Shown here: positions 1-64,000 of the stretch, one piece after another
Numbering within the stretch: the first letter of the stretch is position 1
Layout: the number at the start of each line of letters is the position of its first letter
Source of the DNA: Jejuia pallidilutea
GTDB lineage: Bacteria; Bacteroidota; Bacteroidia; Flavobacteriales; Flavobacteriaceae
Direction of reading: 5' to 3'
NCBI RefSeq assembly: GCF_002973595.1
Contig: NZ_PVEO01000010.1
Location: forward strand, 1-64,000
DNA length: 64,000 nucleotides
Program-made: the position numbers and the translations under genes
The notes under the pieces: generated by a model
What the model saw: the letters and a program-made list of their open reading frames with translations, nothing else
Databases searched by the model: none
Told to the model about the DNA's origin: nothing

Positions 1-1474
1 GCGGCATCAAGCTGTACCGTAATGTTCTGGCATATGGCGTTAGGGCTAACGTTGTCCTCAACGGTCACAGTCGCGTTACAGGAATCAGTGTTCCCGTTGT
101 TATCGGTTACAGTAAGCTCCACGGTGTTGTCGCCTACGTTAGCACAAGTAAAGTCGGTAACGTCAAGCGCAAGGGAGGCGATACCACAATTGTCGTTAGA
201 GCCGTTGTCAACCTGAGCAGCGGTGATGGACGCATTACCTGCGGCATCAAGCTGTACCGTAATGTTCTGGCATATGGCGTTAGGGCTAACGTTGTCCTCA
301 ACGGTCACAGTCGCGTTACAGGAATCCGTATTGCCATTGTTATCGGTTACAGTAAGCTCCACGGTGTTGTCGCCTACGTTAGCACAAGTAAAGTCGGTAA
401 CGTCAAGCGCAAGGGAGGCGATACCACAATTGTCGTTAGAGCCGTTGTCAACCTGAGCAGCGGTGATGGACGCATTACCTGCGGCATCAAGCTGTACCGT
501 AATATTCTGGCATATGGCGTTAGGGCTAACGTTGTCCTCAACGGTCACAGTCGCGTTACAGGAATCCGTATTGCCATTGTTATCGGTTACAGTAAGCTCC
601 ACGGTGTTGTTGCCAATGTTAGCACAAGTAAAGTCGGTAACATCAAGCGCAAGGGAGGCGATACCACAATTGTCGTTAGAGCCGTTGTCAATTTGAGCAG
701 CGGTGATGGATGCATTACCTGCGGCATCAAGCTGTACCGTAATGTTCTGGCATATGGCGTTAGGGCTAATGTTGTCCTCAACGGTCACGGTGGCGCTACA
801 GGAATCAGTGTTCCCGTTGTTATCGGTTACAGTAAGCTCCACGGTGTTGTCGCCAATGTTAGCACAAGTAAAGTCGGTAACATCAAGCGCAAGGGAGGCG
901 ATACCACAATTGTCGTTAGAGCCGTTGTCAATTTGAGCAGCGGTGATGGATGCATTACCTGCGGCATCAAGCTGTACCGTAATGTTCTGGCATATGGCGT
1001 TAGGGTTTATGTTGTCCTCAACGGTCACGGTGGCGTTACAAGAATCCGTATTGCCATTGTTATCGGTTACAGTAAGCTCCACGGTGTTGTCGCCAATGTT
1101 AGCACAAGTAAAGTCGGTAACATCAAGCGCAAGGGAGGCGATACCACAATTGTCGTTAGAGCCGTTGTCAACCTGAGCAGCGGTGATGGACGCATTACCT
1201 GCGGCATCAAGCTGTACCGTAATGTTCTGGCATATGGCGTTAGGGCTAACGTTGTCCTCAACGGTCACGGTAGCGTTACAAGAATCCGTATTGCCATTGT
1301 TATCGGTTACAATAAGCTCCACGGTGTTGTCGCCTACGTTAGCACAAGTAAAGTCGGTAACATCAAGCGCAAGGGAGGCGATGCCACAATTGTCGTTAGA
1401 GCCGTTGTCAATCTGAGCAGCGGTGATGGACGCATTACCTGCGGCATCAAGCTGTACCGTAATATTTTGGCAGA
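1..1474. repeat. 240-bp in-frame tandem repeat array encoding 80-aa HYR-type units
   Basis: The string beginning gcggcatcaagctgtacc recurs at 1, 241, 481, 721, 961, 1201 and 1441, an exact 240-bp period. Six full units are visible; the seventh diverges after about 1474 and the array continues past the left edge. Units differ by a few scattered, mostly synonymous substitutions. The array is clearly richer in G+C than the flanking gene sequence. Because 240 is a multiple of three, spurious antisense frames stay open through it. Confidence 0.97.
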
Positions 1475-3188
1475 TAGCGGTGGGAGGTATTGCATCAGCA
1501 CCATCTGTTAGTGTAGTATTAACAGTTGTAGAACAACCTAAGCTATCTAAAATATTTATGGTATATGAACCAGCGGTAAGATTAGGGAAGGTTCCTGAAG
1601 GCTGATAATTACTGCCTCCATCAATTGAATATGAATATGGAGGAGTTCCATTAATTCCTTCAACAACAATTTCACCATTATTTCCGCCAACACAATCTGC
1701 ATTTGTTTGCGAGATGATATTACCATCTAAAACGCTTGATAGTGTAATAGTATTAGAGTTTTCTGTAACATTTGGTAGTATACATCCAGTACCATAAGTA
1801 CCTGTATATGTTAACGTAGCCGTAAAGTCACCTTGAAAAGGTGGAGTCCCTGTATAATTAAACGTTCCATTAAGAGTATTTGAGGTTCCAATTGAATTGC
1901 CATCCAAAAAGAATTCCCAAGCATAAGAATCTGCCATTGAAGAACAGCCACCTTGATTTACTGTGCTTGAATAGTCAATACTTGCACAGCCATTTTGTGT
2001 AATAGTAGGATTAATTTCAGGACATGGCAAACAAACAGTTGGGTTATTAAAAGTTATAGATGCGGTATTACAAGATGAATCTTGATAGTTAATGGTTGAA
2101 GCCCCAGAAGGATTAACACCACAAACAGTTGGTGTTCCTTCTATTGTATAATTGAGGGTAATTGTTTCGTTCGATACACTATTCACATCCCATGATAATG
2201 TTTGTCCAGAAACAGATCCACTTCCCTTGCTAGCGACTATTGAGCCAGGAACTACTGAATATCCTGTTTGGATAATATCTGTAACTAGCGCCTGACTTGG
2301 TAATTGAGTTGCCGCCGCAACTAGCTGCCCAAGAATAGTATTGTAAATGCCAGTAAGGTCAGCATTATTTTCAGTTGTAAAAGCACCAGCATTTTGCATC
2401 TGGTTTAGAGTACTTACACCTATAGTTTGTGTAGCACCATTAATGGCCCCAATTAAACCAATAGTAAAGAAGTTTTGATTATATACTTCTCCAGCAACAG
2501 TAGTAGTCCATGAGTTTTGTGCTGCTTGAATTGCATCTGTTTGGCAATTCGTAACGGTTGTTATAGAAGAGCAAAAGTTCAAATCGTTATCATAGGTAGG
2601 TACACCATCAGACAATAAAATAATACTTCTACTGGTTTTGCAATCAAAAGTACCATTATTGGTCAGTTCGTTATCGGCAACGATAACAGCTTGTTCTGTG
2701 TTTGTGAAACTTATAAAACCACTTGTTGGTATCGTTGATATGTTGTTTATCGCAGTTATTAAGTCTCCTTGACCACTACTATCGGTTAATGGTTCGTCTA
2801 AAGAGGCTGTAGTCCCAAAAGAAACAATGGCAACTCTATTTAAACCTGTTGGGTTGTTGGCAGGCAAGAAGAATTGATTTATAAAGTCAATAGCAGCATC
2901 CTGTGCATATTCAATAGGTAATGGCGTAGCGGGGTTACCATCATCATCATCCATACTACCAGATCTATCAATTACTAGAATAACCTCTTGCGGTTGAGTA
3001 GGCGGATCGCCAATTACCTCTAATGTAATATCAAATTGATTACAATTAGTTGGATTATCAACGGCATATTTATTTACTATAACTTCTTGCGAGTACAGAG
3101 AGTTTAGGGATATAATAAAACACAATACAAATAGTAGTTGTAATGGATTTTTTTTGTTGATTCTATGAAATAGTAATGGATTTTTCAT
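1..3188 (-). CDS. Large secreted VWA / SprB-like / HYR-repeat surface protein (3' end outside window)
   Basis: The reading frame is open from the ATG at 3188-3186 to the left edge, about 1062 codons, so the C-terminus is missing. The N-terminus is a signal peptide (hydrophobic LLFVLCFIISL, ending near SLYSQ). A von Willebrand A domain follows at about residues 66-260, with the metal-site motif DRSGS at 74-78. Next come CNA/DUF11-like beta segments, then a SprB-like repeat near residues 505-560 (GGSNYQPSGTFPNLTAGSYT). From about residue 571 there are 80-residue HYR-type repeats, each with CQNITVQLDAAGNAS, NDNCGI and VTDNNGN. Proteins of this design in gliding flavobacteria are large cell-surface adhesins, usually exported by the type IX system; the C-terminal sorting domain that would prove this lies off the window. 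The adhesin role is inferred. Confidence 0.85.
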   Translation of the reverse strand, partial: MKNPLLFHRINKKNPLQLLFVLCFIISLNSLYSQEVIVNKYAVDNPTNCNQFDITLEVIGDPPTQPQEVILVIDRSGSMDDDDGNPATPLPIEYAQDAAIDFINQFFLPANNPTGLNRVAIVSFGTTASLDEPLTDSSGQGDLITAINNISTIPTSGFISFTNTEQAVIVADNELTNNGTFDCKTSRSIILLSDGVPTYDNDLNFCSSITTVTNCQTDAIQAAQNSWTTTVAGEVYNQNFFTIGLIGAINGATQTIGVSTLNQMQNAGAFTTENNADLTGIYNTILGQLVAAATQLPSQALVTDIIQTGYSVVPGSIVASKGSGSVSGQTLSWDVNSVSNETITLNYTIEGTPTVCGVNPSGASTINYQDSSCNTASITFNNPTVCLPCPEINPTITQNGCASIDYSSTVNQGGCSSMADSYAWEFFLDGNSIGTSNTLNGTFNYTGTPPFQGDFTATLTYTGTYGTGCILPNVTENSNTITLSSVLDGNIISQTNADCVGGNNGEIVVEGINGTPPYSYSIDGGSNYQPSGTFPNLTAGSYTINILDSLGCSTTVNTTLTDGADAIPPTAICQNITVQLDAAGNASITAAQIDNGSNDNCGIASLALDVTDFTCANVGDNTVELIVTDNNGNTDSCNATVTVEDNVSPNAICQNITVQLDAAGNASITAAQVDNGSNDNCGIASLALDVTDFTCANIGDNTVELTVTDNNGNTDSCNATVTVEDNINPNAICQNITVQLDAAGNASITAAQIDNGSNDNCGIASLALDVTDFTCANIGDNTVELTVTDNNGNTDSCSATVTVEDNISPNAICQNITVQLDAAGNASITAAQIDNGSNDNCGIASLALDVTDFTCANIGNNTVELTVTDNNGNTDSCNATVTVEDNVSPNAICQNITVQLDAAGNASITAAQVDNGSNDNCGIASLALDVTDFTCANVGDNTVELTVTDNNGNTDSCNATVTVEDNVSPNAICQNITVQLDAAGNASITAAQVDNGSNDNCGIASLALDVTDFTCANVGDNTVELTVTDNNGNTDSCNATVTVEDNVSPNAICQNITVQLDA

Positions 3189-3235
3189 AAAGCTTTTTTT
3201 AAAGTCTTTAAATAATGAGTAACAGAAGGTTTAAA

Positions 3236-3742
3236 CTATTCTTCAGATGGATTAGTTATATACACACTTAAAACAGTTTTAGCGCTACTTGAGCTACAAT
3301 TTTCAGATTTAGCACTAACTTCTAAGCAACTCCATGAATAGTAAGGTGTTCCATTTGGTACGTTTACTTTAACATAAAATTTTTGGGATCCTCCTCCATT
3401 AATAGTTATTGTTGTATCTGATGATTTTGAAGTAAGATTATCTGGCAATATAATAGAAAGATCTAATTCAGGATTTATACTAGCCTCTTTGGAAGTAATA
3501 TTATTACTTTTTTTACAAGACTGTTTTGTTTTATCAACATTAACAGTATAAGTTTTAGTAGTACTAGATGTATTCTTTAAAATTAAATTGAAGAAAGCGC
3601 CATTCTCTCCAACAGATTTTATATTCCTATTTTTTTCTACAGTTAGTTCTGCATTACAACCAGTATTGTTTTGTGAAAAGCCTTTGTTGTTGCCAGCAAA
3701 GAAACTAATGAAACATATTAATAGTATTAATGTTTTTCTCAT
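3236..3742 (-). CDS. Secreted protein of unknown function, 168 aa
   Basis: It begins with a clear signal peptide (LILLICFISFFAG, ending near GFSQ). The mature part is Ser/Thr/Asn-rich and predicted to be beta-rich, with several cysteines (near residues 29, 75, 138 and 148) that could form disulfides. An immunoglobulin-like fold is plausible from segments such as FYVKVNVPNGTPYYSW, but I do not recognise a named family. It lies 47 bp upstream of the giant VWA/HYR surface protein on the same strand, so the two are probably co-transcribed and this may be an accessory surface protein. No sorting domain is visible. Confidence 0.75.
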   Translation of the reverse strand: MRKTLILLICFISFFAGNNKGFSQNNTGCNAELTVEKNRNIKSVGENGAFFNLILKNTSSTTKTYTVNVDKTKQSCKKSNNITSKEASINPELDLSIILPDNLTSKSSDTTITINGGGSQKFYVKVNVPNGTPYYSWSCLEVSAKSENCSSSSAKTVLSVYITNPSEE

Positions 3743-4211
3743 GATTACGTTTAGTTATCTTATTTAATATTTCTTTCAATTTTGACTGTACAAATCAAAC
3801 ATATGCTACACAAGGCCAATAGGCCTAAAGTGTAAAACAAAAATCGTAACGTTTTTGAGGGAAAAACAGAGAGAAGTAATTATGGTTTTGTAAACCGTAT
3901 TACTATTTGAAGTTTGATTTGGGGTCATTTTCTCAAGTTTATAGGTATCACAAATAGACATATAACTTCAATGTTTTTCAAAAAAAAATGTTAAACCACG
4001 CTTTTATTCGACAAAGAGATTTATACTGTTTTCTTATCGGTATTATATACCATTCATCGGTCAAAATGGTGCTGTATTTAATGTTTCATACTCAAGATTC
4101 ATTTTTATGTTGTTTTTTGTTAATTTACATTAGTTTAATTTAGCAAATAAATTGAATTTTATCGATAAAAACAACATTTTATCGAACAAAAATGCTTTTA
4201 ATCGAAAACAA
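3743..4211. other. Intergenic region between divergent genes
   Basis: About 470 bp of A+T-rich sequence between the secreted protein and sixA. It must hold both divergent promoters, but no clean TAnnTTTG box with a paired -33 element stands out. A small imperfect hairpin (ACAC, GGCC, GGCC, GTGT arms at 3808-3833) lies near the leftward gene's leader. No convincing gene is seen. Confidence 0.6.
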
Positions 4212-4700
4212 ATGAAAAAACTTATTTTAATAAGACATGCAAAATCATCTTGGAAATATGATGTTACAGACCATGAAAGACCCTTAAAAACAAGAGGGAT
4301 AAACGATGCTAATCTTATTGCGGATTACTTAAAGTCTTTAAATTTGAATGTAGACCATGTATTAGTTAGTGATGCTACACGTACTAAACTTACCGCTGGC
4401 ATAATATTGCCAGCATTAAAAATTCCTGAAAACATAATATCTTTTAAGCACAAACTATATGATTTTTCAGGAGAATCCTTAATAGAAGTCATAAAAAGCG
4501 CTAATGATGCTATAAACACTCTTATGGTTTTTGGCCATAACCATGCTATTACGGCGTTTGTAAATACGTTTGGCGATAGGTATATAGAAAATGTACCCAC
4601 GTGTGGCGTTGTTATCATAGAGTTTAAAGAAAGAAAGTGGTCTCAAATTAATCCAGGTAAAACAGCACACACTATATTTCCAAGAGATTTAAAAGTGTAA
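4212..4700 (+). CDS. sixA: SixA-like histidine phosphatase
   Basis: This is a histidine phosphatase (phosphoglycerate mutase superfamily) of the small SixA type, 162 aa from the chosen ATG. The phospho-acceptor motif RHA is at residues 8-10 and the second catalytic histidine lies in GHNHA near 108-112. An ATG at 4152 is in frame but adds 20 lysine/asparagine-rich residues before the conserved MKKLILIRHAK start, so 4212 is preferred. SixA enzymes remove phosphate from phosphohistidine proteins. It lies 137 bp upstream of ppk1 on the same strand, which suggests a link with phosphate or polyphosphate metabolism; the substrate here is unknown. Confidence 0.88.
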   Translation: MKKLILIRHAKSSWKYDVTDHERPLKTRGINDANLIADYLKSLNLNVDHVLVSDATRTKLTAGIILPALKIPENIISFKHKLYDFSGESLIEVIKSANDAINTLMVFGHNHAITAFVNTFGDRYIENVPTCGVVIIEFKERKWSQINPGKTAHTIFPRDLKV

Positions 4701-4807
4701 ATTATAAAGTATATTTCTTTTAATTAAATACTATTATTGAGGTTTAAAATCTCAATGTTTAACCAAATTTTAATGAATTGTAGAATTATTTTTCAGTCTA
4801 AATAGAA

Positions 4808-4815
4808 TATATTTG
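4808..4815 (+). promoter_or_regulatory. Candidate -7 box for ppk1
   Basis: TATATTTG matches the Bacteroidota -7 consensus TAnnTTTG and lies 22 bp before the ppk1 ATG. The upstream TTG at 4778-4780 is somewhat far away, so the -33 element is uncertain. It would give a short leader and partly uncouple ppk1 from sixA. Confidence 0.45.
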
Positions 4816-4837
4816 TTGGTATAATAATTTTTAGAAA

Positions 4838-6901
4838 ATGACCAAAGCAGAAATTGCAGAACATAGATATATAAATAGAGAAATAAGCTGGTTACAATTT
4901 AATGCAAGGGTTTTACAAGAGGCAACCGATATAAGCGTACCACTCATAGAAAGATTAAGGTTTCTTGGTATCTTTTCTAACAATTTAGATGAATTTTTTA
5001 AAGTAAGATATGCTACCGTAAAGCGTATAGTTGAAGCAGGTAAAGGCGGTAAAAACGAACTTGGAGGAATTAGGGCTAAAGAGTTGCTAGAAATTATTAC
5101 TAAAATAGTAATAGATCAACAGGCTGAAAGCTTAAGGGTTTTAGATGAAATTGATAAGTCCTTACGAGAAGAGGATATTTTCGTTATAAATGAGTCTGAT
5201 CTTAACGAGAATCAAAAAGCATTTGTTAGAGATTATTATTTCCAGAATATAAGTACAGCATTAGTAACTATTATTTTAAATGATTTGGTGGTACTGCCCA
5301 ATCTTAAAGATAGTGCTGCCTATTTAGCTGTAAAAATGCAAATGAATGATGGTACAAAACAGTTTGCCCTTGTTGAAATACCAAAAACTGTAGATCGTTT
5401 TGTTGTGCTTCCTAAAGAAGACGACAAAAACTATATTATTATGGTAGATGATTTGTTAAGGTATTGTTTGAGTGATATTTTTAATATTTTCGACTATAAA
5501 TCTGTCTCTGCACACATGATTAAAATTACCAGGGATGGTGAGTTGGATTTTGATAGTGACTTAAGTAAGAGTTTTATTGAAAAAATCTCCGATAGTGTGA
5601 AACATAGAGAAGTGGGAGAACCTGTTCGCTTTGTATATGATAAAACCATAGATACAGATACCCTAGAATATCTAATGGAAAAAATGGGTATAGATAATAC
5701 CGATAGTATAATTCCAGGAGGCAGATATCATAATAAAAGAGATTATATGGGCTTTCCTAGTTTGGGAAGAACAGATTTACTATACGATAAAATAGCTCCT
5801 TTAGAAGTTAAAGGCTTGAGCTTACAAACAAGTATTTTCGATGCTATTTCTAAAAAAGACTACATGGTACATGCGCCATACCATACATTTTCTTATGTAG
5901 TGAAGTTTTTAAGAGAAGCAGCTCTAGATCCTAAAGTAAAAACTATAAAAATCACCATTTACAGGCTAGCACAAATTTCTCATGTTGCCAGCTCTTTAAT
6001 AAACGCAGCCATAAACGGTAAAACGGTTACAGTATCTATAGAACTCCGTGCACGGTTTGATGAGCGAGCAAACATTCGCTATGCACAACAAATGAAGAAA
6101 GAGGGAGTTAACCTTATTTTTGGCGTACCTGGGCTTAAAGTACACAGTAAAATGTGTGTAATAGAAAGAGAAGAAGGAAAGAAGTTAAAGCGTTATGGTT
6201 TTATTAGTACAGGTAATTTTAACGAATCAACAGCAAAAATTTATACAGACTACACACTTTTTACTTCAAAACAACCTATTTTAAAGGAAGTAAACAAAGT
6301 ATTTAATTTTTTCGAAACAAATTATAGAATTTATGATTACAAGCATTTAATCGTCTCGCCACATTACACTAAAAAGGCTTTTTTTAAGCTTATAGACCAA
6401 CAAATTGAAGCCAGTAAAAATGGTACAGGTGGATATATGAGGCTAAAAATGAACAGCCTTTCTAGCTACGAAATGGTAGATAAACTATATGAAGCTAGTT
6501 GTGCGGGAGTAAAAATAGATATGATTGTTAGAGGGATTTGTTGTTTAATTCCTGGTGTTAAGGGTATGAGCGAAAATATTAACGTTATAAGTATTGTAGA
6601 TAAGTTTTTAGAGCATCCAAGAGTGTATATTTTTGGTAAAGATGAAAATTCCAAAATATACATTTCCTCTGCCGACTGGATGACACGAAATATAGAAAAT
6701 AGAGTAGAGGTAAGTTGTCCTATTTACAGTGAAGAATTAAAACAAGAAATAATCGATAACTTCAATATTTGTTGGAAAGACAATGTAAAGGCTAGATTAA
6801 TAAACACCGAAAACGAAAACGAATACCGTATTGATGATAATCCAAAAGTAAGATCGCAAATTGCGTTGTACGATTATTATTTAGACAAGCTAAACAATTA
6901 A
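4838..6901 (+). CDS. ppk1: Polyphosphate kinase 1
   Basis: The 687-aa protein has the full length and domain order of PPK1: an N-terminal helical domain (INREISWLQFNARVLQEA), a head domain, and two phospholipase-D-like catalytic domains. The histidine that becomes phosphorylated is His436 in GLKVHSKM, matching E. coli His435. PPK1 reversibly polymerises the gamma-phosphate of ATP into polyphosphate, usually at the inner membrane. The stop codon is one base before the ppx ATG, so synthesis and degradation genes are translationally close. The organism also carries PPK2 at 50334-51212. Confidence 0.97.
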   Translation: MTKAEIAEHRYINREISWLQFNARVLQEATDISVPLIERLRFLGIFSNNLDEFFKVRYATVKRIVEAGKGGKNELGGIRAKELLEIITKIVIDQQAESLRVLDEIDKSLREEDIFVINESDLNENQKAFVRDYYFQNISTALVTIILNDLVVLPNLKDSAAYLAVKMQMNDGTKQFALVEIPKTVDRFVVLPKEDDKNYIIMVDDLLRYCLSDIFNIFDYKSVSAHMIKITRDGELDFDSDLSKSFIEKISDSVKHREVGEPVRFVYDKTIDTDTLEYLMEKMGIDNTDSIIPGGRYHNKRDYMGFPSLGRTDLLYDKIAPLEVKGLSLQTSIFDAISKKDYMVHAPYHTFSYVVKFLREAALDPKVKTIKITIYRLAQISHVASSLINAAINGKTVTVSIELRARFDERANIRYAQQMKKEGVNLIFGVPGLKVHSKMCVIEREEGKKLKRYGFISTGNFNESTAKIYTDYTLFTSKQPILKEVNKVFNFFETNYRIYDYKHLIVSPHYTKKAFFKLIDQQIEASKNGTGGYMRLKMNSLSSYEMVDKLYEASCAGVKIDMIVRGICCLIPGVKGMSENINVISIVDKFLEHPRVYIFGKDENSKIYISSADWMTRNIENRVEVSCPIYSEELKQEIIDNFNICWKDNVKARLINTENENEYRIDDNPKVRSQIALYDYYLDKLNN

Positions 6902-6902
6902 T

Positions 6903-7808
6903 ATGCTCTCAATAAAAAAATATGCAGCAATAGACATTGGATCAAATGCTGTAAGACTTTTAATTTCTAATGTTATAGAACAAAAGGATAAGCCTGTTGT
7001 TTTTAAAAAAAATTCTTTAGTTAGGGTGCCTATTCGCTTGGGAGCAGATGTTTTTATAAAAGGTCGTATTTCAAAAGAAAACACACAACGCATGCTAGAT
7101 ACCATGCTAGCTTTTAAGTTGCTTATGAAATCTCATAAAGTAGTTAAGTACAAAGCTTGTGCTACATCTGCAATGCGCGAATCTAAAAACGGCAGCGATG
7201 TAGTTGATGCCATTTTAGAACACTCTGGTATAAGTATCGATATAATTGATGGAGAAGAAGAAGCAGCAATTATAGCTGCTACAGACTTGAATAAATTTAT
7301 AGATCCTGAAAAAGTGTATTTGTACGTTGACGTTGGTGGCGGCAGTACAGAGTTTTCGGTAATTAACAAGGGGCAACAAATAGCGTCTCGCTCTTTTAAA
7401 ATTGGTACAGTACGTTTATTGAACGACATGGTTAAAAAAGAAGCATGGTCTGAACTTAACCAATGGATAAAAGAAAATACCAGCGAATACGATAAAATAA
7501 GCGTTATTGGTTCTGGTGGAAACATAAATAAAATATTTAAGGTTTCTGGAAAAGCTTTAGGCAAACCATTAACATACTTTTATTTAACTACATACTACAA
7601 TACTTTGCAAAGTTATTCTTATGAAGAAAGAATTACAGAGTTAGCCTTAAACCAAGATAGAGCCGATGTTATTATTCCTGCAATGCGTATTTATTTATTT
7701 GCTATGAAATGGAGTGGTGCAAAGCATATTTATGTGCCTAAAATAGGGCTTGCCGATGGTATTATAAAAAGCATATATTTTAATACCGTTTCTAGTAATA
7801 CACAGTAA
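6903..7808 (+). CDS. ppx: Ppx/GppA exopolyphosphatase family protein
   Basis: A 301-aa member of the ASKHA-fold Ppx/GppA family. It has the phosphate-1 loop AAIDIGSNAVRLLI at the N-terminus and the phosphate-2 motif YVDVGGGSTEFSV. It has only the two core domains and lacks the C-terminal HD-like extension of the longer E. coli Ppx, which is common in Bacteroidota. Its product is expected either to hydrolyse polyphosphate from the end or to convert pppGpp to ppGpp; sequence alone cannot decide. It starts one base after the ppk1 stop. Confidence 0.92.
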   Translation: MLSIKKYAAIDIGSNAVRLLISNVIEQKDKPVVFKKNSLVRVPIRLGADVFIKGRISKENTQRMLDTMLAFKLLMKSHKVVKYKACATSAMRESKNGSDVVDAILEHSGISIDIIDGEEEAAIIAATDLNKFIDPEKVYLYVDVGGGSTEFSVINKGQQIASRSFKIGTVRLLNDMVKKEAWSELNQWIKENTSEYDKISVIGSGGNINKIFKVSGKALGKPLTYFYLTTYYNTLQSYSYEERITELALNQDRADVIIPAMRIYLFAMKWSGAKHIYVPKIGLADGIIKSIYFNTVSSNTQ

Positions 7809-7910
7809 AATTCTGCAATTCAACTACAATATCTACTGTATTTTAAATTTATAATATATATTCGTGAACGTATATTTAGTATATAGAATATAAACCCAAA
7901 ACTATTTAAA

Positions 7911-8438
7911 ATGAAAAGATTAGCACTTATAGCTTTTTTACTTAGCCTATCGTTTCAAGGATTTTCTCAGGCCGGCACTTATGGTGTTCGTGCCGGTTAT
8001 ACCATATCTAATTTAGATTTTAAAGAAACGCCTACCGTGGTAAACGAGCATAGAAACAGTTTTTATATTGGTTTTTATGGCGATTTTAGATTGTCAAATG
8101 CAATTTCGGTAGTGCCAGAGCTTCAATTTTCCCCTGAAGGAGCAAATGATGAAGATTTACATTTAGACTTAATACAAATGCCAATATTTTTTAAATTTAG
8201 ATTGAATGAAAAATGGCGATTAGGTGCAGGACCACAAGTTGCATTAAAGTCTCATAAAGCTAATGATAGCATGAGAAATTTCCATTACTCAGCTATTGGA
8301 GGTTTAGAATATAAATTCAACCAAATGTTTTTTATGGATTTACGCTATAGCTATGGTTTATCCAATATATTTGATGATAATTTAGGCGTTGAAGCTATAA
8401 ATACCAACATTCAATTTGGTATTGGATATCAATTTTAA
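7911..8438 (+). CDS. PorT-like outer membrane beta-barrel protein
   Basis: A 175-aa protein with a signal peptide (LALIAFLLSLSFQGFSQ) followed by alternating beta strands typical of small 8-strand barrels. The C-terminus ends in an aromatic residue (FGIGYQF), as expected for BAM-inserted barrels. Segments such as YGVRAGYTISNLDF and VPELQFSPEGA fit the OMP_b-brl_2/PorT-like family. The specific role is unknown. Its stop codon overlaps that of the convergent miaE gene: both TAA codons share the palindrome TTAA at 8435-8438. Confidence 0.85.
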   Translation: MKRLALIAFLLSLSFQGFSQAGTYGVRAGYTISNLDFKETPTVVNEHRNSFYIGFYGDFRLSNAISVVPELQFSPEGANDEDLHLDLIQMPIFFKFRLNEKWRLGAGPQVALKSHKANDSMRNFHYSAIGGLEYKFNQMFFMDLRYSYGLSNIFDDNLGVEAINTNIQFGIGYQF

Positions 8439-9016
8439 CCGTGAATTGCCTCTGAAGTTCCTAAATTAGACATTATTTTTGCTTCATAATCAAGAAGTTG
8501 CTGCCATTTAGTATCAACTTCTTTTTTATTACCATATTGTCTGGCAAAACCTAAAAACATGGTATAATGGTTGGCTTCACTTACCATTAAGTTTCTGTAA
8601 AAGGTACGTAGTTCCTCATCTTCCAGTTCTTCAGATAATAACCTAAAGCGCTCACAGCTTCTAGCTTCAATTAAAGCAGCGTATAATAGTCTGTGCACCA
8701 ACTGCGTTGTTCTGCTACCTCCTTTAGGAAAAAATTTCATGAGTTCTATTACATATTCGTCTTTGCGATCTCTCCCTAAAGTCCAACCACGTTCAATAAT
8801 TTTGTCGTGAACCATTTTAAAATGACTAATTTCTTCCTTTACCAAGGCTGTCATCTCCTGTACCAAATCGGTATATTCTGGGAAACTTACAATTAAAGAA
8901 ATCGCTGTACTCGTTGCTTTTTGCTCACAAAACGCATGATCGGTTAGTATTTCTTCAATATTTTTTTCTACAATATTTACCCAACGTGGGTCTGTTGGCA
9001 ATTTAAGTCCTAGCAT
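8435..9016 (-). CDS. miaE: tRNA-(ms2io6A)-hydroxylase MiaE
   Basis: A 193-aa ferritin-like diiron protein with the MiaE pattern of carboxylate and histidine ligands (EEISHFKMVH, ALIEARSCERF, SEANHYTMF). MiaE uses O2 to hydroxylate the isopentenyl group of ms2i6A37 in tRNA, so MiaA and MiaB should be encoded elsewhere. It overlaps the 3' end of the upstream lipoprotein gene by 14 bp and shares stop-codon bases with the convergent barrel gene. Confidence 0.93.
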   Translation of the reverse strand: MLGLKLPTDPRWVNIVEKNIEEILTDHAFCEQKATSTAISLIVSFPEYTDLVQEMTALVKEEISHFKMVHDKIIERGWTLGRDRKDEYVIELMKFFPKGGSRTTQLVHRLLYAALIEARSCERFRLLSEELEDEELRTFYRNLMVSEANHYTMFLGFARQYGNKKEVDTKWQQLLDYEAKIMSNLGTSEAIHG

Positions 9017-9566
9017 CTTCTATTTCTTTAAAGTTAGAATTTCCGTATTCATCAATAATTATTTTGTAGTAACTACTGTAGCTACTTTTTGGAACGACAT
9101 TAGAGGTAATTAATACCACTTTATTTAGTTTTAAAGAAGCTAATTCGTCTACACTAATACCATTGTTAAGATATTGCTGTATGTTAAATTTTTCTCGAAT
9201 ATGATATTCTGAAAACGCATTATTGATTATATTTCTATAAATAAGTTTATCGTTTTTATAAACTGTAATTTCAGAGTCTATTCTCCTAAATTTTAGAGTT
9301 TCGTCAAACAAATTAGATGTTGTATGGTCTATCAATTTATTCATATTCGTAAAATTTTTAATCTTTACGCGATAGCCATTGCTTAAAATAGTGTCATTTT
9401 CAACTTCAGCATACGTTTCTGGAAATATCTTATTAGTTTTTACAGCATGTTTAGCGTTTCTAAATGTTTCAATCGATTCTTTTAAAGCCTCTTTTTTGCT
9501 CATTCTCCCATCGCAACTTAATATTGCAACACAACCAATACATAGTAAAAGTAGAAGGTGTTTCAT
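9003..9566 (-). CDS. Predicted lipoprotein of unknown function, 187 aa
   Basis: The N-terminus is a lipoprotein signal with lipobox AILSC (Cys18). The mature region, about 170 residues of mixed alpha/beta character, has no family motif I recognise. It lies between dnaX (2 bp gap) and miaE (14 bp overlap) in the same operon, so it is translated with replication and tRNA-modification genes, but no functional link can be argued. Confidence 0.75.
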   Translation of the reverse strand: MKHLLLLLCIGCVAILSCDGRMSKKEALKESIETFRNAKHAVKTNKIFPETYAEVENDTILSNGYRVKIKNFTNMNKLIDHTTSNLFDETLKFRRIDSEITVYKNDKLIYRNIINNAFSEYHIREKFNIQQYLNNGISVDELASLKLNKVVLITSNVVPKSSYSSYYKIIIDEYGNSNFKEIEDART

Positions 9567-9568
9567 AA

Positions 9569-11305
9569 TTAAATATCTAAATCGAAAGTTTTTCGCAATG
9601 CTTCAATAGCTGCATTTTTCTCCTTTAATTTCTCGAATTTTTCACGGGTTGTATACGCATATTTTTTACTTTTTTCCTCGTTAACGGTTATAGAAAGGTT
9701 AATCTCAAAATTATTAAGAGATTTTCTTAAATAGCCCATTAATTCATATTGCTGACGCTCTAATTCTATTTTGTTTGTTTCGTTAGGAAACACTAAATGT
9801 ATGGTAGTGCCTTTAACTTTAGGTATATCTATAGCCAGAATGGATGCTAAATTGTGCTTACCTTGTTCTTGTGTTTTATTTGTAAATTTATTCCAGTAAG
9901 TAATTAATTCTTTTTCGGTAAAAGGTTCTTTAGGTAAATCTTCCTCATCAACAACAACATCTATTTTTCTTGTTTCGTGCTCTTTTTTTTCTTTTATACT
10001 TTTTAAGGACAGTCCGGAAGTACGCTTTGTGTCTGCCTTTAATTCAATTTTTGGAGGTTCATTTACTTGAAACTTTTGAATTACCTCGGCTTTTCCAGAA
10101 ACTGTTGTTTTTTCTAAGGAATCTTCTTTATTAATTTGGGGAACAGTAGTTTCAACTGTTAAAGGTTTGTTTACGGGAATAGGGGTAATACCCTTTTTTT
10201 GAAAGTAAGATGCAGGAATTATGAAACGTTTATTGTTTTTTTTTTCTCCATCATAAGTGATAGAGGCAAGTTGCATAAGGCATAATTCAACCAATAAGCG
10301 TTGATTTTTACTGGTTTTGTATTTGAGGTCGCACTCGTTTGCCATTTCTATACCCTGTAATAGAAATTCTTGAGAGGCTTTTTTGGATTGCTCTAAATAT
10401 TTTTGCTTTATTTGGTCGCCAACCTCTAAAAGCTCTATTGTGCTTTGTGTTTTGCTTACCAGTAAATCTCTAAAGTGTGATGCTAAACCAGCAATATAGT
10501 GGTGCCCATCAAAGCCTTTGGAGAGGGTGTTATTAAACTGTAGTAACAGTTCTGGAATTTTATTATCTAAGATAAAATCTGTACTTGTAAAATAAGTTTC
10601 GTAGTCTAATACGTTTAAGTTTTCGGTAACTGCTTGTCGTGTAAGGTTTTTTCCAGAAAAACTTACCACACGGTCAAAAATCGATAATGCATCACGCATT
10701 GCACCATCTGCTTTTTGGGCAATAATATGGAGTGCATCATCTTCGGCAGTTATACTTTGTTCTTCAGCGATATATTTTAAGTATTCTTTGGCATCTTTTA
10801 CAGTAATGCGCTTAAAATCAAAAATTTGGCAACGCGATAAAATAGTGGGGATTATTTTATGCTTTTCGGTAGTTGCAAGTATAAAAATGCAGTGTTTAGG
10901 TGGTTCTTCTAGGGTTTTTAAAAATGCATTAAACGCCGCTTGTGAGAGCATATGTACCTCATCAATAATGTATACTTTATATTTCCCTACTTGTGGTGGT
11001 ATGCGAACTTGGTCGGTGAGGTTTCTAATATCATCAACCGAGTTGTTTGATGCTGCATCTAGTTCAAAAATATTAAAGGCAAAATCTTCATCTTCAGTTT
11101 CTGAACCATCACTATTAATCATTTTCGCTAAAATACGGGCACAGGTAGTTTTGCCAACACCACGCGGACCAGTAAATAACAAGGCCTGTGCTAAATGATT
11201 ATTTTCAATGGCATTTAAAAGCGTATTTGTAATAGCCTGTTGCCCCACAACATCCTTAAAGGTTTGTGGTCGGTACTTTCTGGCTGATACTACAAAGTGT
11301 TCCAT
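9569..11305 (-). CDS. dnaX: DNA polymerase III subunit gamma/tau
   Basis: The 578-aa clamp-loader ATPase has the Walker A motif TGPRGVGKTT at residues 45-54 and the Walker B-type motif DEVH at 115-118. The sensor region TILSRCQIFDF and the AAA+ lid and oligomerisation domains extend to about residue 350. A charged, low-complexity linker and a C-terminal domain resembling tau domain V follow. The zinc-finger cysteines that many bacterial DnaX proteins carry after Walker A are absent and replaced by an acidic loop (SDGSETEDEDFAF). The gene encodes tau; no frameshift signal for a separate gamma product was identified. Confidence 0.97.
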   Translation of the reverse strand: MEHFVVSARKYRPQTFKDVVGQQAITNTLLNAIENNHLAQALLFTGPRGVGKTTCARILAKMINSDGSETEDEDFAFNIFELDAASNNSVDDIRNLTDQVRIPPQVGKYKVYIIDEVHMLSQAAFNAFLKTLEEPPKHCIFILATTEKHKIIPTILSRCQIFDFKRITVKDAKEYLKYIAEEQSITAEDDALHIIAQKADGAMRDALSIFDRVVSFSGKNLTRQAVTENLNVLDYETYFTSTDFILDNKIPELLLQFNNTLSKGFDGHHYIAGLASHFRDLLVSKTQSTIELLEVGDQIKQKYLEQSKKASQEFLLQGIEMANECDLKYKTSKNQRLLVELCLMQLASITYDGEKKNNKRFIIPASYFQKKGITPIPVNKPLTVETTVPQINKEDSLEKTTVSGKAEVIQKFQVNEPPKIELKADTKRTSGLSLKSIKEKKEHETRKIDVVVDEEDLPKEPFTEKELITYWNKFTNKTQEQGKHNLASILAIDIPKVKGTTIHLVFPNETNKIELERQQYELMGYLRKSLNNFEINLSITVNEEKSKKYAYTTREKFEKLKEKNAAIEALRKTFDLDI

Positions 11306-11564
11306 GGCATTTACTTAGAAAACAAATTTAATTATATACATTCAAAATTCAGAATTCAGAATTCAGAATTTGATAGGAGTTATTAACAAAAACTAACGAT
11401 ACGCTTTATTTTACATTGTTATATAAATATCGAACTTCGTTTAATAATCGTTAGACTTCATTAAAAACTCAAGCTTATCTTAAGCGTTAAACTAAACTTC
11501 AAGAAGAAAGTCGTGTTATTTTATCATAACTAAGTTAGCAAATACACCTGTATTAAGGATTGAG
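11306..11564. other. A+T-rich intergenic region upstream of dnaX
   Basis: No gene is seen. Three head-to-tail copies of the heptamer ATTCAGA lie at 11347-11367. An 8-bp inverted repeat (CTAACGAT at 11393-11400, ATCGTTAG at 11447-11454) is spaced by 46 bp. The dnaX promoter must lie here, but no clean consensus is evident. Confidence 0.55.
11347..11367. repeat. Short tandem repeat, three copies of ATTCAGA
   Basis: Exact heptamer repeated three times just upstream of dnaX. Copy number could vary between strains. No function is implied. Confidence 0.8.
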
Positions 11565-11650
11565 GTCACGAAGCTTCGGGATTAAAGCTCCCTTATGTAG
11601 TAAGGAGCGACTTCCAAAAGCCTAACCCGATAGGGGAGGACGTCCAATTT
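11562..11650. other. Candidate structured RNA or intergenic palindromic element
   Basis: This non-coding stretch holds nested complementary segments: the palindrome CGAAGCTTCG, a bulged stem (AAGCTCCCTTA with TAAGGAGC...CTT), a CCC-GATA-GGG hairpin, and outer arms ATTG and CAAT. It is richer in G+C than its surroundings and lies about 45 bp upstream of the rnpB promoter. Strand and function are undetermined. Confidence 0.4.
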
Positions 11651-11659
11651 TATTATTAT

Positions 11660-11692
11660 TTATGTTTTTACATTTTAGTAGTTGTATCTTTG
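11660..11692 (+). promoter_or_regulatory. rnpB promoter
   Basis: TATCTTTG at 11685-11692 is an exact match to TAnnTTTG. A weak -33-like ttatg lies about 20 bp upstream. The predicted start, 6-8 bases after the box, falls on the first base pairs of helix P1 of RNase P RNA. Confidence 0.75.
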
Positions 11693-11698
11693 CATTTG

Positions 11699-12095
11699 AG
11701 TAAATCGCCTTATCGCTTTTTTGCTGAATTTATTTCAGTATTTACCAATGTAGTCTACAACTATCTTGAAAAAGGTACTGAAACAAGTTCAGCACTAAGG
11801 AGGAAAGTCCGAACACCGTAGTGCAACATAGTGGTTAATAGCCACCGGCCGAAAGGTTAGGAAAAGTGCAACAGAAAGAATGTACGGGTAATGCCGTAGT
11901 GAAATCAGGTAAACTCTATGTGGTGCAATGCCATGTATACCAGCGTTTGAAGGCGGCACGTTTGATTGCTGGAGGGTAGGCAGCTAGAGTGTTTTGGTAA
12001 CAAAGCACCGAGATAAATGATAAGGGCTTTTTATTTTAAGAATTCTTTTCTTAAATAAAAAAGGTACAGAATTCGGCTTATAGATTTGCTTTATT
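11699..12095 (+). ncRNA. rnpB: RNase P RNA (bacterial type A)
   Basis: The conserved core elements occur in order: GAGGAAAGTCCGAACAC, ACAGAAA, GGCGGCACGTTTG, AGATAAATGATAAGGGC and ACAGAATTCGGCTTAT. Helix P1 can form between GTAAATC (11699-11705) and GATTTGC (12083-12089) with one wobble pair, which sets the ends. This is the catalytic RNA that matures tRNA 5' ends. A strong promoter precedes it and a hairpin terminator follows. Confidence 0.95.
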
Positions 12096-12100
12096 ATAAT

Positions 12101-12132
12101 AAACCCTTCCTGATGTTTTTTAGGAAGGGTTT
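12101..12132 (+). terminator. Hairpin terminator after rnpB
   Basis: An 11-bp perfect stem, AAACCCTTCCT with AGGAAGGGTTT, encloses a T-rich loop. It starts a few bases after the RNase P RNA and lies between rnpB and the convergent gene ending at 12165, so it may serve both. Confidence 0.75.
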
Positions 12133-12164
12133 ATCGTTAAAAATGGTTGGTTCTAATTAAATAA

Positions 12165-12917
12165 TTAATCTTCTTTAGGAGCATAAGATAAGTCTGGTCG
12201 CATTTCGCCAACATATTCTTCCATTCTAGAGGCGTAATTCATAACTTGACTAAATGCTTCCCAACGCTCTTCGAATGAGCCTAATACCTTTTCGTTTTCT
12301 TTTCCTGTTGTTGCAAAATCTACCTCATCTTTTGCAGATGCGGAAACTAAATAATAATGTTCCATTTGCCCAAAACCATCATGATATACTCTGTAATAGG
12401 CTTCAGAGTTCTTTTTTTCGTAAAGTGCCTTTACAGCTTTCATGCCATCTCTAACAGCTTTCGCATTTTCAGGTGTGTAGTAAATATAAAACCATCTTCT
12501 ATAATTGTGGTCTTCTGGAATGGTTATATCATCTGGCATATACGATAGTTCTTTGTCGTTCACTATAATATAAGACCCATGGGAATCGTAGCATTTATCA
12601 AACTCTTTAAACATTGCCCCAAATTTATCTCCCATAGCGTCTGCCATTGCTGCCATTGGGTTTTCATCTAATTCGGCCATATTTTTTATGGGAGTAATGT
12701 AGAAATACTTAAAATCGTTGCTGGAGGCAGTAACCCAGGTTGTATTTGGTTGATGTTCTAAAGCGGCTTCGTGGAATTCTTTAGCAATTTTTTCATATTG
12801 CATAAGTTTTGAAGGTTTTACATTGTCTTGGTGTACTAAATAGGCTTGTTGTGCATAAACTTGTACCGAGAAGCATACAATTACAATAAACGCTAAAATT
12901 GGTTTGATGTGTTTCAT
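12165..12917 (-). CDS. Secreted protein of unknown function, 250 aa
   Basis: A signal peptide (LAFIVIVCFSVQVYAQ) precedes a soluble domain rich in aromatic residues. Two halves look weakly similar: YLVHQDNVKPSKLMQYEKIAKEF near the start and FYIYYTPENAKAVRDGMKAV in the middle. This suggests a tandem of ferredoxin-like (dimeric alpha-beta barrel) units. No catalytic motif is evident. It is a single gene, separated from rsmD by about 160 bp. Confidence 0.75.
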   Translation of the reverse strand: MKHIKPILAFIVIVCFSVQVYAQQAYLVHQDNVKPSKLMQYEKIAKEFHEAALEHQPNTTWVTASSNDFKYFYITPIKNMAELDENPMAAMADAMGDKFGAMFKEFDKCYDSHGSYIIVNDKELSYMPDDITIPEDHNYRRWFYIYYTPENAKAVRDGMKAVKALYEKKNSEAYYRVYHDGFGQMEHYYLVSASAKDEVDFATTGKENEKVLGSFEERWEAFSQVMNYASRMEEYVGEMRPDLSYAPKED

Positions 12918-13076
12918 TTTTTATGGTTTTAAAAAGTTAGTATTCAAATTAAACCATAAGCAAGTGCAAAAAAGTTTTCCTTTTTTGAAAGAAAATGAGA
13001 AGTAAATTATAGAGCCTGGGACTCTTAGAGAGATTTCTAAAGTACTGAAAAAAAAGCAATTAATAATTAACTTTTG

Positions 13077-13622
13077 TTAATTTTTTGCTTTAATAAAAAA
13101 ACTGAACACACAACCACCATAATTTTTTTGGTGTGAAAAGTTGGGTAGCTCTGAAAGATTGGTATGTTTGGAGTGTTCTATAATTAACATACCATCGTCG
13201 AGCAATAACGTGTTTTTAAATACGAGTTCTGGTATTTTACCAAACTCATCTAAAGAGAAATTGTAGGGTGGGTCTGCAAATATAATATTTGCTTTTATGT
13301 TAGAATGTTCTAAGAACTTAAAAACATCGCTCTTTATAGTTTCTATGGGCATTTTAAAGGTTTGCGCAGTTTGGTTGATAAATTTAACACAATTAAAATT
13401 TTGGTCTACACAGATAATGGATTTTGTACCTCTAGATGCAAATTCGTAGCTTATGTTACCGGTTCCTGCAAATAAATCTAAAACAGAAAGTTCATCAAAA
13501 TAATAATGGTTGTTTAAAATATTAAACAACGATTCTTTTGCCATATCTGTAGTAGGGCGTACTGGCAAATTTTTTGGTGCTACTATCTTTCTACTTTTGT
13601 ATTGTCCTGAAATTATTCGCAT
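13077..13622 (-). CDS. rsmD: 16S rRNA (guanine(966)-N2)-methyltransferase
   Basis: A 181-aa Rossmann-fold methyltransferase with the RsmD N-terminus RIISGQYKSRKI, SAM motif I VLDLFAGTGN at residues 47-56, and the catalytic motif IV DPPY at 117-120. It methylates G966 of 16S rRNA during 30S assembly. Its ATG shares a base with the end of the upstream DUF3822 gene, indicating translational coupling; this pairing is typical of Bacteroidota. Confidence 0.95.
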   Translation of the reverse strand: MRIISGQYKSRKIVAPKNLPVRPTTDMAKESLFNILNNHYYFDELSVLDLFAGTGNISYEFASRGTKSIICVDQNFNCVKFINQTAQTFKMPIETIKSDVFKFLEHSNIKANIIFADPPYNFSLDEFGKIPELVFKNTLLLDDGMLIIEHSKHTNLSELPNFSHQKNYGGCVFSFFIKAKN

Positions 13623-14440
13623 TAAAAGCTATGTGCTATAATATAGTTGGAGTGGTTAGACTCTGTATCGTTAATCAATCTGTTTCTACTTACTCCAAAA
13701 GAGATATTTCTAATGTAGGTGTATGCCATTTTATACAAACTATCGTCTTTACTAATATTTCCTATTAATACAACGTTAATATGCTCTGGGTTGTAATTAA
13801 GTTGCTCTAAGGTAAATAATAAATAATAAATAAAGTCTTCGGCATTTTTATATTCAAAGGTGTTGTAAAGTTTAAGTTTGCCAGAGTTTACAGCAACAAT
13901 TTCAAAATGTTGTTCGCTTACATGTACATATACTTTATTAACGCTACTGTTTTTTTCGTTTTTTAATATTTCGTCTATTAAAATGGTGGAAAAATGCTTA
14001 AATGTAAATTCGCCAAATGCATCGTAAATAAAATTGTTAATATTTACGTAGGGTACATAAACATTTACGCTTTCATTATTATCTAAAGTATCATAATTTA
14101 TATAGTCAGACTTTAATATTTTAGAGTTAAATTTTAAATAATCTGCTAAATAATCTTTATTAAATAAAGGCTTTGGTACTAGTGTAGATAAATCGTTTTC
14201 ATGAATTACCAATATATCATTAAATGTTTTTTGTAAATATTCCCTAGTATCAAAATAATGCATTAGTCGTTCTAAGGCAACAAACGGATTTACTTTTTTG
14301 TTAAACGGAATATACTCAAAGTTTTCAAAAGTATTAGTATTAATATTTAGGATACAAAAAGAAAGTCCACTCAAACTAATTTGAATGGACAGTTTTTGAT
14401 TGGTAATTGTATCTAAATTTTTAGTCTTTTTTAGTGCCAT
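13622..14440 (-). CDS. DUF3822 family protein
   Basis: A 272-aa protein that I assign to DUF3822 from its overall pattern and its position directly before rsmD. It has an actin/ASKHA-like alternation: LSIQISLSGLSFCIL near the N-terminus, VNKVYVHVSEQHFEIVAV in the middle and NPEHINVVLIGNIS near the end. No catalytic residues can be named. It overlaps the upstream membrane-protein gene by 20 bp and rsmD by 1 bp. Confidence 0.8.
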   Translation of the reverse strand: MALKKTKNLDTITNQKLSIQISLSGLSFCILNINTNTFENFEYIPFNKKVNPFVALERLMHYFDTREYLQKTFNDILVIHENDLSTLVPKPLFNKDYLADYLKFNSKILKSDYINYDTLDNNESVNVYVPYVNINNFIYDAFGEFTFKHFSTILIDEILKNEKNSSVNKVYVHVSEQHFEIVAVNSGKLKLYNTFEYKNAEDFIYYLLFTLEQLNYNPEHINVVLIGNISKDDSLYKMAYTYIRNISFGVSRNRLINDTESNHSNYIIAHSF

Positions 14441-15164
14441 AAGTTTTCGGCCAGTTTCCTATAGTTTTTACTTCTTCCATAGAACCCACTTTAATTTCGT
14501 CGCCATTAACACCTTCAACCGAAACTACTTCATTTTCTTGCATTACTAAATCTTTTGGCTGGTCGAATAAAACTACTGATTTTTTCACTGAGGCTTCAAA
14601 AACAGGAATATTAATATCGTTTTGTTCTAGGAACCCAGCTTGTAGTTTAAATTTGGCGCCTTCTTCACCTACAGGAACATTCATCATGTTTTTGTATTTG
14701 TCTGAGCCTTTAAACAGGGAATCTTTTACAGACCTAAATCCAAGGGTATCGATAATTACAATATCTTTAAACGTTTCAACCCCTCCGTAACGTCTTGTTA
14801 ATTCTTCATCTACAACACTAGAATCCCTACGTTGTGTTAATGTGAATTGTGCCGTATCTATAAATTTTACAAGGTTATCCCAGTTTCCAGCAAATTTTCC
14901 AGTAACAGTTCTATGTGCTAACTGCGCATCTCTAATGTCTTCTAAACTTTTTATTACCTTAGCATAGCGCTTTTCTTTTTCCTGATTGAAAAGAATAGGG
15001 TTATAAATAGACATAAAAGTTTGATAGCCTAAAAAGCCAATTAAAACCCAAAGGGCAATCATTAAAACAGGTTTTAATTTTGAAGGTATAAATTTATCAA
15101 CTAGCTTAACTAAAGCAATGGTTAGTAATATTACACCAACTACAACGAGAATTACTGTTAACAT
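14421..15164 (-). CDS. Membrane-anchored protein of unknown function, 247 aa
   Basis: Two hydrophobic segments at the N-terminus (about residues 2-20 and 33-53) anchor a soluble C-terminal domain of about 190 residues beginning with a helix (EKRYAKVIKSLEDIRDAQLAHRTVTGKF). That helix resembles the start of pilin-like or periplasmic sensor domains. The family is not recognised. It is the first gene of the operon with DUF3822 and rsmD. Confidence 0.75.
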   Translation of the reverse strand: MLTVILVVVGVILLTIALVKLVDKFIPSKLKPVLMIALWVLIGFLGYQTFMSIYNPILFNQEKEKRYAKVIKSLEDIRDAQLAHRTVTGKFAGNWDNLVKFIDTAQFTLTQRRDSSVVDEELTRRYGGVETFKDIVIIDTLGFRSVKDSLFKGSDKYKNMMNVPVGEEGAKFKLQAGFLEQNDINIPVFEASVKKSVVLFDQPKDLVMQENEVVSVEGVNGDEIKVGSMEEVKTIGNWPKTYGTKKD

Positions 15165-15292
15165 AGTATTTTAATTTGTTATAAGTTTAATAATGGTATT
15201 CAGCAAATCTACAATTTTTTTTTAATGGTTAAAACTATCTTAATAAAAATCATTTCTATATTTGAATAATTTATAAACCGTTTTGCAATTTA

Positions 15293-16717
15293 ATGACCTC
15301 AGCAGAATTTTATTCTCTAGTAAAGCAGCATTTTCCGTTTCAACCTACTTTAAAGCAAGACATTGTTTTACAGCAACTTTCGCAGTATATTTTTAGTAAA
15401 ACCCCTAATTCTATTTATTTGCTTAAAGGTTATGCGGGTACTGGTAAAACAACTATTGTTAGTACGATTGTTAATAACTTATGGAAAGCAAAAATGAGTG
15501 CAGTGTTATTGGCACCAACGGGTAGAGCCGCAAAGGTAATTTCTAATTATTCCAAAAAGGAAGCTTTTACAATCCACAAAAAGATTTATTTTCCAAAAAA
15601 AAGTTCTGGTGGCGGCGTTAAGTTTGTATTGCAACCAAACAAACATAAAAATACAATTTTTATAGTAGATGAGGCTTCTATGATTCCTGATACTCCTGGT
15701 GATTCTAAGCTTTTTGAAAACGGCTCCCTGCTAGACGATTTAATGCAATATGTGTATTCTGGACATAAATGTAAATTATTACTTATTGGCGATACTGCGC
15801 AACTGCCTCCGGTAAAATTAGATGTTAGTCCTGCTTTAGATGAAAATAAACTTGCACTAAACTACAATAAAGAGGTTACTAAAATGGAGTTGGATGAAGT
15901 AGTGCGACAAGAGCAAGACTCTGGAATTTTAGTAAATGCTACGACATTGAGGGAGACATTGGCAAGTGATTTTTTTGACACCTTTAAGTTTGAATTAAAA
16001 GGTTTTAAAGATATTGTAAGGTTAATAGACGGCTATGAAATTATGGATGCTATTAATGATGCCTACAGTAGTTTAGGCAACGAAGAAACCGCCATAATTG
16101 TACGTAGTAACAAACGGGCCAATATGTACAATCAGCAAATTAGAAGTAGAATTTTGTTTAATGAGAACGAATTATCCTCTGGTGATTACCTCATGGTGGT
16201 AAAGAATAATTATTTTTGGATTAAGCCTACAACTGAAGCTGGCTTTATTGCAAATGGCGACATTATTGAAATTCTGGAAATATTTAACATTATAGAATTA
16301 TATGGATTTCGCTTCGCGGAAGTAAAAGTACGTATGGTAGATTACCCAAGAATGCGACCATTTGAAACAGTACTGCTTTTAGACACTATTGATGCAGAAA
16401 CACCATCTTTGTCCTACGAAGATTCCAACCGGTTGTACCAAGAGGTTATGAAGGATTATGAAAACGAAACCAGTAATTACAAAAAATTTCTTAAAGTAAA
16501 GAACAATAAACACTTTAATGCGCTACAGGTTAAGTTTTCTTATGCAATAACTTGTCATAAATCCCAAGGCGGCCAATGGCATACCGTTTTTGTAGAACAA
16601 CCTTATTTACCTAACGGAATAGATGTTGATTACCTACGTTGGTTGTATACCGCTGTAACAAGAGCTAAAGAACAACTGTACCTCATTGGGTTTAAAGACG
16701 ATTTTTTTGAAGAATAA
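15293..16717 (+). CDS. RecD-like superfamily 1 DNA helicase
   Basis: The 474-aa protein has Walker A GYAGTGKT at residues 46-53, Walker B in FIVDEASMIPD, LLIGDTAQLPPV (motif III), and the C-terminal UvrD_C_2 motifs FSYAITCHKSQGGQW and LYTAVTRAKEQLYLIG. This matches the AAA_30/RecD-like family of 5'-3' helicases. It is shorter than RecD2 and has no RecB/RecC partners nearby, so it is probably a stand-alone helicase. It is divergent from the membrane-protein/rsmD operon. Confidence 0.9.
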   Translation: MTSAEFYSLVKQHFPFQPTLKQDIVLQQLSQYIFSKTPNSIYLLKGYAGTGKTTIVSTIVNNLWKAKMSAVLLAPTGRAAKVISNYSKKEAFTIHKKIYFPKKSSGGGVKFVLQPNKHKNTIFIVDEASMIPDTPGDSKLFENGSLLDDLMQYVYSGHKCKLLLIGDTAQLPPVKLDVSPALDENKLALNYNKEVTKMELDEVVRQEQDSGILVNATTLRETLASDFFDTFKFELKGFKDIVRLIDGYEIMDAINDAYSSLGNEETAIIVRSNKRANMYNQQIRSRILFNENELSSGDYLMVVKNNYFWIKPTTEAGFIANGDIIEILEIFNIIELYGFRFAEVKVRMVDYPRMRPFETVLLLDTIDAETPSLSYEDSNRLYQEVMKDYENETSNYKKFLKVKNNKHFNALQVKFSYAITCHKSQGGQWHTVFVEQPYLPNGIDVDYLRWLYTAVTRAKEQLYLIGFKDDFFEE

Positions 16718-16890
16718 TTAGGCGTACAGTGGCAGTTTGCTACAAATTAATGTTAGCTTTTTTAATTGAAGCCATAACTTAACAGACCTGTAAATTTTTA
16801 GAGTTGTATAACTTAATGTTTGTGTAATCAACTTTTTAGATTAATTTGTAACTTGTTAGGCAAACAAAACCTAAACTATTAATATTAAAT

Positions 16891-17466
16891 ATGTCACCAG
16901 AAACAGTACTTAGTATTTGCTTAGGCATTGGTTTATCCGCTTCGGTAGGGTTTCGTGTGTTTTTACCTTTGTTTGCCCTTAGTTTAGCAGCGTATTTTAA
17001 TGTTTGGGAACTTAACGAATCTTGGCAGTGGGTGGGCAGTGTGCCAGCACTTATTACCTTAGGTGTAGCTACAATAGTAGAAATTTTTGCTTATTTTATT
17101 CCTTATGTAGATAATTTATTAGACAGTATTGCGGTACCATTGGCCGCTATAGCTGGTACTGCGGTAATGCTTTCTACGGTTGCAGATTTAAATGAAGTTA
17201 CCACTTGGGCCTTAGCCATAATTGCTGGTGGCGGTACCGCAGCAGCCATTGCAGGTACTTCTGGTACAACACGTTTAGCTTCTACGGCAACTACAGGTGG
17301 CATTGCAAACCCCGTTGTCTCAACTATAGAAACGGGTACTTCTGTAATCATGTCCACACTTTCTATTTTTGTACCAATTATAGCTATTGTTTTGGTAGTT
17401 ATTATCTTAATCATCATTTTTAAATTATTTATTCGTTTCAAACGAAAGAAAGCGCCAATTGGATAA
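16891..17466 (+). CDS. DUF4126 family membrane protein
   Basis: A 191-aa integral membrane protein with four to five hydrophobic stretches. The pattern LGIGLSASVGFRVFLPL at the start and the Gly/Ala/Thr-rich IAGGGTAAAIAGTSGTTRL segment fit DUF4126. The C-terminus is a long hydrophobic helix followed by a basic tail (RFKRKKAP). The family has no established function. It lies 38 bp upstream of kdsB on the same strand. Confidence 0.82.
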   Translation: MSPETVLSICLGIGLSASVGFRVFLPLFALSLAAYFNVWELNESWQWVGSVPALITLGVATIVEIFAYFIPYVDNLLDSIAVPLAAIAGTAVMLSTVADLNEVTTWALAIIAGGGTAAAIAGTSGTTRLASTATTGGIANPVVSTIETGTSVIMSTLSIFVPIIAIVLVVIILIIIFKLFIRFKRKKAPIG

Positions 17467-17504
17467 ATATTTGGTATTTTTGAACCTTAAATTACAACCG
17501 CTAG

Positions 17505-18233
17505 ATGAAAATAATCTCAATGATTCCTGCACGTTACAGTGCTACTAGATTTCCAGGTAAATTAATGCAAGACTTGGGCGGTAAAACGGTTATTCTTAGA
17601 ACTTACGAAGCCACAGTTGCAACTAAACTGTTTGATGATGTTATTGTAGTAACAGACAGCGACATTATATATAACGAGATTACAAGCAATGGAGGTAAGG
17701 CAATGATGAGCAAAAAGCAACACGACTGCGGTAGCGATAGAATTGCCGAAGCTGTTGAAAACTTAGATGTTGATGTGGTAATAAATGTTCAAGGAGACGA
17801 ACCCTTTACCGATGAAGTATCATTAAGCAAGCTAATAGATGTTTTTAAAGCAGATGCCAAAAAGGAAGTAGATTTAGCGTCTCTAATGGTGCATATTAAA
17901 GATGAAAACGAGATTAATAATCCAAATACGGTTAAGGTTGTTTTAGACCAGTATAATTTTGCATTGTATTTCTCCCGAAGCCCCATCCCGTTTCGTAGAG
18001 ACAAAACTGTAGATGTTAAATATTACAAGCATAAAGGCGTATATGCTTTTAGAAAAGAAGCACTTTTAGACTTTTATAGATGGCCAATGTTGCCATTAGA
18101 AGCATCAGAAAAGCTAGAGCAACTTAGATATTTAGAATACGGTAAGCGTATTAAAATGGTTGAAACCAATGTTGAGGGTGTTGAAATTGATACGCCAGAA
18201 GATTTAGAACGTGCAAAAAAACTATGGAAATAG
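17505..18233 (+). CDS. kdsB: 3-deoxy-manno-octulosonate cytidylyltransferase
   Basis: The 242-aa nucleotidyltransferase has the N-terminal nucleotide loop [20 protein letters not shown], a [10 protein letters not shown] segment equivalent to the usual SGT(D/E)R motif, VQGDEP as the metal site, and RSPIPF. KdsB activates Kdo as CMP-Kdo for lipid A core assembly. The KdnB-like oxidase gene downstream raises the possibility that an 8-amino-Kdo derivative is the substrate, as in Shewanella. Confidence 0.95.
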
Positions 18234-18274
18234 CCTACACTGATCTTGCTTCGTTAACTATTACAAACAATTAA

Positions 18275-18979
18275 GTGGAAATAAACTATAACAACATAAA
18301 AGTAATTGGTTTTGATGCCGATGATACGCTTTGGGTAAACGAAACCTATTTTCGTGAAGCAGAACAGGAGTTTGCTAAATTATTGTCAGAGTTTGAAACC
18401 CCTAACAAAATAGATCAAGAACTATTTAAGAAAGAAATAGGAAACTTGCCTTTATATGGTTATGGCGTTAAGGCTTTTACTTTATCTATGGTAGAAAGCG
18501 CTTTAGAACTGTCAAATTACACCATCTCTAATAAAACTATCCAAAAAATATTAAATATTGGTAAAAATATGCTAAACGCTCCAGTAGAGCTGCTTGATGG
18601 TGTAGAAGAGGTTTTAGAAAAATTATCTAAAAAGTACAGGCTTATTCTAGCAACCAAGGGCGATTTACTAGACCAAGAGCGTAAATTAGAAAAATCTGGT
18701 TTAACCTCATACTTTCACCACATTGAAGTATTAAGCGACAAGCAAGACACTAATTATTCAAAACTATTGAATCACTTAGATATTAATCCATCAGAATTTT
18801 TAATGATTGGCAATTCTTTAAAATCTGATGTTTTACCATTAATAAACATTAAGGCAAATGCTATACATGTGCCGTTCCATACCACTTGGGCGCACGAATT
18901 GGTAACCGAAAAGGAAACTAATGGTAAACAGTATAAAACAATAAAAACCCTGAGAGACCTTTTAAAAATAGTGCCATAG
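18275..18979 (+). CDS. HAD superfamily hydrolase (GTG start)
   Basis: A 234-aa HAD subfamily IA phosphatase. Motif I is FDADDTLW near residues 13-20, motif II LATKGD, and motif IV MIGNSLKSDV. The only start that keeps motif I is GTG at 18275, directly preceded by an in-frame TAA, so a non-ATG start is needed. It lies between kdsB and the KdnB-like gene. A role as a sugar-phosphate phosphatase in the same pathway is possible, but it is not a KdsC-type (C0) enzyme by length or cap position. Confidence 0.88.
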   Translation: MEINYNNIKVIGFDADDTLWVNETYFREAEQEFAKLLSEFETPNKIDQELFKKEIGNLPLYGYGVKAFTLSMVESALELSNYTISNKTIQKILNIGKNMLNAPVELLDGVEEVLEKLSKKYRLILATKGDLLDQERKLEKSGLTSYFHHIEVLSDKQDTNYSKLLNHLDINPSEFLMIGNSLKSDVLPLINIKANAIHVPFHTTWAHELVTEKETNGKQYKTIKTLRDLLKIVP

Positions 18980-19073
18980 TTTTACAGGCACTCTTATAAA
19001 AGTTTCATAATAATTTAAATACGTAAAAATAAAATAATACTATTTTTACATTTTGTAAAAGAAAATACACTGC

Positions 19074-20156
19074 ATGAGTTATAAAAACTTTCCAATGGTA
19101 CCAAGAGTTATTTTTGGTAGAGGTAGTTTCAATCAGTTAAGTGAATTGTTGGCCCCAAATCGCTTAAGCAATAATGCGCCATTTATTTTTTTGGTAGATG
19201 ATGTGTTTAGAACAAACGTAAACATTACTTCTAGAATACCTATTGCTTATCAGGATAAAATAATACTAGTATCTACAGCCGAAGAGCCTAAAACATCCCA
19301 AGTAGACGAACTGGTAGAGGATATTATTTTAACATCAAAAGAAAGACCCTCTGGAATAATTGGTATTGGAGGGGGCTCTATTTTAGATTTAGCTAAAGCA
19401 GTTGCCATTATGTTAACAAACGAAGGTAATGCTGAAGATTACCAAGGCTGGGATTTGGTTAAAAATAAGGCGCTATACCATGTGGGTATACCTACAATTT
19501 CTGGAACAGGAGCAGAGGTTTCCAGAACTACAGTTTTAACAGGCCCTAAGCGAAAACTAGGAATAAATTCAGATTTTACACCTTTCGATCAGGTAGTTTT
19601 AGACCCAGAGCTCACTAATGGCGCACCAAAAGACCAGTGGTTTTACACTGGTATGGATTGTTTTATTCATTGTGTGGAATCGCTAAATGGCACATATTTA
19701 AATGCGTTTAGTAAAACTTATGGCGATACAGCTTACGGCTTATGCAAAGAAATATATTTAGACGGCAATTTAACCAAAAAAGAAGCGCAAGATAAATTAA
19801 TGATGGCCTCATGGCATGGAGGTATGAGTATTGCATACTCTCAGGTAGGTGTGGCACATGCAATGAGTTATGGTTTGTCTTACTTATTGGGCACAAAGCA
19901 CGGTATAGGTAATTGCATTGTGTTTAATCATCTAGAGGAGTTTTACCCAAACGATGTTAAGCTGTTTAAAGAAATGTTGGAAAAGCATAACATTAATATG
20001 CCCGTAGGTATTTGTAAGGATTTAAGTAAAAAAGACTTCGATACTATGATAGACGTGGCTTTAGGGCTAGAACCTTTATGGGAAAATGCTATTGGTAAAA
20101 ACTGGAAAAAAACCATAACTCGAAAAAAACTTAAGGAACTTTATTCAAAAATGTAG
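19074..20156 (+). CDS. kdnB: KdnB-like iron-containing alcohol dehydrogenase (Kdo 8-oxidase)
   Basis: A 360-aa group III iron-dependent dehydrogenase with the NAD(P)-binding GGGS at 99-102 and metal-site segments GMDCFIHCVESL and HAMSYGLSYLLGTKHGIGN. Stretches such as YQGWDLVKNK and GIPTISGTGAEVSRTTVL agree, as far as I recall, with Shewanella KdnB. That enzyme oxidises Kdo at C8 before the aminotransferase KdnA makes 8-amino-Kdo. Position two genes after kdsB supports this. No kdnA is adjacent, so the final product is uncertain. Confidence 0.8.
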   Translation: MSYKNFPMVPRVIFGRGSFNQLSELLAPNRLSNNAPFIFLVDDVFRTNVNITSRIPIAYQDKIILVSTAEEPKTSQVDELVEDIILTSKERPSGIIGIGGGSILDLAKAVAIMLTNEGNAEDYQGWDLVKNKALYHVGIPTISGTGAEVSRTTVLTGPKRKLGINSDFTPFDQVVLDPELTNGAPKDQWFYTGMDCFIHCVESLNGTYLNAFSKTYGDTAYGLCKEIYLDGNLTKKEAQDKLMMASWHGGMSIAYSQVGVAHAMSYGLSYLLGTKHGIGNCIVFNHLEEFYPNDVKLFKEMLEKHNINMPVGICKDLSKKDFDTMIDVALGLEPLWENAIGKNWKKTITRKKLKELYSKM

Positions 20157-20157
20157 T

Positions 20158-20709
20158 ATGATACGTTGGCTCGCTAAATTCATTTATTTTAAGGTATTGG
20201 GTTGGCAGGTAGACGGGTATTATAAAACGCTACAAAACGATATTAAAAAAGCTGTAATAATAGCTGCACCACACACTAGCTGGCACGATTTTTACATTGG
20301 TGTTTTAGTAAGAACTGTATTAGGGATTAAAGTAAATTTTATAGGAAAAAAAGAGTTGTTTGTTTTTCCGTTCGGATATTTTTTTAGAGCCTTGGGTGGT
20401 AGGCCTATAGATAGGAAAAACAACCAAAATAAAGTGGAAGCCATTGCAAAGTTGTTTGAAGAAAATGACACCTTTAGAATAGCTTTAGCACCAGAAGGCA
20501 CAAGAAAAAGAGTAGAGGAATGGCGTACTGGCTTCTACTACATAGCCAAAGCAGCTAAAGTGCCAATAATAATGTTTACTTTAGATTTTGAAAATAAACG
20601 TAATACATTTTCTAAACCGTTTTACACTACTGATGACGTAACGTCAGACTTCAAACAATTACATGCATTTTATAAAGGTGTTAAAGGAAAAATCCCTGAA
20701 TACTCGTAG
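20158..20709 (+). CDS. PlsC-type acyltransferase
   Basis: The 183-aa protein has the acyltransferase catalytic motif HTSWHD (HX4D, residues 39-44) and the glycerol-phosphate-binding EGTR at 113-116. It begins one base after the upstream dehydrogenase stop codon. Short members of this family in Bacteroidota acylate lipids at the inner membrane. Linkage with kdsB and the Kdo oxidase suggests an envelope-lipid role, which is inferred. Confidence 0.87.
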   Translation: MIRWLAKFIYFKVLGWQVDGYYKTLQNDIKKAVIIAAPHTSWHDFYIGVLVRTVLGIKVNFIGKKELFVFPFGYFFRALGGRPIDRKNNQNKVEAIAKLFEENDTFRIALAPEGTRKRVEEWRTGFYYIAKAAKVPIIMFTLDFENKRNTFSKPFYTTDDVTSDFKQLHAFYKGVKGKIPEYS

Positions 20710-20814
20710 TAAATTCTAAAATGGCACGGGTTTTGCGTATAAATAAGTGCTGGTTCATGAAACATAAAGTAAACAATTAGTTGTCCCTAAAAAGAAACAT
20801 AAACCGCCTCATAA

Positions 20815-20848
20815 TAAAAAAGCTACTTCAATTGAAGTAGCTTTTTTA
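20815..20848. terminator. Bidirectional hairpin terminator
   Basis: AGCTACTTCAA and its exact complement TTGAAGTAGCT form a perfect 11-bp stem at 20821-20842, with an A-run on the left and a T-run on the right. It can end both the rightward acyltransferase operon and the leftward metalloprotease gene. Confidence 0.9.
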
Positions 20849-20868
20849 GTTTGTAAAAACGTAAGTTC

Positions 20869-23439
20869 TTATTTCAGCTCTTTCAATCCATTATCAATTA
20901 GAGTTCTTAAATGTTCCTTATGTGCTCTAGAGGCTATATTTCCTGATGGAGCAGCCATTGTTCTAATACGTTTTAAGTTATAAAGAGCCATAGATTTTGC
21001 ATTGTGCGTGTATTTGGTACTTATTTTACCCGTTAGCATATCCAGTAACATTTCTGTGTATTCTAATTGTAGGTTCTGTCTAAACGAATTAACGCTACCG
21101 CTAATATCAGCTTTAAAAATAGCATTGTTTAAATCTGTCATCATAGAGGAAAGCTTATAATCGTTACCATAAAGTTCAGAATCTGTAATTCTTTGTAAGG
21201 TGTTGTAATGTAATAGGTGACTAAGCACGCGTTTTTGGTAGTCTAAAACCTGATTATGAATTTTTGGATCTTCTGGAGATCTAAAATTAAAACCTCTACG
21301 TTGGCTCGCTAAATAATTGTATAGTTCATTTGGTGCTTCAAAGGCATTTGGTGCAAAAACATATTTGCTTAGAGCGTTCATAGCTTTTTTCTGATCTTCT
21401 AAACTCACAGGTGTATAAGGTTGGTTTGCATCAGTTTGTCCAGCCATGGCTCTATCAACATAAACCCCGCCAATAAACCTTGAAATTGTATTTGCAGCAC
21501 TACCTTTTTGTCCTGTTAAAATAAAGTATACACGTTTTAGCTCTTCATAAGAATCACCTTCTTTTGCGAAATTAGTTTTAATGTCCTTTAAAAGTTGGTC
21601 AGATAATTCTATTCTATCAATAGACCATTCTATTTGTTCGTTAGATTGGTCTGATACATTTACTCTAGGGTCTATTGCTTTTCCCGGACTTCGCATGTCA
21701 TCTGCATCGTTTCCAAAAATGTGTTCTGGTTTTGTAGATTCATTCAACAAGGCTTGTCTTTCGCTTTCAGATTTAAATGGCTTATATCCCAATTGAATAG
21801 CCCAAACATCGTAAGGGCCAACGGCAACATCGTCATATTGTCCTTGTTTGCTTCTATCTTTAGTAACATTTAATGCAGCATAATCCATAACTGAGGCAGT
21901 TAAACACTTTCCTTCAATAAAACTAGCGTCATTTAATTGCGCCCTAGAGAAAAGTTGACTAGCCTTCATGTTGTGGTTTAAACCTAAAGTATGGCCAACT
22001 TCATGCATTATCAAAGCCGTCATAGATTCTTTTTTAATACGCTCCATTTCCAAATCAGATGCCCCAGTGGCTGTAACAACAGCATTAGCAAACATAAGTT
22101 CTTGGTGTAATTCGTGCCCAAGGCTACAATACTTAAAATCTTCATTAATAGTCATGCTAGCATTATTGTAGATTTTATCGTAAAGTACTCTATTAGTAAA
22201 ATGTACATACTCTAACATTATATCAGCTCCTAGTATTTGTCCTGTTCTAGGGTTTACAAAGCTAGGGCCATAACCTCCAAACGGTGGGCGAGGTGATGAG
22301 GTCCAACGTAAAACATTATATCTAATATCTCCTGCATCCCAATCGGCATCATCTGGCTGTATTTTTACTACCATTGCATTTTTAAAACCTGCTTTTTCAA
22401 ACGCCTTGTTCCATTGTAAAACTCCGTTTTTTATAGTTTCTCTCCATTGTATAGGTGTAGTGTTTTCAATCCACCAAGTTATGGGTTCTACGGGTTCAGA
22501 TAATTCAGCATTAGGATCTTTTTTCTTTAAATGCCATCTATGAATTAAATCTCTGTAGGCTGTAGTTTTTGTACTTGTTTGGTCATCTACTTGTCTTGTA
22601 AAATAGCCAACTCTAGGGTCGTCAAACCTAACCTCATAATCATTATCGGGCATTGCTATTAAACTGTGGTTTACTTTTATACTAACATTTCTGCCATCGG
22701 TTACAGCATTAGAGCCACGATTTAGCACAGAAGGACTAGAATACACATATTCAGCAGTAATATTAACATTGTCAGGATAGTTTTTAATAGCATTAACTTT
22801 GGTTTTGTTTTTATCTAAACTACCTAACGAGAACGATGTTGGTGAACTACCAGGAAATCTTGGAGGTTTTATTTGTCCAAATGTTTCTTTTAAAAATAAA
22901 TCGCTTGCCTTTATAAGATATAGCCCCTTTTTAGAATCGTGAGCCTCAATTTTTAAACTAGCTATATTTCCGTTAGAAATATTAGCATCTTTAGCTTTTG
23001 AAAGCGGGCTGTTAGGATCAAAGTAAAACGACGTATTCTGTTTAATAAATTCAATTTTATTAAAGTGTTTTGTAATTTTTATAACCTGGGTAGGGTTGTA
23101 AGCGCCTCTAAATCTACCAGCTTCTAAAACGCCGTCTGCTATTTGCGCAAAGTGGATAAATTCTTTATTTAAATCGCTTTCTGATATAAGCATTTGAAGA
23201 TCGCCAGTAATAGTATCTTGGTAAATTGTAAAAAGGCCATCCATTTTTTTGCTCGATTTGGTTAAAGCTGCAATGGTCTTTTTTTCTGATGCTTTCTTTA
23301 CAGGAGCAGCGGTTTCGGTTTTGTCTTTCTTTTTCTTGTCTTTCTTCCTGTTTTGTGCATCGGTATTTAGGGGCATTACGAAAATAGCAACTAAAAGCAA
23401 TAAAAGAGCTCTTAATCGCCAGATGGAAATTGTCTTCAT
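20869..23439 (-). CDS. Zinc-dependent metalloprotease (DUF5117/DUF5118/DUF4953 type)
   Basis: An 856-aa secreted protein. A signal peptide (LLLLLVAIFVMPLNTDAQ) is followed by a Lys-rich linker, an N-terminal domain with DGLFTIYQDTITGDLQMLI, and a metzincin catalytic domain with HEVGHTLGLNH at residues 479-489 and a later Met (VMDYAAL) that fits the Met-turn. Length and order match the family of large periplasmic or outer-membrane-associated peptidases common in Bacteroidota. The substrate is unknown. Confidence 0.9.
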   Translation of the reverse strand: MKTISIWRLRALLLLLVAIFVMPLNTDAQNRKKDKKKKDKTETAAPVKKASEKKTIAALTKSSKKMDGLFTIYQDTITGDLQMLISESDLNKEFIHFAQIADGVLEAGRFRGAYNPTQVIKITKHFNKIEFIKQNTSFYFDPNSPLSKAKDANISNGNIASLKIEAHDSKKGLYLIKASDLFLKETFGQIKPPRFPGSSPTSFSLGSLDKNKTKVNAIKNYPDNVNITAEYVYSSPSVLNRGSNAVTDGRNVSIKVNHSLIAMPDNDYEVRFDDPRVGYFTRQVDDQTSTKTTAYRDLIHRWHLKKKDPNAELSEPVEPITWWIENTTPIQWRETIKNGVLQWNKAFEKAGFKNAMVVKIQPDDADWDAGDIRYNVLRWTSSPRPPFGGYGPSFVNPRTGQILGADIMLEYVHFTNRVLYDKIYNNASMTINEDFKYCSLGHELHQELMFANAVVTATGASDLEMERIKKESMTALIMHEVGHTLGLNHNMKASQLFSRAQLNDASFIEGKCLTASVMDYAALNVTKDRSKQGQYDDVAVGPYDVWAIQLGYKPFKSESERQALLNESTKPEHIFGNDADDMRSPGKAIDPRVNVSDQSNEQIEWSIDRIELSDQLLKDIKTNFAKEGDSYEELKRVYFILTGQKGSAANTISRFIGGVYVDRAMAGQTDANQPYTPVSLEDQKKAMNALSKYVFAPNAFEAPNELYNYLASQRRGFNFRSPEDPKIHNQVLDYQKRVLSHLLHYNTLQRITDSELYGNDYKLSSMMTDLNNAIFKADISGSVNSFRQNLQLEYTEMLLDMLTGKISTKYTHNAKSMALYNLKRIRTMAAPSGNIASRAHKEHLRTLIDNGLKELK

Positions 23440-23671
23440 AAAATTTTTTTAAGATGAATGAATTGTTTTTTGATTTAAAAATTAATGTTGCTAAAGTTAA
23501 GTATTAATTAGTTTTTAATTATAAATCAAAATGTTAAATGACGTTAAATTGAATAAAAATAGGTGTAATACTATCTTTTATTAATTTTTTAGAAGCAATA
23601 AATGGTTAAAGGGTTTTAATTTGAAAGGAGAAAAATGTTTGTAGATGTGCCCTCATGAAGTGTATATAGCA

Positions 23672-24706
23672 TTACTGCTTAAAACGCCAAGTTCTAGTGC
23701 TTATTTTTTCAGTATCAGGAAAATCCTTTGGCAATTTTTGTGTAACTTTCCCAGTGGCTGCCCATTCTGCTCCGCGTTGCAGTGTGGTTATAAAACCTAC
23801 AGATTCCATTGAATAATCCATGTGTCCTAATGTGGTATGAAATGTTCTGCCTTTTCCGTATTTAACTGTTAAGAGTATAGGTTCATGCCTTTGGGTTCTT
23901 TTTTCGCCATATTCTGAACTTGAATAAGCCGTAGCTAAAATTGTCATATTTTTAGCAGGGCCTCTTAAACGTTCGTAAAGTTCGTCTTTACCGTGTAACC
24001 ATTCTATTGGTAAACCTTTCATAATTGGGTGTTCTGGAGTACGGGTTTTTACAATAAAATTATGCTGAGCGCCGTGTGAGGCACATATACCATCAGAAGT
24101 GTCTTTCACTATTTTATTATCATTATTGTAATACACATATGGGCCATTTTCCTTAGTTCTACCACCCCATCCGCCAAGACCAATAATTTCATTATATGCT
24201 TCCCAATTACCCCAAGCATTATTAGCAGCATGAACGGTTACAAAGCCACCGCCATTTTTTATATAATTGATAAAATTTGTTTTGGTTTGTTCTGGCCATT
24301 CAGAGGATTTCCATCCTAAATTGCTAACTACAACATCGTAATCGCTAAAATTTGGACTAAAATCTGGATCAAATTTAGGGGCATCTAGAAGTATTCTCTC
24401 TGTGCCATCTTTTAAAGGAAATATGTTAATGAGTTCTTTAACATCATCGGTTTCTTTTATTGTATTGTGATGCGGCCCAATCCAATTGAATTTTTTTCTA
24501 GCAATGTCTACAGTAAATAAGCCTGTTTGTTCTAGATAGTCCTTCATCATAAACGTACTTTTTGGCCAAATACCATGGCTGTTTTCACCATCAATTATTA
24601 AAGCCTTTAGTTTTGGTTTAACTTCGGTTTTTTCAGCTAGTTTAGATTTGCAATTTAAAAGCGTGAGGATGCAACAAAAAAAAATGCTTAAGAGGTAAGA
24701 CTTCAT
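23672..24706 (-). CDS. ThuA-domain lipoprotein
   Basis: From the preferred ATG at 24706 this is a 344-aa protein with a lipobox (LTLLNC) in its first 20 residues. Starting 25 codons further upstream would bury the signal sequence. The rest matches the ThuA family (class I glutamine-amidotransferase-like fold): ALIIDGENSHG, DVVVSNLGWKSSEWP, GGGFVTVHAANNAWG and LGHMDYSMESVGF. ThuA-like proteins are linked to sugar (trehalose, glycan) use. The Gfo/Idh/MocA oxidoreductase directly upstream on the same strand fits sugar metabolism. Confidence 0.87.
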   Translation of the reverse strand: MKSYLLSIFFCCILTLLNCKSKLAEKTEVKPKLKALIIDGENSHGIWPKSTFMMKDYLEQTGLFTVDIARKKFNWIGPHHNTIKETDDVKELINIFPLKDGTERILLDAPKFDPDFSPNFSDYDVVVSNLGWKSSEWPEQTKTNFINYIKNGGGFVTVHAANNAWGNWEAYNEIIGLGGWGGRTKENGPYVYYNNDNKIVKDTSDGICASHGAQHNFIVKTRTPEHPIMKGLPIEWLHGKDELYERLRGPAKNMTILATAYSSSEYGEKRTQRHEPILLTVKYGKGRTFHTTLGHMDYSMESVGFITTLQRGAEWAATGKVTQKLPKDFPDTEKISTRTWRFKQ

Positions 24707-24812
24707 AAAAAATGGCTTGATAATATTTTCGTTAAGATAAATAAAACTTACGAAACTGAATAAATGAAATGCAAGCAGCAAAGTATAATAAACGAAACTT
24801 TTAAGTGTATTG

Positions 24813-25787
24813 TTAAATGTTGCCTAAAATTTTATCCATAACCCAACTGGTGTGTAACGCTGTTTTTCCAGTTGAGGGGTGTTTAAAATTTTGTAATAAC
24901 AATTCGTCTCGCATACCTTTTACATGATACAACTGTACGTGTTTAGGGTGGTCTATAACAAGTTGTTCTTCTGCCTGTGGTGTTTTTAAATAAATGGGAT
25001 TTTCGTTAAAAACTGAGAATTTAATATGGCCTTTGCTTCCAATTATCTTAACACCGTCTATATGTGCATTGCTTCCAAAATGCCAACTTGCAGAACCTGT
25101 AATATTGTTTTTATGTATCCAAGATGCAGTTATGGCATCATGTGCATCATAAAGGTGCTGTTGGTTGGTGCAAAACCCATTGGCATCTTTAAATTCGCCT
25201 AATAAAAACGCAAACAAGTCTAATCCGTGGCTTGCCAAATCATCAAAATAACCACCCGGTGCAACTTTAGCATCGGTACGCCAGTTATAAGTTTTATTTA
25301 AATCTAGAGTATTTGGAGGTTTACAGAACGTCCAATTAATATGGCGAATTTCTCCAATTTCATGGTTTTCTAACCAAGACTTTACTTTTAAAAAACGAGG
25401 CAACGACCGCCTGTAATAAGCAACAAACAATGGTATATTTCTTTTTTCGAAAGCTAGTTGAATAGCCAAACTATCTTTATAGCTTGGTGTTAAGGGTTTT
25501 TCTATACAACATGGTTTGCCTGCTTCGGCTACTTTTAGAGCATATGCTTTATGACTATCAGGGGGAGTGGCTATATAAACAGCGTCAACATTTTTATCAT
25601 TTATTAAGGATTCTGCATCGTTGTAATAGGTATCTATATTATGTCGTTTGGCATAATCTTCAGCTTTTTCTAAATTTCGTCGCATTACTGCGGTAACTTC
25701 AAAGCCTTCGGTTAACTGGTATGCGGGGCCACTTTTAACTTCTGTTACACTGCCACAGCCAATAAATCCCCATTTTATTATCTTCAT
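24813..25787 (-). CDS. Gfo/Idh/MocA family oxidoreductase
   Basis: The 324-aa protein has the NAD(P)-binding WGFIGCGSV at the N-terminus, the catalytic EKPL near residue 96, and the C-terminal beta-sheet domain typical of glucose-fructose oxidoreductase/inositol dehydrogenase relatives. GGYFDDLASHGLDLF carries the likely catalytic His/Asp pair. The substrate is probably a sugar or polyol but cannot be named. It lies about 105 bp upstream of the thuA-like gene and is probably co-transcribed with it. Confidence 0.9.
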   Translation of the reverse strand: MKIIKWGFIGCGSVTEVKSGPAYQLTEGFEVTAVMRRNLEKAEDYAKRHNIDTYYNDAESLINDKNVDAVYIATPPDSHKAYALKVAEAGKPCCIEKPLTPSYKDSLAIQLAFEKRNIPLFVAYYRRSLPRFLKVKSWLENHEIGEIRHINWTFCKPPNTLDLNKTYNWRTDAKVAPGGYFDDLASHGLDLFAFLLGEFKDANGFCTNQQHLYDAHDAITASWIHKNNITGSASWHFGSNAHIDGVKIIGSKGHIKFSVFNENPIYLKTPQAEEQLVIDHPKHVQLYHVKGMRDELLLQNFKHPSTGKTALHTSWVMDKILGNI

Positions 25788-25854
25788 ATTGTTCTTGTTA
25801 ATAGCAAAGTATCAAATATAACTTACTTCGTATTTTTTAAAAAATATTAGGCAT

Positions 25855-25882
25855 AAAAAAACCACCTAACTAGGTGGTTTTA
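25855..25882 (-). terminator. Hairpin terminator of the small barrel gene
   Basis: AAAACCACCTA and TAGGTGGTTTT form a strong stem just after the stop codon at 25903, followed on the minus strand by a run of T. Confidence 0.85.
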
Positions 25883-25902
25883 TAGACATATCTTTTGTTT
25901 TA

Positions 25903-26388
25903 TTAAAAGCGATAGCGAATACTTAATGCTATATCAAAATCCAAATCGTCTCTGTAATCTCCAAAACCGAATTCTGGTCTTGCATCAATGGCGAGTTGAA
26001 GAGGGATATCAAAGTTGTATTCAATACCAATATCTCCTGCGGCAAAAATAAAGGTTTCGCTGTCATCTCCAGATGGAAAAGGTCTATCAAAGCTGTAAGA
26101 CCCAAGACCACCACCAACACCAGCGTACCAGTTAAAATTTCCATCTAGTAGCCACACCCATTGGTATAGACCTGCTAGTTTAAAACCGTCGTAACCATTG
26201 CCACTTCTTAAACCCAAATCTAGTTCTAATCTATTATTATCCCCTAATGCACGTTGATAAGAAATCTCAGCACCAAAGCCGTCACTATCGCCTAAACGAA
26301 GCCCTATAGCGTTATCTGAAATTTGTTGAGCGTTTGATGTGATGGTAAATCCTACTAAAGCTACTGCCAATACAAATAATTTTTTCAT
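25903..26388 (-). CDS. Small outer membrane beta-barrel protein
   Basis: A 161-aa protein with a signal peptide (MKKLFVLAVALVGFTITSNAQ) and about eight amphipathic strands, ending in Phe (SIRYRF) as BAM substrates do. The middle is rich in glycine (YAGVGGGLGSYSF) and acidic loops. The function is unknown. It is a monocistronic gene with its own terminator. Confidence 0.85.
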   Translation of the reverse strand: MKKLFVLAVALVGFTITSNAQQISDNAIGLRLGDSDGFGAEISYQRALGDNNRLELDLGLRSGNGYDGFKLAGLYQWVWLLDGNFNWYAGVGGGLGSYSFDRPFPSGDDSETFIFAAGDIGIEYNFDIPLQLAIDARPEFGFGDYRDDLDFDIALSIRYRF

Positions 26389-26531
26389 AAGTTTTTAGTT
26401 TTAATTTGATTAATGAATATACGATCTTATTATTAAAAAAAGATCGTGTTTGTTATTCTGTACAACTTTACAAAAATAACGCCAAAAATGTATTTATATT
26501 TATCGCTTTAAAGCAATTCGTAACTTAATCC

Positions 26532-29450
26532 ATGCAAAATCAATTAAAAACCTTACAATCAAAGTTATCAGGTGAATTATTTTTTGATGATTTAGTAAAA
26601 TCTATTTATGCCACAGATGCCTCCGTATATCGCATGTTGCCCTTGGCGGTAGCCTACCCTAAAACTACCAATGATATTAAGGTGTTGATTGAATTTGCAA
26701 AAGCCCACAAAACATCCTTAATTCCTAGAACTGCTGGAACTTCCTTAGCGGGACAATGTGTTGGAAAAGGCATTGTGGTTGATGTTTCTAAATACTTCAC
26801 AAAAATTATAGCTATTGATGAAAAGGCCAAAACCGTAACGGTACAACCGGGTGTTGTTCGAGATGCATTAAATAACTACTTAAAACCGTACGGGTTGTTC
26901 TTTGGTCCAAATACGTCAACGTCAAACCGGTGTATGATTGGTGGCATGGTCGGTAATAATTCTTCAGGCACAACGTCTATAAAATATGGCGTTACCCGCG
27001 ACAAGATTGTAGCACTACAAACCATTTTAAGCGATGGGAGCGAAGTTGTTTTTGAAGCGTTAACAGCTAGTGAGTTTGAAGAAAAATTAAATTTAAGCAC
27101 TTTAGAAGGTAAAATTTATAATACCATTTACAAGGAGTTAAACGATAAAAGCGTTCAAAATGCAATAAGAGAAAAGTTTCCAAAACCCGAAATACACAGA
27201 AGGAATACAGGTTATGCCATAGATGAATTGATAAAAGCCGATGTGTTTTCAGCTTCATCTGAAAAATTTAACATGTGCAAGTTATTGTCTGGGAGCGAAG
27301 GTACTTTGGCGTTTACAACACAAATCACACTGCAGCTTGATGATTTACCGCCAGAACATAGGGTAATGGTAGCTGCACATTTTGATAGTATTGAAAAATG
27401 CTTACAAGCTGTAGTTCCAGCAATGCAACATAATTTGTTTACTTGCGAAATGATGGATAAAACCATTTTAGATTGCACAAAACGAAACAAAACCCAGCAA
27501 GAAAATAGGCAGTTTTTAGTAGAGGATCCTGAAGCTATTTTAATGTGTGAAGTTAGATCTAAAACCCTACAGGATGCTAAAGCACAATCGCAATTGCTAA
27601 TAGAAACTCTAGAAAATTCTGGATTAAGTTATGCAAACCCTATATTGGCAGGCAATGATATAGATAAAGCAAATAATTTACGAAGCGCAGGACTTGGGCT
27701 TTTAGGTAATATTATTGGTGATGAAAAATCTGCTGCTTGTATTGAAGATACTGCCGTATCGTTAACAGATTTGGAGAATTACATCTCGGAGTTTACCGCC
27801 TTAATGAAAGGTTACAACCAAAAAGCCATTTATTATGCACATGCCGGGGCAGGAGAATTGCATTTACGCCCTATTTTAAATTTAAAGAAAAAAGAAGGCG
27901 TAGCCCTTTTTAGAAAAATAACGACCGATGTTGCGCATTTAGTAAAAAAATACAACGGATCGTTTAGTGGGGAACATGGCGATGGTATAGTGCGCGCGGA
28001 GTTTATTCCTTTAATGATAGGTGAAAATAATTATGGCATATTAAAACGCATAAAACAGGTTTTTGATCCTAATACTATTTTTAACCCTGGCAAAATTGTG
28101 GATGCATTTCCAATGGACGCGTCCTTACGTTATGAAGCCGATAGGGAAGAACCACAAATAGCAACGATGCTGGATTTTTCTAAATCCCAAGGAATTTTAC
28201 GAGAAGCTGAAAAGTGTAATGGATCTGGCGACTGTAGAAAATTTCCAGAATTTGGTGGCACCATGTGCCCAAGTTATAGGGCTACCCGAAACGAAAAAGA
28301 TACCACGAGAGCTAGAGCCAACGCACTACGTGAGTTTTTAACCAATAGTGAGAAATCTAATAAATTTAACCACAAAGCACTCAAAGAGGTTTTCGATTTA
28401 TGTTTAAGCTGTAAAGCCTGTTCTAGCGAGTGCCCAAGTAGTGTAGATGTGGCAAGTTTAAAAGCAGAGTTTCTATACCAATATCAAAAAGCAAATGGTG
28501 TTTCATTTAGAACTAAATTATTTGCTTACAACAACACATTTAATAATGTTGGCAGTAAATTTCCAAAACTCACAAACTTTGTGTTTTCCAACAGAATTAC
28601 AGCATCAATTTTAAAGACATCTTTTGGAATAGCTAAAGAACGCAGTTTGCCAAAACTATCAAATAAAAGTTTAAATAATATTATTAAAAGTATTGGTTCA
28701 GAGGGTGTTAAAAATTTAAAAATAAAAACTGTCTACTTGTTTAATGATGAGTTTACTAACCATTTGGATACCTCAATTGGTGTTGATGCTTTAAAACTAC
28801 TAAAAGCCTTAAACTATGATGTTGTGGTACTAAACCATTCAGAATCTGGACGTGCATTTTTATCTAAAGGGTTGTTGGAACAAGCAAAGACATTAGCGAA
28901 CAAAAATGTTGATGTCTTTAAAACTAAAATTTCAGAAAGCACACCATTAATTGGCATTGAGCCATCGGCCATTTTAACGTTTAAGGATGAATATTTAAAA
29001 CTAGCCGACGATAAAGCTTCGGCAGAACAAATAGCAGCATATACTTTTCTAATTGAAGAATTTCTTCAAAACGAAATTGAACTAGGCCATATAAAGCCGG
29101 AACAATTTACCTTAGAAGCAAAAGAGGTTAAATTTCACGGGCATTGCCATCAAAAAGCAATGCGTAACCAGCTCTCTAGTTTTTCAATTTTAAATTTGCC
29201 TAAAAATTATAAAGTTACCATTATCCCTAGTGGCTGTTGTGGTATGGCAGGTAGTTTTGGATACGAAAAAGAACATTACAATGTGAGTATGCAAGTTGGT
29301 GAACAAACCTTGTTTCCAGCTGTTAGAAAAGCTAAGAAAGAGACCATTATTGCTGCCAATGGCACAAGTTGTAGGCATCAAATAAAAGACGGTACAGGAC
29401 GAGTAGCGAAACATCCAGTAACTATTTTAAGGGAAGCGCTTGTTCAGTAG
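26532..29450 (+). CDS. FAD-linked oxidase / Fe-S (GlpC-like) fusion dehydrogenase
   Basis: A 972-aa fusion. The N-terminal half is a PCMH-type FAD-binding domain (PRTAGTSLAGQCVG, GGMVGNNSSGTTS) with a C-terminal FAD-oxidase cap. The C-terminal half is ferredoxin-like, with cysteine clusters in CNGSGDCRKFPEFGGTMCPSY and CLSCKACSSECPSSVD, followed by CCG-type segments (FHGHCHQKA, SGCCGMAGSFGYE). E. coli YdiJ, a D-2-hydroxyglutarate dehydrogenase, has the same layout and similar length. A D-2-hydroxyacid dehydrogenase feeding the respiratory chain is the best guess. Confidence 0.88.
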   Translation: MQNQLKTLQSKLSGELFFDDLVKSIYATDASVYRMLPLAVAYPKTTNDIKVLIEFAKAHKTSLIPRTAGTSLAGQCVGKGIVVDVSKYFTKIIAIDEKAKTVTVQPGVVRDALNNYLKPYGLFFGPNTSTSNRCMIGGMVGNNSSGTTSIKYGVTRDKIVALQTILSDGSEVVFEALTASEFEEKLNLSTLEGKIYNTIYKELNDKSVQNAIREKFPKPEIHRRNTGYAIDELIKADVFSASSEKFNMCKLLSGSEGTLAFTTQITLQLDDLPPEHRVMVAAHFDSIEKCLQAVVPAMQHNLFTCEMMDKTILDCTKRNKTQQENRQFLVEDPEAILMCEVRSKTLQDAKAQSQLLIETLENSGLSYANPILAGNDIDKANNLRSAGLGLLGNIIGDEKSAACIEDTAVSLTDLENYISEFTALMKGYNQKAIYYAHAGAGELHLRPILNLKKKEGVALFRKITTDVAHLVKKYNGSFSGEHGDGIVRAEFIPLMIGENNYGILKRIKQVFDPNTIFNPGKIVDAFPMDASLRYEADREEPQIATMLDFSKSQGILREAEKCNGSGDCRKFPEFGGTMCPSYRATRNEKDTTRARANALREFLTNSEKSNKFNHKALKEVFDLCLSCKACSSECPSSVDVASLKAEFLYQYQKANGVSFRTKLFAYNNTFNNVGSKFPKLTNFVFSNRITASILKTSFGIAKERSLPKLSNKSLNNIIKSIGSEGVKNLKIKTVYLFNDEFTNHLDTSIGVDALKLLKALNYDVVVLNHSESGRAFLSKGLLEQAKTLANKNVDVFKTKISESTPLIGIEPSAILTFKDEYLKLADDKASAEQIAAYTFLIEEFLQNEIELGHIKPEQFTLEAKEVKFHGHCHQKAMRNQLSSFSILNLPKNYKVTIIPSGCCGMAGSFGYEKEHYNVSMQVGEQTLFPAVRKAKKETIIAANGTSCRHQIKDGTGRVAKHPVTILREALVQ

Positions 29451-29568
29451 GCTGTTGGCAGAAACAGTATGCAATAATTGGGTATAACTGTGATTTTTCA
29501 GTGTGTTTTGTGAGTCTTTTTCTGAGAATCCCTGTTTTTCCAACTGATTATCAGTATCATAGCAAACC

Positions 29569-30408
29569 CTATTTCTGTTTCTTATCCACAATAGTTATTG
29601 CTGCAATTAAGTCTTTAAGTTCCATTTCTTTTATCTGTTCATCAGCAAAGAAGGGTGATAATTTGTCATTATTGTAATTATAGATTTTCCAACGTTTAAA
29701 CTGATATTCCAAGGCGGTAAAATTTTCTATCCAGTCTCCAGAATTCAAATACATGGTTTTACCATTTTTATTTTCTCTAAATTCCATTTTTGGTTGGTGA
29801 ATGTGTCCACAAACCACATAATCATAACCATTCTCAATAGCTAAATCTGTAATTACTTTTTCGTAATCATCAATAAATTTTACAGCTCCTTTTACGCTAT
29901 CCTTTATTTTTTTTGAGAGCGAATAACGTTCTCTCCCTAGTTTTTCTAAAAACCAATTGGTAAATCGGTTTAGTAAAATTAGTAAATCGTAACCGTAACC
30001 ACCTAATTTGGCTATCCATTTTGCATTTTGCACAGAAATATCAAAAACGTCACCGTGAAAAAACCATGCCTTTTTGCCATCTAAATTTAAAACCAACTTA
30101 TCTACTATAGAAATATTACCAATGCTGGTATCGCTAAACTTTCGTAACATTTCGTCGTGGTTGCCAGTAATATAAATAACTTCAACGCCGTTAGCCGCAA
30201 AATCCATTATCTTTTTAATAACTTTTAAATGCGATTTAGGAAAATACCGTTTACTAAATTGCCAAATATCTATAATATCGCCGTTTAGTATTAACTTCCT
30301 GGGGTTTATGCTATTTAAGTATGTTAGCAATTGTATAGCATTACAGCCATAAGTGCCCAAGTGTACATCAGAGATTACGGCAATTTCAACTTTGCGCTTT
30401 GTTTTCAA
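29569..30408 (-). CDS. UDP-2,3-diacylglucosamine diphosphatase-like metallophosphoesterase
   Basis: The 279-aa calcineurin-like phosphoesterase carries the full metal-site series: SDVHLG near the N-terminus, NGDIID, GNHDE, FHGD and CGHIHQP. This arrangement matches LpxH and relatives, which cleave UDP-2,3-diacylglucosamine in lipid A synthesis. Bacteroidota often have more than one paralogue, and this one is longer than classical LpxH (about 240 aa), so the exact substrate is uncertain. Confidence 0.85.
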   Translation of the reverse strand: MKTKRKVEIAVISDVHLGTYGCNAIQLLTYLNSINPRKLILNGDIIDIWQFSKRYFPKSHLKVIKKIMDFAANGVEVIYITGNHDEMLRKFSDTSIGNISIVDKLVLNLDGKKAWFFHGDVFDISVQNAKWIAKLGGYGYDLLILLNRFTNWFLEKLGRERYSLSKKIKDSVKGAVKFIDDYEKVITDLAIENGYDYVVCGHIHQPKMEFRENKNGKTMYLNSGDWIENFTALEYQFKRWKIYNYNNDKLSPFFADEQIKEMELKDLIAAITIVDKKQK

Positions 30409-30626
30409 AATAATATAAGTAGTTTGTAAGTTCGCATGTTTTTGGCACTACAAATAACCACTATTACTATTAAGTAATTATTAATGTTTAATTAATTAAT
30501 TATGAGCATATTGTTATGTTAATGTTATGAAATAATACAGGTAACAAATAATTTTAACTTTAATTTGATTTTATAGAAATTAGCGTATTTAAAGGCTAAA
30601 GTTTATTTTAGCAAAAAATTAAAAAA

Positions 30627-31688
30627 ATGGCTGGAAATTCCTTTGGTAGACTATTTAATCTTACCACTTATGGAGAATCGCACGGACCTGCTCTGGGTGG
30701 CGTAATAGATGGTTGTCCATCTGGTATTACTTTAGATTTAGATGAAATTCAAAACGAACTTAATCGAAGAAAACCAGGGCAATCTTCCATTGTAACACAA
30801 CGTAAAGAACCAGATACCGTAACGTTTTATTCTGGGATTTTTGAAGGTGTAACTACCGGAACTTCCATAGGATTTGTTATAGAAAACACCAATCAAAAGT
30901 CTCACGACTATTCGCATATTAAAGACACCTACCGCCCAAGTCATGCCGATTATACATACGACAAAAAATATGGCGTAAGAGATTATCGTGGTGGTGGTCG
31001 TAGTTCTGCGCGCGAAACCGCGTGTAGGGTAGTGGCAGGCGCTGTTGCAAAACAAATGCTAAAGGGTATTGAGATAAAAGCATACGTGTCTAGCGTTGGT
31101 ACAATAAAGCTAAATAAACCGCATACAGAATTAGACCTAACACAAATAGAAGCTAACATAGTTCGTTGCCCAGACCAAGATATGGCCACTAAAATGGAGC
31201 AATATATTAAAGAAGTACGCAGCAAAGGCGATACTGTTGGCGGTGTAGTAAGTTGTGTTATTAAAAATGTACCGGTTGGTTTAGGAGAACCAGTTTTCGA
31301 TAAATTACACGCCGAATTAGGGAAAGCCATGTTATCAATAAACGCTGTAAAAGGTTTTGAATATGGTAGCGGTTTTCATGGCAGTACCATGTACGGTAGC
31401 GACCATAACGACGCTTTTAATACCGATGGTTCAACCAAAACCAACTATTCTGGAGGCATACAAGGCGGAATTAGCAATGGTATGGATATTTATTTTAATG
31501 TGGCATTTAAGCCCGTTGCAACCCTTATCCAGAAATACGAAACTATCGATAAAAAAGGTGATATTGTAGAAATGCAAGGTAAGGGGCGTCACGACCCATG
31601 TGTTGTTCCAAGGGCGGTACCTATTGTAGAAGCTATGGCAGCGTTGGTAATTGCAGATTTTTACCTTATTAATAAATTGTATTCTTAG
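30627..31688 (+). CDS. aroC: Chorismate synthase
   Basis: The 353-aa protein has all three chorismate synthase signatures: [37 protein letters not shown] and [17 protein letters not shown]. It makes chorismate from EPSP using reduced FMN, the last shared step of aromatic amino acid synthesis. It appears monocistronic. A conserved palindromic intergenic element follows it in place of a simple terminator. Confidence 0.98.
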
Positions 31689-31689
31689 T

Positions 31690-31870
31690 TTTTAAGGAGC
31701 TATTTCCCGCTTTCTGCTATATCTTTTTTGTGCTAATTATATTTAAGTATGTCCTATGGTATAATGCCTAAGATGGAGTTTTGGGTAATACTAAGTTGTA
31801 GATTCTACACAAAAAAGGATGCCGCTTCAATCGGGGCTAAACTATCAGCTAACTTTTAGTAAGTTCCGTA
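31690..31870 (-). ncRNA. Conserved flavobacterial structured intergenic element, copy 1
   Basis: Read on the minus strand, AGCCCCGATTGAAGCGGCATCC leads into a 10-bp stem (CTTTTTTGTG with CACAAAAAAG), and then GATATAGCAGAAAGCGGG closes back toward AGCCCCG. The layout matches a sequence I recall as abundant between genes in Flavobacteria, possibly the motif called Flavo-1; the name needs checking. A related copy lies at 34170-34265. Function is unknown. Confidence 0.55.
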
Positions 31871-31990
31871 GTTACAAAACTCCTTTAAAAACAAAAGTCC
31901 ACTTTGTAACTATTAAGATTTATAGTATTTCAGCACATTAGTTTTAAAAATTGAACTTATTTTTAAAACTTAAAGTTCTATCGGGCAGTT

Positions 31991-32731
31991 ATGATTAAAC
32001 TTCTTATAATCTTTATAAAAAAGCTAAAAGTATTTTTAAGCAAAAAACTTAGCCATTACAATGTTACTTTACCATATGCAATAGCCTTGGTTTTAGCGTT
32101 ATTAATAGGTGTTTTTGGAATAAACATTTTTGTAGAATTAACAGAGGTATTGTCTACAGAAACCTTGTCAAACTACGATACAAAAATTACTAGTGCAGTA
32201 CTGTCGCACCGTTCTACATCTCTAACTAAATATTTTACTTTTATAACCCATGTAGGCGATGTGTATGGCTATTTGGTAGTGCTTATATTAAGTGCTATAA
32301 TCTCCCTAGTTGTTTTTAAGCGATGGAAATACATGGTGCAAATTACCCTGGTTTTGTTTCTTTCTGCGCTTTCCAACGTAGTTTTAAAACGTGTTATTAA
32401 TAGAGCCAGACCAGATTTAGAGCATTTAGTAGCTGTAGAAACATTAAGTTATCCTAGTGGTCATGCAATGTCGGCTATGGCTTTTTACGGTTTTTTAATT
32501 TATTTGTTTTACAGGTTTAAAATGAACAGATATATAAAAATTGGTACTATACTAGTATTAGCCTTTTTAATATTAAGCATAGGTGTAAGTCGTATTTATT
32601 TGGGTGTTCATTACCCTTCAGATATTTTAGGTGGATTTATAGCTGGCGCCATTTGGGTTGTTTTCTGTATTGTGCTTTTTAATCTCATTGAGGTTTTTAG
32701 AAGCGACCCAAAAACACCAAACAATATTTAG
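31991..32731 (+). CDS. PAP2 family membrane phosphatase
   Basis: The 246-aa protein has about six membrane segments and the three PAP2 catalytic motifs: KRVINRARP, PSGHAMS and SRIYLGVHYPSD. Members dephosphorylate phosphatidic acid, undecaprenyl pyrophosphate or lipid A phosphates on the periplasmic side of the inner membrane. The substrate cannot be decided from sequence. An N-terminal basic stretch precedes the first membrane helix. Confidence 0.92.
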   Translation: MIKLLIIFIKKLKVFLSKKLSHYNVTLPYAIALVLALLIGVFGINIFVELTEVLSTETLSNYDTKITSAVLSHRSTSLTKYFTFITHVGDVYGYLVVLILSAIISLVVFKRWKYMVQITLVLFLSALSNVVLKRVINRARPDLEHLVAVETLSYPSGHAMSAMAFYGFLIYLFYRFKMNRYIKIGTILVLAFLILSIGVSRIYLGVHYPSDILGGFIAGAIWVVFCIVLFNLIEVFRSDPKTPNNI

Positions 32732-32794
32732 CTTGTATTTTTTACAAACTTTCAAAATGTGTATCTTGTCCGCATAATACTAAAGAAACAACTC

Positions 32795-32807
32795 TTTTTT
32801 TTTTTTT
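32795..32807. repeat. T13 homopolymer in the leader of the symporter gene
   Basis: Thirteen consecutive T residues lie 19 bp upstream of the symporter ATG. The last two T's begin an in-frame TTG that would extend the protein by seven residues. Confidence 0.8.
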
Positions 32808-32826
32808 GAGAAGTTACAAAAGGCTT

Positions 32827-34152
32827 ATGAAGAAATTAGCATTGCATTGGAAGATTATAATAGGAATGGTTCTTGGAATCATTTTTGGTTTTATTATGAA
32901 TAGTATAAATGGCGGAAAAGGTTTTGTAACAGACTGGATTGCGCCATTTGGTACCATATTCATTAATCTTCTAAAACTTATTGCTGTACCTTTAATTTTA
33001 GCATCTTTAATTAAAGGAATTTCAGACTTAAAAGACATATCAAAAATAAAATCGATGGGTCTGCGAACCATAGGTATTTACATAGGTACAACCTTAGTAG
33101 CTATTGTTATTGGGTTAAGCATTGTAAATTTTATAAAACCAGGTGAAGGTATGCCGCAAGATACCATTGAAAAAATTAAGGAAAAGTATGAAAACGATGC
33201 AGGTGTAACTGATAAATTAACAAAAGCAGCAGCCCAAAAGGATGCTGGCCCACTACAAGCTTTAGTTGATATTTTTCCAAGTAATATATTTAAAGCATTT
33301 GCAGAAGCATCTATGTTACAAGTAATATTTTTTGCACTCTTTGTTGGCATTTGTTTGTTGTTAATAGGGGAAAAAAGTGCAGAACCCCTTGTAAAGTTCT
33401 TTGATTCGTTGAACGAAGTCGTAATGAAAATGGTAGATTTAATTATGCTTTTTGCACCATACGCTGTTTTTGCGTTATTGGCTAACGTAATTATTGCTTT
33501 TGATGATACGGAAATACTAATTAAATTACTTTTTTATGCCTTTTGTGTTGTAGGTGGTTTAATGCTTATGATTGGTTTTTATTTAAGCCTAGTATGGTTT
33601 TATACAAAAAAATCGCCGCTTTGGTTTTTAAAGGAAATAAGTCCTGCGCAACTGTTGGCGTTTTCAACAAGTAGTAGTGCTGCAACATTACCGGTAACCA
33701 TGGAGCGCGTTGAAGAGCATTTGGGTGTAGATAAAGAAGTATCTGGGTTTGTACTGCCAGTAGGTGCTACGGTTAATATGGATGGAACTAGTTTGTACCA
33801 AGGTATTGCTGCGGTATTTATTATGCAAGTTATTTGGCCAGAAGGTTTAACGTTTACCAATCAGTTAGTAATTGTTGCCACGGCACTATTAGCCTCTATT
33901 GGTAGTGCGGCTGTACCTAGTGCCGGTATGGTTATGTTGGTTATAGTTTTAGAATCTATTGGGTTTCCTGCAGAATTATTACCTATTGGTCTTGCATTAA
34001 TTTTTGCGGTAGATAGACCTTTAGATATGTGCAGAACCGTTGTAAACGTAACTGGTGATGCTACTGTATCTATGTTAGTTGCTAAGTCTTTAGATAAACT
34101 CCACGACCCAAAACCCAAAGAATGGGATGATAATTATGATGCTGTTAAATAG
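32827..34152 (+). CDS. Dicarboxylate/amino acid:cation symporter (DAACS family)
   Basis: About 441 aa from the ATG at 32827; an in-frame TTG at 32806 is less likely. It carries the family hallmarks: an N-terminal LHWKIIIGMVLGIIFG helix, the serine-rich re-entrant loop FSTSSSAATLPVTM, and the substrate/cation motif NMDGTSLYQ. GltP/GltT/DctA relatives import glutamate, aspartate or C4-dicarboxylates with protons or sodium. It lies just upstream of the ATP-grasp cluster and could supply an acidic amino acid substrate for it; this link is inferred from proximity only. Confidence 0.93.
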   Translation: MKKLALHWKIIIGMVLGIIFGFIMNSINGGKGFVTDWIAPFGTIFINLLKLIAVPLILASLIKGISDLKDISKIKSMGLRTIGIYIGTTLVAIVIGLSIVNFIKPGEGMPQDTIEKIKEKYENDAGVTDKLTKAAAQKDAGPLQALVDIFPSNIFKAFAEASMLQVIFFALFVGICLLLIGEKSAEPLVKFFDSLNEVVMKMVDLIMLFAPYAVFALLANVIIAFDDTEILIKLLFYAFCVVGGLMLMIGFYLSLVWFYTKKSPLWFLKEISPAQLLAFSTSSSAATLPVTMERVEEHLGVDKEVSGFVLPVGATVNMDGTSLYQGIAAVFIMQVIWPEGLTFTNQLVIVATALLASIGSAAVPSAGMVMLVIVLESIGFPAELLPIGLALIFAVDRPLDMCRTVVNVTGDATVSMLVAKSLDKLHDPKPKEWDDNYDAVK

Positions 34153-34169
34153 CACTTGCCTTGGCAGCT

Positions 34170-34265
34170 AATTGCGTTAGGGATTGTAGTGGAAAGCCCA
34201 CAGCGAGGAACGAGCGAGGACTTGTAGCGTAAAGCCCGACGCCGAGGATAGGAGGCGTAACGCCA
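34170..34265 (+). ncRNA. Conserved flavobacterial structured intergenic element, copy 2
   Basis: GGGATTGTAGTGGAAAGCCC, a GC-rich hairpin, and GGACTTGTAGCGTAAAGCCCG correspond block by block to the copy at 31690-31870. A further hairpin (GACGCC with GGCGT) follows. It sits between the symporter gene and the ATP-grasp gene and is clearly richer in G+C than its surroundings. The strand is taken from the match to copy 1. Confidence 0.55.
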
Positions 34266-34337
34266 AAAAAGAACCTGTAATAGATTTTGGGGTGTACTTA
34301 AAATCGTTTAAATTTATAACAACCGAAAAACTACAAT

Positions 34338-35375
34338 ATGAATATTTGTTTCATAATGTATCCTTGGGAAGAGATTGACCCAGATAACGATACAACTTTA
34401 GCCCTAATAAAAGAATGTGTAAAACGTAAGCATGGTGTTGCCATGTGTGTGCCAGCTGCTTTAACAATTCGCAATAGTGTAACTACTGCTAATTGTTCAG
34501 TTATAAACCGCATGGACAAAACACCATCGTCTTTAAAATCGTTTTACAATAAAGTTAAGATAAGGGAGGAAATGTTGCCCCTTGCAGGGTTTGATGTTAT
34601 TTTTTTTAGGGCAAATCCGCCATTAGATCCCATTATGCTTAATTTTTTAGATTCTGTAAAGGATGATGTGTTTATTATGAATTCTCTAGAAGGTATGCGG
34701 GAAGCCAATAACAAGCTGTATACGGCAGCTTTTGGAGACGCGCATAGCAATATTATTCCTGCTACACATGTATCGAAAAGTAAGCGTTATTTAATTAAGC
34801 AGATTAAGGAATCTAAAGCTGATAAAATGATTTTAAAACCATTAAATGGTTTTGGAGGGTCTGGTGTTATACTTATCGAGAAATCGGCTATGAGCAATAT
34901 TAATTCATTGCTGGATTTTTATATAACAAACAGTGATGGCACCTCTAGTTATGTAATTTTACAAGATTATATTGAAGGGGCAGACCAAGGCGATGTGCGT
35001 ATTTTAATTTTAAATGGCGAACCTGTTGGCGCTATGAAACGTGTGCCGGGGAACGATGATCACCGTTCTAATGTTTCGGCAGGAGGCAGTGTGCAAAAGC
35101 ATACGCTTACCAAAGAAGAAAAAGCATTATGCAAGCAAATAGGCCCTAAGTTGGTGAATGACGGTCTTTATTTTGTAGGTATTGATGTAATTGGGGGGAA
35201 ATTGGTTGAGGTAAACGTGATGTCTCCAGGAGGTATTACCTATATTAACAAAGTATATAAATTAAAGACAAAAATAGAAGAAAAGGTTATTGATTTTTTA
35301 GAAATGAAAGTAGTTGATAAGCTACAAGCTTTTGATAGGCGCACTAGGTTGCGAAAAGCTGTAGAAGACGCTTAA
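34338..35375 (+). CDS. GshB-like ATP-grasp ligase
   Basis: A 345-aa protein aligning over its length with prokaryotic glutathione synthetase. It has an N-terminal Rossmann-like domain (CFIMYPWEEIDPDNDTTLAL), the ATP-grasp loop KPLNGFGGSG at 167-176, the GDVRILILNGEPVG and SNVSAGG segments, and the metal-binding EVNVMSP at 291-297. Such enzymes join a carboxylate to an amine using ATP. No gshA-type partner is present, so glutathione itself is not assured as the product. It is the first of four same-strand genes that include an N-formylglutamate-amidohydrolase-like enzyme and a QEGLA peptidase. Confidence 0.88.
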   Translation: MNICFIMYPWEEIDPDNDTTLALIKECVKRKHGVAMCVPAALTIRNSVTTANCSVINRMDKTPSSLKSFYNKVKIREEMLPLAGFDVIFFRANPPLDPIMLNFLDSVKDDVFIMNSLEGMREANNKLYTAAFGDAHSNIIPATHVSKSKRYLIKQIKESKADKMILKPLNGFGGSGVILIEKSAMSNINSLLDFYITNSDGTSSYVILQDYIEGADQGDVRILILNGEPVGAMKRVPGNDDHRSNVSAGGSVQKHTLTKEEKALCKQIGPKLVNDGLYFVGIDVIGGKLVEVNVMSPGGITYINKVYKLKTKIEEKVIDFLEMKVVDKLQAFDRRTRLRKAVEDA

Positions 35376-35453
35376 TAGTTTTAATTACAGCAGTAATTTT
35401 TTAGTAAAAACAATTCTATTTTAAAACAAAGTATTTTGCGTTTTTAGATAATA

Positions 35454-36608
35454 ATGAACATTATATTAACATCACCTTTGGTTTCGGTAAACTGGCTTCA
35501 CGAAAAACTGGGAGCCAACAACCTTGTTGTGCTAGATGGCACAATAGCAAAAACTTTTAATGCACTTTCGCAACAAATACCAACAGCACGATTTTTTGAT
35601 ATTAAGCAAAAATTTAGCGATACATCCAATGCTTTTCCTAGCGCGTTTCCTTCGGAGCACCAGTTTCAAACAGAAGCGCAAAACCTGGGTATTAACCAAG
35701 ATAGTGCTATAGTGGTTTATGATGATAAAGGCATATATTCTAGTGCGCGTGTATGGTGGCTATTTAAAGCCTTTGGGTTTAGTAACATCGCTGTATTAGA
35801 TGGTGGATTTCCTGAGTGGAAAAAGGCTGGTTTCCCAATTGAAAATGCAGCACCTTATAATGGCAATAAAGGTAGCTTTAAGGCATCGCTTCAGCCAAAT
35901 TACATGAAGTTTTTCGATGATATTAAAACAGCCTCAGAACATAAAACCCATAAAATAATTGATGCACGTTCTTCCGATAGATTTAATTGTAAAGTACCAG
36001 AACCAAGAGAGGGTTTACGCCGAGGTACTATTCCAAATTCGGTAAACTTGCCCTTTACTAATTTGTTAGAGCATGGTAGATTTAAGTCTAAAAAAGAAAT
36101 AGCAAAAGCGTTTTATATGTTGGCAGAACCAGACGAGGCTATAATTTTTTCATGTGGCTCTGGTATTACTGCATGTGTTTTAGCTTTGGGCGCAGAACTA
36201 TCGGGCTATAAAAACATTTCGGTGTACGATGGGTCTTGGACAGAATATGGTACTTTAACCTCTGGTAATATGGAACAACCCAAAACATGGACAAAAGACG
36301 AGCTATTGGCATATATTTTAATTTACGTGTCGCATTCAGATTTAAATGAATCACGAAAAGAAACGGCATATATTTTAAGTCGTGTAGATAAAAATGTTTA
36401 CCAACGTGTTTATGAGCAGTTTGAAAAAGATAACGATTACCAAAGCATTCAAAACATTATAGAGGCTGTAAACACGCACGACTATTACAGGAATGATTTA
36501 GCAGATTTATTTGCCGATATTAAATTATTGGCTTTCGCCGACGGTGGTTATAATGAGATGGAAAAGGCTGTATATTCAAATTTAAAAAAGATTTTGAAGG
36601 ATGCATAA
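35454..36608 (+). CDS. Double-rhodanese sulfurtransferase with C-terminal helical domain
   Basis: The 384-aa protein has two rhodanese domains, about residues 8-130 and 160-270. The first lacks a catalytic cysteine (VYDDKGIYSSARVWW). The second has the active Cys234 in CGSGITAC, the loop typical of 3-mercaptopyruvate sulfurtransferases. Unlike ordinary members (about 280 aa) it continues with about 105 helical residues (279-384) ending in LLAFADGGYNEMEKAVYSNL, reminiscent of TerB domains. Its stop overlaps the next ATG by 8 bp, indicating translational coupling to the amidohydrolase gene. Confidence 0.85.
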   Translation: MNIILTSPLVSVNWLHEKLGANNLVVLDGTIAKTFNALSQQIPTARFFDIKQKFSDTSNAFPSAFPSEHQFQTEAQNLGINQDSAIVVYDDKGIYSSARVWWLFKAFGFSNIAVLDGGFPEWKKAGFPIENAAPYNGNKGSFKASLQPNYMKFFDDIKTASEHKTHKIIDARSSDRFNCKVPEPREGLRRGTIPNSVNLPFTNLLEHGRFKSKKEIAKAFYMLAEPDEAIIFSCGSGITACVLALGAELSGYKNISVYDGSWTEYGTLTSGNMEQPKTWTKDELLAYILIYVSHSDLNESRKETAYILSRVDKNVYQRVYEQFEKDNDYQSIQNIIEAVNTHDYYRNDLADLFADIKLLAFADGGYNEMEKAVYSNLKKILKDA

Positions 36609-37428
36609 GCTTTCTGTTTCTGAAATAATCTCTAAAATAAAAGTACTGGAAACTTTTGAAGCCGTAGCAGCCGATTATTCATTCACAATAAAAATTGACG
36701 CATATGTACCTTATGCCTGTGCTGCAATACACAACGGCCATCAATTCAGAAAGGAATTATGGGATAACTGCATGCACACCGAGTATGAGCGTTGGTACGA
36801 AGAGGATCCTGAAACGAAAACCATGGTACAGTCGCATCCCATTGTTATTGCTGGGTGCGATTCTCGTTTTGAGTACGATTTAAATCGCGCACCAGAGGAT
36901 GCTGTGTTTGTAACCGCTTGGGGAAAGCAATTGTGGCATCAACCACTTTCTAAAGCTATGAAAGCCAAAAGCTTAGAAAAACATGCTAACTTTTACAAGG
37001 TAACACATGCATTAATTGAAACTCTTGAGCAAAAATTTGGATTTTGCACCGTTTACGATATGCACAGTTACAATTGGAAACGATGGGATAGAGAAGTGCC
37101 AACTTGGAATTTAGGTACAAGTAACGTAGATAATAAACGGTTTGGAAATGTTATTGAAGAATGGCGACAGGACTTGTCTGAAATTAAGTTTCCTTATGGC
37201 ATAAAATCTACTTCTAAAATTAATGATACGTTTCAAGGTAATGGATATTTCTTAAAATATATAACAAAGAATTTTAAAAATACCTTAGTTTTGGCAACCG
37301 AAATAGCAAAAGTGTATTGTGATGAATACGAGTATGTTATGTTTCCAGAGGTAATAAAAACCGTAGAACAAGAATTAAAGCTTCGTATTCCAAAACATGC
37401 ATTAAGCGTATACAACAGGTTTAAATGA
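36601..37428 (+). CDS. N-formylglutamate amidohydrolase-like protein
   Basis: A 275-aa member of the N-formylglutamate amidohydrolase family with likely metal and catalytic segments DSRFEYDLNR (87-96) and VYDMHSYNW (151-159). The family hydrolyses N-formyl or N-acyl acidic amino acids using zinc. No histidine-degradation genes (hut) are nearby, so classic N-formylglutamate hydrolysis is unlikely to be its only job. It overlaps the sulfurtransferase gene by 8 bp and is followed 7 bp later by the QEGLA peptidase gene. Confidence 0.85.
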   Translation: MHKLSVSEIISKIKVLETFEAVAADYSFTIKIDAYVPYACAAIHNGHQFRKELWDNCMHTEYERWYEEDPETKTMVQSHPIVIAGCDSRFEYDLNRAPEDAVFVTAWGKQLWHQPLSKAMKAKSLEKHANFYKVTHALIETLEQKFGFCTVYDMHSYNWKRWDREVPTWNLGTSNVDNKRFGNVIEEWRQDLSEIKFPYGIKSTSKINDTFQGNGYFLKYITKNFKNTLVLATEIAKVYCDEYEYVMFPEVIKTVEQELKLRIPKHALSVYNRFK

Positions 37429-37435
37429 TAATTTT

Positions 37436-38596
37436 ATGAAGATTGATGACAGTGTAACCACCAAAACACTTTTAGAAATAGATAAAAATATTGATGCGCT
37501 AGTAAAGCAAATAGAATTGTTGAGCTATGTTAATCCAACAAATATAGAAGAAGAGAAGGCACGTTTTTTTGCCTCTAAATACTTAACAGACCCTATTTTT
37601 AAATACCCCAATATTAATTTTGATAAGTTTAAACTTCACAGAAAGTTATTTACGCAACCTATAGAACGTATAGAGGACGAAGATGTTAGAAACCTCTACG
37701 AAGACGTTATTTATACCTATTCTGGGTTAATACAATGTATAGAGAACATTGGTAATGGTAAGGATTTTTACTTTAATAGTTTACACTGTTTTGGAACACC
37801 AACTGAAAATGACGTAGAAAACGCTAAGTTTATCTTGCATTTTGAAGATGAAAACAGAGAATTAGAGCAATTTCAACCTAAATACAGTGCCAAAGATTCT
37901 GAAATCTTTTTTAAGGAATTTTCCAAAAAGTACAATTTTGATTACCATATTGAGTATTCTGATAAGATTTCTGCCATTGCCATGGTTTTAAATAACGTTA
38001 AAACCTTAGTGCTAAATACCAACCACACCTATTCTGAAAACGAAATAGCAGTATTAACCAATCACGAAATAGGAGTACACATGGTAACTACCATGAATGG
38101 ATTGTTGCATCCGTTAAAAATATTTTCGCACGGGCTCCCAAATAACGAGGAAACCCAAGAAGGGCTTGCTGTGTTTTCAGAATATATGAGCAATAATTTA
38201 ACCGTTACACGGCTTAAAGAACTTGCATACCGTGTAATTGCTGTAGACAGTTTAGCTAAAGGGTATCCGTTTTCAAGAACTTTTAGGTTACTGCACAACC
38301 AATACGATTTGGATAGGGAAAGTGCTTTTTATATTACCATTAGGGCGCATCGTGGTGGTGGGTTTACCAAAGATTACTTATACCTTTCGGGTTTAAAAAA
38401 AGTATACGATTATTACCATTCTGGAAAAGATTTAAGCCTCCTCTTAACAGGAAAAGTATCTATAGAATACGCACAAGACATAAAGTCTTTAATAAAAAAA
38501 GGGTATGCAGTTCCTGCAAAACATATTACAGACTCTTACGCTGAGAATAAAAATGCCAACAAAAAGGTAGATTTTATCTTGCGGAGTTTAAAATAG
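37436..38596 (+). CDS. DUF1704 (QEGLA motif) metallopeptidase
   Basis: The 386-aa protein carries HEIGVH at residues 210-215 and the name-giving QEGLA at 241-245, whose Glu supplies a third zinc ligand. The family is annotated as flavohemoglobin-expression-modulating QEGLA protein, and its eukaryotic relatives are tubulin tyrosine carboxypeptidases (MATCAP), so peptidase activity is plausible. It is the last gene of the ATP-grasp cluster. A peptidase encoded next to a peptide-bond-forming ligase suggests formation and trimming of a peptide or peptide tag. Confidence 0.88.
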   Translation: MKIDDSVTTKTLLEIDKNIDALVKQIELLSYVNPTNIEEEKARFFASKYLTDPIFKYPNINFDKFKLHRKLFTQPIERIEDEDVRNLYEDVIYTYSGLIQCIENIGNGKDFYFNSLHCFGTPTENDVENAKFILHFEDENRELEQFQPKYSAKDSEIFFKEFSKKYNFDYHIEYSDKISAIAMVLNNVKTLVLNTNHTYSENEIAVLTNHEIGVHMVTTMNGLLHPLKIFSHGLPNNEETQEGLAVFSEYMSNNLTVTRLKELAYRVIAVDSLAKGYPFSRTFRLLHNQYDLDRESAFYITIRAHRGGGFTKDYLYLSGLKKVYDYYHSGKDLSLLLTGKVSIEYAQDIKSLIKKGYAVPAKHITDSYAENKNANKKVDFILRSLK

Positions 38597-38729
38597 GATT
38601 TTGCAAGATTTATATTATATTTATACTTGTAGTATATTGTAAATAAAATGATTATACTTTTTTTTTATACTTAAATTTATAATCTAAAAAAACATGTTTA
38701 TTCAGGTTTATTTTTAGTTTTATATACAA

Positions 38730-38740
38730 GTTGGCAACAA
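38730..38740. repeat. Left boundary motif of the higBA cassette
   Basis: GTTGGCAACAA lies about 70 bp before the degraded toxin gene. Its core GTTGGCAAC is the exact reverse complement of GTTGCCAAC at 39476-39484, just after higA, so the toxin-antitoxin locus is framed by a 9-bp inverted repeat. Confidence 0.5.
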
Positions 38741-38809
38741 GCTCAAAAAAGAAAAAATGTTACCAATTTGGTAATATTTTTTGTTGTATTTGCGACAATT
38801 AACTATAAT

Positions 38810-39103
38810 GTGAGGGCAATAGCGAAATGAACTTTAAGAGATTTTTGGGAAAAACACGCTGATTGTGAAGAGTAACTAAAATCTTGGTTTTGAGAAACTG
38901 AAAAATCCGAATGGAAAAATATTAATGAATTAAAAAATGATTCTCCAAGTGCAAGTATTCTAACGGACAATAGAATTGTTTACAATATTAAAAGAAATAA
39001 CTACAGATTAATTGTAAAATTCAACTTTGAACATCAAATATGCTGGATAAGATTCATCGGAACTCACGCAGAATACGACAAAATAGACGCAAATAATATC
39101 TGA
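38810..39103 (+). pseudogene. higB: HigB-type toxin gene with three in-frame stop codons
   Basis: From GTG at 38810 one frame runs 97 codons to TGA at 39101 without any frameshift and reads as HigB: TLRDFWEKHADCEE, LKSWF, ETEKSEWKNINELKND, DNRIVYNIKRNNYRLIVKF and RFIGTHAEYDKID. It is broken by TGA at 38828, TAA at 38873 and TGA at 38891. At the first and third sites the family usually has Arg, and at the second Gln is plausible, so each stop could be a single C-to-T change (CGA or CAA). HigB is a ribosome-dependent mRNA endonuclease. This copy should be inactive; the antitoxin gene two bases downstream is intact. Confidence 0.85.
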
Positions 39104-39105
39104 TC

Positions 39106-39462
39106 ATGAAAATAACACCAATAAGAAACGAAAAAGACTATCAAAACGCCATAAACAGACTTGAAGAGATTTTTGATGCAAAAAAAGGAACTGAAGAAGG
39201 CGACGAATTGGAAATCCTTTCAATCTTAATTGATAGATATGAAAATGAGAATTTTCCAATTGAAATGCCAGACCCAATTGAGGCAATCAAATTCAGAATG
39301 GAACAAATGGGAATGAAACAAAAAGATTTAGCCGAAGTTGTCGGATTTAAAAGCAGAGTAAGCGAAATTTTGAGTAAAAAACGTAAACTGACTTTAGGTA
39401 TGATAAGAAAATTGAATTCAACTCTTCACATTCCGACTGAAGTTTTGATTCAAGATTATTAA
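39106..39462 (+). CDS. higA: HigA-type antitoxin, XRE/HTH family
   Basis: The 118-aa protein has the HigA N-terminal region (PIRNEKDYQNAINRLEEIFDA, GTEEGDELEIL) and a C-terminal helix-turn-helix (MKQKDLAEVVGFKSRVSEIL) with the family ending IPTEVLIQDY. It would neutralise HigB and repress its own operon. The toxin gene directly upstream is destroyed by three stops, so this is an orphan antitoxin here; it may survive as a regulator or protect against a related toxin. Lack of codon damage indicates it is intact. Confidence 0.9.
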   Translation: MKITPIRNEKDYQNAINRLEEIFDAKKGTEEGDELEILSILIDRYENENFPIEMPDPIEAIKFRMEQMGMKQKDLAEVVGFKSRVSEILSKKRKLTLGMIRKLNSTLHIPTEVLIQDY

Positions 39463-39640
39463 TAAATAAAAGCCAGTTGCCAACAATTTATAACTACAAT
39501 TACGGAGGATTCGACTACGTCCGATACACTCGGAATTGTTAAGGCTGCTGTATAATCCGAAAATAATCGTTAATTTAATTCGTAACTGATCGTCATGTGA
39601 GACCGTTTTACCCAACATTGCCCCGTCCTAAATAAAGGTT
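39461..39640. repeat. attC-like cassette boundary region after higA
   Basis: It opens with AATAAATAAAAGCCAGTTGC overlapping the higA stop and then CAACAA, a 26-bp block found again, with one mismatch, at the end of the metallopeptidase gene at 53651-53676 (minus). A hairpin (ACAATTaCGgAG with CTCGGAATTGT, around a second stem CGAC/GTCCG) follows. The region closes with TTACCCAACATT at 39608-39619 and GCCCCGTCCTAAATAAA, which also recur near 55004-55023 and 55700-55711. It behaves like a cassette-recombination or mobile-repeat boundary. Confidence 0.6.
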
Positions 39641-39831
39641 ACATAATTTTAAACAATGATGTACAAAAATGAGAAACTAAGTAGACGATATTGTACTTTT
39701 TTTAAATGGAAAATTTACAACAACTAACTTGAGCATATGTATGGACAGTCGTTTTTATTAAAGTAATTAACAAGTTAAGAATATAAACGAAACCACTGTA
39801 AAAACATGATGCTTACTTAAAAAAGCAGCAT
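39641..39831. other. A+T-rich spacer before the SRPBCC gene
   Basis: About 190 bp that, with the boundary repeat, makes a gap of 369 bp. No ORF, hairpin or clear promoter consensus is seen. Confidence 0.5.
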
Positions 39832-40326
39832 ATGAAAAATTGGGACACTTTCACGAAAAGAATTTTGATAAATAAGCCAATAGAAGAGGTTTATCGCTGT
39901 TGGTCTACCAAATCGAAAATTGAAACTTGGTTTCTTGAAAAAGCTGATTTTACATCAAATAATGGCCAAAGGGAACCAGATGAGTTGGTACAAAAAGGCG
40001 ACAAGTTCTATTGGAAATGGAACAACTGGGATATTACTGAAAAAGGTGAAATTTTAGAAGCCAATGGTAAAGATTCCATATCGTTTACTTTTGGTTCTGG
40101 CGGTAATGTACATATACGTTTAAAACCAATGAGTTCCAATACAGAAATTACGCTTGTTCAAAATGAGATACCAACGGACGAGAATAGCAAAATGGATATT
40201 TATGTGGGCTGTATAACGGGTTGGACGTTTTGGCTAACCAATTTAAAAGCTTATTTGGAATACGGTATTACGCTTCATTCCAAAGGCCTTAAACAAGAGG
40301 ATACTACAGATTTGGTAAATAGTTGA
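39832..40326 (+). CDS. SRPBCC (AHSA1/START-like) domain protein
   Basis: A 164-aa protein with the Bet v 1-like fold signature of AHSA1-type proteins: the opening ITKRILINKPIEEVYRCWST pattern (here FTKRILINKP), KIETWFLEKADF, GDKFYWKW and a final helix GWTFWLTNLKAYLEYG. The family binds hydrophobic ligands or acts as a co-chaperone; no specific function can be given. It is followed by a lipoprotein gene starting 3 bp after its stop. Confidence 0.85.
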   Translation: MKNWDTFTKRILINKPIEEVYRCWSTKSKIETWFLEKADFTSNNGQREPDELVQKGDKFYWKWNNWDITEKGEILEANGKDSISFTFGSGGNVHIRLKPMSSNTEITLVQNEIPTDENSKMDIYVGCITGWTFWLTNLKAYLEYGITLHSKGLKQEDTTDLVNS

Positions 40327-40328
40327 TT

Positions 40329-40808
40329 ATGAAAAAAATTAAGTATTACATAATAATCTGCCTTCTTATTGTAAGTTGTAAGAAAACAAACAAAGCTGCA
40401 CAAGCTGAAAATAGCAATTTGGAATTGGAAACTTTTATTGCCAACTATTATTCCGTAATGTCTCAAAGAGATTGGGTTGCTTACAAATCTTTTTTTACCG
40501 ATAAAGCAATACTAACAACTATATGGCAAGAGGCGAATGATTTAGCACCAAAACTGCATACAAACTCCATAACAGAATTTTTAGCCCAAACAGAAAACGG
40601 ACCAGACAGTCAGCCTATTTTTGAAGAAAGACCAATTAAAATAAACATAATCAAAGAAAAGAACCTAGCTAGTGCTTGGGTGTATTACGAGGCTGAGTTT
40701 GGAACGGAAGATAATTTAATACAATGGAAAGGTTATGATGTATTTAGTCTTTTAAAATTTAAAGACAAATGGCATATAATATCAATAACTTATATATCTG
40801 ATAATTAA
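40329..40808 (+). CDS. NTF2/DUF4440-like lipoprotein
   Basis: From ATG at 40329 (an in-frame TTG lies two codons earlier) the protein has about 159 aa with a lipobox (LLIVSC) and a cystatin-like NTF2 fold: FIANYYSVMSQRDWVAYKSFFTDKAILTTIW followed by strands ending KDKWHIISITYI. It resembles DUF4440/SnoaL-like proteins, which may be enzymes or ligand binders. It is probably co-transcribed with the SRPBCC gene. Confidence 0.8.
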   Translation: MKKIKYYIIICLLIVSCKKTNKAAQAENSNLELETFIANYYSVMSQRDWVAYKSFFTDKAILTTIWQEANDLAPKLHTNSITEFLAQTENGPDSQPIFEERPIKINIIKEKNLASAWVYYEAEFGTEDNLIQWKGYDVFSLLKFKDKWHIISITYISDN

Positions 40809-40927
40809 TAAAAACAACCCTGATATACTAGTATAGTTTATTAGAAATTTGAAGCTATTTTACTAAATTTAAGATTATAGCGTATTAGGGCTTGCATACC
40901 ATTTCCTTATAAAACCATTACGAACAG

Positions 40928-41797
40928 TTAAAACTTGTCTTTTTCTCTAATAATAAATGCTTTTAGTGTAGTTGGTTGTTTGCCGGTAAGTTTGTAAAAA
41001 TTATTTGAAATTTTTGGTGCTTTTTGTAGCCTTGGTAAAAAGTGCAGTAATGTCATTACAATAGCAAACCCACGTTCAACACCATTTTTTCTTTTTTTTA
41101 AATAAAAACATATTGGGTTAACGCTTTTATAATTGTATGTTCTATTTGTAATCTCACTTATTATTTCACATACCTGAGTAAAGTTTTTGTTTTCTGTTCC
41201 AGTTATTTCGTAGGCCTTATTTTGGTAATTTTCGAAAGACTGAATTAATACAGCAGTCACCGCTCCAATATTTTTTAAATCTATCCAGTTAAATTTTGCC
41301 TGCCCCGAAGGAAGTATAATAGTTTGGTTTTTTTGTAGTTCGGGGAGTAATACGGTTGTTAAGTTTTGCATAAAGTAGCTGGGTCGAATAAATATGTATT
41401 TAAAACCAATAGACTTTATTAATTGCTCTATTTTATGGTGTGGAATAACGTTGCTCTTTTCTGCTCCTTGAACCGAAAGGAACACCACTTTTTCAATGCC
41501 GTTAGTTTTAGCCGACTTTAATAGCGGTTGAAAATAGGTGTGTACTGCAGAAATATGAGGAGGTCTAAGCAAAAACAGTACGTTAATATCTTTAAATGCT
41601 GTAGAAAAGGAATTTTGGTCTTCAAAATCAAAAAATCTGTAAGATACACGCGAAAGGTTAACAAATTTTGCTTTTGATTTTTCTAGGTTTCTTACAGCAA
41701 CAATTATTTCAGATGTGTTGTCATTTAACTCGTAAAGCTTATGTACTACTTCTGTCCCTACGTTTCCTGTGGCGCCCGTTACTAGTATTCGCTTCAT
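40928..41797 (-). CDS. NmrA-like atypical SDR protein
   Basis: The 289-aa protein starts with the NAD(P)-binding TGATGNVGTEVV and continues in the NmrA/atypical short-chain dehydrogenase pattern (VVFLSVQGAEKSN, FIRPSYFMQNL). Such proteins are NADP-dependent reductases or redox sensors with no Tyr-Lys catalytic pair required. Function is not specified by context; it is a lone leftward gene between two other transcription units. Confidence 0.87.
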   Translation of the reverse strand: MKRILVTGATGNVGTEVVHKLYELNDNTSEIIVAVRNLEKSKAKFVNLSRVSYRFFDFEDQNSFSTAFKDINVLFLLRPPHISAVHTYFQPLLKSAKTNGIEKVVFLSVQGAEKSNVIPHHKIEQLIKSIGFKYIFIRPSYFMQNLTTVLLPELQKNQTIILPSGQAKFNWIDLKNIGAVTAVLIQSFENYQNKAYEITGTENKNFTQVCEIISEITNRTYNYKSVNPICFYLKKRKNGVERGFAIVMTLLHFLPRLQKAPKISNNFYKLTGKQPTTLKAFIIREKDKF

Positions 41798-41900
41798 TTT
41801 CTAATACAATCAAATTCTAACATTACAAGTTAATTAGCGTACTTAAAAATACCCTAAAATTTTTAAAGAATTAATACTGTTTTGCTATTATTTAAATAAA

Positions 41901-41930
41901 AAAACCATCTCGTTTTCACAAGATGGTTTT
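41901..41930 (-). terminator. Terminator of the yceI-like gene
   Basis: AAAACCATCT and AGATGGTTTT form a 10-bp stem 30 bp after the yceI stop codon, followed on the minus strand by a T-run. Confidence 0.85.
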
Positions 41931-41961
41931 TAGCATTTGTTTGAGTTAGTCACTCCTCGTT

Positions 41962-42618
41962 TTAAGCCTTTTTAGCGGTTACATTAACCCTTAGCTCTAT
42001 TTCATCATTTATAAATTTATCACCTAAATCTCCAAAGATAGATTTAGACTTATATTTAATGTCCCATTTTGTTCTATCTATAGTAAACGCTTCACTAGTC
42101 AACATCATTGTGTCACCATCCATAGTTACATTTACAGGAAATGTTACGTTTTGCTTAATTCCTTTTATCGCTAAGTTTCCAGAAAGCATGGTTTTGCCTT
42201 CAACTTCGCTAATTCCAGTTACTTCAAAAGCAGCATTGGCATGGTTTTCAACATCAAAAAAATCAGGACTTTTTAAATGTCCTAAAAGTTTTCCGTTGCC
42301 TTCATCTTCAGCAGGAATGTCTAGTACCTGGATAGAGCCCATATCCACTAAAAAAGAACCACTTTCAATAGCATCTCCGTTAACGTTAATAACACCAGAT
42401 TCTAGTTTAATGTCACCGTTGTGAGTACCTGTTGGCTTAAAGCCTTTCCATTCAATAATAGATGCATTTGCATCGGCAATATATTTTACTGCAGTTGCTT
42501 GTGCTTCAGCAGCAGCCTCGGCGTTAGAGGTTTCAGCTTCTTTGGCTTTGTCCTTACAACCTACAAGAGCAATTGCAAGAACGCCGGTAAATAATATAGT
42601 TTTTAAATTTAATTTCAT
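41962..42618 (-). CDS. YceI family lipoprotein
   Basis: A 218-aa lipoprotein (lipobox ALVGC, Cys21) with an Ala/Glu-rich linker and a YceI lipocalin-like domain: ADANASIIEWKGFKPTGTHNG, GSFLVDMGSIQVLD, LLGHLKSPDFFDVENHANAAFEVT and WDIKYKSKSIFGDLGDKFINDEIEL. The fold binds isoprenoid-like lipids such as polyprenols or quinones in other bacteria. It has its own terminator and appears monocistronic. Confidence 0.93.
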   Translation of the reverse strand: MKLNLKTILFTGVLAIALVGCKDKAKEAETSNAEAAAEAQATAVKYIADANASIIEWKGFKPTGTHNGDIKLESGVINVNGDAIESGSFLVDMGSIQVLDIPAEDEGNGKLLGHLKSPDFFDVENHANAAFEVTGISEVEGKTMLSGNLAIKGIKQNVTFPVNVTMDGDTMMLTSEAFTIDRTKWDIKYKSKSIFGDLGDKFINDEIELRVNVTAKKA

Positions 42619-42787
42619 TGTTATTAATTTTTAGTGTTATGGCATCAAAAGTACGTAATTTGTTTCATAGAATAAATAAAAAGTTAAACAAAAATTTTGT
42701 TAAAATTTTTAATGACAATATGGCATTTTAATAATAATGGCAGTACTTTTGCCAACCGAAATGTACAAGTATTAACGCAATACAAAA

Positions 42788-43354
42788 ATGAGCAAGAAAA
42801 ATAAAGATAAAGAGATAAAGGAAGAACAAAACAACAGTTTAGAGAATGAAACTGTGGCAGTTGAGGAACAGCAAGAGCAAGAGGAGAAAAAAAATGAGTT
42901 ATCTGCTGAAGAAAAGCTTAAAGAAGAACTTCAAAACGAAAAAGATAAGTTTTTACGCTTATTTGCTGAGTTTGAAAACTACAAGAAGCGCACTTCTAGA
43001 GAACGTATAGAATTGTTTAAAACCGCAGCAAAAGAGCTAATGCTAGAGCTATTGCCTGTTCTTGACGATTTTGAGCGTGCACTTTTACATATAGAAGAGG
43101 ATAAAGAAGCCGAAGAATTGCGCAAAGGTGTACTTTTAATCTACCAGAAGTTAGTATCTACCTTAGAGAAAAAAGGACTTACGGTTGTTAAAGTATCTAA
43201 AGGCGACACATTTGATGCTGAGGTACACACCGCAATTACACAAATTCCTGCACCAAGTGATGATTTAAAAGGTAAAGTTGTTGATGTTGTGGAGAAAGGC
43301 TATAAATTGGGAGACACCATTATTCGTTTTCCTAAAGTGGTTGTGGGGCAATAA
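42788..43354 (+). CDS. grpE: Nucleotide exchange factor GrpE
   Basis: The 188-aa protein has a long charged N-terminal coiled coil (Glu/Lys-rich to about residue 60), the GrpE core with LRLFAEFENYKKRTSRER, and the C-terminal beta domain (AITQIPAPSDDLKGKVVDVVEKGYKL). It releases ADP from DnaK. It lies 51 bp upstream of dnaJ on the same strand; dnaK is not in the window. Confidence 0.96.
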   Translation: MSKKNKDKEIKEEQNNSLENETVAVEEQQEQEEKKNELSAEEKLKEELQNEKDKFLRLFAEFENYKKRTSRERIELFKTAAKELMLELLPVLDDFERALLHIEEDKEAEELRKGVLLIYQKLVSTLEKKGLTVVKVSKGDTFDAEVHTAITQIPAPSDDLKGKVVDVVEKGYKLGDTIIRFPKVVVGQ

Positions 43355-43405
43355 AAATATAAATTTAAAAATCCGTTATTTTAAAAAAGGATTTATAATA
43401 GGAAT

Positions 43406-44521
43406 ATGGCAAAGAGAGATTATTACGAAGTTTTAGGAATTAATAAAGGGGCAAATGCCAGTGAAATAAAAAAAGCCTACAGAAAAAAGGCCATAGAATT
43501 TCACCCAGATAAGAATCCAGACAATAAGGAGGCAGAGGCGAAATTTAAGGAAGCAGCCGAAGCATACGAAGTATTAAGTGATCCCGATAAAAAAGCGCGA
43601 TACGACCAGTTTGGTCACCAAGCCTTTGAAGGTGGCGGTGGCTTTGGCGGTGGCGGCATGAATATGGACGATATCTTCAGTCAATTTGGAGATATTTTTG
43701 GTGGCGGTTTTGGTGGCGGCTTCTCTGGCTTTGGTGGCGGAGGCGGACAGCGCCGTGTTAAAGGGAGCAACCTTCGTATTCGTGTTAAATTAACCTTAGA
43801 AGAAGTTGCCAATGGTGTAGAAAAGAAAATTAAGGTAAAGCGCAAAATACAAGCTCCAGGAACCACTTATAAAACCTGTTCCACTTGCCATGGCACTGGG
43901 CAAGTAACACGTATTACAAATACAATTTTAGGTAGAATGCAAACCTCGGCACCATGTAATGCATGTGGAGGTGCAGGACAAACTATTGATAAAAAGCCCG
44001 CCGATGCCGATGCACAGGGCTTAAAAGTAGCAGAGGAAACCGTATCTATTAAAATACCTGCTGGTGTTGTAGATGGTATGCAGCTAAAAGTATCTGGAAA
44101 AGGTAATGAAGCCCCAGGAAACGGTATTTCTGGCGATTTATTAGTGGCCATCGAGGAAATAGATCATGAGCGTTTACAGCGCGAAGGCGATAATTTGCAC
44201 TACGATTTGTACGTGAGTTTCCCCGAAGCGGTTTTAGGAACTTCTAAGGAAATTGATACCGTTACCGGAAAAGTACGTATTAAAGTAGAAGCTGGCGTAC
44301 AATCTGGTAAAATTTTACGCTTACGCGGAAAGGGAATTCCAAGTTTAAACGGTTATGGTAAAGGCGATTTATTGGTACACGTTAACGTTTGGACACCCAA
44401 AACTTTAAATAAACAACAAAAAGAGTTTTTTGAGGATATGTTGGAAGATGACCATTTCTCACCAAAACCGGAAAGTTCAGATAAATCGTTTTTCGAGAAA
44501 GTTAAAGATATGTTTTCTTAG
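43406..44521 (+). CDS. dnaJ: Chaperone DnaJ with a reduced zinc finger
   Basis: The 371-aa protein has a J domain with HPD at 33-35, a Gly/Phe-rich region (about 75-116), a zinc-binding region, and two C-terminal substrate-binding domains. Only two CxxCxGxG repeats are present (Cys159/162 and Cys185/188), where canonical DnaJ has four, so only one zinc site can form. The reading frame is otherwise continuous and of normal type, so the loss looks natural rather than an error. It works with GrpE, encoded just upstream. Confidence 0.96.
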
Positions 44522-44757
44522 TGAAACTCAAATTTATACAGCTTTTATAAAAACAGAACTTGTAAATTGAGCTCATTAAGGTATAAAGTAACTTCTAAAA
44601 TTAATTTTATTCAGCTTATTTATTCAATATTTTCATAATATTTAATTTAAGATTGAAAATAATGTAACATATTAAGAATTTCTGTTACAAAACAAAATTT
44701 CTTAATGTTACTGTCAACTTATTCTAATAGTTTTGCTATTAGTTAAGAAAAAAAAAC
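44522..44757. other. Intergenic region after dnaJ with an inverted repeat
   Basis: A+T-rich. It holds GTAACATATTAAGAA (44664-44678) and TTCTTAATGTTAC (44699-44711), complementary apart from a two-base bulge, separated by 20 bp. No gene is seen. Confidence 0.5.
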
Positions 44758-44765
44758 TATCTTTG
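44731..44765 (+). promoter_or_regulatory. Strong promoter of a candidate small RNA
   Basis: TTTTG at 44731-44735 and TATCTTTG at 44758-44765 match both Bacteroidota promoter elements, with a spacer of 22 bp. The next annotated gene starts about 300 bp away, beyond a terminator. Confidence 0.6.
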
Positions 44766-44770
44766 ATTAT

Positions 44771-44858
44771 CGCTAATGAACATTAGTGATAATTTTTCTT
44801 TTTCATAGCAATTTTTTTCCCATCCTTAATTAACATTGAGGGTGGGTTTTGTTTTTTT
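44771..44858 (+). ncRNA. Candidate small non-coding RNA
   Basis: Directly after a consensus promoter lie a hairpin (ATTATCGCTAATG at 44766-44778 with CATTAGTGATAAT at 44781-44793) and then a terminator hairpin (CCCATCC with GGGTGGG, 44819-44846) followed by a T-rich tail. No ORF of note lies between. A transcript of about 85-90 nt is predicted. The start is estimated from the -7 box; the first hairpin could instead be an operator. Confidence 0.45.
44819..44858 (+). terminator. Rho-independent terminator
   Basis: The stem CCCATCC/GGGTGGG (one G-T pair) is followed by TTTTGTTTTTTT. It closes the candidate small RNA. Confidence 0.75.
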
Positions 44859-44867
44859 AGTAAGATT

Positions 44868-44954
44868 CTATATTTTAAATTGCAAAGTAACACCTAAAAT
44901 ATAGTTTATTGAACTCATCTCGCCATACTGTGGTATTACATTTTTAGCCGCTTC
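44868..44954 (-). pseudogene. Possible C-terminal remnant of an outer-membrane barrel protein
   Basis: On the minus strand 28 codons between two stops read as a barrel-like C-terminus (PQYGEMSSINYILGVTLQFKI). There is no start codon or upstream domain in frame. It may be the eroded end of a deleted gene; the short length makes chance possible. Confidence 0.3.
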
Positions 44955-45063
44955 CTAATATTAAAAAACCTATAAATCCGTTCCTGAATATTTACTCCCT
45001 TTACACTTAATCAACTCATATACATTTAATATCTTTACCATTAGTTATAACTAAAACATTTGA

Positions 45064-45999
45064 ATGGATAACCTATTAGAAGTTAATGGTGTAAGTAAGA
45101 AATTTGGAAGTTTTACAGCTTTAAACAATGTTTCTATCACAGTGCCAAAAGGAAGTATTTATGGCCTTTTAGGGCCAAATGGTGCAGGAAAAACAACTTT
45201 AATTAGAATTATAAACCAAATTACACTACCAGATTCTGGTGCGGTAATTTTAGACGGGGAACCGCTTAATGAATCCCACATAAAAGATATTGGTTATTTA
45301 CCTGAAGAACGGGGCCTGTATAAATCTATGAAAGTAGGAGAGCAAGCACTTTACTTAGCGCAATTAAAAGGGTTAAGTAAATCTGTAGCTAAAGAACGAT
45401 TACAATATTGGTTTAAACGTTTGGATATTGAAGATTGGTGGAACAAAAAAATACAAGAGCTATCCAAAGGAATGGCACAAAAAATACAATTTGTGGTTAC
45501 GGTGTTACACGAGCCTAAATTGTTGATTTTTGATGAGCCTTTTTCTGGTTTCGATCCCATTAATGCTAATTTAATTAAAGACGAAATTTTAAGGTTGCGC
45601 GACAATGGTGCTACCGTAATTTTTTCAACACACAGAATGGAATCCGTAGAAGAACTATGCGATGATATAGCCCTTATTCATAAATCTAATAAAATATTAG
45701 ATGGCAAAATTTTGGATGTAAAACGCGCTTATAAATCCAATACGTTTGAGGTTGGAGTAAAAACATCAAATAATACAGTTTTAGAACAAGAACTTTCAGA
45801 AACATTTAAAATTACACCTGCTAATTTTAAAACCTTAAATAATGAGTTAAAGTTGAATATTCAAATTTCTGAAAATCAAACTCCTAACGATTTATTAAAC
45901 TATTTAACATCAAAAGGGGAAGTGTCTCATTTTGTAGAGTTAATACCAAGTGTAAACGATATTTTTATTCAAACTGTAACCAATAATAACTTGCAATAA
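45064..45999 (+). CDS. ABC transporter ATP-binding protein (NatA-like)
   Basis: The 311-aa ATPase has Walker A GPNGAGKTT, signature LSKGMAQKIQ, Walker B LLIFDEPFSGFDP and the switch histidine in FSTHRME. A C-terminal extension of about 80 residues matches the DUF4162 tail of NatA-type exporters. It pairs with the ABC-2 permease encoded 3 bp downstream. The exported substrate is unknown; NatAB in other bacteria exports sodium. Confidence 0.93.
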   Translation: MDNLLEVNGVSKKFGSFTALNNVSITVPKGSIYGLLGPNGAGKTTLIRIINQITLPDSGAVILDGEPLNESHIKDIGYLPEERGLYKSMKVGEQALYLAQLKGLSKSVAKERLQYWFKRLDIEDWWNKKIQELSKGMAQKIQFVVTVLHEPKLLIFDEPFSGFDPINANLIKDEILRLRDNGATVIFSTHRMESVEELCDDIALIHKSNKILDGKILDVKRAYKSNTFEVGVKTSNNTVLEQELSETFKITPANFKTLNNELKLNIQISENQTPNDLLNYLTSKGEVSHFVELIPSVNDIFIQTVTNNNLQ

Positions 46000-46002
46000 A
46001 TT

Positions 46003-47316
46003 ATGAATCATTTACCTTTAATTATAAAGCGAGAATATTTATCAAAGGTTAAGAATAAATCCTTTATTGTAATGACGATTTTAAGTCCTATCATTATGAT
46101 AGTGCTTATAAGCGTTGTGGCATACTTGTCTCAATTAAATAATGATAAAGTTAGGGTAATTTCTGTTTTAGACGCCTCAGAAAAAGTAAAAGATATCTTT
46201 ACAAATACCGATAATACGACGTATAATATTCTAGAAGACATATCTTTAGAAGATGCTAAGGCTTTGGTTGCCGAAACCTCGGGATACGGACTTTTATATA
46301 TACAGGATAAAGAAAATGTAGAGGAAATTTCAAAAGGGATAAAATTTTATTCAGAAGAATCACCATCATTAACCGTAATTTCTAAATTAGAAAATAAGTT
46401 AGAAAAACGCTTAACGCTTATGAACTACCAAGATGTAGGCATTGATGTAAATAAAATTGAAACTTCACAAGTAAATATAGATATTTTTCAAGAGAATTTT
46501 GTGGGTGAAACATCATCAAAAACCGATAATATTATCAAATTAATATTTGGTGGTGCAGCTGGTTATTTGCTGTTTATGTTTATAATTATTTACGGCAATA
46601 TGATTATGAGAAGTGTTATAGAAGAGAAAACCAGCAGAATTATAGAGGTAATTGTATCTTCTGTAAAACCTATACAATTAATGCTTGGTAAAATTATTGG
46701 AACATCATTAGCAGGATTAACCCAGTTTGCTATTTGGTTGGCTTTAGGAAGTATATTATTAGTGGTTGTTTCGGCTATTTTTGGTATAGATATAGCCCAT
46801 ATGCAAACACCCCAACAGGCAGCAATTCAGCAGGCTATGGAAAACCCCGATGTAAATAACCAAATACAAAATGCTATGCAGGGCTTTTTTAATTTGCCAT
46901 TAACCAATTTAATTGTTGCGTTTATTTTGTTTTTTATAAGCGGTTATTTGTTGTACAGTTCACTATATGCCGCTATTGGTGCAGCTGTAGATAATGAAAC
47001 TGATACACAACAGTTTATGTTGCCTATAATTATGCCATTAATTTTAGCAGTTTATATTGGTATTTTTACGGTTATAGAAGATCCCCATGGTACGGTTTCT
47101 ACAGTATTTTCGTTTATACCTTTTACCTCGCCTGTAGTTATGCTAATGCGTATACCTTTTGGTGTGCCCATTTGGCAGCAATTACTATCTTTAGGATTAT
47201 TAATAGGCACATTTATATTTACGGTTTGGGTTGCCGCTAAAATATACCGCGTAGGTATTTTAATGTACGGTAAAAAACCAACGTATAAGGAATTGATTAA
47301 ATGGATTAAATATTAA
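46003..47316 (+). CDS. ABC-2 type permease (NatB-like)
   Basis: A 437-aa membrane protein with one N-terminal helix (FIVMTILSPIIMIVLISVVAYL), a large extracytoplasmic domain of about 150 residues, and five to six further helices. The motif MIMRSVIEEKTSRIIEVIVSSVKPIQLMLGKIIG is characteristic of ABC-2/NatB permeases. It forms the exporter with the upstream ATPase. Confidence 0.92.
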   Translation: MNHLPLIIKREYLSKVKNKSFIVMTILSPIIMIVLISVVAYLSQLNNDKVRVISVLDASEKVKDIFTNTDNTTYNILEDISLEDAKALVAETSGYGLLYIQDKENVEEISKGIKFYSEESPSLTVISKLENKLEKRLTLMNYQDVGIDVNKIETSQVNIDIFQENFVGETSSKTDNIIKLIFGGAAGYLLFMFIIIYGNMIMRSVIEEKTSRIIEVIVSSVKPIQLMLGKIIGTSLAGLTQFAIWLALGSILLVVVSAIFGIDIAHMQTPQQAAIQQAMENPDVNNQIQNAMQGFFNLPLTNLIVAFILFFISGYLLYSSLYAAIGAAVDNETDTQQFMLPIIMPLILAVYIGIFTVIEDPHGTVSTVFSFIPFTSPVVMLMRIPFGVPIWQQLLSLGLLIGTFIFTVWVAAKIYRVGILMYGKKPTYKELIKWIKY

Positions 47317-47317
47317 A

Positions 47318-48277
47318 ATGCAAGATCAGGTAAACCATATAAAAAACGACGTTGATAATGTAGAAAAGGTGTTTAAGGAAACATCGGTAGGGCAGGCTAT
47401 AATTGATTTTCTTGAGTATAAAATAATAGACTTCCAGTACGGCTCTGGTGAGGACACTAGCCAAATTGTGCTAAAAGTAAAATACCTGTTGCTTGTAATT
47501 TTGGTAATGGTTTTAACCACTTATGTATTAAGGTGGGTAAAGAAACTGGTAACCAGACATATGCCCAAGGAAGATAAAGTTAAGTTTACTACCGTATTTT
47601 CTTTTGCAAGGTGGGTAATTTATATTATTGTAATTCTCATTGTTTTCGATTCTATTGGCATTAATGTTACTGCGGTTTTTGCAGCCTCCGCAGCCTTATT
47701 AATTGGTATTGGTTTAGCATTACAAACCTTGTTTCAAGATATCATATCTGGAATTTTTATTTTGGTAGACCAATCGGTACACGTAGGCGACATTATAGAG
47801 TTAGAAGGTAAAGTTGGGCGCGTAGAAGAGATAAAGTTGCGTACTACAAGAGCTGTTACTATAGATAATAAAGTGCTTGTAATTCCAAATCACCTTTATT
47901 TAACCAATAGTTTGTATAATTGGACCCAAAACGGAAAAACAACTAGAGAAAGTGTTTCTGTAGGAGTAGCTTATGGTAGCGACGTTAAATTGGTAAAAGA
48001 GCTATTACTTAAAGCTGCTAACGAGCACGAACTTATATTAAAACATCCTGCACCTTTGGTATTATTTACAAATTTTGGAGATAGTGCTTTAGAGTTTAGA
48101 CTCGTTTTTACACTAAATGATAGTTTTCAAGGTGTTATACCGCAAAGCGATTTACGTTTTGAGATAGATAGACTTTTTAGAGCGCACAATATTACCATTC
48201 CATTCCCTCAGCGCGACGTTCATTTGTACCAAACCCAACCCGTTTTAAAAACGGAACAATCGGAAACTAAAAAATAA
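47318..48277 (+). CDS. MscS-type mechanosensitive channel
   Basis: The 319-aa protein has three membrane helices. The pore-lining third helix (VTAVFAASAALLIGIGLALQTLFQDIISG) is rich in Ala/Gly as in MscS and is followed by the beta domain (VHVGDIIELEGKVGRVEEIKLRTT, VLVIPNHLYLTNSLYNW). It would release solutes during osmotic downshock. It starts one base after the permease stop, so it belongs to the exporter operon. Confidence 0.94.
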   Translation: MQDQVNHIKNDVDNVEKVFKETSVGQAIIDFLEYKIIDFQYGSGEDTSQIVLKVKYLLLVILVMVLTTYVLRWVKKLVTRHMPKEDKVKFTTVFSFARWVIYIIVILIVFDSIGINVTAVFAASAALLIGIGLALQTLFQDIISGIFILVDQSVHVGDIIELEGKVGRVEEIKLRTTRAVTIDNKVLVIPNHLYLTNSLYNWTQNGKTTRESVSVGVAYGSDVKLVKELLLKAANEHELILKHPAPLVLFTNFGDSALEFRLVFTLNDSFQGVIPQSDLRFEIDRLFRAHNITIPFPQRDVHLYQTQPVLKTEQSETKK

Positions 48278-48278
48278 G

Positions 48279-49154
48279 ATGCTAAAAAACTTATCAATTT
48301 CCCTGTGTTTGTTCTTGGGCGTAAATGTTTGTTTTGCACAATTAACAGATTTAGCTCGTTTGGAATATTCGTTTATTCCCCAAAGCAAATCAGAAGATCA
48401 ATACACAAGGTTAAGAGCTTTATTAAATTATCCTATAGAAGTAAAAGAAGATACTTATTTGGTAATTGGTGCAGAGTATAACAACGTTATACTAAACTTA
48501 GAAGAAAATTACCCTTTTGATACGTCTGGTTTAAACAACATTCATGTTATAGACCTTAATTTAGGGTACACATTTAAGTGGAACGAGAAGTGGCGTTTGG
48601 GTCTAAAATTTAATCCTAGAATAGCTTCAACACTTACAAAAAGTATAGTGTCAGACGATTTCTTTTTAAACGGCGGTGTTTATATTATAAACGACAGAAC
48701 CGATGATACTTCCCTTAAAAGGCCATTTCGTTTAATTTTGGGGCTTACCTATAATGCAACCACAGGAATACCATTTCCTTTGCCCTTTGTAAGTTATTAT
48801 AGGGAAGTTAATGAAAGGTGGAGTTTTAATGCTGGTGTACCAAAATCTAACATAAAGTATGCCTTAAATGCCAATAATAACATTCAAGCATTTGTTGGTT
48901 TAGATGGGTACTTGGCGCATTTACAAGAACCCTCATTAATTAATGGAAATCGTGTAGATCACATCTCACTATCAGTCGCCTTAGGGGGCTTAGGTTACGA
49001 ATATTTATTTTCTAAACATTTGGTAGCATATTTGTATTCAGGTTACACGTTTAGATTAAATAACGTTTTACGCAATGAAAATAGAGATGAAGTTTTTAAA
49101 TTAGACGATGTAAATGCATTTTATTTAAGAACCGGACTAAAATTTAAAATTTAG
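48279..49154 (+). CDS. DUF6268-like outer membrane protein
   Basis: A 291-aa protein with a signal peptide (ISLCLFLGVNVCFAQ) and a series of beta strands with aromatic girdles, ending FYLRTGLKFKI. The overall pattern (LARLEYSFIPQSKSEDQYTRLRALLNYPI) suggests the DUF6268 barrel family, from memory. It lies 1 bp after the MscS gene and 3 bp before the response regulator gene, suggesting an envelope function regulated with them. Confidence 0.78.
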   Translation: MLKNLSISLCLFLGVNVCFAQLTDLARLEYSFIPQSKSEDQYTRLRALLNYPIEVKEDTYLVIGAEYNNVILNLEENYPFDTSGLNNIHVIDLNLGYTFKWNEKWRLGLKFNPRIASTLTKSIVSDDFFLNGGVYIINDRTDDTSLKRPFRLILGLTYNATTGIPFPLPFVSYYREVNERWSFNAGVPKSNIKYALNANNNIQAFVGLDGYLAHLQEPSLINGNRVDHISLSVALGGLGYEYLFSKHLVAYLYSGYTFRLNNVLRNENRDEVFKLDDVNAFYLRTGLKFKI

Positions 49155-49157
49155 AAT

Positions 49158-50321
49158 ATGCCAAAAATATTAATTATTGAAGATGAAGCTGCCATTAGGA
49201 GAGTATTGGTTAAAATCCTTTCAGAGGAAAATGATACCTATGAAGTTGAAGAAGCCGAAGATGGTTTAGCAGGAATGGAAAAAATTAAGAAAGAGGATTA
49301 CGATTTGGTACTTTGTGATATAAAAATGCCTAAAATGGATGGTGTTGAAGTATTGGAAGCCACCAGAAAAATAAAACCAGAAATACCAATAGTCATGATT
49401 TCTGGCCACGGCGACTTAGATACCGCCGTAAATACTATGCGCTTGGGCGCTTTCGATTATATTTCTAAACCACCAGATTTAAACAGGTTATTAAATACCG
49501 TAAGGCATGCGCTAGATAGAAAAGAACTTGTAGTAGAAAACAAAATTCTAAAGAAAAAAGTAAGCAAGAAATATGAAATGATTGGTGAAAGTGCATCTAT
49601 TACGCAAATTAAGGACATGATAGATAAGGTAGCGCCTACCGATGCTAGAGTACTAATTACCGGTCCTAATGGCACAGGTAAAGAACTGGTAGCACACTGG
49701 TTACATGAAAAAAGCGAACGCGTTAAAGGACCTATGATAGAAGTAAACTGTGCCGCGATACCCAGCGAACTTATAGAAAGCGAGTTGTTTGGCCATGTAA
49801 AGGGCGCCTTTACAAGTGCTAATAAAGATAGGGCAGGTAAGTTTGAAGCTGCCAATAGAGGTACTATTTTTTTAGATGAAATAGGAGACATGAGTCTTTC
49901 TGCCCAAGCAAAAGTACTTAGAGCGTTGCAAGAAAACAGAATTCAGCGTGTTGGTAGCGACAAGGATATTAAAGTAGATGTTCGCGTAATAGCTGCAACA
50001 AATAAAAACTTAAAAAAAGAAATTGAAGATGGCAAATTTCGTGAAGATTTATACCATAGACTTGCAGTAATTTTAATTAAAGTACCTGCTTTAAACGAAA
50101 GGCGCGATGATATTCCGCTTTTAGTGAATCATTTTGCCGAAAAAATAGCAGGCGAACATGGTACCGCACAAAAAAGTTTTTCAGATAAAGCTATAAAACT
50201 ATTACAAGATTATGAATGGACAGGGAACATTCGCGAGTTAAGAAATGTTGTAGAACGCCTTATTATTCTTGGAGGCACAGAAGTTAGCGAGCAAGATGTA
50301 AAATTATTTGCTTCAAAATAA
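49158..50321 (+). CDS. NtrC-type response regulator lacking a DNA-binding domain, GAFTSA loop
   Basis: A 387-aa protein with a receiver domain (phospho-acceptor Asp54, Lys104) and an AAA+ central domain: Walker A GPNGTGKE at 169-176, GAFTSA at 216-221, Walker B LDEIGD at 239-244 and the R-finger region REDLYHRL. The sigma-54-contacting loop is normally GAFTGA; here Gly is Ser. The protein ends just after the AAA+ lid (ELRNVVERLIILGGTEVSEQDVKLF), with no Fis-type helix-turn-helix. No histidine kinase gene is adjacent. It may act from solution or not through sigma-54 at all. Confidence 0.92.
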   Translation: MPKILIIEDEAAIRRVLVKILSEENDTYEVEEAEDGLAGMEKIKKEDYDLVLCDIKMPKMDGVEVLEATRKIKPEIPIVMISGHGDLDTAVNTMRLGAFDYISKPPDLNRLLNTVRHALDRKELVVENKILKKKVSKKYEMIGESASITQIKDMIDKVAPTDARVLITGPNGTGKELVAHWLHEKSERVKGPMIEVNCAAIPSELIESELFGHVKGAFTSANKDRAGKFEAANRGTIFLDEIGDMSLSAQAKVLRALQENRIQRVGSDKDIKVDVRVIAATNKNLKKEIEDGKFREDLYHRLAVILIKVPALNERRDDIPLLVNHFAEKIAGEHGTAQKSFSDKAIKLLQDYEWTGNIRELRNVVERLIILGGTEVSEQDVKLFASK

Positions 50322-50333
50322 AAACACTAAAAC

Positions 50334-51212
50334 ATGAATCAAATTAAAGAAAGTGATTTTAAAATTTCCTCAAAAATCAATATTAGCGAATTGCCTACTT
50401 CTTACGATTTAGGAGTTCCTGAAAAAGATGTAAAAAAGGCATTAAAAAAAACAAGAAAATTATTAAGTAGCATACAAAATACCATGTATGCTCACGATAA
50501 ATACTCGGTTTTAGTCTGTTTACAAGGTATGGATACCTCTGGTAAAGATAGTTTGGTACGCGAAGTATTTAAAAGCTTCAATGTAAGGGGAGTAGAGGTA
50601 CATAGCTTTAAGGTTCCTACCGATTTAGAGTTGAGTCACGATTATCTTTGGCGCCATTATATAGCCTTACCACAACGTGGGAAATTTGGTGTTTTTAATC
50701 GCACACATTACGAAAATGTTTTAGTAACACGAGTACATCCTTATTATATTTTAGGTGAAAATTTACCAGATATAAACTCAGTTGAAGATATAGATAATGC
50801 GTTTTGGGATAAGCGTTTTGAGCAAATTAATAATTTTGAAAAGCATATAGCAGAGAACGGCACTATTATTTTTAAGTTCTTTTTGAATTTATCAAAAGAT
50901 GAGCAAAAATACCGACTTTTAAGACGCTTGCGCAAACAGGAAAAAAACTGGAAATTCTCAGCGGGCGATTTAGAAGAGCGCAAACTATGGGATAAATACC
51001 AAGAATGTTACCAAGATGCTATGAATAGAACATCTAAAACGCATGCGCCCTGGTACAATATTCCAGCAGACGATAAACCCACAGCACGTTATATTGTAGC
51101 TAAAATAATGTACGATGTGCTAAGTAAGTTTACCGATATTAAGGAACCAGAACTAGATGAAGAGACCAAGGCAAACATAGATTTGTATAAAGCACAATTA
51201 GAAAACGAGTAA
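50334..51212 (+). CDS. ppk2: Polyphosphate kinase 2 family protein
   Basis: The 292-aa P-loop kinase has LQGMDTSGKDSLVREVF (Walker A), FNRTHYENVLVTRVHP (Walker B region), and the lid and C-terminal segments NWKFSAGDLEERKLW and APWYNIPADDKPTAR. It resembles the one-domain PPK2 of Cytophaga hutchinsonii that phosphorylates AMP and ADP from polyphosphate. Last gene of the exporter/MscS/regulator run, 12 bp after the regulator. Confidence 0.93.
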   Translation: MNQIKESDFKISSKINISELPTSYDLGVPEKDVKKALKKTRKLLSSIQNTMYAHDKYSVLVCLQGMDTSGKDSLVREVFKSFNVRGVEVHSFKVPTDLELSHDYLWRHYIALPQRGKFGVFNRTHYENVLVTRVHPYYILGENLPDINSVEDIDNAFWDKRFEQINNFEKHIAENGTIIFKFFLNLSKDEQKYRLLRRLRKQEKNWKFSAGDLEERKLWDKYQECYQDAMNRTSKTHAPWYNIPADDKPTARYIVAKIMYDVLSKFTDIKEPELDEETKANIDLYKAQLENE

Positions 51213-51305
51213 TACTTACTTTAATGGTTTAGGCTATACCTTCTGTTTGTTAATAACTGTCTTACATCTTATAAATGCATTGTTTAAGTACCTTATTTTG
51301 AAAAT

Positions 51306-51336
51306 AAAAACCGAATAAAAAATCTGCTGGTTTTTT
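51306..51336. terminator. Weak hairpin between convergent genes
   Basis: AAAAACC and GGTTTTTT can pair around a 16-base loop between ppk2 and the convergent HxlR gene. The A-T-rich stem makes this tentative. Confidence 0.35.
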
Positions 51337-51352
51337 CGTAGGTAGGCGACAA

Positions 51353-51799
51353 CTAGCCATTAATTATATTCATCGTTGTAGCTAGTTTTTCTCTGTACTG
51401 TTGTTCTATAACTCTGGTAAATTCTGCTTTATCGCGTCTTAATAATTCTATACCGCCTTCATTCACGATAGTAGGATTAAAATCCCTTAAATGATTGTCG
51501 CTCCAAATCCCCAATTCTACAATTATGGGTGTCATTGCTAATCCTTTCTCGGTTAAAAGGTAGATGTTCGATTTATTATTGTTTGGAAGTTTTGTTTTAG
51601 TAATAATTCCAAATGCTTCAAGCTGTTTCAATTTTGTGGTCAGTATGTTGGTCGCAATGCCTTCATCACTTTCTGTAAAGTCCTTAAAGGTCTGCTTATT
51701 TTCCATAAGCATTTGTTTTACAATTACCAACATCCATTTATCACCTAGAATATCTAAAGCCGACGTAAAGGGGCAATTACATCTAAATTTTGTTTCCAT
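51353..51799 (-). CDS. HxlR family transcriptional regulator
   Basis: The 148-aa winged-helix protein has the HxlR N-terminal cysteine and core CNCPFTSALDILGDKWMLVIV, then the recognition region EGIATNILTTKLKQLEAFGII. Members often sense electrophiles or oxidants through the N-terminal cysteine. It is divergent from the double-SnoaL lipoprotein and MdaB-like genes, which it probably controls through the palindromes at 51878-51927. Confidence 0.93.
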   Translation of the reverse strand: METKFRCNCPFTSALDILGDKWMLVIVKQMLMENKQTFKDFTESDEGIATNILTTKLKQLEAFGIITKTKLPNNNKSNIYLLTEKGLAMTPIIVELGIWSDNHLRDFNPTIVNEGGIELLRRDKAEFTRVIEQQYREKLATTMNIING

Positions 51800-51877
51800 T
51801 CTCTTTTATTCCTCTTAATAGCTACAAAGTTAACAAAATATTATTTTCACTTGCACTTTGCAATTTATTTAAAAAAT

Positions 51878-51927
51878 TACTTGCAAAATAAAAGTATTAT
51901 TGTAATTTTACTTGCATAATACAAGTA
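51878..51927. promoter_or_regulatory. Two palindromic operators, likely for the HxlR regulator
   Basis: TACTTGCATAATACAAGTA (51909-51927) is an inverted repeat TACTTG/CAAGTA with a 7-bp spacer. TACTTGCAAAATAAAAGTA (51878-51896) is a near copy with matching TACTT/AAGTA arms. Their centres are 31 bp apart, about three helical turns. Both lie between the divergent HxlR and lipoprotein genes. Confidence 0.65.
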
Positions 51928-51943
51928 ATAAAAAACTCATAAC

Positions 51944-52840
51944 ATGAAAAACGTATTCATAGTATTAGTGATTGCTAGTGCATTTGCAAGTTGTAAGTCA
52001 ACTAAAACAAATTCAAATAGCGACAAATCAACACAAACTTCTAATTCAAAAACATTAAAAATGAACAAAAAAGAAACCGCTGTGGCTTTTGTAAAAGCCG
52101 TAACCTCGCAAGATGTAGATAAGGTAAGAGCATTAGCCAATCCAGATTACATTCAACACAATCCATTTCTTCCCACAGGATTAGAACCTTTTATTCAACT
52201 GTTTCCTATGCTAAAAGAAAATGAAACCAAAGCCGAAGCAGTCCGTGTCATCGAAGACGGAAACTTTGTAGTGCTACATCAATTATGGACAGGTGCCAAG
52301 CCTTTTGGTGCAGATCAAATGGTGTCTTTCGATATTTTGCGATTCGATGAAAATGGCAAAATAGGCGAACATTGGGATGCGCTACAACCTTTCGAAGCAG
52401 AAACGGCAAGCGGAAGAACTCAAGTAGATGGTGCAACTGATATTGTAGATTTAGACAAAACCGAAGCAAACAAAGCCTTGGCAAAGTCTATGGTAGAAGA
52501 TATTTTGATGGGTAAAAATCCGAATAAAATTACCGAATACATCAGTACCGAGCAATACGACCAACACAACCCTAACATCAAAGATGGACTCAATGGAATA
52601 GTAGAAGCTGTTCAGTATCTCACTTCACAGGACAATATGTTTCAATACACTAAAATTCATAAAGTTTTGGGAGAAGGCAATTTTGTACTTACGGTAAGTG
52701 AAGGCCAATGGAATGGCACAAACAATGTTTTCTACGATTTGTTACGTTTTGAAAACGGAAAAGCAGTTGAACATTGGGATGTTATACAAGAAATTCCAAC
52801 TGAAAATCTAGCGAACGATAACGGAATGTTTGGATTTTAA
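51944..52840 (+). CDS. Lipoprotein with two SnoaL-like domains
   Basis: A 298-aa lipoprotein (lipobox AFASC) with a Ser/Thr-rich linker and two tandem SnoaL/NTF2-like halves. The halves are visibly homologous: DYIQHNPFLPTGLEPFIQLF with FDILRFDENGKIGEHWDALQ, and QYDQHNPNIKDGLNGIVEAV with YDLLRFENGKAVEHWDVIQ. The repeated HN and HWD residues are typical of this family, which includes polyketide cyclase-like proteins. It is transcribed with the MdaB-like gene 14 bp downstream. Confidence 0.88.
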   Translation: MKNVFIVLVIASAFASCKSTKTNSNSDKSTQTSNSKTLKMNKKETAVAFVKAVTSQDVDKVRALANPDYIQHNPFLPTGLEPFIQLFPMLKENETKAEAVRVIEDGNFVVLHQLWTGAKPFGADQMVSFDILRFDENGKIGEHWDALQPFEAETASGRTQVDGATDIVDLDKTEANKALAKSMVEDILMGKNPNKITEYISTEQYDQHNPNIKDGLNGIVEAVQYLTSQDNMFQYTKIHKVLGEGNFVLTVSEGQWNGTNNVFYDLLRFENGKAVEHWDVIQEIPTENLANDNGMFGF

Positions 52841-52854
52841 AAATGTAAATAATT

Positions 52855-53445
52855 ATGAAAAAAGCACTTATTATAAACGCTCACCAGGAATATCCATTTG
52901 CCAAAGGCGAATTGAACAAAGAAATCGCTAAGCGTATTGAAAACTATTTAAAAAGTATTGGCTATGAAATTAAAACGACCACGATGAAAGACGAATGGAA
53001 TGCAGATGAAGAGGTAAACAAACATACTTGGGCTGATGTCGTTGTTTTACAATCGCCTACCAATTGGATGGGTTTTCCTTGGATTTTCAAGAAGTATATG
53101 GATGAAGTTTATACGGCCGGTATGTTTGGTAAAATGAGCCAGAATGATGGAAGAACTGCAGAAACACCAAAGAAGAATTATGGGGCTGGTGGTTTAATGC
53201 AAAACACCAAATATATGTTGTCATTAACGTTTAATGCACCAGAAGAGTCATTTAATGACGCAAATGAATTTTTATTTGCAGGTAAATCAGTTGATGATTT
53301 ATACTTCGCACAGCATATGAATTTTAAATTTTTTGGTATGCAACCATTGCCAACCTTCGCTTGCTTTGATGTCATGAAAAACCCGAATATTGAGAATGAT
53401 TTTAAAAGATTAGAAGCACATCTTGTGACTAATTTTAGCGATTAG
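52855..53445 (+). CDS. MdaB-like NAD(P)H-dependent oxidoreductase
   Basis: The 196-aa flavodoxin-fold protein has the NAD(P)H:quinone reductase pattern: KALIINAHQEYPFAKGELN, VVVLQSPTNWMGFPWIFKKYMDEVYTAGMFG and a YGAGGLMQNTKYML segment. It resembles MdaB (modulator of drug activity B). With an HxlR regulator upstream, a quinone or electrophile detoxification role is likely, by analogy with other HxlR-controlled reductases. Confidence 0.9.
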   Translation: MKKALIINAHQEYPFAKGELNKEIAKRIENYLKSIGYEIKTTTMKDEWNADEEVNKHTWADVVVLQSPTNWMGFPWIFKKYMDEVYTAGMFGKMSQNDGRTAETPKKNYGAGGLMQNTKYMLSLTFNAPEESFNDANEFLFAGKSVDDLYFAQHMNFKFFGMQPLPTFACFDVMKNPNIENDFKRLEAHLVTNFSD

Positions 53446-53472
53446 TTGATATAACGGTTTATACAAAATATG

Positions 53473-53504
53473 AAATCACAAGGGTTTTGGCCCTTGTGAT
53501 TTTT
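53473..53504 (+). terminator. Terminator after the mdaB-like gene
   Basis: AAATCACAAGGG and CCCTTGTGATTT form a perfect 12-bp stem around TTTTGG, ending in a T-run, 27 bp after the stop codon. A second small palindrome (CCGAA/TTCGG) follows at 53507-53519. Confidence 0.9.
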
Positions 53505-53529
53505 ATCCGAAATTTTCGGTCAAATTACA

Positions 53530-53676
53530 CCCGACGTTCTTGGCTATGAGCAGTTGGAGATTTTAGGCCTTAACTTTTCAATTTAGCACCGAACTTTATT
53601 TTATGTTTATTATGTGGTTTTATTACTTTATCCCCAATTGCTTATAGCCGTTGTTTGCAACTGGCTTTTATTTATT
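53530..53676. repeat. attC-like cassette boundary after the HEYVH lipoprotein gene
   Basis: GGCTATGAGCAGTTGG (53542-53557) and CCAATTGCTTATAGCC (53634-53649) are complementary at 14 of 16 positions and frame 76 bp. The outer end carries AATAAATAAAAGCCAGTTGC plus AAACAA (53651-53676, minus strand), the block also found after higA. The metallopeptidase stop codon lies inside this block. Confidence 0.6.
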
Positions 53677-54990
53677 TCCTGTTTTAAATTCAATCAAAAA
53701 CGGTTTTAAAGGAATCCAATCGTTTGTTCTAAAGTTATTTTCTAATTGAATTTGATAATGCTTATTAGGTTCTAATTCTACATTTATTGTCCAAGTTTTA
53801 TTGTCTTCTGAAAAGACTCTGTTGTTTGGGCTTATTTTGGGTAAATAGTTTTTTCCTAATGGACCAGTATCTAGCCCTGTGTTGATGCCATTCAAAGGTT
53901 CCGAAAATTCCACTGTAATTTGTTTTATTCTAGGACTAACGTTATTACTGTTGTTCTTGAATTGCTTTATTCCAATTACACTTGGTCTTTTATTATCAAA
54001 CTTTTGATAAAGTTCTTCGATAGATGATGAGAAAAATCTTGTTGATTGAACAAACTCTTCTATTTCGCTTTCATTTTCAAAGTCCAATTCAATTAGTTTT
54101 TTAATGGCTTCTTTTTTATTTTCTGATGTTTCATAATAGTTTTCTGCCATTTGATACCCGATATAATATGCCAAATCTCGTACTCCAAATTCATTAGACG
54201 AACCACTGTCCCATAACCATTTGAATCTATTGTTTGGATAGAACATTTCTTTTTCAAATTTTTCTCTCACCTTATCTGCGTTTTTCTTCCCATATTCAAT
54301 AGCAGGTGCAGCAGAAGGAACACCCATTGCTTTTACTGAAACAAATTCTGCAACACCCTCATAAATTGCTAGAGAAAGTAAATTATGAACCATTGGTTTT
54401 TGTTGTGTATGAACATACTCGTGAATGTTCAATAAGACAAGGTTTTCAATGGGATTGCTGTCAAAAAATGTTCGTCTATCTTCTTGCTCTTCTTCAGGGA
54501 ATTCTGTTGAAATTGAGCTTTTATCTGTCAATGCTAATTCGCTACCTATAAGCACTAAATTATCTAATGTAGTTCCACCTGTTCTAAATGCTCCAATAGT
54601 AAAATAGATTTTTGCAGGTTTCAACTCGGGGTAGATTTCTCTGAATTTTTCAATTCCATCTTGTAATTCAGAACTAAATTGGTCTATTTTTAATGTGTTT
54701 TCTCGAATCGATTCCCAAAATTTTGGATAGCTATTTATTGCTCGTATATAATCTTCTGGCGTATAATTCCTAACTTGTCTTATAGCGTTTAGTCCTGCCG
54801 TTCCTCTTTGTAGATAAAGACTGTCAAGATATTTGTATTGTAAGATAGAGTCTTGGGTTGGAGTGATTTTATCATAAGCTTCCCAAAAGTGTGTTATGTC
54901 AGTTGTTACAATGTTTTTGTAGCTCTTATTTTCTGTTTTACAACTCACTATAATCATTACAGTTGTAAGTAAACCTAAAAGTTTTTTCAT
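53668..54990 (-). CDS. HEYVH metallopeptidase-like lipoprotein
   Basis: A 440-aa lipoprotein (lipobox MIIVSC). The central region has HEYVH at 190-194 and IYEGVAEF at about 209-216, the HExxH plus downstream Glu arrangement of gluzincin zinc peptidases (DUF2268-like). The C-terminal ~100 residues (RIKQITVEFSEPLN to the end) look like an Ig-like domain of the SbsA type. The stop codon overlaps a repeated cassette-boundary motif shared with the higBA locus, suggesting the gene was acquired horizontally. Confidence 0.82.
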   Translation of the reverse strand: MKKLLGLLTTVMIIVSCKTENKSYKNIVTTDITHFWEAYDKITPTQDSILQYKYLDSLYLQRGTAGLNAIRQVRNYTPEDYIRAINSYPKFWESIRENTLKIDQFSSELQDGIEKFREIYPELKPAKIYFTIGAFRTGGTTLDNLVLIGSELALTDKSSISTEFPEEEQEDRRTFFDSNPIENLVLLNIHEYVHTQQKPMVHNLLSLAIYEGVAEFVSVKAMGVPSAAPAIEYGKKNADKVREKFEKEMFYPNNRFKWLWDSGSSNEFGVRDLAYYIGYQMAENYYETSENKKEAIKKLIELDFENESEIEEFVQSTRFFSSSIEELYQKFDNKRPSVIGIKQFKNNSNNVSPRIKQITVEFSEPLNGINTGLDTGPLGKNYLPKISPNNRVFSEDNKTWTINVELEPNKHYQIQLENNFRTNDWIPLKPFLIEFKTGNK

Positions 54991-55003
54991 CTTTATTTCT
55001 GTG

Positions 55004-55169
55004 TTTTATTCAGGACGGGTCAAGCTTGCATACAACGGTTTTGTGTATGGTTAGTTGCGTGCTTGTGTGCGAGGATTTTCCGAAGGAAAATCAGATGCAA
55101 GCAAGCAAAGCAACTCACATTGGTTAAGCTAAAAATAGCAATTTTTTATACACGGTGTTACCCAACGTT
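55004..55169. repeat. Long imperfect palindrome between two cassette genes (attC-like)
   Basis: Nested complementary arms occur in order on the plus strand: CAACG/CGTTG, GTGTAT/ATACAC, AGTTGC/GCAACT, CTTG..GC/GC..CAAG and ATTTTCC/GGAAAAT around GAA. The left end carries TTTTATTCAGGACGGGTCAA, matching (17 of 19 core bases) the reverse of 39617-39637. The right end carries TTACCCAACGTT. RYYYAAC/GTTRRRY-like core sites are visible, as in integron attC sites, but no integrase is in the window. Confidence 0.6.
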
Positions 55170-55171
55170 TT

Positions 55172-55681
55172 TTATTTTATTTTTCCGATTTTCTTTAAAA
55201 TCAGTAATGTTATAGCTAGCAAAATCCCGACTCCAATAGCTAAATATCCACCGTATTTATCTTTATTCCCACGAATAAAATATGCTTCTCCATTTTTGTC
55301 AATAAATTGTACAGTCTTATTAAATCTTAAATCTCGGTTTTTCTGTAAAGGAGTTTTGTCATCGTAAAAAACTGTAATTTCATCTCCGAGTTTTAGTTTA
55401 TCTAATTGTTCAAATTTTGGTCCGAAATCGCCAGAAGCTTGTCCCACAAAAACATCAAAAATAAGAGGAAAATCCGCAATGTGAATAAATCGATGGTCTC
55501 CTTTATTTCTATAATTTATTTCTTGAAATGTTTTATCAAAATAGTCGATTTGACCTGTCACATTATTAAATTCTGTTTTCTCTTTTGTTCCACGAATTGA
55601 AAGATATATTCCAAATCCGACGATTAATAAACAGGCGAGAAGTGATTTTTTAAAAATTGGTTGTTGCTCTTTTTTTGTCAT
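55172..55681 (-). CDS. Membrane protein of unknown function (DUF3592-like)
   Basis: A 169-aa protein with a membrane helix at each end (LLACLLIVGFGIYLSI near 14-29, YLAIGVGILLAITLLILKKI near 145-164) and a beta-rich domain between (DEITVFYDDKTPLQKNRDLRF). That layout fits DUF3592-like proteins. The gene is bracketed by the inverted repeat TTACCCAACGTT (55158-55169) and AATGTTGGGTAA (55700-55711), each within 20 bp of the coding ends, as a mobile cassette would be. Confidence 0.75.
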   Translation of the reverse strand: MTKKEQQPIFKKSLLACLLIVGFGIYLSIRGTKEKTEFNNVTGQIDYFDKTFQEINYRNKGDHRFIHIADFPLIFDVFVGQASGDFGPKFEQLDKLKLGDEITVFYDDKTPLQKNRDLRFNKTVQFIDKNGEAYFIRGNKDKYGGYLAIGVGILLAITLLILKKIGKIK

Positions 55682-55699
55682 ATGGGATGTTGTTGTTCA

Positions 55700-55711
55700 A
55701 ATGTTGGGTAA
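55700..55711. repeat. Right boundary repeat of the DUF3592-like cassette
   Basis: AATGTTGGGTAA is the exact reverse complement of TTACCCAACATT at 39608-39619 in the higBA boundary, and matches 11 of 12 bases of the repeat at 55158-55169. Confidence 0.6.
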
Positions 55712-55732
55712 CTAAGATATAGCAATAGTTTT

Positions 55733-57292
55733 TTAGTCATCTTCCGGAAATGTAATGTGCTGATAGGCACCCAAATCAGGAGTTTTTGTTCTGTTTATAT
55801 TTAAAATATCGGTTGGTACTTGGTTGGCAAAAAATGCGTTTCCTTGCCCATTGGCAGCAGAGTTATCTCCAATAATTAGCATATTGGCCTCAGGATCCTT
55901 AAAATCGGGGTCTTGGTTAAAAATAACATTTTCGTATAAAGTTGTATTTTCAAAATCAAAATTGTTGCCCGTAAAATTATTGTTTCTATCATCAAAACGT
56001 ACCAAACAATTGGTAAATTTAAAGTTAAAACTTACCGCATTGTCTTCAACTTCGTCTAAAATAAACTCAGGGTTATCATTACCATAAATAATACAATTAT
56101 TAAAATTGGCTTCTACTAAATCTGTTACAATGGTAGTGTCATCTTCATCAACAATAAAATTATTTACAAGTAATGCAGGCAATGGTCTTGGGCCATTGTT
56201 CCAATAATTGGCTATGGTGCAATGTGTAAAATTGTATTTTCCGCCAAAAGTTGTTGCCAAAACAGACTGTCCCGCATTATTTAGTACCACATTTTCAGCT
56301 TCTATTGAGGTGTTTCTACCTAAAATACCAAAACTTGCTGAGTTATAAATTTGCGAATTAGAGATGGTTAATTTATCTGCGGTAGCGTTGCCGTCGGATA
56401 GAATACCTACTAATGCGTTTTTTATGGTAGCGTAGCTAAATGTATTGTTTACACTGCCATCGAGCAGCCAAATGGTGCCCCATTGGCCTGGGCGTTCAGA
56501 AAAATTTGGTTCTAACCGGTCGCCTTCAAAAATTACTTCGTTTTCTAGTGTTTCTTGGTCTGGGCTAAATGCGCCATTTACATTTATAGATGCTCCTGAT
56601 TGAACAATAATACCCGAATTTTCGTGAAAATGCAAGCGTGCACCAGCTTCGATGGTTAGTGTTTCTCCTGTAGGAACTCCAGCAAACCCATAAATTACAT
56701 AGGGTTTTTCGTTGGTAAAGGTCAGTTCTTCGGGTAATAGTTCTCGCCCTTGTAGGTCTGTTTCTACAAGGTCTCCATCTATATTTAGCGTTAAGGTTTC
56801 AATAATTTTAGTTGTATTGTCTCGGTCTGGGTAAATAAAAATAGCATCTTTTATTAAGGTTACAAGCTGAACTTCTTGCAGGTTGTTTCCAGAGTCAAAC
56901 TCAATTTGGTCTGTATATAAATATTCGCCGTTGGGGTTTGGGAAATTATTAATATCAACTGTAGTTTCAACAAAAATAAAGAGGCTATCGTTGGCCAATA
57001 GTTCTATGTTTTCAAAGGTTTTTCCTGTAAGGCCATCAACGCTTAATCGGTATTGAGAGGCATCTCCCAAGCCTAATTTTAGTGTAGGAATTAAAATATC
57101 GTCGTCGCTGTTGTTGTACACTTTTAAATTATAGGTGCTAGAGCCAATATTTGTAAATATGGTGTCTAAATACACGGTGTCTTTAGAAAATGCTAGATTG
57201 CCAGTGCTTGGGGAAAATTCAAAATCTTTTCTACAGGAGCTCCAAAGTATTAAAAAACAAATTGTAAGTACGGGGTAGATGTAGTTCTTCAT
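55733..57292 (-). CDS. Parallel beta-helix lipoprotein
   Basis: A 519-aa lipoprotein (lipobox LWSSC). Residues to about 160 form a domain with repeated DTVYLDTIFTNIGSSTYNLKVYN-like segments. From about 200 onward there are right-handed beta-helix rungs (TIEAGARLHFHENSGIIVQSGAS, GQWGTIWLLDGS, LTISNSQIYNSASFGILGRN). Ending is not a recognisable sorting domain. Surface or periplasmic glycan interaction is plausible; no catalytic site is recognised. Confidence 0.83.
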   Translation of the reverse strand: MKNYIYPVLTICFLILWSSCRKDFEFSPSTGNLAFSKDTVYLDTIFTNIGSSTYNLKVYNNSDDDILIPTLKLGLGDASQYRLSVDGLTGKTFENIELLANDSLFIFVETTVDINNFPNPNGEYLYTDQIEFDSGNNLQEVQLVTLIKDAIFIYPDRDNTTKIIETLTLNIDGDLVETDLQGRELLPEELTFTNEKPYVIYGFAGVPTGETLTIEAGARLHFHENSGIIVQSGASINVNGAFSPDQETLENEVIFEGDRLEPNFSERPGQWGTIWLLDGSVNNTFSYATIKNALVGILSDGNATADKLTISNSQIYNSASFGILGRNTSIEAENVVLNNAGQSVLATTFGGKYNFTHCTIANYWNNGPRPLPALLVNNFIVDEDDTTIVTDLVEANFNNCIIYGNDNPEFILDEVEDNAVSFNFKFTNCLVRFDDRNNNFTGNNFDFENTTLYENVIFNQDPDFKDPEANMLIIGDNSAANGQGNAFFANQVPTDILNINRTKTPDLGAYQHITFPEDD

Positions 57293-57352
57293 TCGGTTTC
57301 AAAATAAATATGGTTAAAAATATAACTTTTGAAACGAAGAATTAGTATGATA

Positions 57353-58108
57353 TTAATTTTTTAAGCGCAATGTGTCTTTTGAGGCCTCAAACTCGTGTGT
57401 AATCTTTAAAAATTCTTTGCTAAATTCTACAAGGGAATCTAACAGGATAACTTTGTTTTCTTTAGAAATTAATTCCTTGTTTAGGTTTTTGCTGTCGCAG
57501 TAATCTAAAAATAGATGTGCATATGCTTCGGGAATATTTAAATCGTCTTTAATTAATTTTAAATTAAATAAGTCATCTTTTTTAAATAGCGAATCTAAAT
57601 GCTTGTATTCTATAAATTCTATAGGTTTTGGCTTATTTTTCCTTTTGAATAATTTCCCTATCATTTGTGCTATTGCAACAAAGTCCATTCCATTAGAGTA
57701 CGACGATTGCGGTACATACAACTGCATATTGTTTTTTCTATCTCTTGCCAGTGCATTTTCTGCATTTTGGGTGTATTCTAGCGGATTAAATTTGTTTTTA
57801 TCGTCGCTTAATAAAATTTCATCCAGTTCGTTTACAGACTTTTTTAATTCAAAAATTGCTATATCATCAAAATCACTTTGCTTAAGTTTTACCATTTTTG
57901 AATGATGGAATAGAGATTCGAAAAATAGTGTATCGTTAACCGAGGCAGAAATAGAGAAATCGCCTTCGTTATTTGTGTAGGTTAGCCTTTTTTGGCTCAC
58001 GTTGTAAACCCTTATACCTTTAACGGTAGATTCGGTATCGTAAACTTTACCTTTAATGGTTTGGGAAAATAGGCTAAGGGGGAATAATAACAAAACAATG
58101 TATTTCAC
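57353..58108 (-). CDS. CarboxypepD_reg-like domain protein
   Basis: The 251-aa secreted protein has a signal peptide (MKYIVLLLFPLSLFSQ) and a carboxypeptidase-D regulatory-like beta-sandwich (TIKGKVYDTESTVKGIRVYNVSQKRLTYTNNEGDFSI). The remaining ~150 residues are mostly helical and charged. Such domains occur at the start of TonB-dependent transporters, but here no barrel follows, so this is a stand-alone periplasmic protein of unknown role. It ends about 60 bp upstream of the beta-helix gene on the same strand. Confidence 0.8.
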   Translation of the reverse strand: MKYIVLLLFPLSLFSQTIKGKVYDTESTVKGIRVYNVSQKRLTYTNNEGDFSISASVNDTLFFESLFHHSKMVKLKQSDFDDIAIFELKKSVNELDEILLSDDKNKFNPLEYTQNAENALARDRKNNMQLYVPQSSYSNGMDFVAIAQMIGKLFKRKNKPKPIEFIEYKHLDSLFKKDDLFNLKLIKDDLNIPEAYAHLFLDYCDSKNLNKELISKENKVILLDSLVEFSKEFLKITHEFEASKDTLRLKN

Positions 58109-58218
58109 GGTTTGATGGGTTTTGTGATTTTCAAATTAAATGTATTTGGCTTTTAATACCTCTAATTTAAGATACTTTAACAAGTAAATTATTGAATCCT
58201 TAACATTTGTTAATAAAA

Positions 58219-58249
58219 AAACCTAACAAAAATAATTGCTGTTAGGTTT
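58219..58249 (-). terminator. Terminator of the gal operon
   Basis: AAACCTAACA and TGTTAGGTTT form a 10-bp stem 25 bp after galT, followed on the minus strand by a T-run. Confidence 0.85.
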
Positions 58250-58273
58250 AAAAGAGTGGTTTTAGCTTGTTAT

Positions 58274-59296
58274 TTATAACAAGGCTTTAATCATTTTTAC
58301 AGCACTTTCGGCAGTTATATCGCGTTGTGGCGACCCAAACATTTCGTAGCCTACCATAAATTTTTTAACGCTTGCACTTCTTAATAATGGTGGATAAAAA
58401 CTCATGTGCCAATGCCAGTGCGTGTTTTCCTTACCATTAGTTGGTGATTGGTGTATACCGCTTGAATAGGGGAATGATGTGTTAAAAATTTTATCGTAAG
58501 CTTTGGTTAAAACAGCAATAGCTTCGGCATATTGTAGTGTTTCAGCTTCTGTCATTTCTGAAATATTGGCCATATGCCGTTTAGGTACAATCATAGCTTC
58601 AAAGGGCCAAATTGCCCAAAATGGCACCAAGACCACAAAACCATCATTTTCAAAAATAATACGTTCCTGATTTTCTGATTCTTGTGCTAAATAATCGCCT
58701 AAAAGACTGCTACTGTTTTTGTTGAAGTAATTTAGTTGTTGTGTATTCTTTTTGTAAACTTCGTTAGGTAGGGTAGACTGGCTCCATATTTGCCCATGAG
58801 GATGTGGGTTGCTACATCCCATAACGGCACCCTTGTTTTCAAAAATTTGTACATAGTTAATTTTAGGGTTGCTACCCAGTTCTTTATATTGGTCTTGCCA
58901 CGCGTAAACTACTTTTTGGATTTCCAGAGGCGACATGTCTGCTAAACTTTTTGAATGATCTGGACTAAAACAAATTACCTTGCAGATACCTGTTTCACTT
59001 TCGGCAATAAGTAAACCGTCGTTAACATTAAATTTTGGTGAATCGCTCTGTAATGCGGCAAAATCGTTGGTAAAAATAAATACATCTTCGTATTTTGGAT
59101 TTACTTCGCCATTTATTCTAGTATTACCTGCACATAGGTAGCAAGTTTTATCGTATGTTGGTCGTTTTTCATTATTAACAGTCTCGTTTTGTCCTTGCCA
59201 TGGCCGTTTGGCACGATGCGGAGATACCAACACCCATTCTCCTGTTAATATGTTAAAGCGTTTATGAGAGTAATCTTGTAAGTTAGAGTTTTCCAT
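58274..59296 (-). CDS. galT: Galactose-1-phosphate uridylyltransferase
   Basis: The 340-aa HIT-superfamily enzyme has the zinc cysteines in KTCYLCAGN, the catalytic HPHGQIWSQ (His-Pro-His), and C-terminal HWHWHMSFYPPLLRS. It exchanges UMP between UDP-glucose and galactose-1-phosphate in the Leloir pathway. Third gene of the galM-galK-galT operon, 22 bp after galK, followed by a terminator. Confidence 0.97.
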   Translation of the reverse strand: MENSNLQDYSHKRFNILTGEWVLVSPHRAKRPWQGQNETVNNEKRPTYDKTCYLCAGNTRINGEVNPKYEDVFIFTNDFAALQSDSPKFNVNDGLLIAESETGICKVICFSPDHSKSLADMSPLEIQKVVYAWQDQYKELGSNPKINYVQIFENKGAVMGCSNPHPHGQIWSQSTLPNEVYKKNTQQLNYFNKNSSSLLGDYLAQESENQERIIFENDGFVVLVPFWAIWPFEAMIVPKRHMANISEMTEAETLQYAEAIAVLTKAYDKIFNTSFPYSSGIHQSPTNGKENTHWHWHMSFYPPLLRSASVKKFMVGYEMFGSPQRDITAESAVKMIKALL

Positions 59297-59318
59297 TTTA
59301 AATTTTATTGTATGTAGT

Positions 59319-60476
59319 TTAGTAGGTTTGTCGCACTAAATGTGTACCGTCTGATAATTGAATAAAATATACAGAACATGCTTTATCGAATTTATTTTTA
59401 TAAGCTTTAGATGCTGTTTCAGCAAAAGCTTTGGCTTCGCTTTTGGCTACAAGGTTTATGGTACAGCCGCCAAAACCGCCACCCATCATTCTTGCACCCA
59501 AAACATGTTTGTTTTTTTTGGCTTGTTCTACTAAAAAATCCAACTCATCGCAACTAACCTTGTATTGGGTAGATAAGCCATTGTGAGATTGATAGATTAG
59601 GGCTCCTAAGGTTTCTAAATCACCATCTTCAATAGCTTTAGCAGCTTTTACAGTTCTGTTATTTTCTTGAATTACATAAAGTGCTTTTTGGTAATTTGCT
59701 GGTGTAACCTTATCGATTATGGTTTCTAAATCTGCCTCGGTAGCATCTCTAAGTGCTTTAACATCTAATAATTCTGATATACTTTCGCAAGCCGATCGCC
59801 TATCATTGTAAGCACTATCGGACAAACTATGTTTAACATTAGTGTTTATAAGCATTAATTGATGATCTTTAAAATTAATTTCGTAGGGTTTAGATTCAAC
59901 CGTTCTGCAATCTAAATGCAAAGCGTTATTTTTTATTCCAAACATGCTGGCATATTGATCCATAATCCCACAATTTACGCCAACATAATTATGTTCTGCC
60001 TTTTGTGAAATTAAAATCATATCGTGTTTAGATAACCCAAGTTTAAAAAGCTCGTTTAAGCCAAAAACCACACTGTTTTCTAATGCGGCAGATGAGGACA
60101 TACCAGAGCCTCCGGGGATATTTCCTTTTATTATAATGTTAAAATCGCCAACAACAATATTTCTGTTTTGTAATTCGGCTACAACACCAAGTACGTAGTT
60201 TTCCCAACTACCTTCTTTAGAGGGTTTAAGTTTGTCTAATTCAAAATTAATAGTACTATCTAAATCTAAGGCAATGGCGGTAGAATGTCCAGAATCGCTT
60301 TTTTGTATCGCTGCTGCTATACCTTTATCTACTGCTGCAGGAAAAACAAAACCATCGTTATAATCGGTATGTTCTCCTATAATGTTTATCCTTCCGGGAG
60401 AAAAAACAAGTAAAGGGTCTGCTTTAAATGTTTCAACAAATTTATCTTTTACATCTTTAATTAGTGTTGCGCTCAT
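59319..60476 (-). CDS. galK: Galactokinase
   Basis: About 385 aa from the preferred ATG at 60476; an in-frame ATG 39 bp upstream lies inside the galM coding region and would add an unconserved tail. GHMP-kinase motifs are clear: FSPGRINIIGEHTDYNDGFV, GGSGMSSSAAL (ATP loop) and MMGGGFGGCTI. It phosphorylates galactose at O1. The gap to galM is 11 bp, consistent with translational coupling. Confidence 0.96.
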   Translation of the reverse strand: MSATLIKDVKDKFVETFKADPLLVFSPGRINIIGEHTDYNDGFVFPAAVDKGIAAAIQKSDSGHSTAIALDLDSTINFELDKLKPSKEGSWENYVLGVVAELQNRNIVVGDFNIIIKGNIPGGSGMSSSAALENSVVFGLNELFKLGLSKHDMILISQKAEHNYVGVNCGIMDQYASMFGIKNNALHLDCRTVESKPYEINFKDHQLMLINTNVKHSLSDSAYNDRRSACESISELLDVKALRDATEADLETIIDKVTPANYQKALYVIQENNRTVKAAKAIEDGDLETLGALIYQSHNGLSTQYKVSCDELDFLVEQAKKNKHVLGARMMGGGFGGCTINLVAKSEAKAFAETASKAYKNKFDKACSVYFIQLSDGTHLVRQTY

Positions 60477-60487
60477 TATATTTTGGT

Positions 60488-61378
60488 TTAGTTGTTCTGT
60501 ATAGTTATCGTCCAAGTTATAGCGTAGGTTTCGCTGGGTTTTAAGGTGTTTAGCCCTATTTTATTGTTAAAGCTGTTAGAAACTCCAGTTGTAGGCTCTA
60601 TGGCAATAGTGTTGGCTTTGGGCGGTGTGTAAGCCTGTAAAAAATTATTGTTGCCAGTAGCATTGAATTGTAGATTGTATTCGGGTGTTTCAAATAATAC
60701 TTTATCAGAATTTAAAATCCAGCAGTCATCTAAAAAATTATCTTCAATTTTAAGTGCATTGTTGGTTTTAATTGTTGTTGTTCCTTCGGTAATGTTGCGC
60801 GCTCCAATGATAAGTTTTTCTTTACTATCAAAAATAAGCTTACTTTCATATAAATTAGCACTTGTAAAATAAGGGTGCCAACCTAAGGTAAAAGGAAACG
60901 TTTTTGTACTGGTGTTTACAACGGAAAGTTTTACATCTATTGATGTTTCTGCAAACACATAATCTAATTTAATTGTGTAGGTGTAAGGAAATCCTTTAGA
61001 TACCTTTTTTTCTATGTATTCTAGTGAAATCGTAGCAGTATCTGCGGTTAATTGGCTATTAACTAATTGAAACGTTTTGTTGTAAACCAAACCATGTAAT
61101 GCATTTTGTTCTTCCTTTTGGTTAATGTTAAATTGAAATGTTTCGCCCTCAAACTCATAGGAGCCATCTTTTATTCTATTGGCAAAGGGAAATAAAATTG
61201 AAGATGCGTATGTGGTACTGTATGGTAACGGACTTAAATCTTGGATAATAGCCTTATTGTTTAGTTTAAGTTCTTGTAAACTGGCGCCTTCATCTAAATA
61301 AATTTTACCATAAACAGAAGCTTTGGCATTTTTAACTTCCAGGATGTTTTGTGCTTTAATGTGTTGTAATGCGTACAA
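60488..61378 (-). CDS. galM: Aldose 1-epimerase
   Basis: A 296-aa member of the galactose mutarotase family with PFANRIKDGSYEFEG near the N-terminus, HGLVYN (catalytic His), TLGWHPYF and a C-terminal AIEPTTGVSNSFNN segment that contains the catalytic Glu. It interconverts alpha and beta galactose. It is slightly shorter than E. coli GalM, as is common in Bacteroidota. First enzyme gene of the gal operon, 12 bp after the regulator gene. Confidence 0.92.
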   Translation of the reverse strand: MYALQHIKAQNILEVKNAKASVYGKIYLDEGASLQELKLNNKAIIQDLSPLPYSTTYASSILFPFANRIKDGSYEFEGETFQFNINQKEEQNALHGLVYNKTFQLVNSQLTADTATISLEYIEKKVSKGFPYTYTIKLDYVFAETSIDVKLSVVNTSTKTFPFTLGWHPYFTSANLYESKLIFDSKEKLIIGARNITEGTTTIKTNNALKIEDNFLDDCWILNSDKVLFETPEYNLQFNATGNNNFLQAYTPPKANTIAIEPTTGVSNSFNNKIGLNTLKPSETYAITWTITIQNN

Positions 61379-61390
61379 TTTTATAATGTT

Positions 61391-62383
61391 TTAAAGTGAA
61401 TGTCTTACTATAAAGTGGTTTGGGTTTTCAATGTGTTTATGTTCGTTATTTTGAATCATTTCTGCTAACCGTTTTCCCATGGCTGTAAAATCTGTAGAAA
61501 TAGTGGTAATGCCACCTTCTACAATTTCCTTAAGCAAGGTGTCGTTATAAGAAATAATGCCAATATCTTTTGATAATGATAATTTGTCTGCTCTAATTTT
61601 TTTAATAACATGAAGTAGGTTTTTATCATCGGGAATAATGTATAGTTCTCCTTTTTCAAGGGTTTTGTCTTCGGCAGATTCTAATATATGGTATGGTAAA
61701 TTTCGTTTCTCACAAAACTTTATAAAACCATCTTTCATGCCTTTTGGTTGTTTTTTAGATGAAAATACTAAGAGTAGTTTCTTGTATTTTTTTATGTTTT
61801 GAAAAGCTTTTTCCAAATTTTCGTAAATATCCTTTTCAAAATTTTGATATATACCAGCGTATTTGTTTAGCTCTTTTGGCATTTGGTCTAAAATATAAAC
61901 TTTATCCTCTGGCAGGTTGTTTAGCAGTGTGTGGGTACCGTTTAAATTGGCTGGCATAATTACATAACTATTATAATCTCCAACGTTATCTTCTAACACC
62001 TTTTTAAAAACATTATAGTTGAAATGATGAAAATAAATATCTACCTCAACATTACTGTTTACGTTGTTAACGAAAGCATTATATAGGTTTTCCTTAAATG
62101 AATTTAATTCATCAAACAATAATAAAACCTTTTGTTTTACATCAATATTCTCACTGGTTACATAATAGCCCTTACCAACTACAGATTGAATAATACCCCT
62201 ACTTTTTAAATCGTTAAAAGCCATTAAAACGGTATCTCTAGACAGTTTGTGCTTTTCTTTTATGGCGTTTATAGAGGGTATTTGGTCTCCCTTTTTTAAT
62301 TTCCCTTTAGAAATCGCTTTTTCGATAGAAAAAACGATTTGTTGGTACTTAGGAATGCTTAGTTTTTTTTTAATTTCAATCAT
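61391..62383 (-). CDS. GntR-type regulator with LacI-like ligand domain
   Basis: A 330-aa protein: an N-terminal GntR winged helix (residues about 1-75: IPKYQQIVFSIEKAISKGKLKKGDQIPSI, then HKLSRDTVLMAFNDLKSRGIIQ) joined to a periplasmic-binding-protein-like sensor (LLLVFSSKKQPKGM, DIGIISYNDTLLKEIVEGGITTIS). This architecture regulates sugar operons in Bacteroidota. It is the first gene of the leftward gal operon and divergent from the sugar symporter, so it probably controls both in response to galactose or a derivative. Confidence 0.92.
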   Translation of the reverse strand: MIEIKKKLSIPKYQQIVFSIEKAISKGKLKKGDQIPSINAIKEKHKLSRDTVLMAFNDLKSRGIIQSVVGKGYYVTSENIDVKQKVLLLFDELNSFKENLYNAFVNNVNSNVEVDIYFHHFNYNVFKKVLEDNVGDYNSYVIMPANLNGTHTLLNNLPEDKVYILDQMPKELNKYAGIYQNFEKDIYENLEKAFQNIKKYKKLLLVFSSKKQPKGMKDGFIKFCEKRNLPYHILESAEDKTLEKGELYIIPDDKNLLHVIKKIRADKLSLSKDIGIISYNDTLLKEIVEGGITTISTDFTAMGKRLAEMIQNNEHKHIENPNHFIVRHSL

Positions 62384-62430
62384 TTCATTTCAAACATTGC
62401 GTTGTAAATATATAAATATTTTTGCCAAAA

Positions 62431-62450
62431 ACCCTACTATACCCTACTAG
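62431..62450. promoter_or_regulatory. Direct repeat in the gal divergent control region
   Basis: ACCCTACTAT followed at once by ACCCTACTAG (9 of 10 identical) lies between the divergent regulator and symporter genes. It is a plausible binding site for the GntR-type regulator. Confidence 0.5.
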
Positions 62451-62518
62451 TTTGTTAAATTGACTGATTTACACCCTTAAATATGAACTATTTCCCCTTT
62501 TCTTTAAATATAAATACA

Positions 62519-62526
62519 TATATTTG
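62519..62526 (+). promoter_or_regulatory. Candidate -7 box of the sugar symporter gene
   Basis: TATATTTG matches TAnnTTTG 30 bp before the symporter ATG. A paired -33 element is weak. Confidence 0.5.
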
Positions 62527-62556
62527 AAACTTTAATCAACCAAACTAAATAGAATT

Positions 62557-64000
62557 ATGACATCAGGATTTGATACGTGGGATTATGTAGTGTTTATTGC
62601 TTACGCCATACTTATTTTGGGTGTAGGGTTATGGGTGTCTCGAGATAAGAAGGGGCACCAAAAAAATGCAGAAGACTATTTTTTAGCAAGTAAATCTTTA
62701 CCATGGTGGGCTATAGGCGCATCACTTATCGCTGCAAACATATCGGCTGAACAATTTATAGGTATGTCTGGTTCTGGTTTTGCTTCTGGGTTAGCTATAG
62801 CGTCTTACGAATGGATGGCTGCTTTAACATTAATTATAGTTGGTAAATACTTTCTTCCAATTTTTATCGAGAAAGGGTTGTATACTATACCAGAGTTTGT
62901 GGAAAAACGATATTCAACTAACTTAAAAACAATTTTGGCCGTTTTCTGGATTGCATTGTATGTATTTGTTAACCTTACCACGGTTTTATATTTGGGTTCC
63001 CTAGCTTTAGAAACCATTATGGGAATTCCGCTTATGTATGGTGTAATTGGGTTAGCTTTATTTGCTGCCGCTTATTCATTATATGGCGGTCTTTCGGCTG
63101 TAGCATGGACAGATGTAATTCAAGTTGTATTTTTGGTTTTAGGTGGTTTAATTACAACCTATCTAGCGCTTAATACCGTATCGGGTGGGGAAGGTTTTAT
63201 TTCTGGACTAACTACAGTATTTGAAACCGTACCAGGACGTTTTGAAATGATTTTAGACGAATCGAACCCAGAGTATCAAAACTTACCTGGAATTGGTGTG
63301 CTTGTAGGTGGTATGTGGGTTGCAAATTTATATTATTGGGGTTTTAATCAATATATTATACAAAGAACATTAGCGGCAAAATCGCTTAAAGAAGCTCAAA
63401 AAGGTATTTTATTTGCTGCTATTTTAAAATTAATAATACCTCTAATTGTTGTTATACCTGGTATAGCCGCTTATGTAATGGTGAATGACCCTGAAATTAT
63501 GGCACGATTAGGTGTGAGTGCTTCAGAAAATTTACCATCGTTAAATCAAGCTGATAAAGCATACCCTTGGTTGTTACAGTTTTTACCTGTTGGTTTAAAA
63601 GGTGTTGCTTTTGCTGCCCTTGCTGCTGCTATCGTATCTTCTTTAGCGTCTATGCTAAACTCAACTTCTACCATATTCACTATGGACATTTATAAGCAAT
63701 ACATTAATAAGAATGCTAACGATAAAGCTACGGTAAATATGGGTAGAATTTCTGCGTTTGTTGCTTTAATTATAGCGTGTATTGTAGCACCATTATTGGG
63801 TAATTTAGATCAGGCGTTTCAATTTATACAAGAATATACTGGTATTGTAAGTCCAGGAATTTTAGCAGTATTCTTGTTAGGGCTATTCTGGAAGAAAACT
63901 ACAAACAAAGCAGCTATAGTTGGTGCATTGGCATCTATTCCAATAGCCATGTACTTTAAGGTAGCACCCAAAGGATGGTCCGATTCTGCATTCTTCGTAA
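62557..64000 (+). CDS. SGLT-type sodium/sugar symporter (3' end outside window)
   Basis: About 481 codons are visible before the right edge. The protein belongs to the sodium:solute symporter family: WDYVVFIAYAILILGVGLW, FLASKSLPWWAIGASLIAANISAEQFIG, an AAAYSLYGGLSAVAWTDVIQ segment, and the VSSLASMLNSTSTIFTMDIY motif near the sodium site. It resembles Vibrio vSGLT, a galactose carrier. Being divergent from a galactose operon and its regulator, it is the likely galactose importer. Confidence 0.92.
   Translation, partial: MTSGFDTWDYVVFIAYAILILGVGLWVSRDKKGHQKNAEDYFLASKSLPWWAIGASLIAANISAEQFIGMSGSGFASGLAIASYEWMAALTLIIVGKYFLPIFIEKGLYTIPEFVEKRYSTNLKTILAVFWIALYVFVNLTTVLYLGSLALETIMGIPLMYGVIGLALFAAAYSLYGGLSAVAWTDVIQVVFLVLGGLITTYLALNTVSGGEGFISGLTTVFETVPGRFEMILDESNPEYQNLPGIGVLVGGMWVANLYYWGFNQYIIQRTLAAKSLKEAQKGILFAAILKLIIPLIVVIPGIAAYVMVNDPEIMARLGVSASENLPSLNQADKAYPWLLQFLPVGLKGVAFAALAAAIVSSLASMLNSTSTIFTMDIYKQYINKNANDKATVNMGRISAFVALIIACIVAPLLGNLDQAFQFIQEYTGIVSPGILAVFLLGLFWKKTTNKAAIVGALASIPIAMYFKVAPKGWSDSAFFV

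Follow-up and report, generated by a model that had tools for sequence, protein, structure and literature searches.

What does a glutathione-synthetase-like ligase do in an operon with a sulfurtransferase and two hydrolases of different families? The question is raised by four genes packed on one strand of contig NZ_PVEO01000010.1 of Jejuia pallidilutea, within a stretch of 64,000 nucleotides (hereafter, the window). The first-pass annotation of this DNA had proposed a peptide-making pathway here, and its description of the locus largely stands. The open reading frames confirm the spacing (a 78-bp gap, an 8-bp overlap and a 7-bp gap), Pfam and NCBIfam profiles uphold the four family assignments (ligase, rhodanese, N-formylglutamate amidohydrolase or FGase, and DUF1704), and the glutamate-type importer placed upstream is a symporter of the SDF family (Table 1). 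The start of the latter is set at ATG 32827, giving 441 aa, a typical length in its relatives, instead of the TTG at 32806 in the ORF list; the protein bears SSSAAT, NMDGT, DMCRT, and NVTGD motifs, and its best NCBIfam match is GltP (254.9 bits, under the cut-off of 638). The absence of gshA-type and hut genes, in contrast, is true of the window and its contig only: a GCS2 gene is found on another contig of the genome, and a hutH-U-I operon with a formimidoylglutamase on a third.

Table 1. Features of the cassette and its upstream neighbour in the window.
Feature	Position	Strand	Basis
SDF-family symporter, acidic-amino-acid/dicarboxylate type	32827..34152	+	PF00375, 416 bits
LIG, GshB-like ATP-grasp carboxylate-amine ligase	34338..35375	+	GSH-S_N/GSH-S_ATP, NF009110
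3-mercaptopyruvate-sulfurtransferase-like double rhodanese with C-terminal TerB-like domain (accessory)	35454..36608	+	Rhodanese, two stretches
TerB-like helical domain, end of the sulfurtransferase gene	36288..36605	+	likeness, Pfam TerB E 0.0085
FG, N-formylglutamate-amidohydrolase-type hydrolase	36601..37428	+	PF05013
MAT, DUF1704/MATCAP metallocarboxypeptidase-like protein	37436..38596	+	PF08014, HEIGVH and QEGLA

The arrangement has been followed through 219 Flavobacteriaceae genomes, linkage being defined as a ligase within 8 kb of a MATCAP gene on the same strand. MATCAP is present in all 112 ligase-bearing genomes, and a linked ligase accompanies 123 of the 134 MATCAP matches. The gene order is fixed: each of the 90 linked short MATCAPs, including one fragment at a contig end, has the ligase upstream and FG immediately before it, while linked long-form MATCAPs have the ligase downstream (33/33). 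These counts speak against a chance arrangement and support LIG, FG, and MAT as one conserved unit. The neighbourhood survey that the first-pass annotation had suggested as a check thus bears out its ligase with two hydrolases, and co-occurrence is very strong both in this family and in the fetched plasmid loci described below.

The symporter is a usual member of the flavobacterial locus, being found upstream of the cassette on the same strand in 61 of 80 named loci, some of which are cut by contig ends; the aroC–symporter order around the cassette is itself often conserved. In every fetched locus devoid of the ligase (8/8) the symporter adjoins MATCAP, with no FG nearby either, and in seven of these eight genomes a search at E ≤ 1e-30 gives no ligase of this type. 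MATCAP can therefore work without the ligase, which counts against a strict cycle. Two genomes (G126 and G319) possess FG without MATCAP or ligase. As for the long forms, 17 of the 22 long-form-only genomes give no match to the short-type FG profile, and in the cassettes of two fetched long-form loci, L042 and L069, both FG and an AstE-like gene are missing. The ligase of four long-form loci is followed by a member of one AstE/AspA-like family, recognized by a Pfam scan in two of them and by BLAST likeness in the other two. A built-in FG was suspected in the first 240 aa of the long MATCAP, and this idea was dropped: no Pfam family was detected there at E 0.1 in the two long forms scanned, and a separate FG precedes the long form in L067, L068, and L077.

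The three-enzyme cassette spans at least two phyla. Among 13 fetched plasmid MATCAP loci from Pseudomonadota, 11 contain all three genes. Eight loci show the order FG-MAT-LIG (seven from Hyphomicrobiales and one from Roseateles, in a record titled UNVERIFIED_ORG), and one of the 11 comes from Ensifer, its order not having been read. Two plasmid loci of Photobacterium combine LIG with an FG-MAT fusion, Vibrio sp. HDW18 has such a fusion without the ligase, and Pseudoalteromonas has a lone divergent MATCAP. The laboratory strain Sinorhizobium meliloti 1021 carries the cassette on pSymB (L163). A tblastn search of the 13 loci detected neither a symporter nor a sulfurtransferase of the kinds seen in the window. 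A ligase-like gene of Ensifer PDNC004 with no FG or MATCAP in its flanks was rejected as a counter-example, as the same strain holds a three-gene locus on another plasmid. Viral contigs yielded 13 pattern matches, none related to MATCAP. No description of the cassette was found in the accessible text of the open-licence PMC literature searched, and the available part of a paper on amidoligase and ATP-grasp neighbourhoods (PMC4431377) mentions neither carboxypeptidase nor formylglutamate.

MAT matches PF08014 with 318.7 bits (cut-off 27) and bears both zinc-site motifs. In a set of 130 MATCAP proteins of at least 350 aa from the fetched loci (127 distinct sequences), HE(I/V/L)GxH is kept in 128 and QEG(L/I)(A/S) in 127. 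The NCBI family "flavohemoglobin expression-modulating QEGLA motif protein" (TIGR02421) is the same protein family, though MAT scores under its cut-off (311.6 versus 338.65 bits). Among PDB sequences, only chains of human KIAA0895L match at E ≤ 0.001. The eukaryotic MATCAP/TMCP1-2 proteins (KIAA0895L, KIAA0895) have PF08014 and the HExxxH and EG motifs in common with MAT, but the similarity is weak (phmmer E 3.3e-6), and MAT is bacterial, operonic with a ligase, and without tubulin. According to the accessible part of PMC10499314, TMCP1 and TMCP2 act as metallocarboxypeptidases, taking off C-terminal Tyr, Ala, Gly, and Glu and shortening glutamate chains. By analogy, MAT is predicted to be a C-terminal carboxypeptidase.

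FG is recognized by PF05013 (48.1 bits, cut-off 28.9). Its profile finds no match among PDB sequences; the structural likeness came only from a fold search, in which the predicted structure (pLDDT 92) is best matched by the N-formylglutamate amidohydrolase 2q7s (TM 0.70). In 109 proteins of 255–330 aa, 12 of the 16 checked positions are invariant (H44, R89, D93, N95, R96, D153, H155, S156, N208, G213, E234, and E242), and the others are kept in 106 (H47), 104 (D87), 93 (D241), and 91 (K51). The hut-pathway N-formylglutamate amidohydrolase shares the family and the 2q7s fold with FG; however, FG lies outside the hut operon, and that operon in this genome has a formimidoylglutamase (over cut-off) and needs no FGase. 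It may be added that the FG family takes its name from formylglutamate, not from peptides, a point against the reading of the cassette proposed below. Operons of ATP-grasp, GCS2, and FGase genes were reportedly treated by Iyer et al. in 2009 as predicted amidoligase neighbourhoods, and an operon of this type is present elsewhere in the genome. They have an ATP-grasp ligase and an FGase in common with the cassette, which differs in lacking GCS2, in its GshB-type ligase, and in its constant partner MATCAP.

LIG exceeds the cut-off of NF009110 (451.5 versus 408 bits) and has the GSH-S fold and the ATP-grasp residues of glutathione synthetase. The fetched loci supply 119 ligases of 330–420 aa, 117 of them distinct; of 15 positions checked, 14 never vary and one is S or T. 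Its relatives among PDB sequences are GshB first, followed by alpha-L-glutamate ligases and RimK proteins. Purifying selection on the cassette is evident from low dN/dS, which could be computed for 11 of 15 comparisons and lies at 0.011–0.112, values that are rough because dS exceeds 1 throughout.

Taken together, the most probable reading, to which we give about even odds (probability near 0.5), is that the cassette attaches an amino acid, most likely Glu or Asp, through an amide bond to the carboxylate of a partner and releases it again. We infer the direction of each reaction, the amino acid, the cycle, and the role of the symporter as follows. LIG would use ATP to form an acyl-phosphate on the carboxylate partner, which may be a small molecule or a protein C-terminus, and would then join it to the amine of the amino acid. 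MATCAP would trim C-terminal residues from the product, and FG, or an AstE/AspA-family enzyme in some relatives, would cleave the N-acyl bond to the acidic amino acid, whose supply or recovery may fall to the symporter. The addition and removal of an amino acid, offered as the alternative in the first-pass annotation, fits these data better than its sulfurated peptide. A role in anti-phage defence was rejected, as the cassette has no convincing match to PADLOC models: the sole match of its four proteins is a weak one of MAT to Csn2 (E 0.00087).

One special case of amide-bond making and breaking is that the product is a small acidic peptide, or another non-glutathione solute, which is tied to the osmotic state and whose level is set by the enzymes. 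In the accessible part of PMC10308900, genes of Photobacterium damselae with neighbouring locus tags, annotated as "GshB" and "QEGLA", are 38.4-fold and 27.5-fold up in 1% versus 3% NaCl. Such salt-dependent expression, the acidic-amino-acid type of the symporter at the flavobacterial locus, and the small-molecule fold of the ligase make this solute a tentative possibility; yet the induction occurs at low salt, where synthesis of a compatible solute is not expected, and no such metabolite is known.

Somewhat doubtful is the other special case, protein tagging, in which one protein would be extended by the ligase, at its C-terminus or on a side chain, with residues that MAT and FG would erase. 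The relatives of MATCAP work on the tails of proteins and take glutamates off them (PMC10499314, accessible part), RimK proteins and alpha-L-glutamate ligases come next after GshB among the PDB sequence relatives of LIG, and RimK itself is 52-fold up in the same P. damselae salt comparison (PMC10308900, accessible part). However, the ligase most resembles GshB, which acts on small molecules, and the cassette encodes no candidate protein substrate. The analogue for such tagging is the action of RimK on S6, and the whole would correspond, in bacteria, to the cycle on tubulin tails.

An extended version, unlikely as it stands, is a salt-responsive writer–eraser cycle: the ligase would extend a specific protein, or a growing chain of oligo-acid, by acidic residues, MATCAP would shorten the chain, and the FGase or AstE/AspA-type enzyme would remove the first residue. 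If true, it would be a prokaryotic parallel to the way TTLLs and TMCP/CCP enzymes share the work on tubulin tails, and a bacterial context in which the MATCAP family may have worked before its microtubule role; genes labelled gshB in such cassettes would then be misnamed. If the main reading, of an amino acid attached and released, is right, the labels "glutathione synthase" and "flavohemoglobin expression-modulating" would be misleading in such cassettes, and the strong salt response of P. damselae, discussed under GshB in the accessible part of PMC10308900, would point to a different pathway. That reading would also give the bacterial relatives of the enzyme that trims microtubule tails a testable chemical role, since the ligase could be used to prepare what the peptidase cleaves.

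Could the ligase simply make glutathione, as the first-pass annotation had allowed against its own proposal? Such a role is unlikely for the cassette, because classical GshA (PF04262) is absent from all 219 Flavobacteriaceae genomes, GCS2 occurs in only 28 of the 112 ligase genomes, and the bacillithiol ligase BshC is present in 215 of 219; most hosts thus lack, in the families searched, the enzymes that feed a glutathione synthetase. PF08886 also gave no match in the 219 genomes, the control for this profile likewise matching nothing. LIG barely passes one GshB equivalog model (NF003573, 279 versus 272) and stays under another (TIGR01380, 233 versus 299). The residues R210, R225, R233, N235, D273, E281, and N283 of E. 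coli GshB (1gsa) match positions that never vary among the cassette ligases, and the Jejuia genome has one divergent GCS2, its sole match, in a different operon, so that for this genome alone the argument from missing synthetases carries less weight. On the other hand, E. coli gshB is surrounded by unrelated genes without FG or MATCAP, whereas MATCAP is constant and FG usual beside the cassette ligases, and in a tree with long GshB branches and only a midpoint root the latter fall into two clades that do not include the three annotated GshB proteins. Hence, glutathione synthesis or breakdown, with LIG as GshB, FG and MAT as degrading enzymes, and the sulfurtransferase handling cysteine, is very improbable. 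The pairing of ligase and MATCAP may have arisen twice, as the two clades of ligases are perhaps not sister groups.

Equally remote is the view that two independent pairs, symporter–MATCAP and ligase–FG, are kept by synteny without a joint pathway: the eight loci with symporter and MATCAP alone and the often conserved aroC–symporter order favour it, but the FG-MATCAP fusions of Vibrio and Photobacterium, the different order of the three genes in Hyphomicrobiales, and the lack of such a symporter in the plasmid loci all oppose it.

The sulfurtransferase has the features of a 3-mercaptopyruvate sulfurtransferase, with a double rhodanese fold and a CGSGxTA loop. Its model matches human MPST (4jgt_B) with Z 32.7 and 36% identity, although it remains under the PRK11493 equivalog cut-off (213 versus 250). 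The loop reads CGSGITA in the window; of 65 relatives, 54 show CGSG(I/V)T(A/S) and the others CGSGLT or CGTGIT. At most 34 of the 90 linked short loci have a ligase–MATCAP gap large enough for this gene (18 gaps of 1.7–2.06 kb and 16 larger, one of which, in L073, holds another gene), and tblastn detects it in none of the 13 plasmid loci. The sulfurtransferase-TerB protein is thus a lineage-specific accessory, not a core component, so that building, sulfurating, and trimming a small acidic peptide is unsupported as a general mechanism; what survives of the first-pass interpretation is the ligase–hydrolase unit, without the persulfide donor as a core part. The accessory protein may perhaps handle sulfur if the partner contains Cys. 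Its C-terminal extension of about 105 aa, overlooked earlier, has only a likeness to TerB (PF05099, 16.8 bits versus a cut-off of 24.4, E 0.0085) and no relative among PDB sequences (one match, E 0.99); the fold-search matches cover mainly the rhodanese part. This TerB-like domain is a separate gene in loci L043, L044, and L049 and is fused in L050–L052 and L054–L056.

The best reading of the cassette is that its GshB-like ATP-grasp ligase would join an amino acid to a carboxylate and that hydrolases would then take this amino acid off. The core of this explanation, inferred from the protein families, is the making and breaking of one bond type: the ligase would make it, and the DUF1704 metallopeptidase MATCAP, together with the N-formylglutamate-amidohydrolase-type hydrolase FG or an AstE-like protein, would break it. 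This is suggested by family chemistry, including that of the eukaryotic MATCAP relatives TMCP1/2, which take off Tyr, Ala, Gly, and Glu at the C-terminus and trim glutamate chains (PMC10499314).

The ligase is invariant at 14 of 15 checked positions across 119 proteins, the fifteenth being S or T, and FG at 12 of 16 across 109 (H47 is kept in 106, D87 in 104, D241 in 93, and K51 in 91). Among 130 MATCAPs, HE(I/V/L)GxH is found in 128 (the other two have HEMGVH and, in a divergent Pseudoalteromonas protein, HEGWIH) and QEG(L/I)(A/S) in 127, with QEGVA or QEGMA in the remaining three; duplicates are few (117, 106, and 127 distinct ligase, FG, and MATCAP sequences). The FG structure model (pLDDT 92) has an N-formylglutamate amidohydrolase as a match at TM 0.70 and a bacterial metallo-carboxypeptidase as a weak one at TM 0.35. 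Of 15 dN/dS comparisons, made against three relatives, 11 gave values, which range from 0.011 to 0.112; these ratios are rough, as dS exceeded 1 in all 11 and was not computable in the other four.

The three families were searched in one set of 219 Flavobacteriaceae genomes, and positions were compared by script. MATCAP gave 134 matches in 119 genomes, the ligase model NF009110 130 matches in 112 (E <= 1e-30), and a profile built on the window FG matches in 97 (E <= 1e-20). The neighbourhood survey suggested in the first-pass annotation does reveal conserved co-occurrence: MATCAP is present in all 112 ligase genomes, and a same-strand ligase lies within 8 kb of 123 of the 134 MATCAP matches. 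The 11 unlinked matches fall in 11 genomes, seven of which lack any such ligase (NF009110, E <= 1e-30), while G123, G144, G318, and G172 carry a linked copy elsewhere. Phylum-wide, MATCAP is rarer (6/118 genomes). Short MATCAPs (about 390 aa; open frames of 381-482, plus one contig-end fragment) have the ligase upstream and FG directly upstream in 90/90 linked cases; long ones (open frames of 608-648 aa) have the ligase downstream in 33/33. Ligase and short MATCAP lie less than 1.1 kb apart in 51 cases, which leaves space for FG only, 1.1-1.5 kb apart in 5, 1.7-2.06 kb in 18, and farther in 16; in sampled loci the gap holds a TerB-like gene, a sulfurtransferase (MPST), both, or occasionally a different gene.

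Forty fetched stretches, picked to represent the gap-size classes, a range of long forms, and eight of the 11 unlinked matches, give tallies for a non-random sample: symporter-MATCAP (8), symporter-LIG-FG-MAT (7), symporter-LIG-MPST-FG-MAT (7), symporter-LIG-MPST-TerB-FG-MAT (5), symporter-LIG-TerB-FG-MAT (2), LIG-MPST-TerB-FG-MAT (2), long-MAT-LIG (6), and mixed forms (3). Among the best 80 of 571 relatives confirmed in a scan of named genomes, those nearest to the window protein, FG accompanies 80, the ligase 76, the symporter 61, MPST 49, and a TerB-like gene 35; contig ends truncate several of these loci. The motifs SSSAAT, NMDGT, DMCRT, and NVTGD are retained in the symporter; a last-helix arginine in such symporters is associated with acidic substrates. 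In four long-form loci (L066, L070, L071, L072), the gene after the ligase encodes one of a set of homologous proteins, about 300 aa long and carrying HGNE and DCH motifs. The two of these four that were scanned by Pfam are both AstE_AspA_cat (70 and 74 bits; cut-off 25); on the one such protein tested, the NCBIfam aspartoacylase and desuccinylase models stayed under cut-off.

In the window, the four open frames, their spacing (78 bp, an 8-bp overlap, 7 bp), and their family assignments agree with the first-pass description. The sulfurtransferase, counted there as a component, falls outside the shared core, and it is probably co-transcribed with FG in this locus, judging by the overlap. Its frame exceeds the usual length by about 105 TerB-like residues beyond the two rhodanese stretches (Pfam TerB, E 0.0085, under cut-off); this domain is a gene of its own in L043, L044, and L049 and is fused in other relatives. 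The reported absence of hut genes is true of the window but not of the genome, which has a hutH-hutU-hutI operon with formimidoylglutamase. Since this enzyme bypasses N-formylglutamate, the operon still backs the conclusion drawn from that absence.

Features of the window and of related loci
Feature	Location	Remark
Dispersed repeat	window 34186-34262	short; between symporter and ligase; 17 own-genome places at E <= 1e-3, itself included
Interrupted frame	window 38801-39105	three stops; presumably HigB-type toxin-like; directly before HTH protein
HTH protein	window 39106-39462	intact; PADLOC PD-Lambda-2_B, E 5.5e-46
Second ligase-hydrolase operon	L170:5708-9071	own genome, contig C1; 481-aa RimK-like ATP-grasp protein, GCS2, 240-aa FGase
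Tandem ligase pair	L066:6310-8463	between long MATCAP and AstE/AspA-like gene
Long-MATCAP N-terminus	e.g. L072:7564-8328	about 240 aa, conserved; no Pfam match at E 0.1 in two long forms scanned
Extra cassette-type ligase	L172:4001-5047	Ensifer sp. PDNC004, second plasmid; no adjoining FG/MATCAP

A glutathione pathway for the cassette ligase is unlikely. Classical GshA (PF04262) was found in 0/219 genomes with positive controls, GCS2 occurs in 28/112 ligase genomes versus 21/107 others, and the bacillithiol ligase BshC is present in 215/219. PF08886 gave no match, in the controls either, so this result says little. The first-pass statement that a gshA-type gene is absent fits the window and fails beyond it: one divergent GCS2 gene lies elsewhere in the genome, in an operon other than the cassette, and the case against glutathione is therefore weaker for this genome alone. 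In a tree of 34 ligases, the three annotated GshB form one group, type A and Photobacterium a second, and the long-form type joins Hyphomicrobiales in a third; because the tree is midpoint-rooted with long branches flagged by the program, sister status of the two cassette groups is not readable from it.

A second role of MATCAP, or a different substrate supplier, may exist, since eight loci have MATCAP beside the symporter without ligase and FG. The linkage of DUF1704 with ATP-grasp enzymes is not claimed as new, since an earlier amidoligase survey reportedly made it first; the present analysis adds the counts and brings in the symporter, the sulfurtransferase-TerB variant, the exchange between FG and AstE, and a tie to a published salt response. 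In that study, Photobacterium damselae RM-71 at 1% vs 3% NaCl shows 'GshB' A0J47_RS17020 up 38.4-fold, 'QEGLA' A0J47_RS17025 up 27.5-fold, and RimK up 52-fold, and its authors treat A0J47_RS17020 as a glutathione synthetase (PMC10308900). The adjoining locus tags suggest the order of ligase and FG-MATCAP fusion seen in two other Photobacterium.

Outside Bacteroidota, 127 plasmid records carry MATCAP and 116 carry FG, and the genus-level counts agree in Sinorhizobium (79/79), Rhizobium (11/11), Ensifer (9/9), Shinella (5/5), Aminobacter (3/3), and Photobacterium, Pararhizobium, and Phyllobacterium (2/2 each); Pseudoalteromonas has nine MATCAP records vs at most one FG record. Thirteen plasmid loci with MATCAP were selected and fetched. 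The order FG-MATCAP-ligase was found in eight (Shinella, two Aminobacter, Pararhizobium, two S. meliloti pSymB, R. gallicum, and Roseateles, the last record titled UNVERIFIED_ORG), and one Ensifer locus has all three genes. Two Photobacterium loci have a ligase, 57% identical to that of the window, and an FG-MATCAP fusion; Vibrio sp. HDW18 has the fusion without ligase, and one Pseudoalteromonas locus a lone divergent MATCAP. By tblastn, none of the 13 has a window-type symporter or sulfurtransferase. An Ensifer ligase considered as a counter-example to the best reading was dropped, as strain PDNC004 has the full set elsewhere. DUF2934 genes lie near the Pararhizobium (L162) and Roseateles (L173) cassettes, along with a mechanosensitive channel in the former and a cation/H+ antiporter subunit in the latter, and the neighbours at these two loci hint at an osmotic context.
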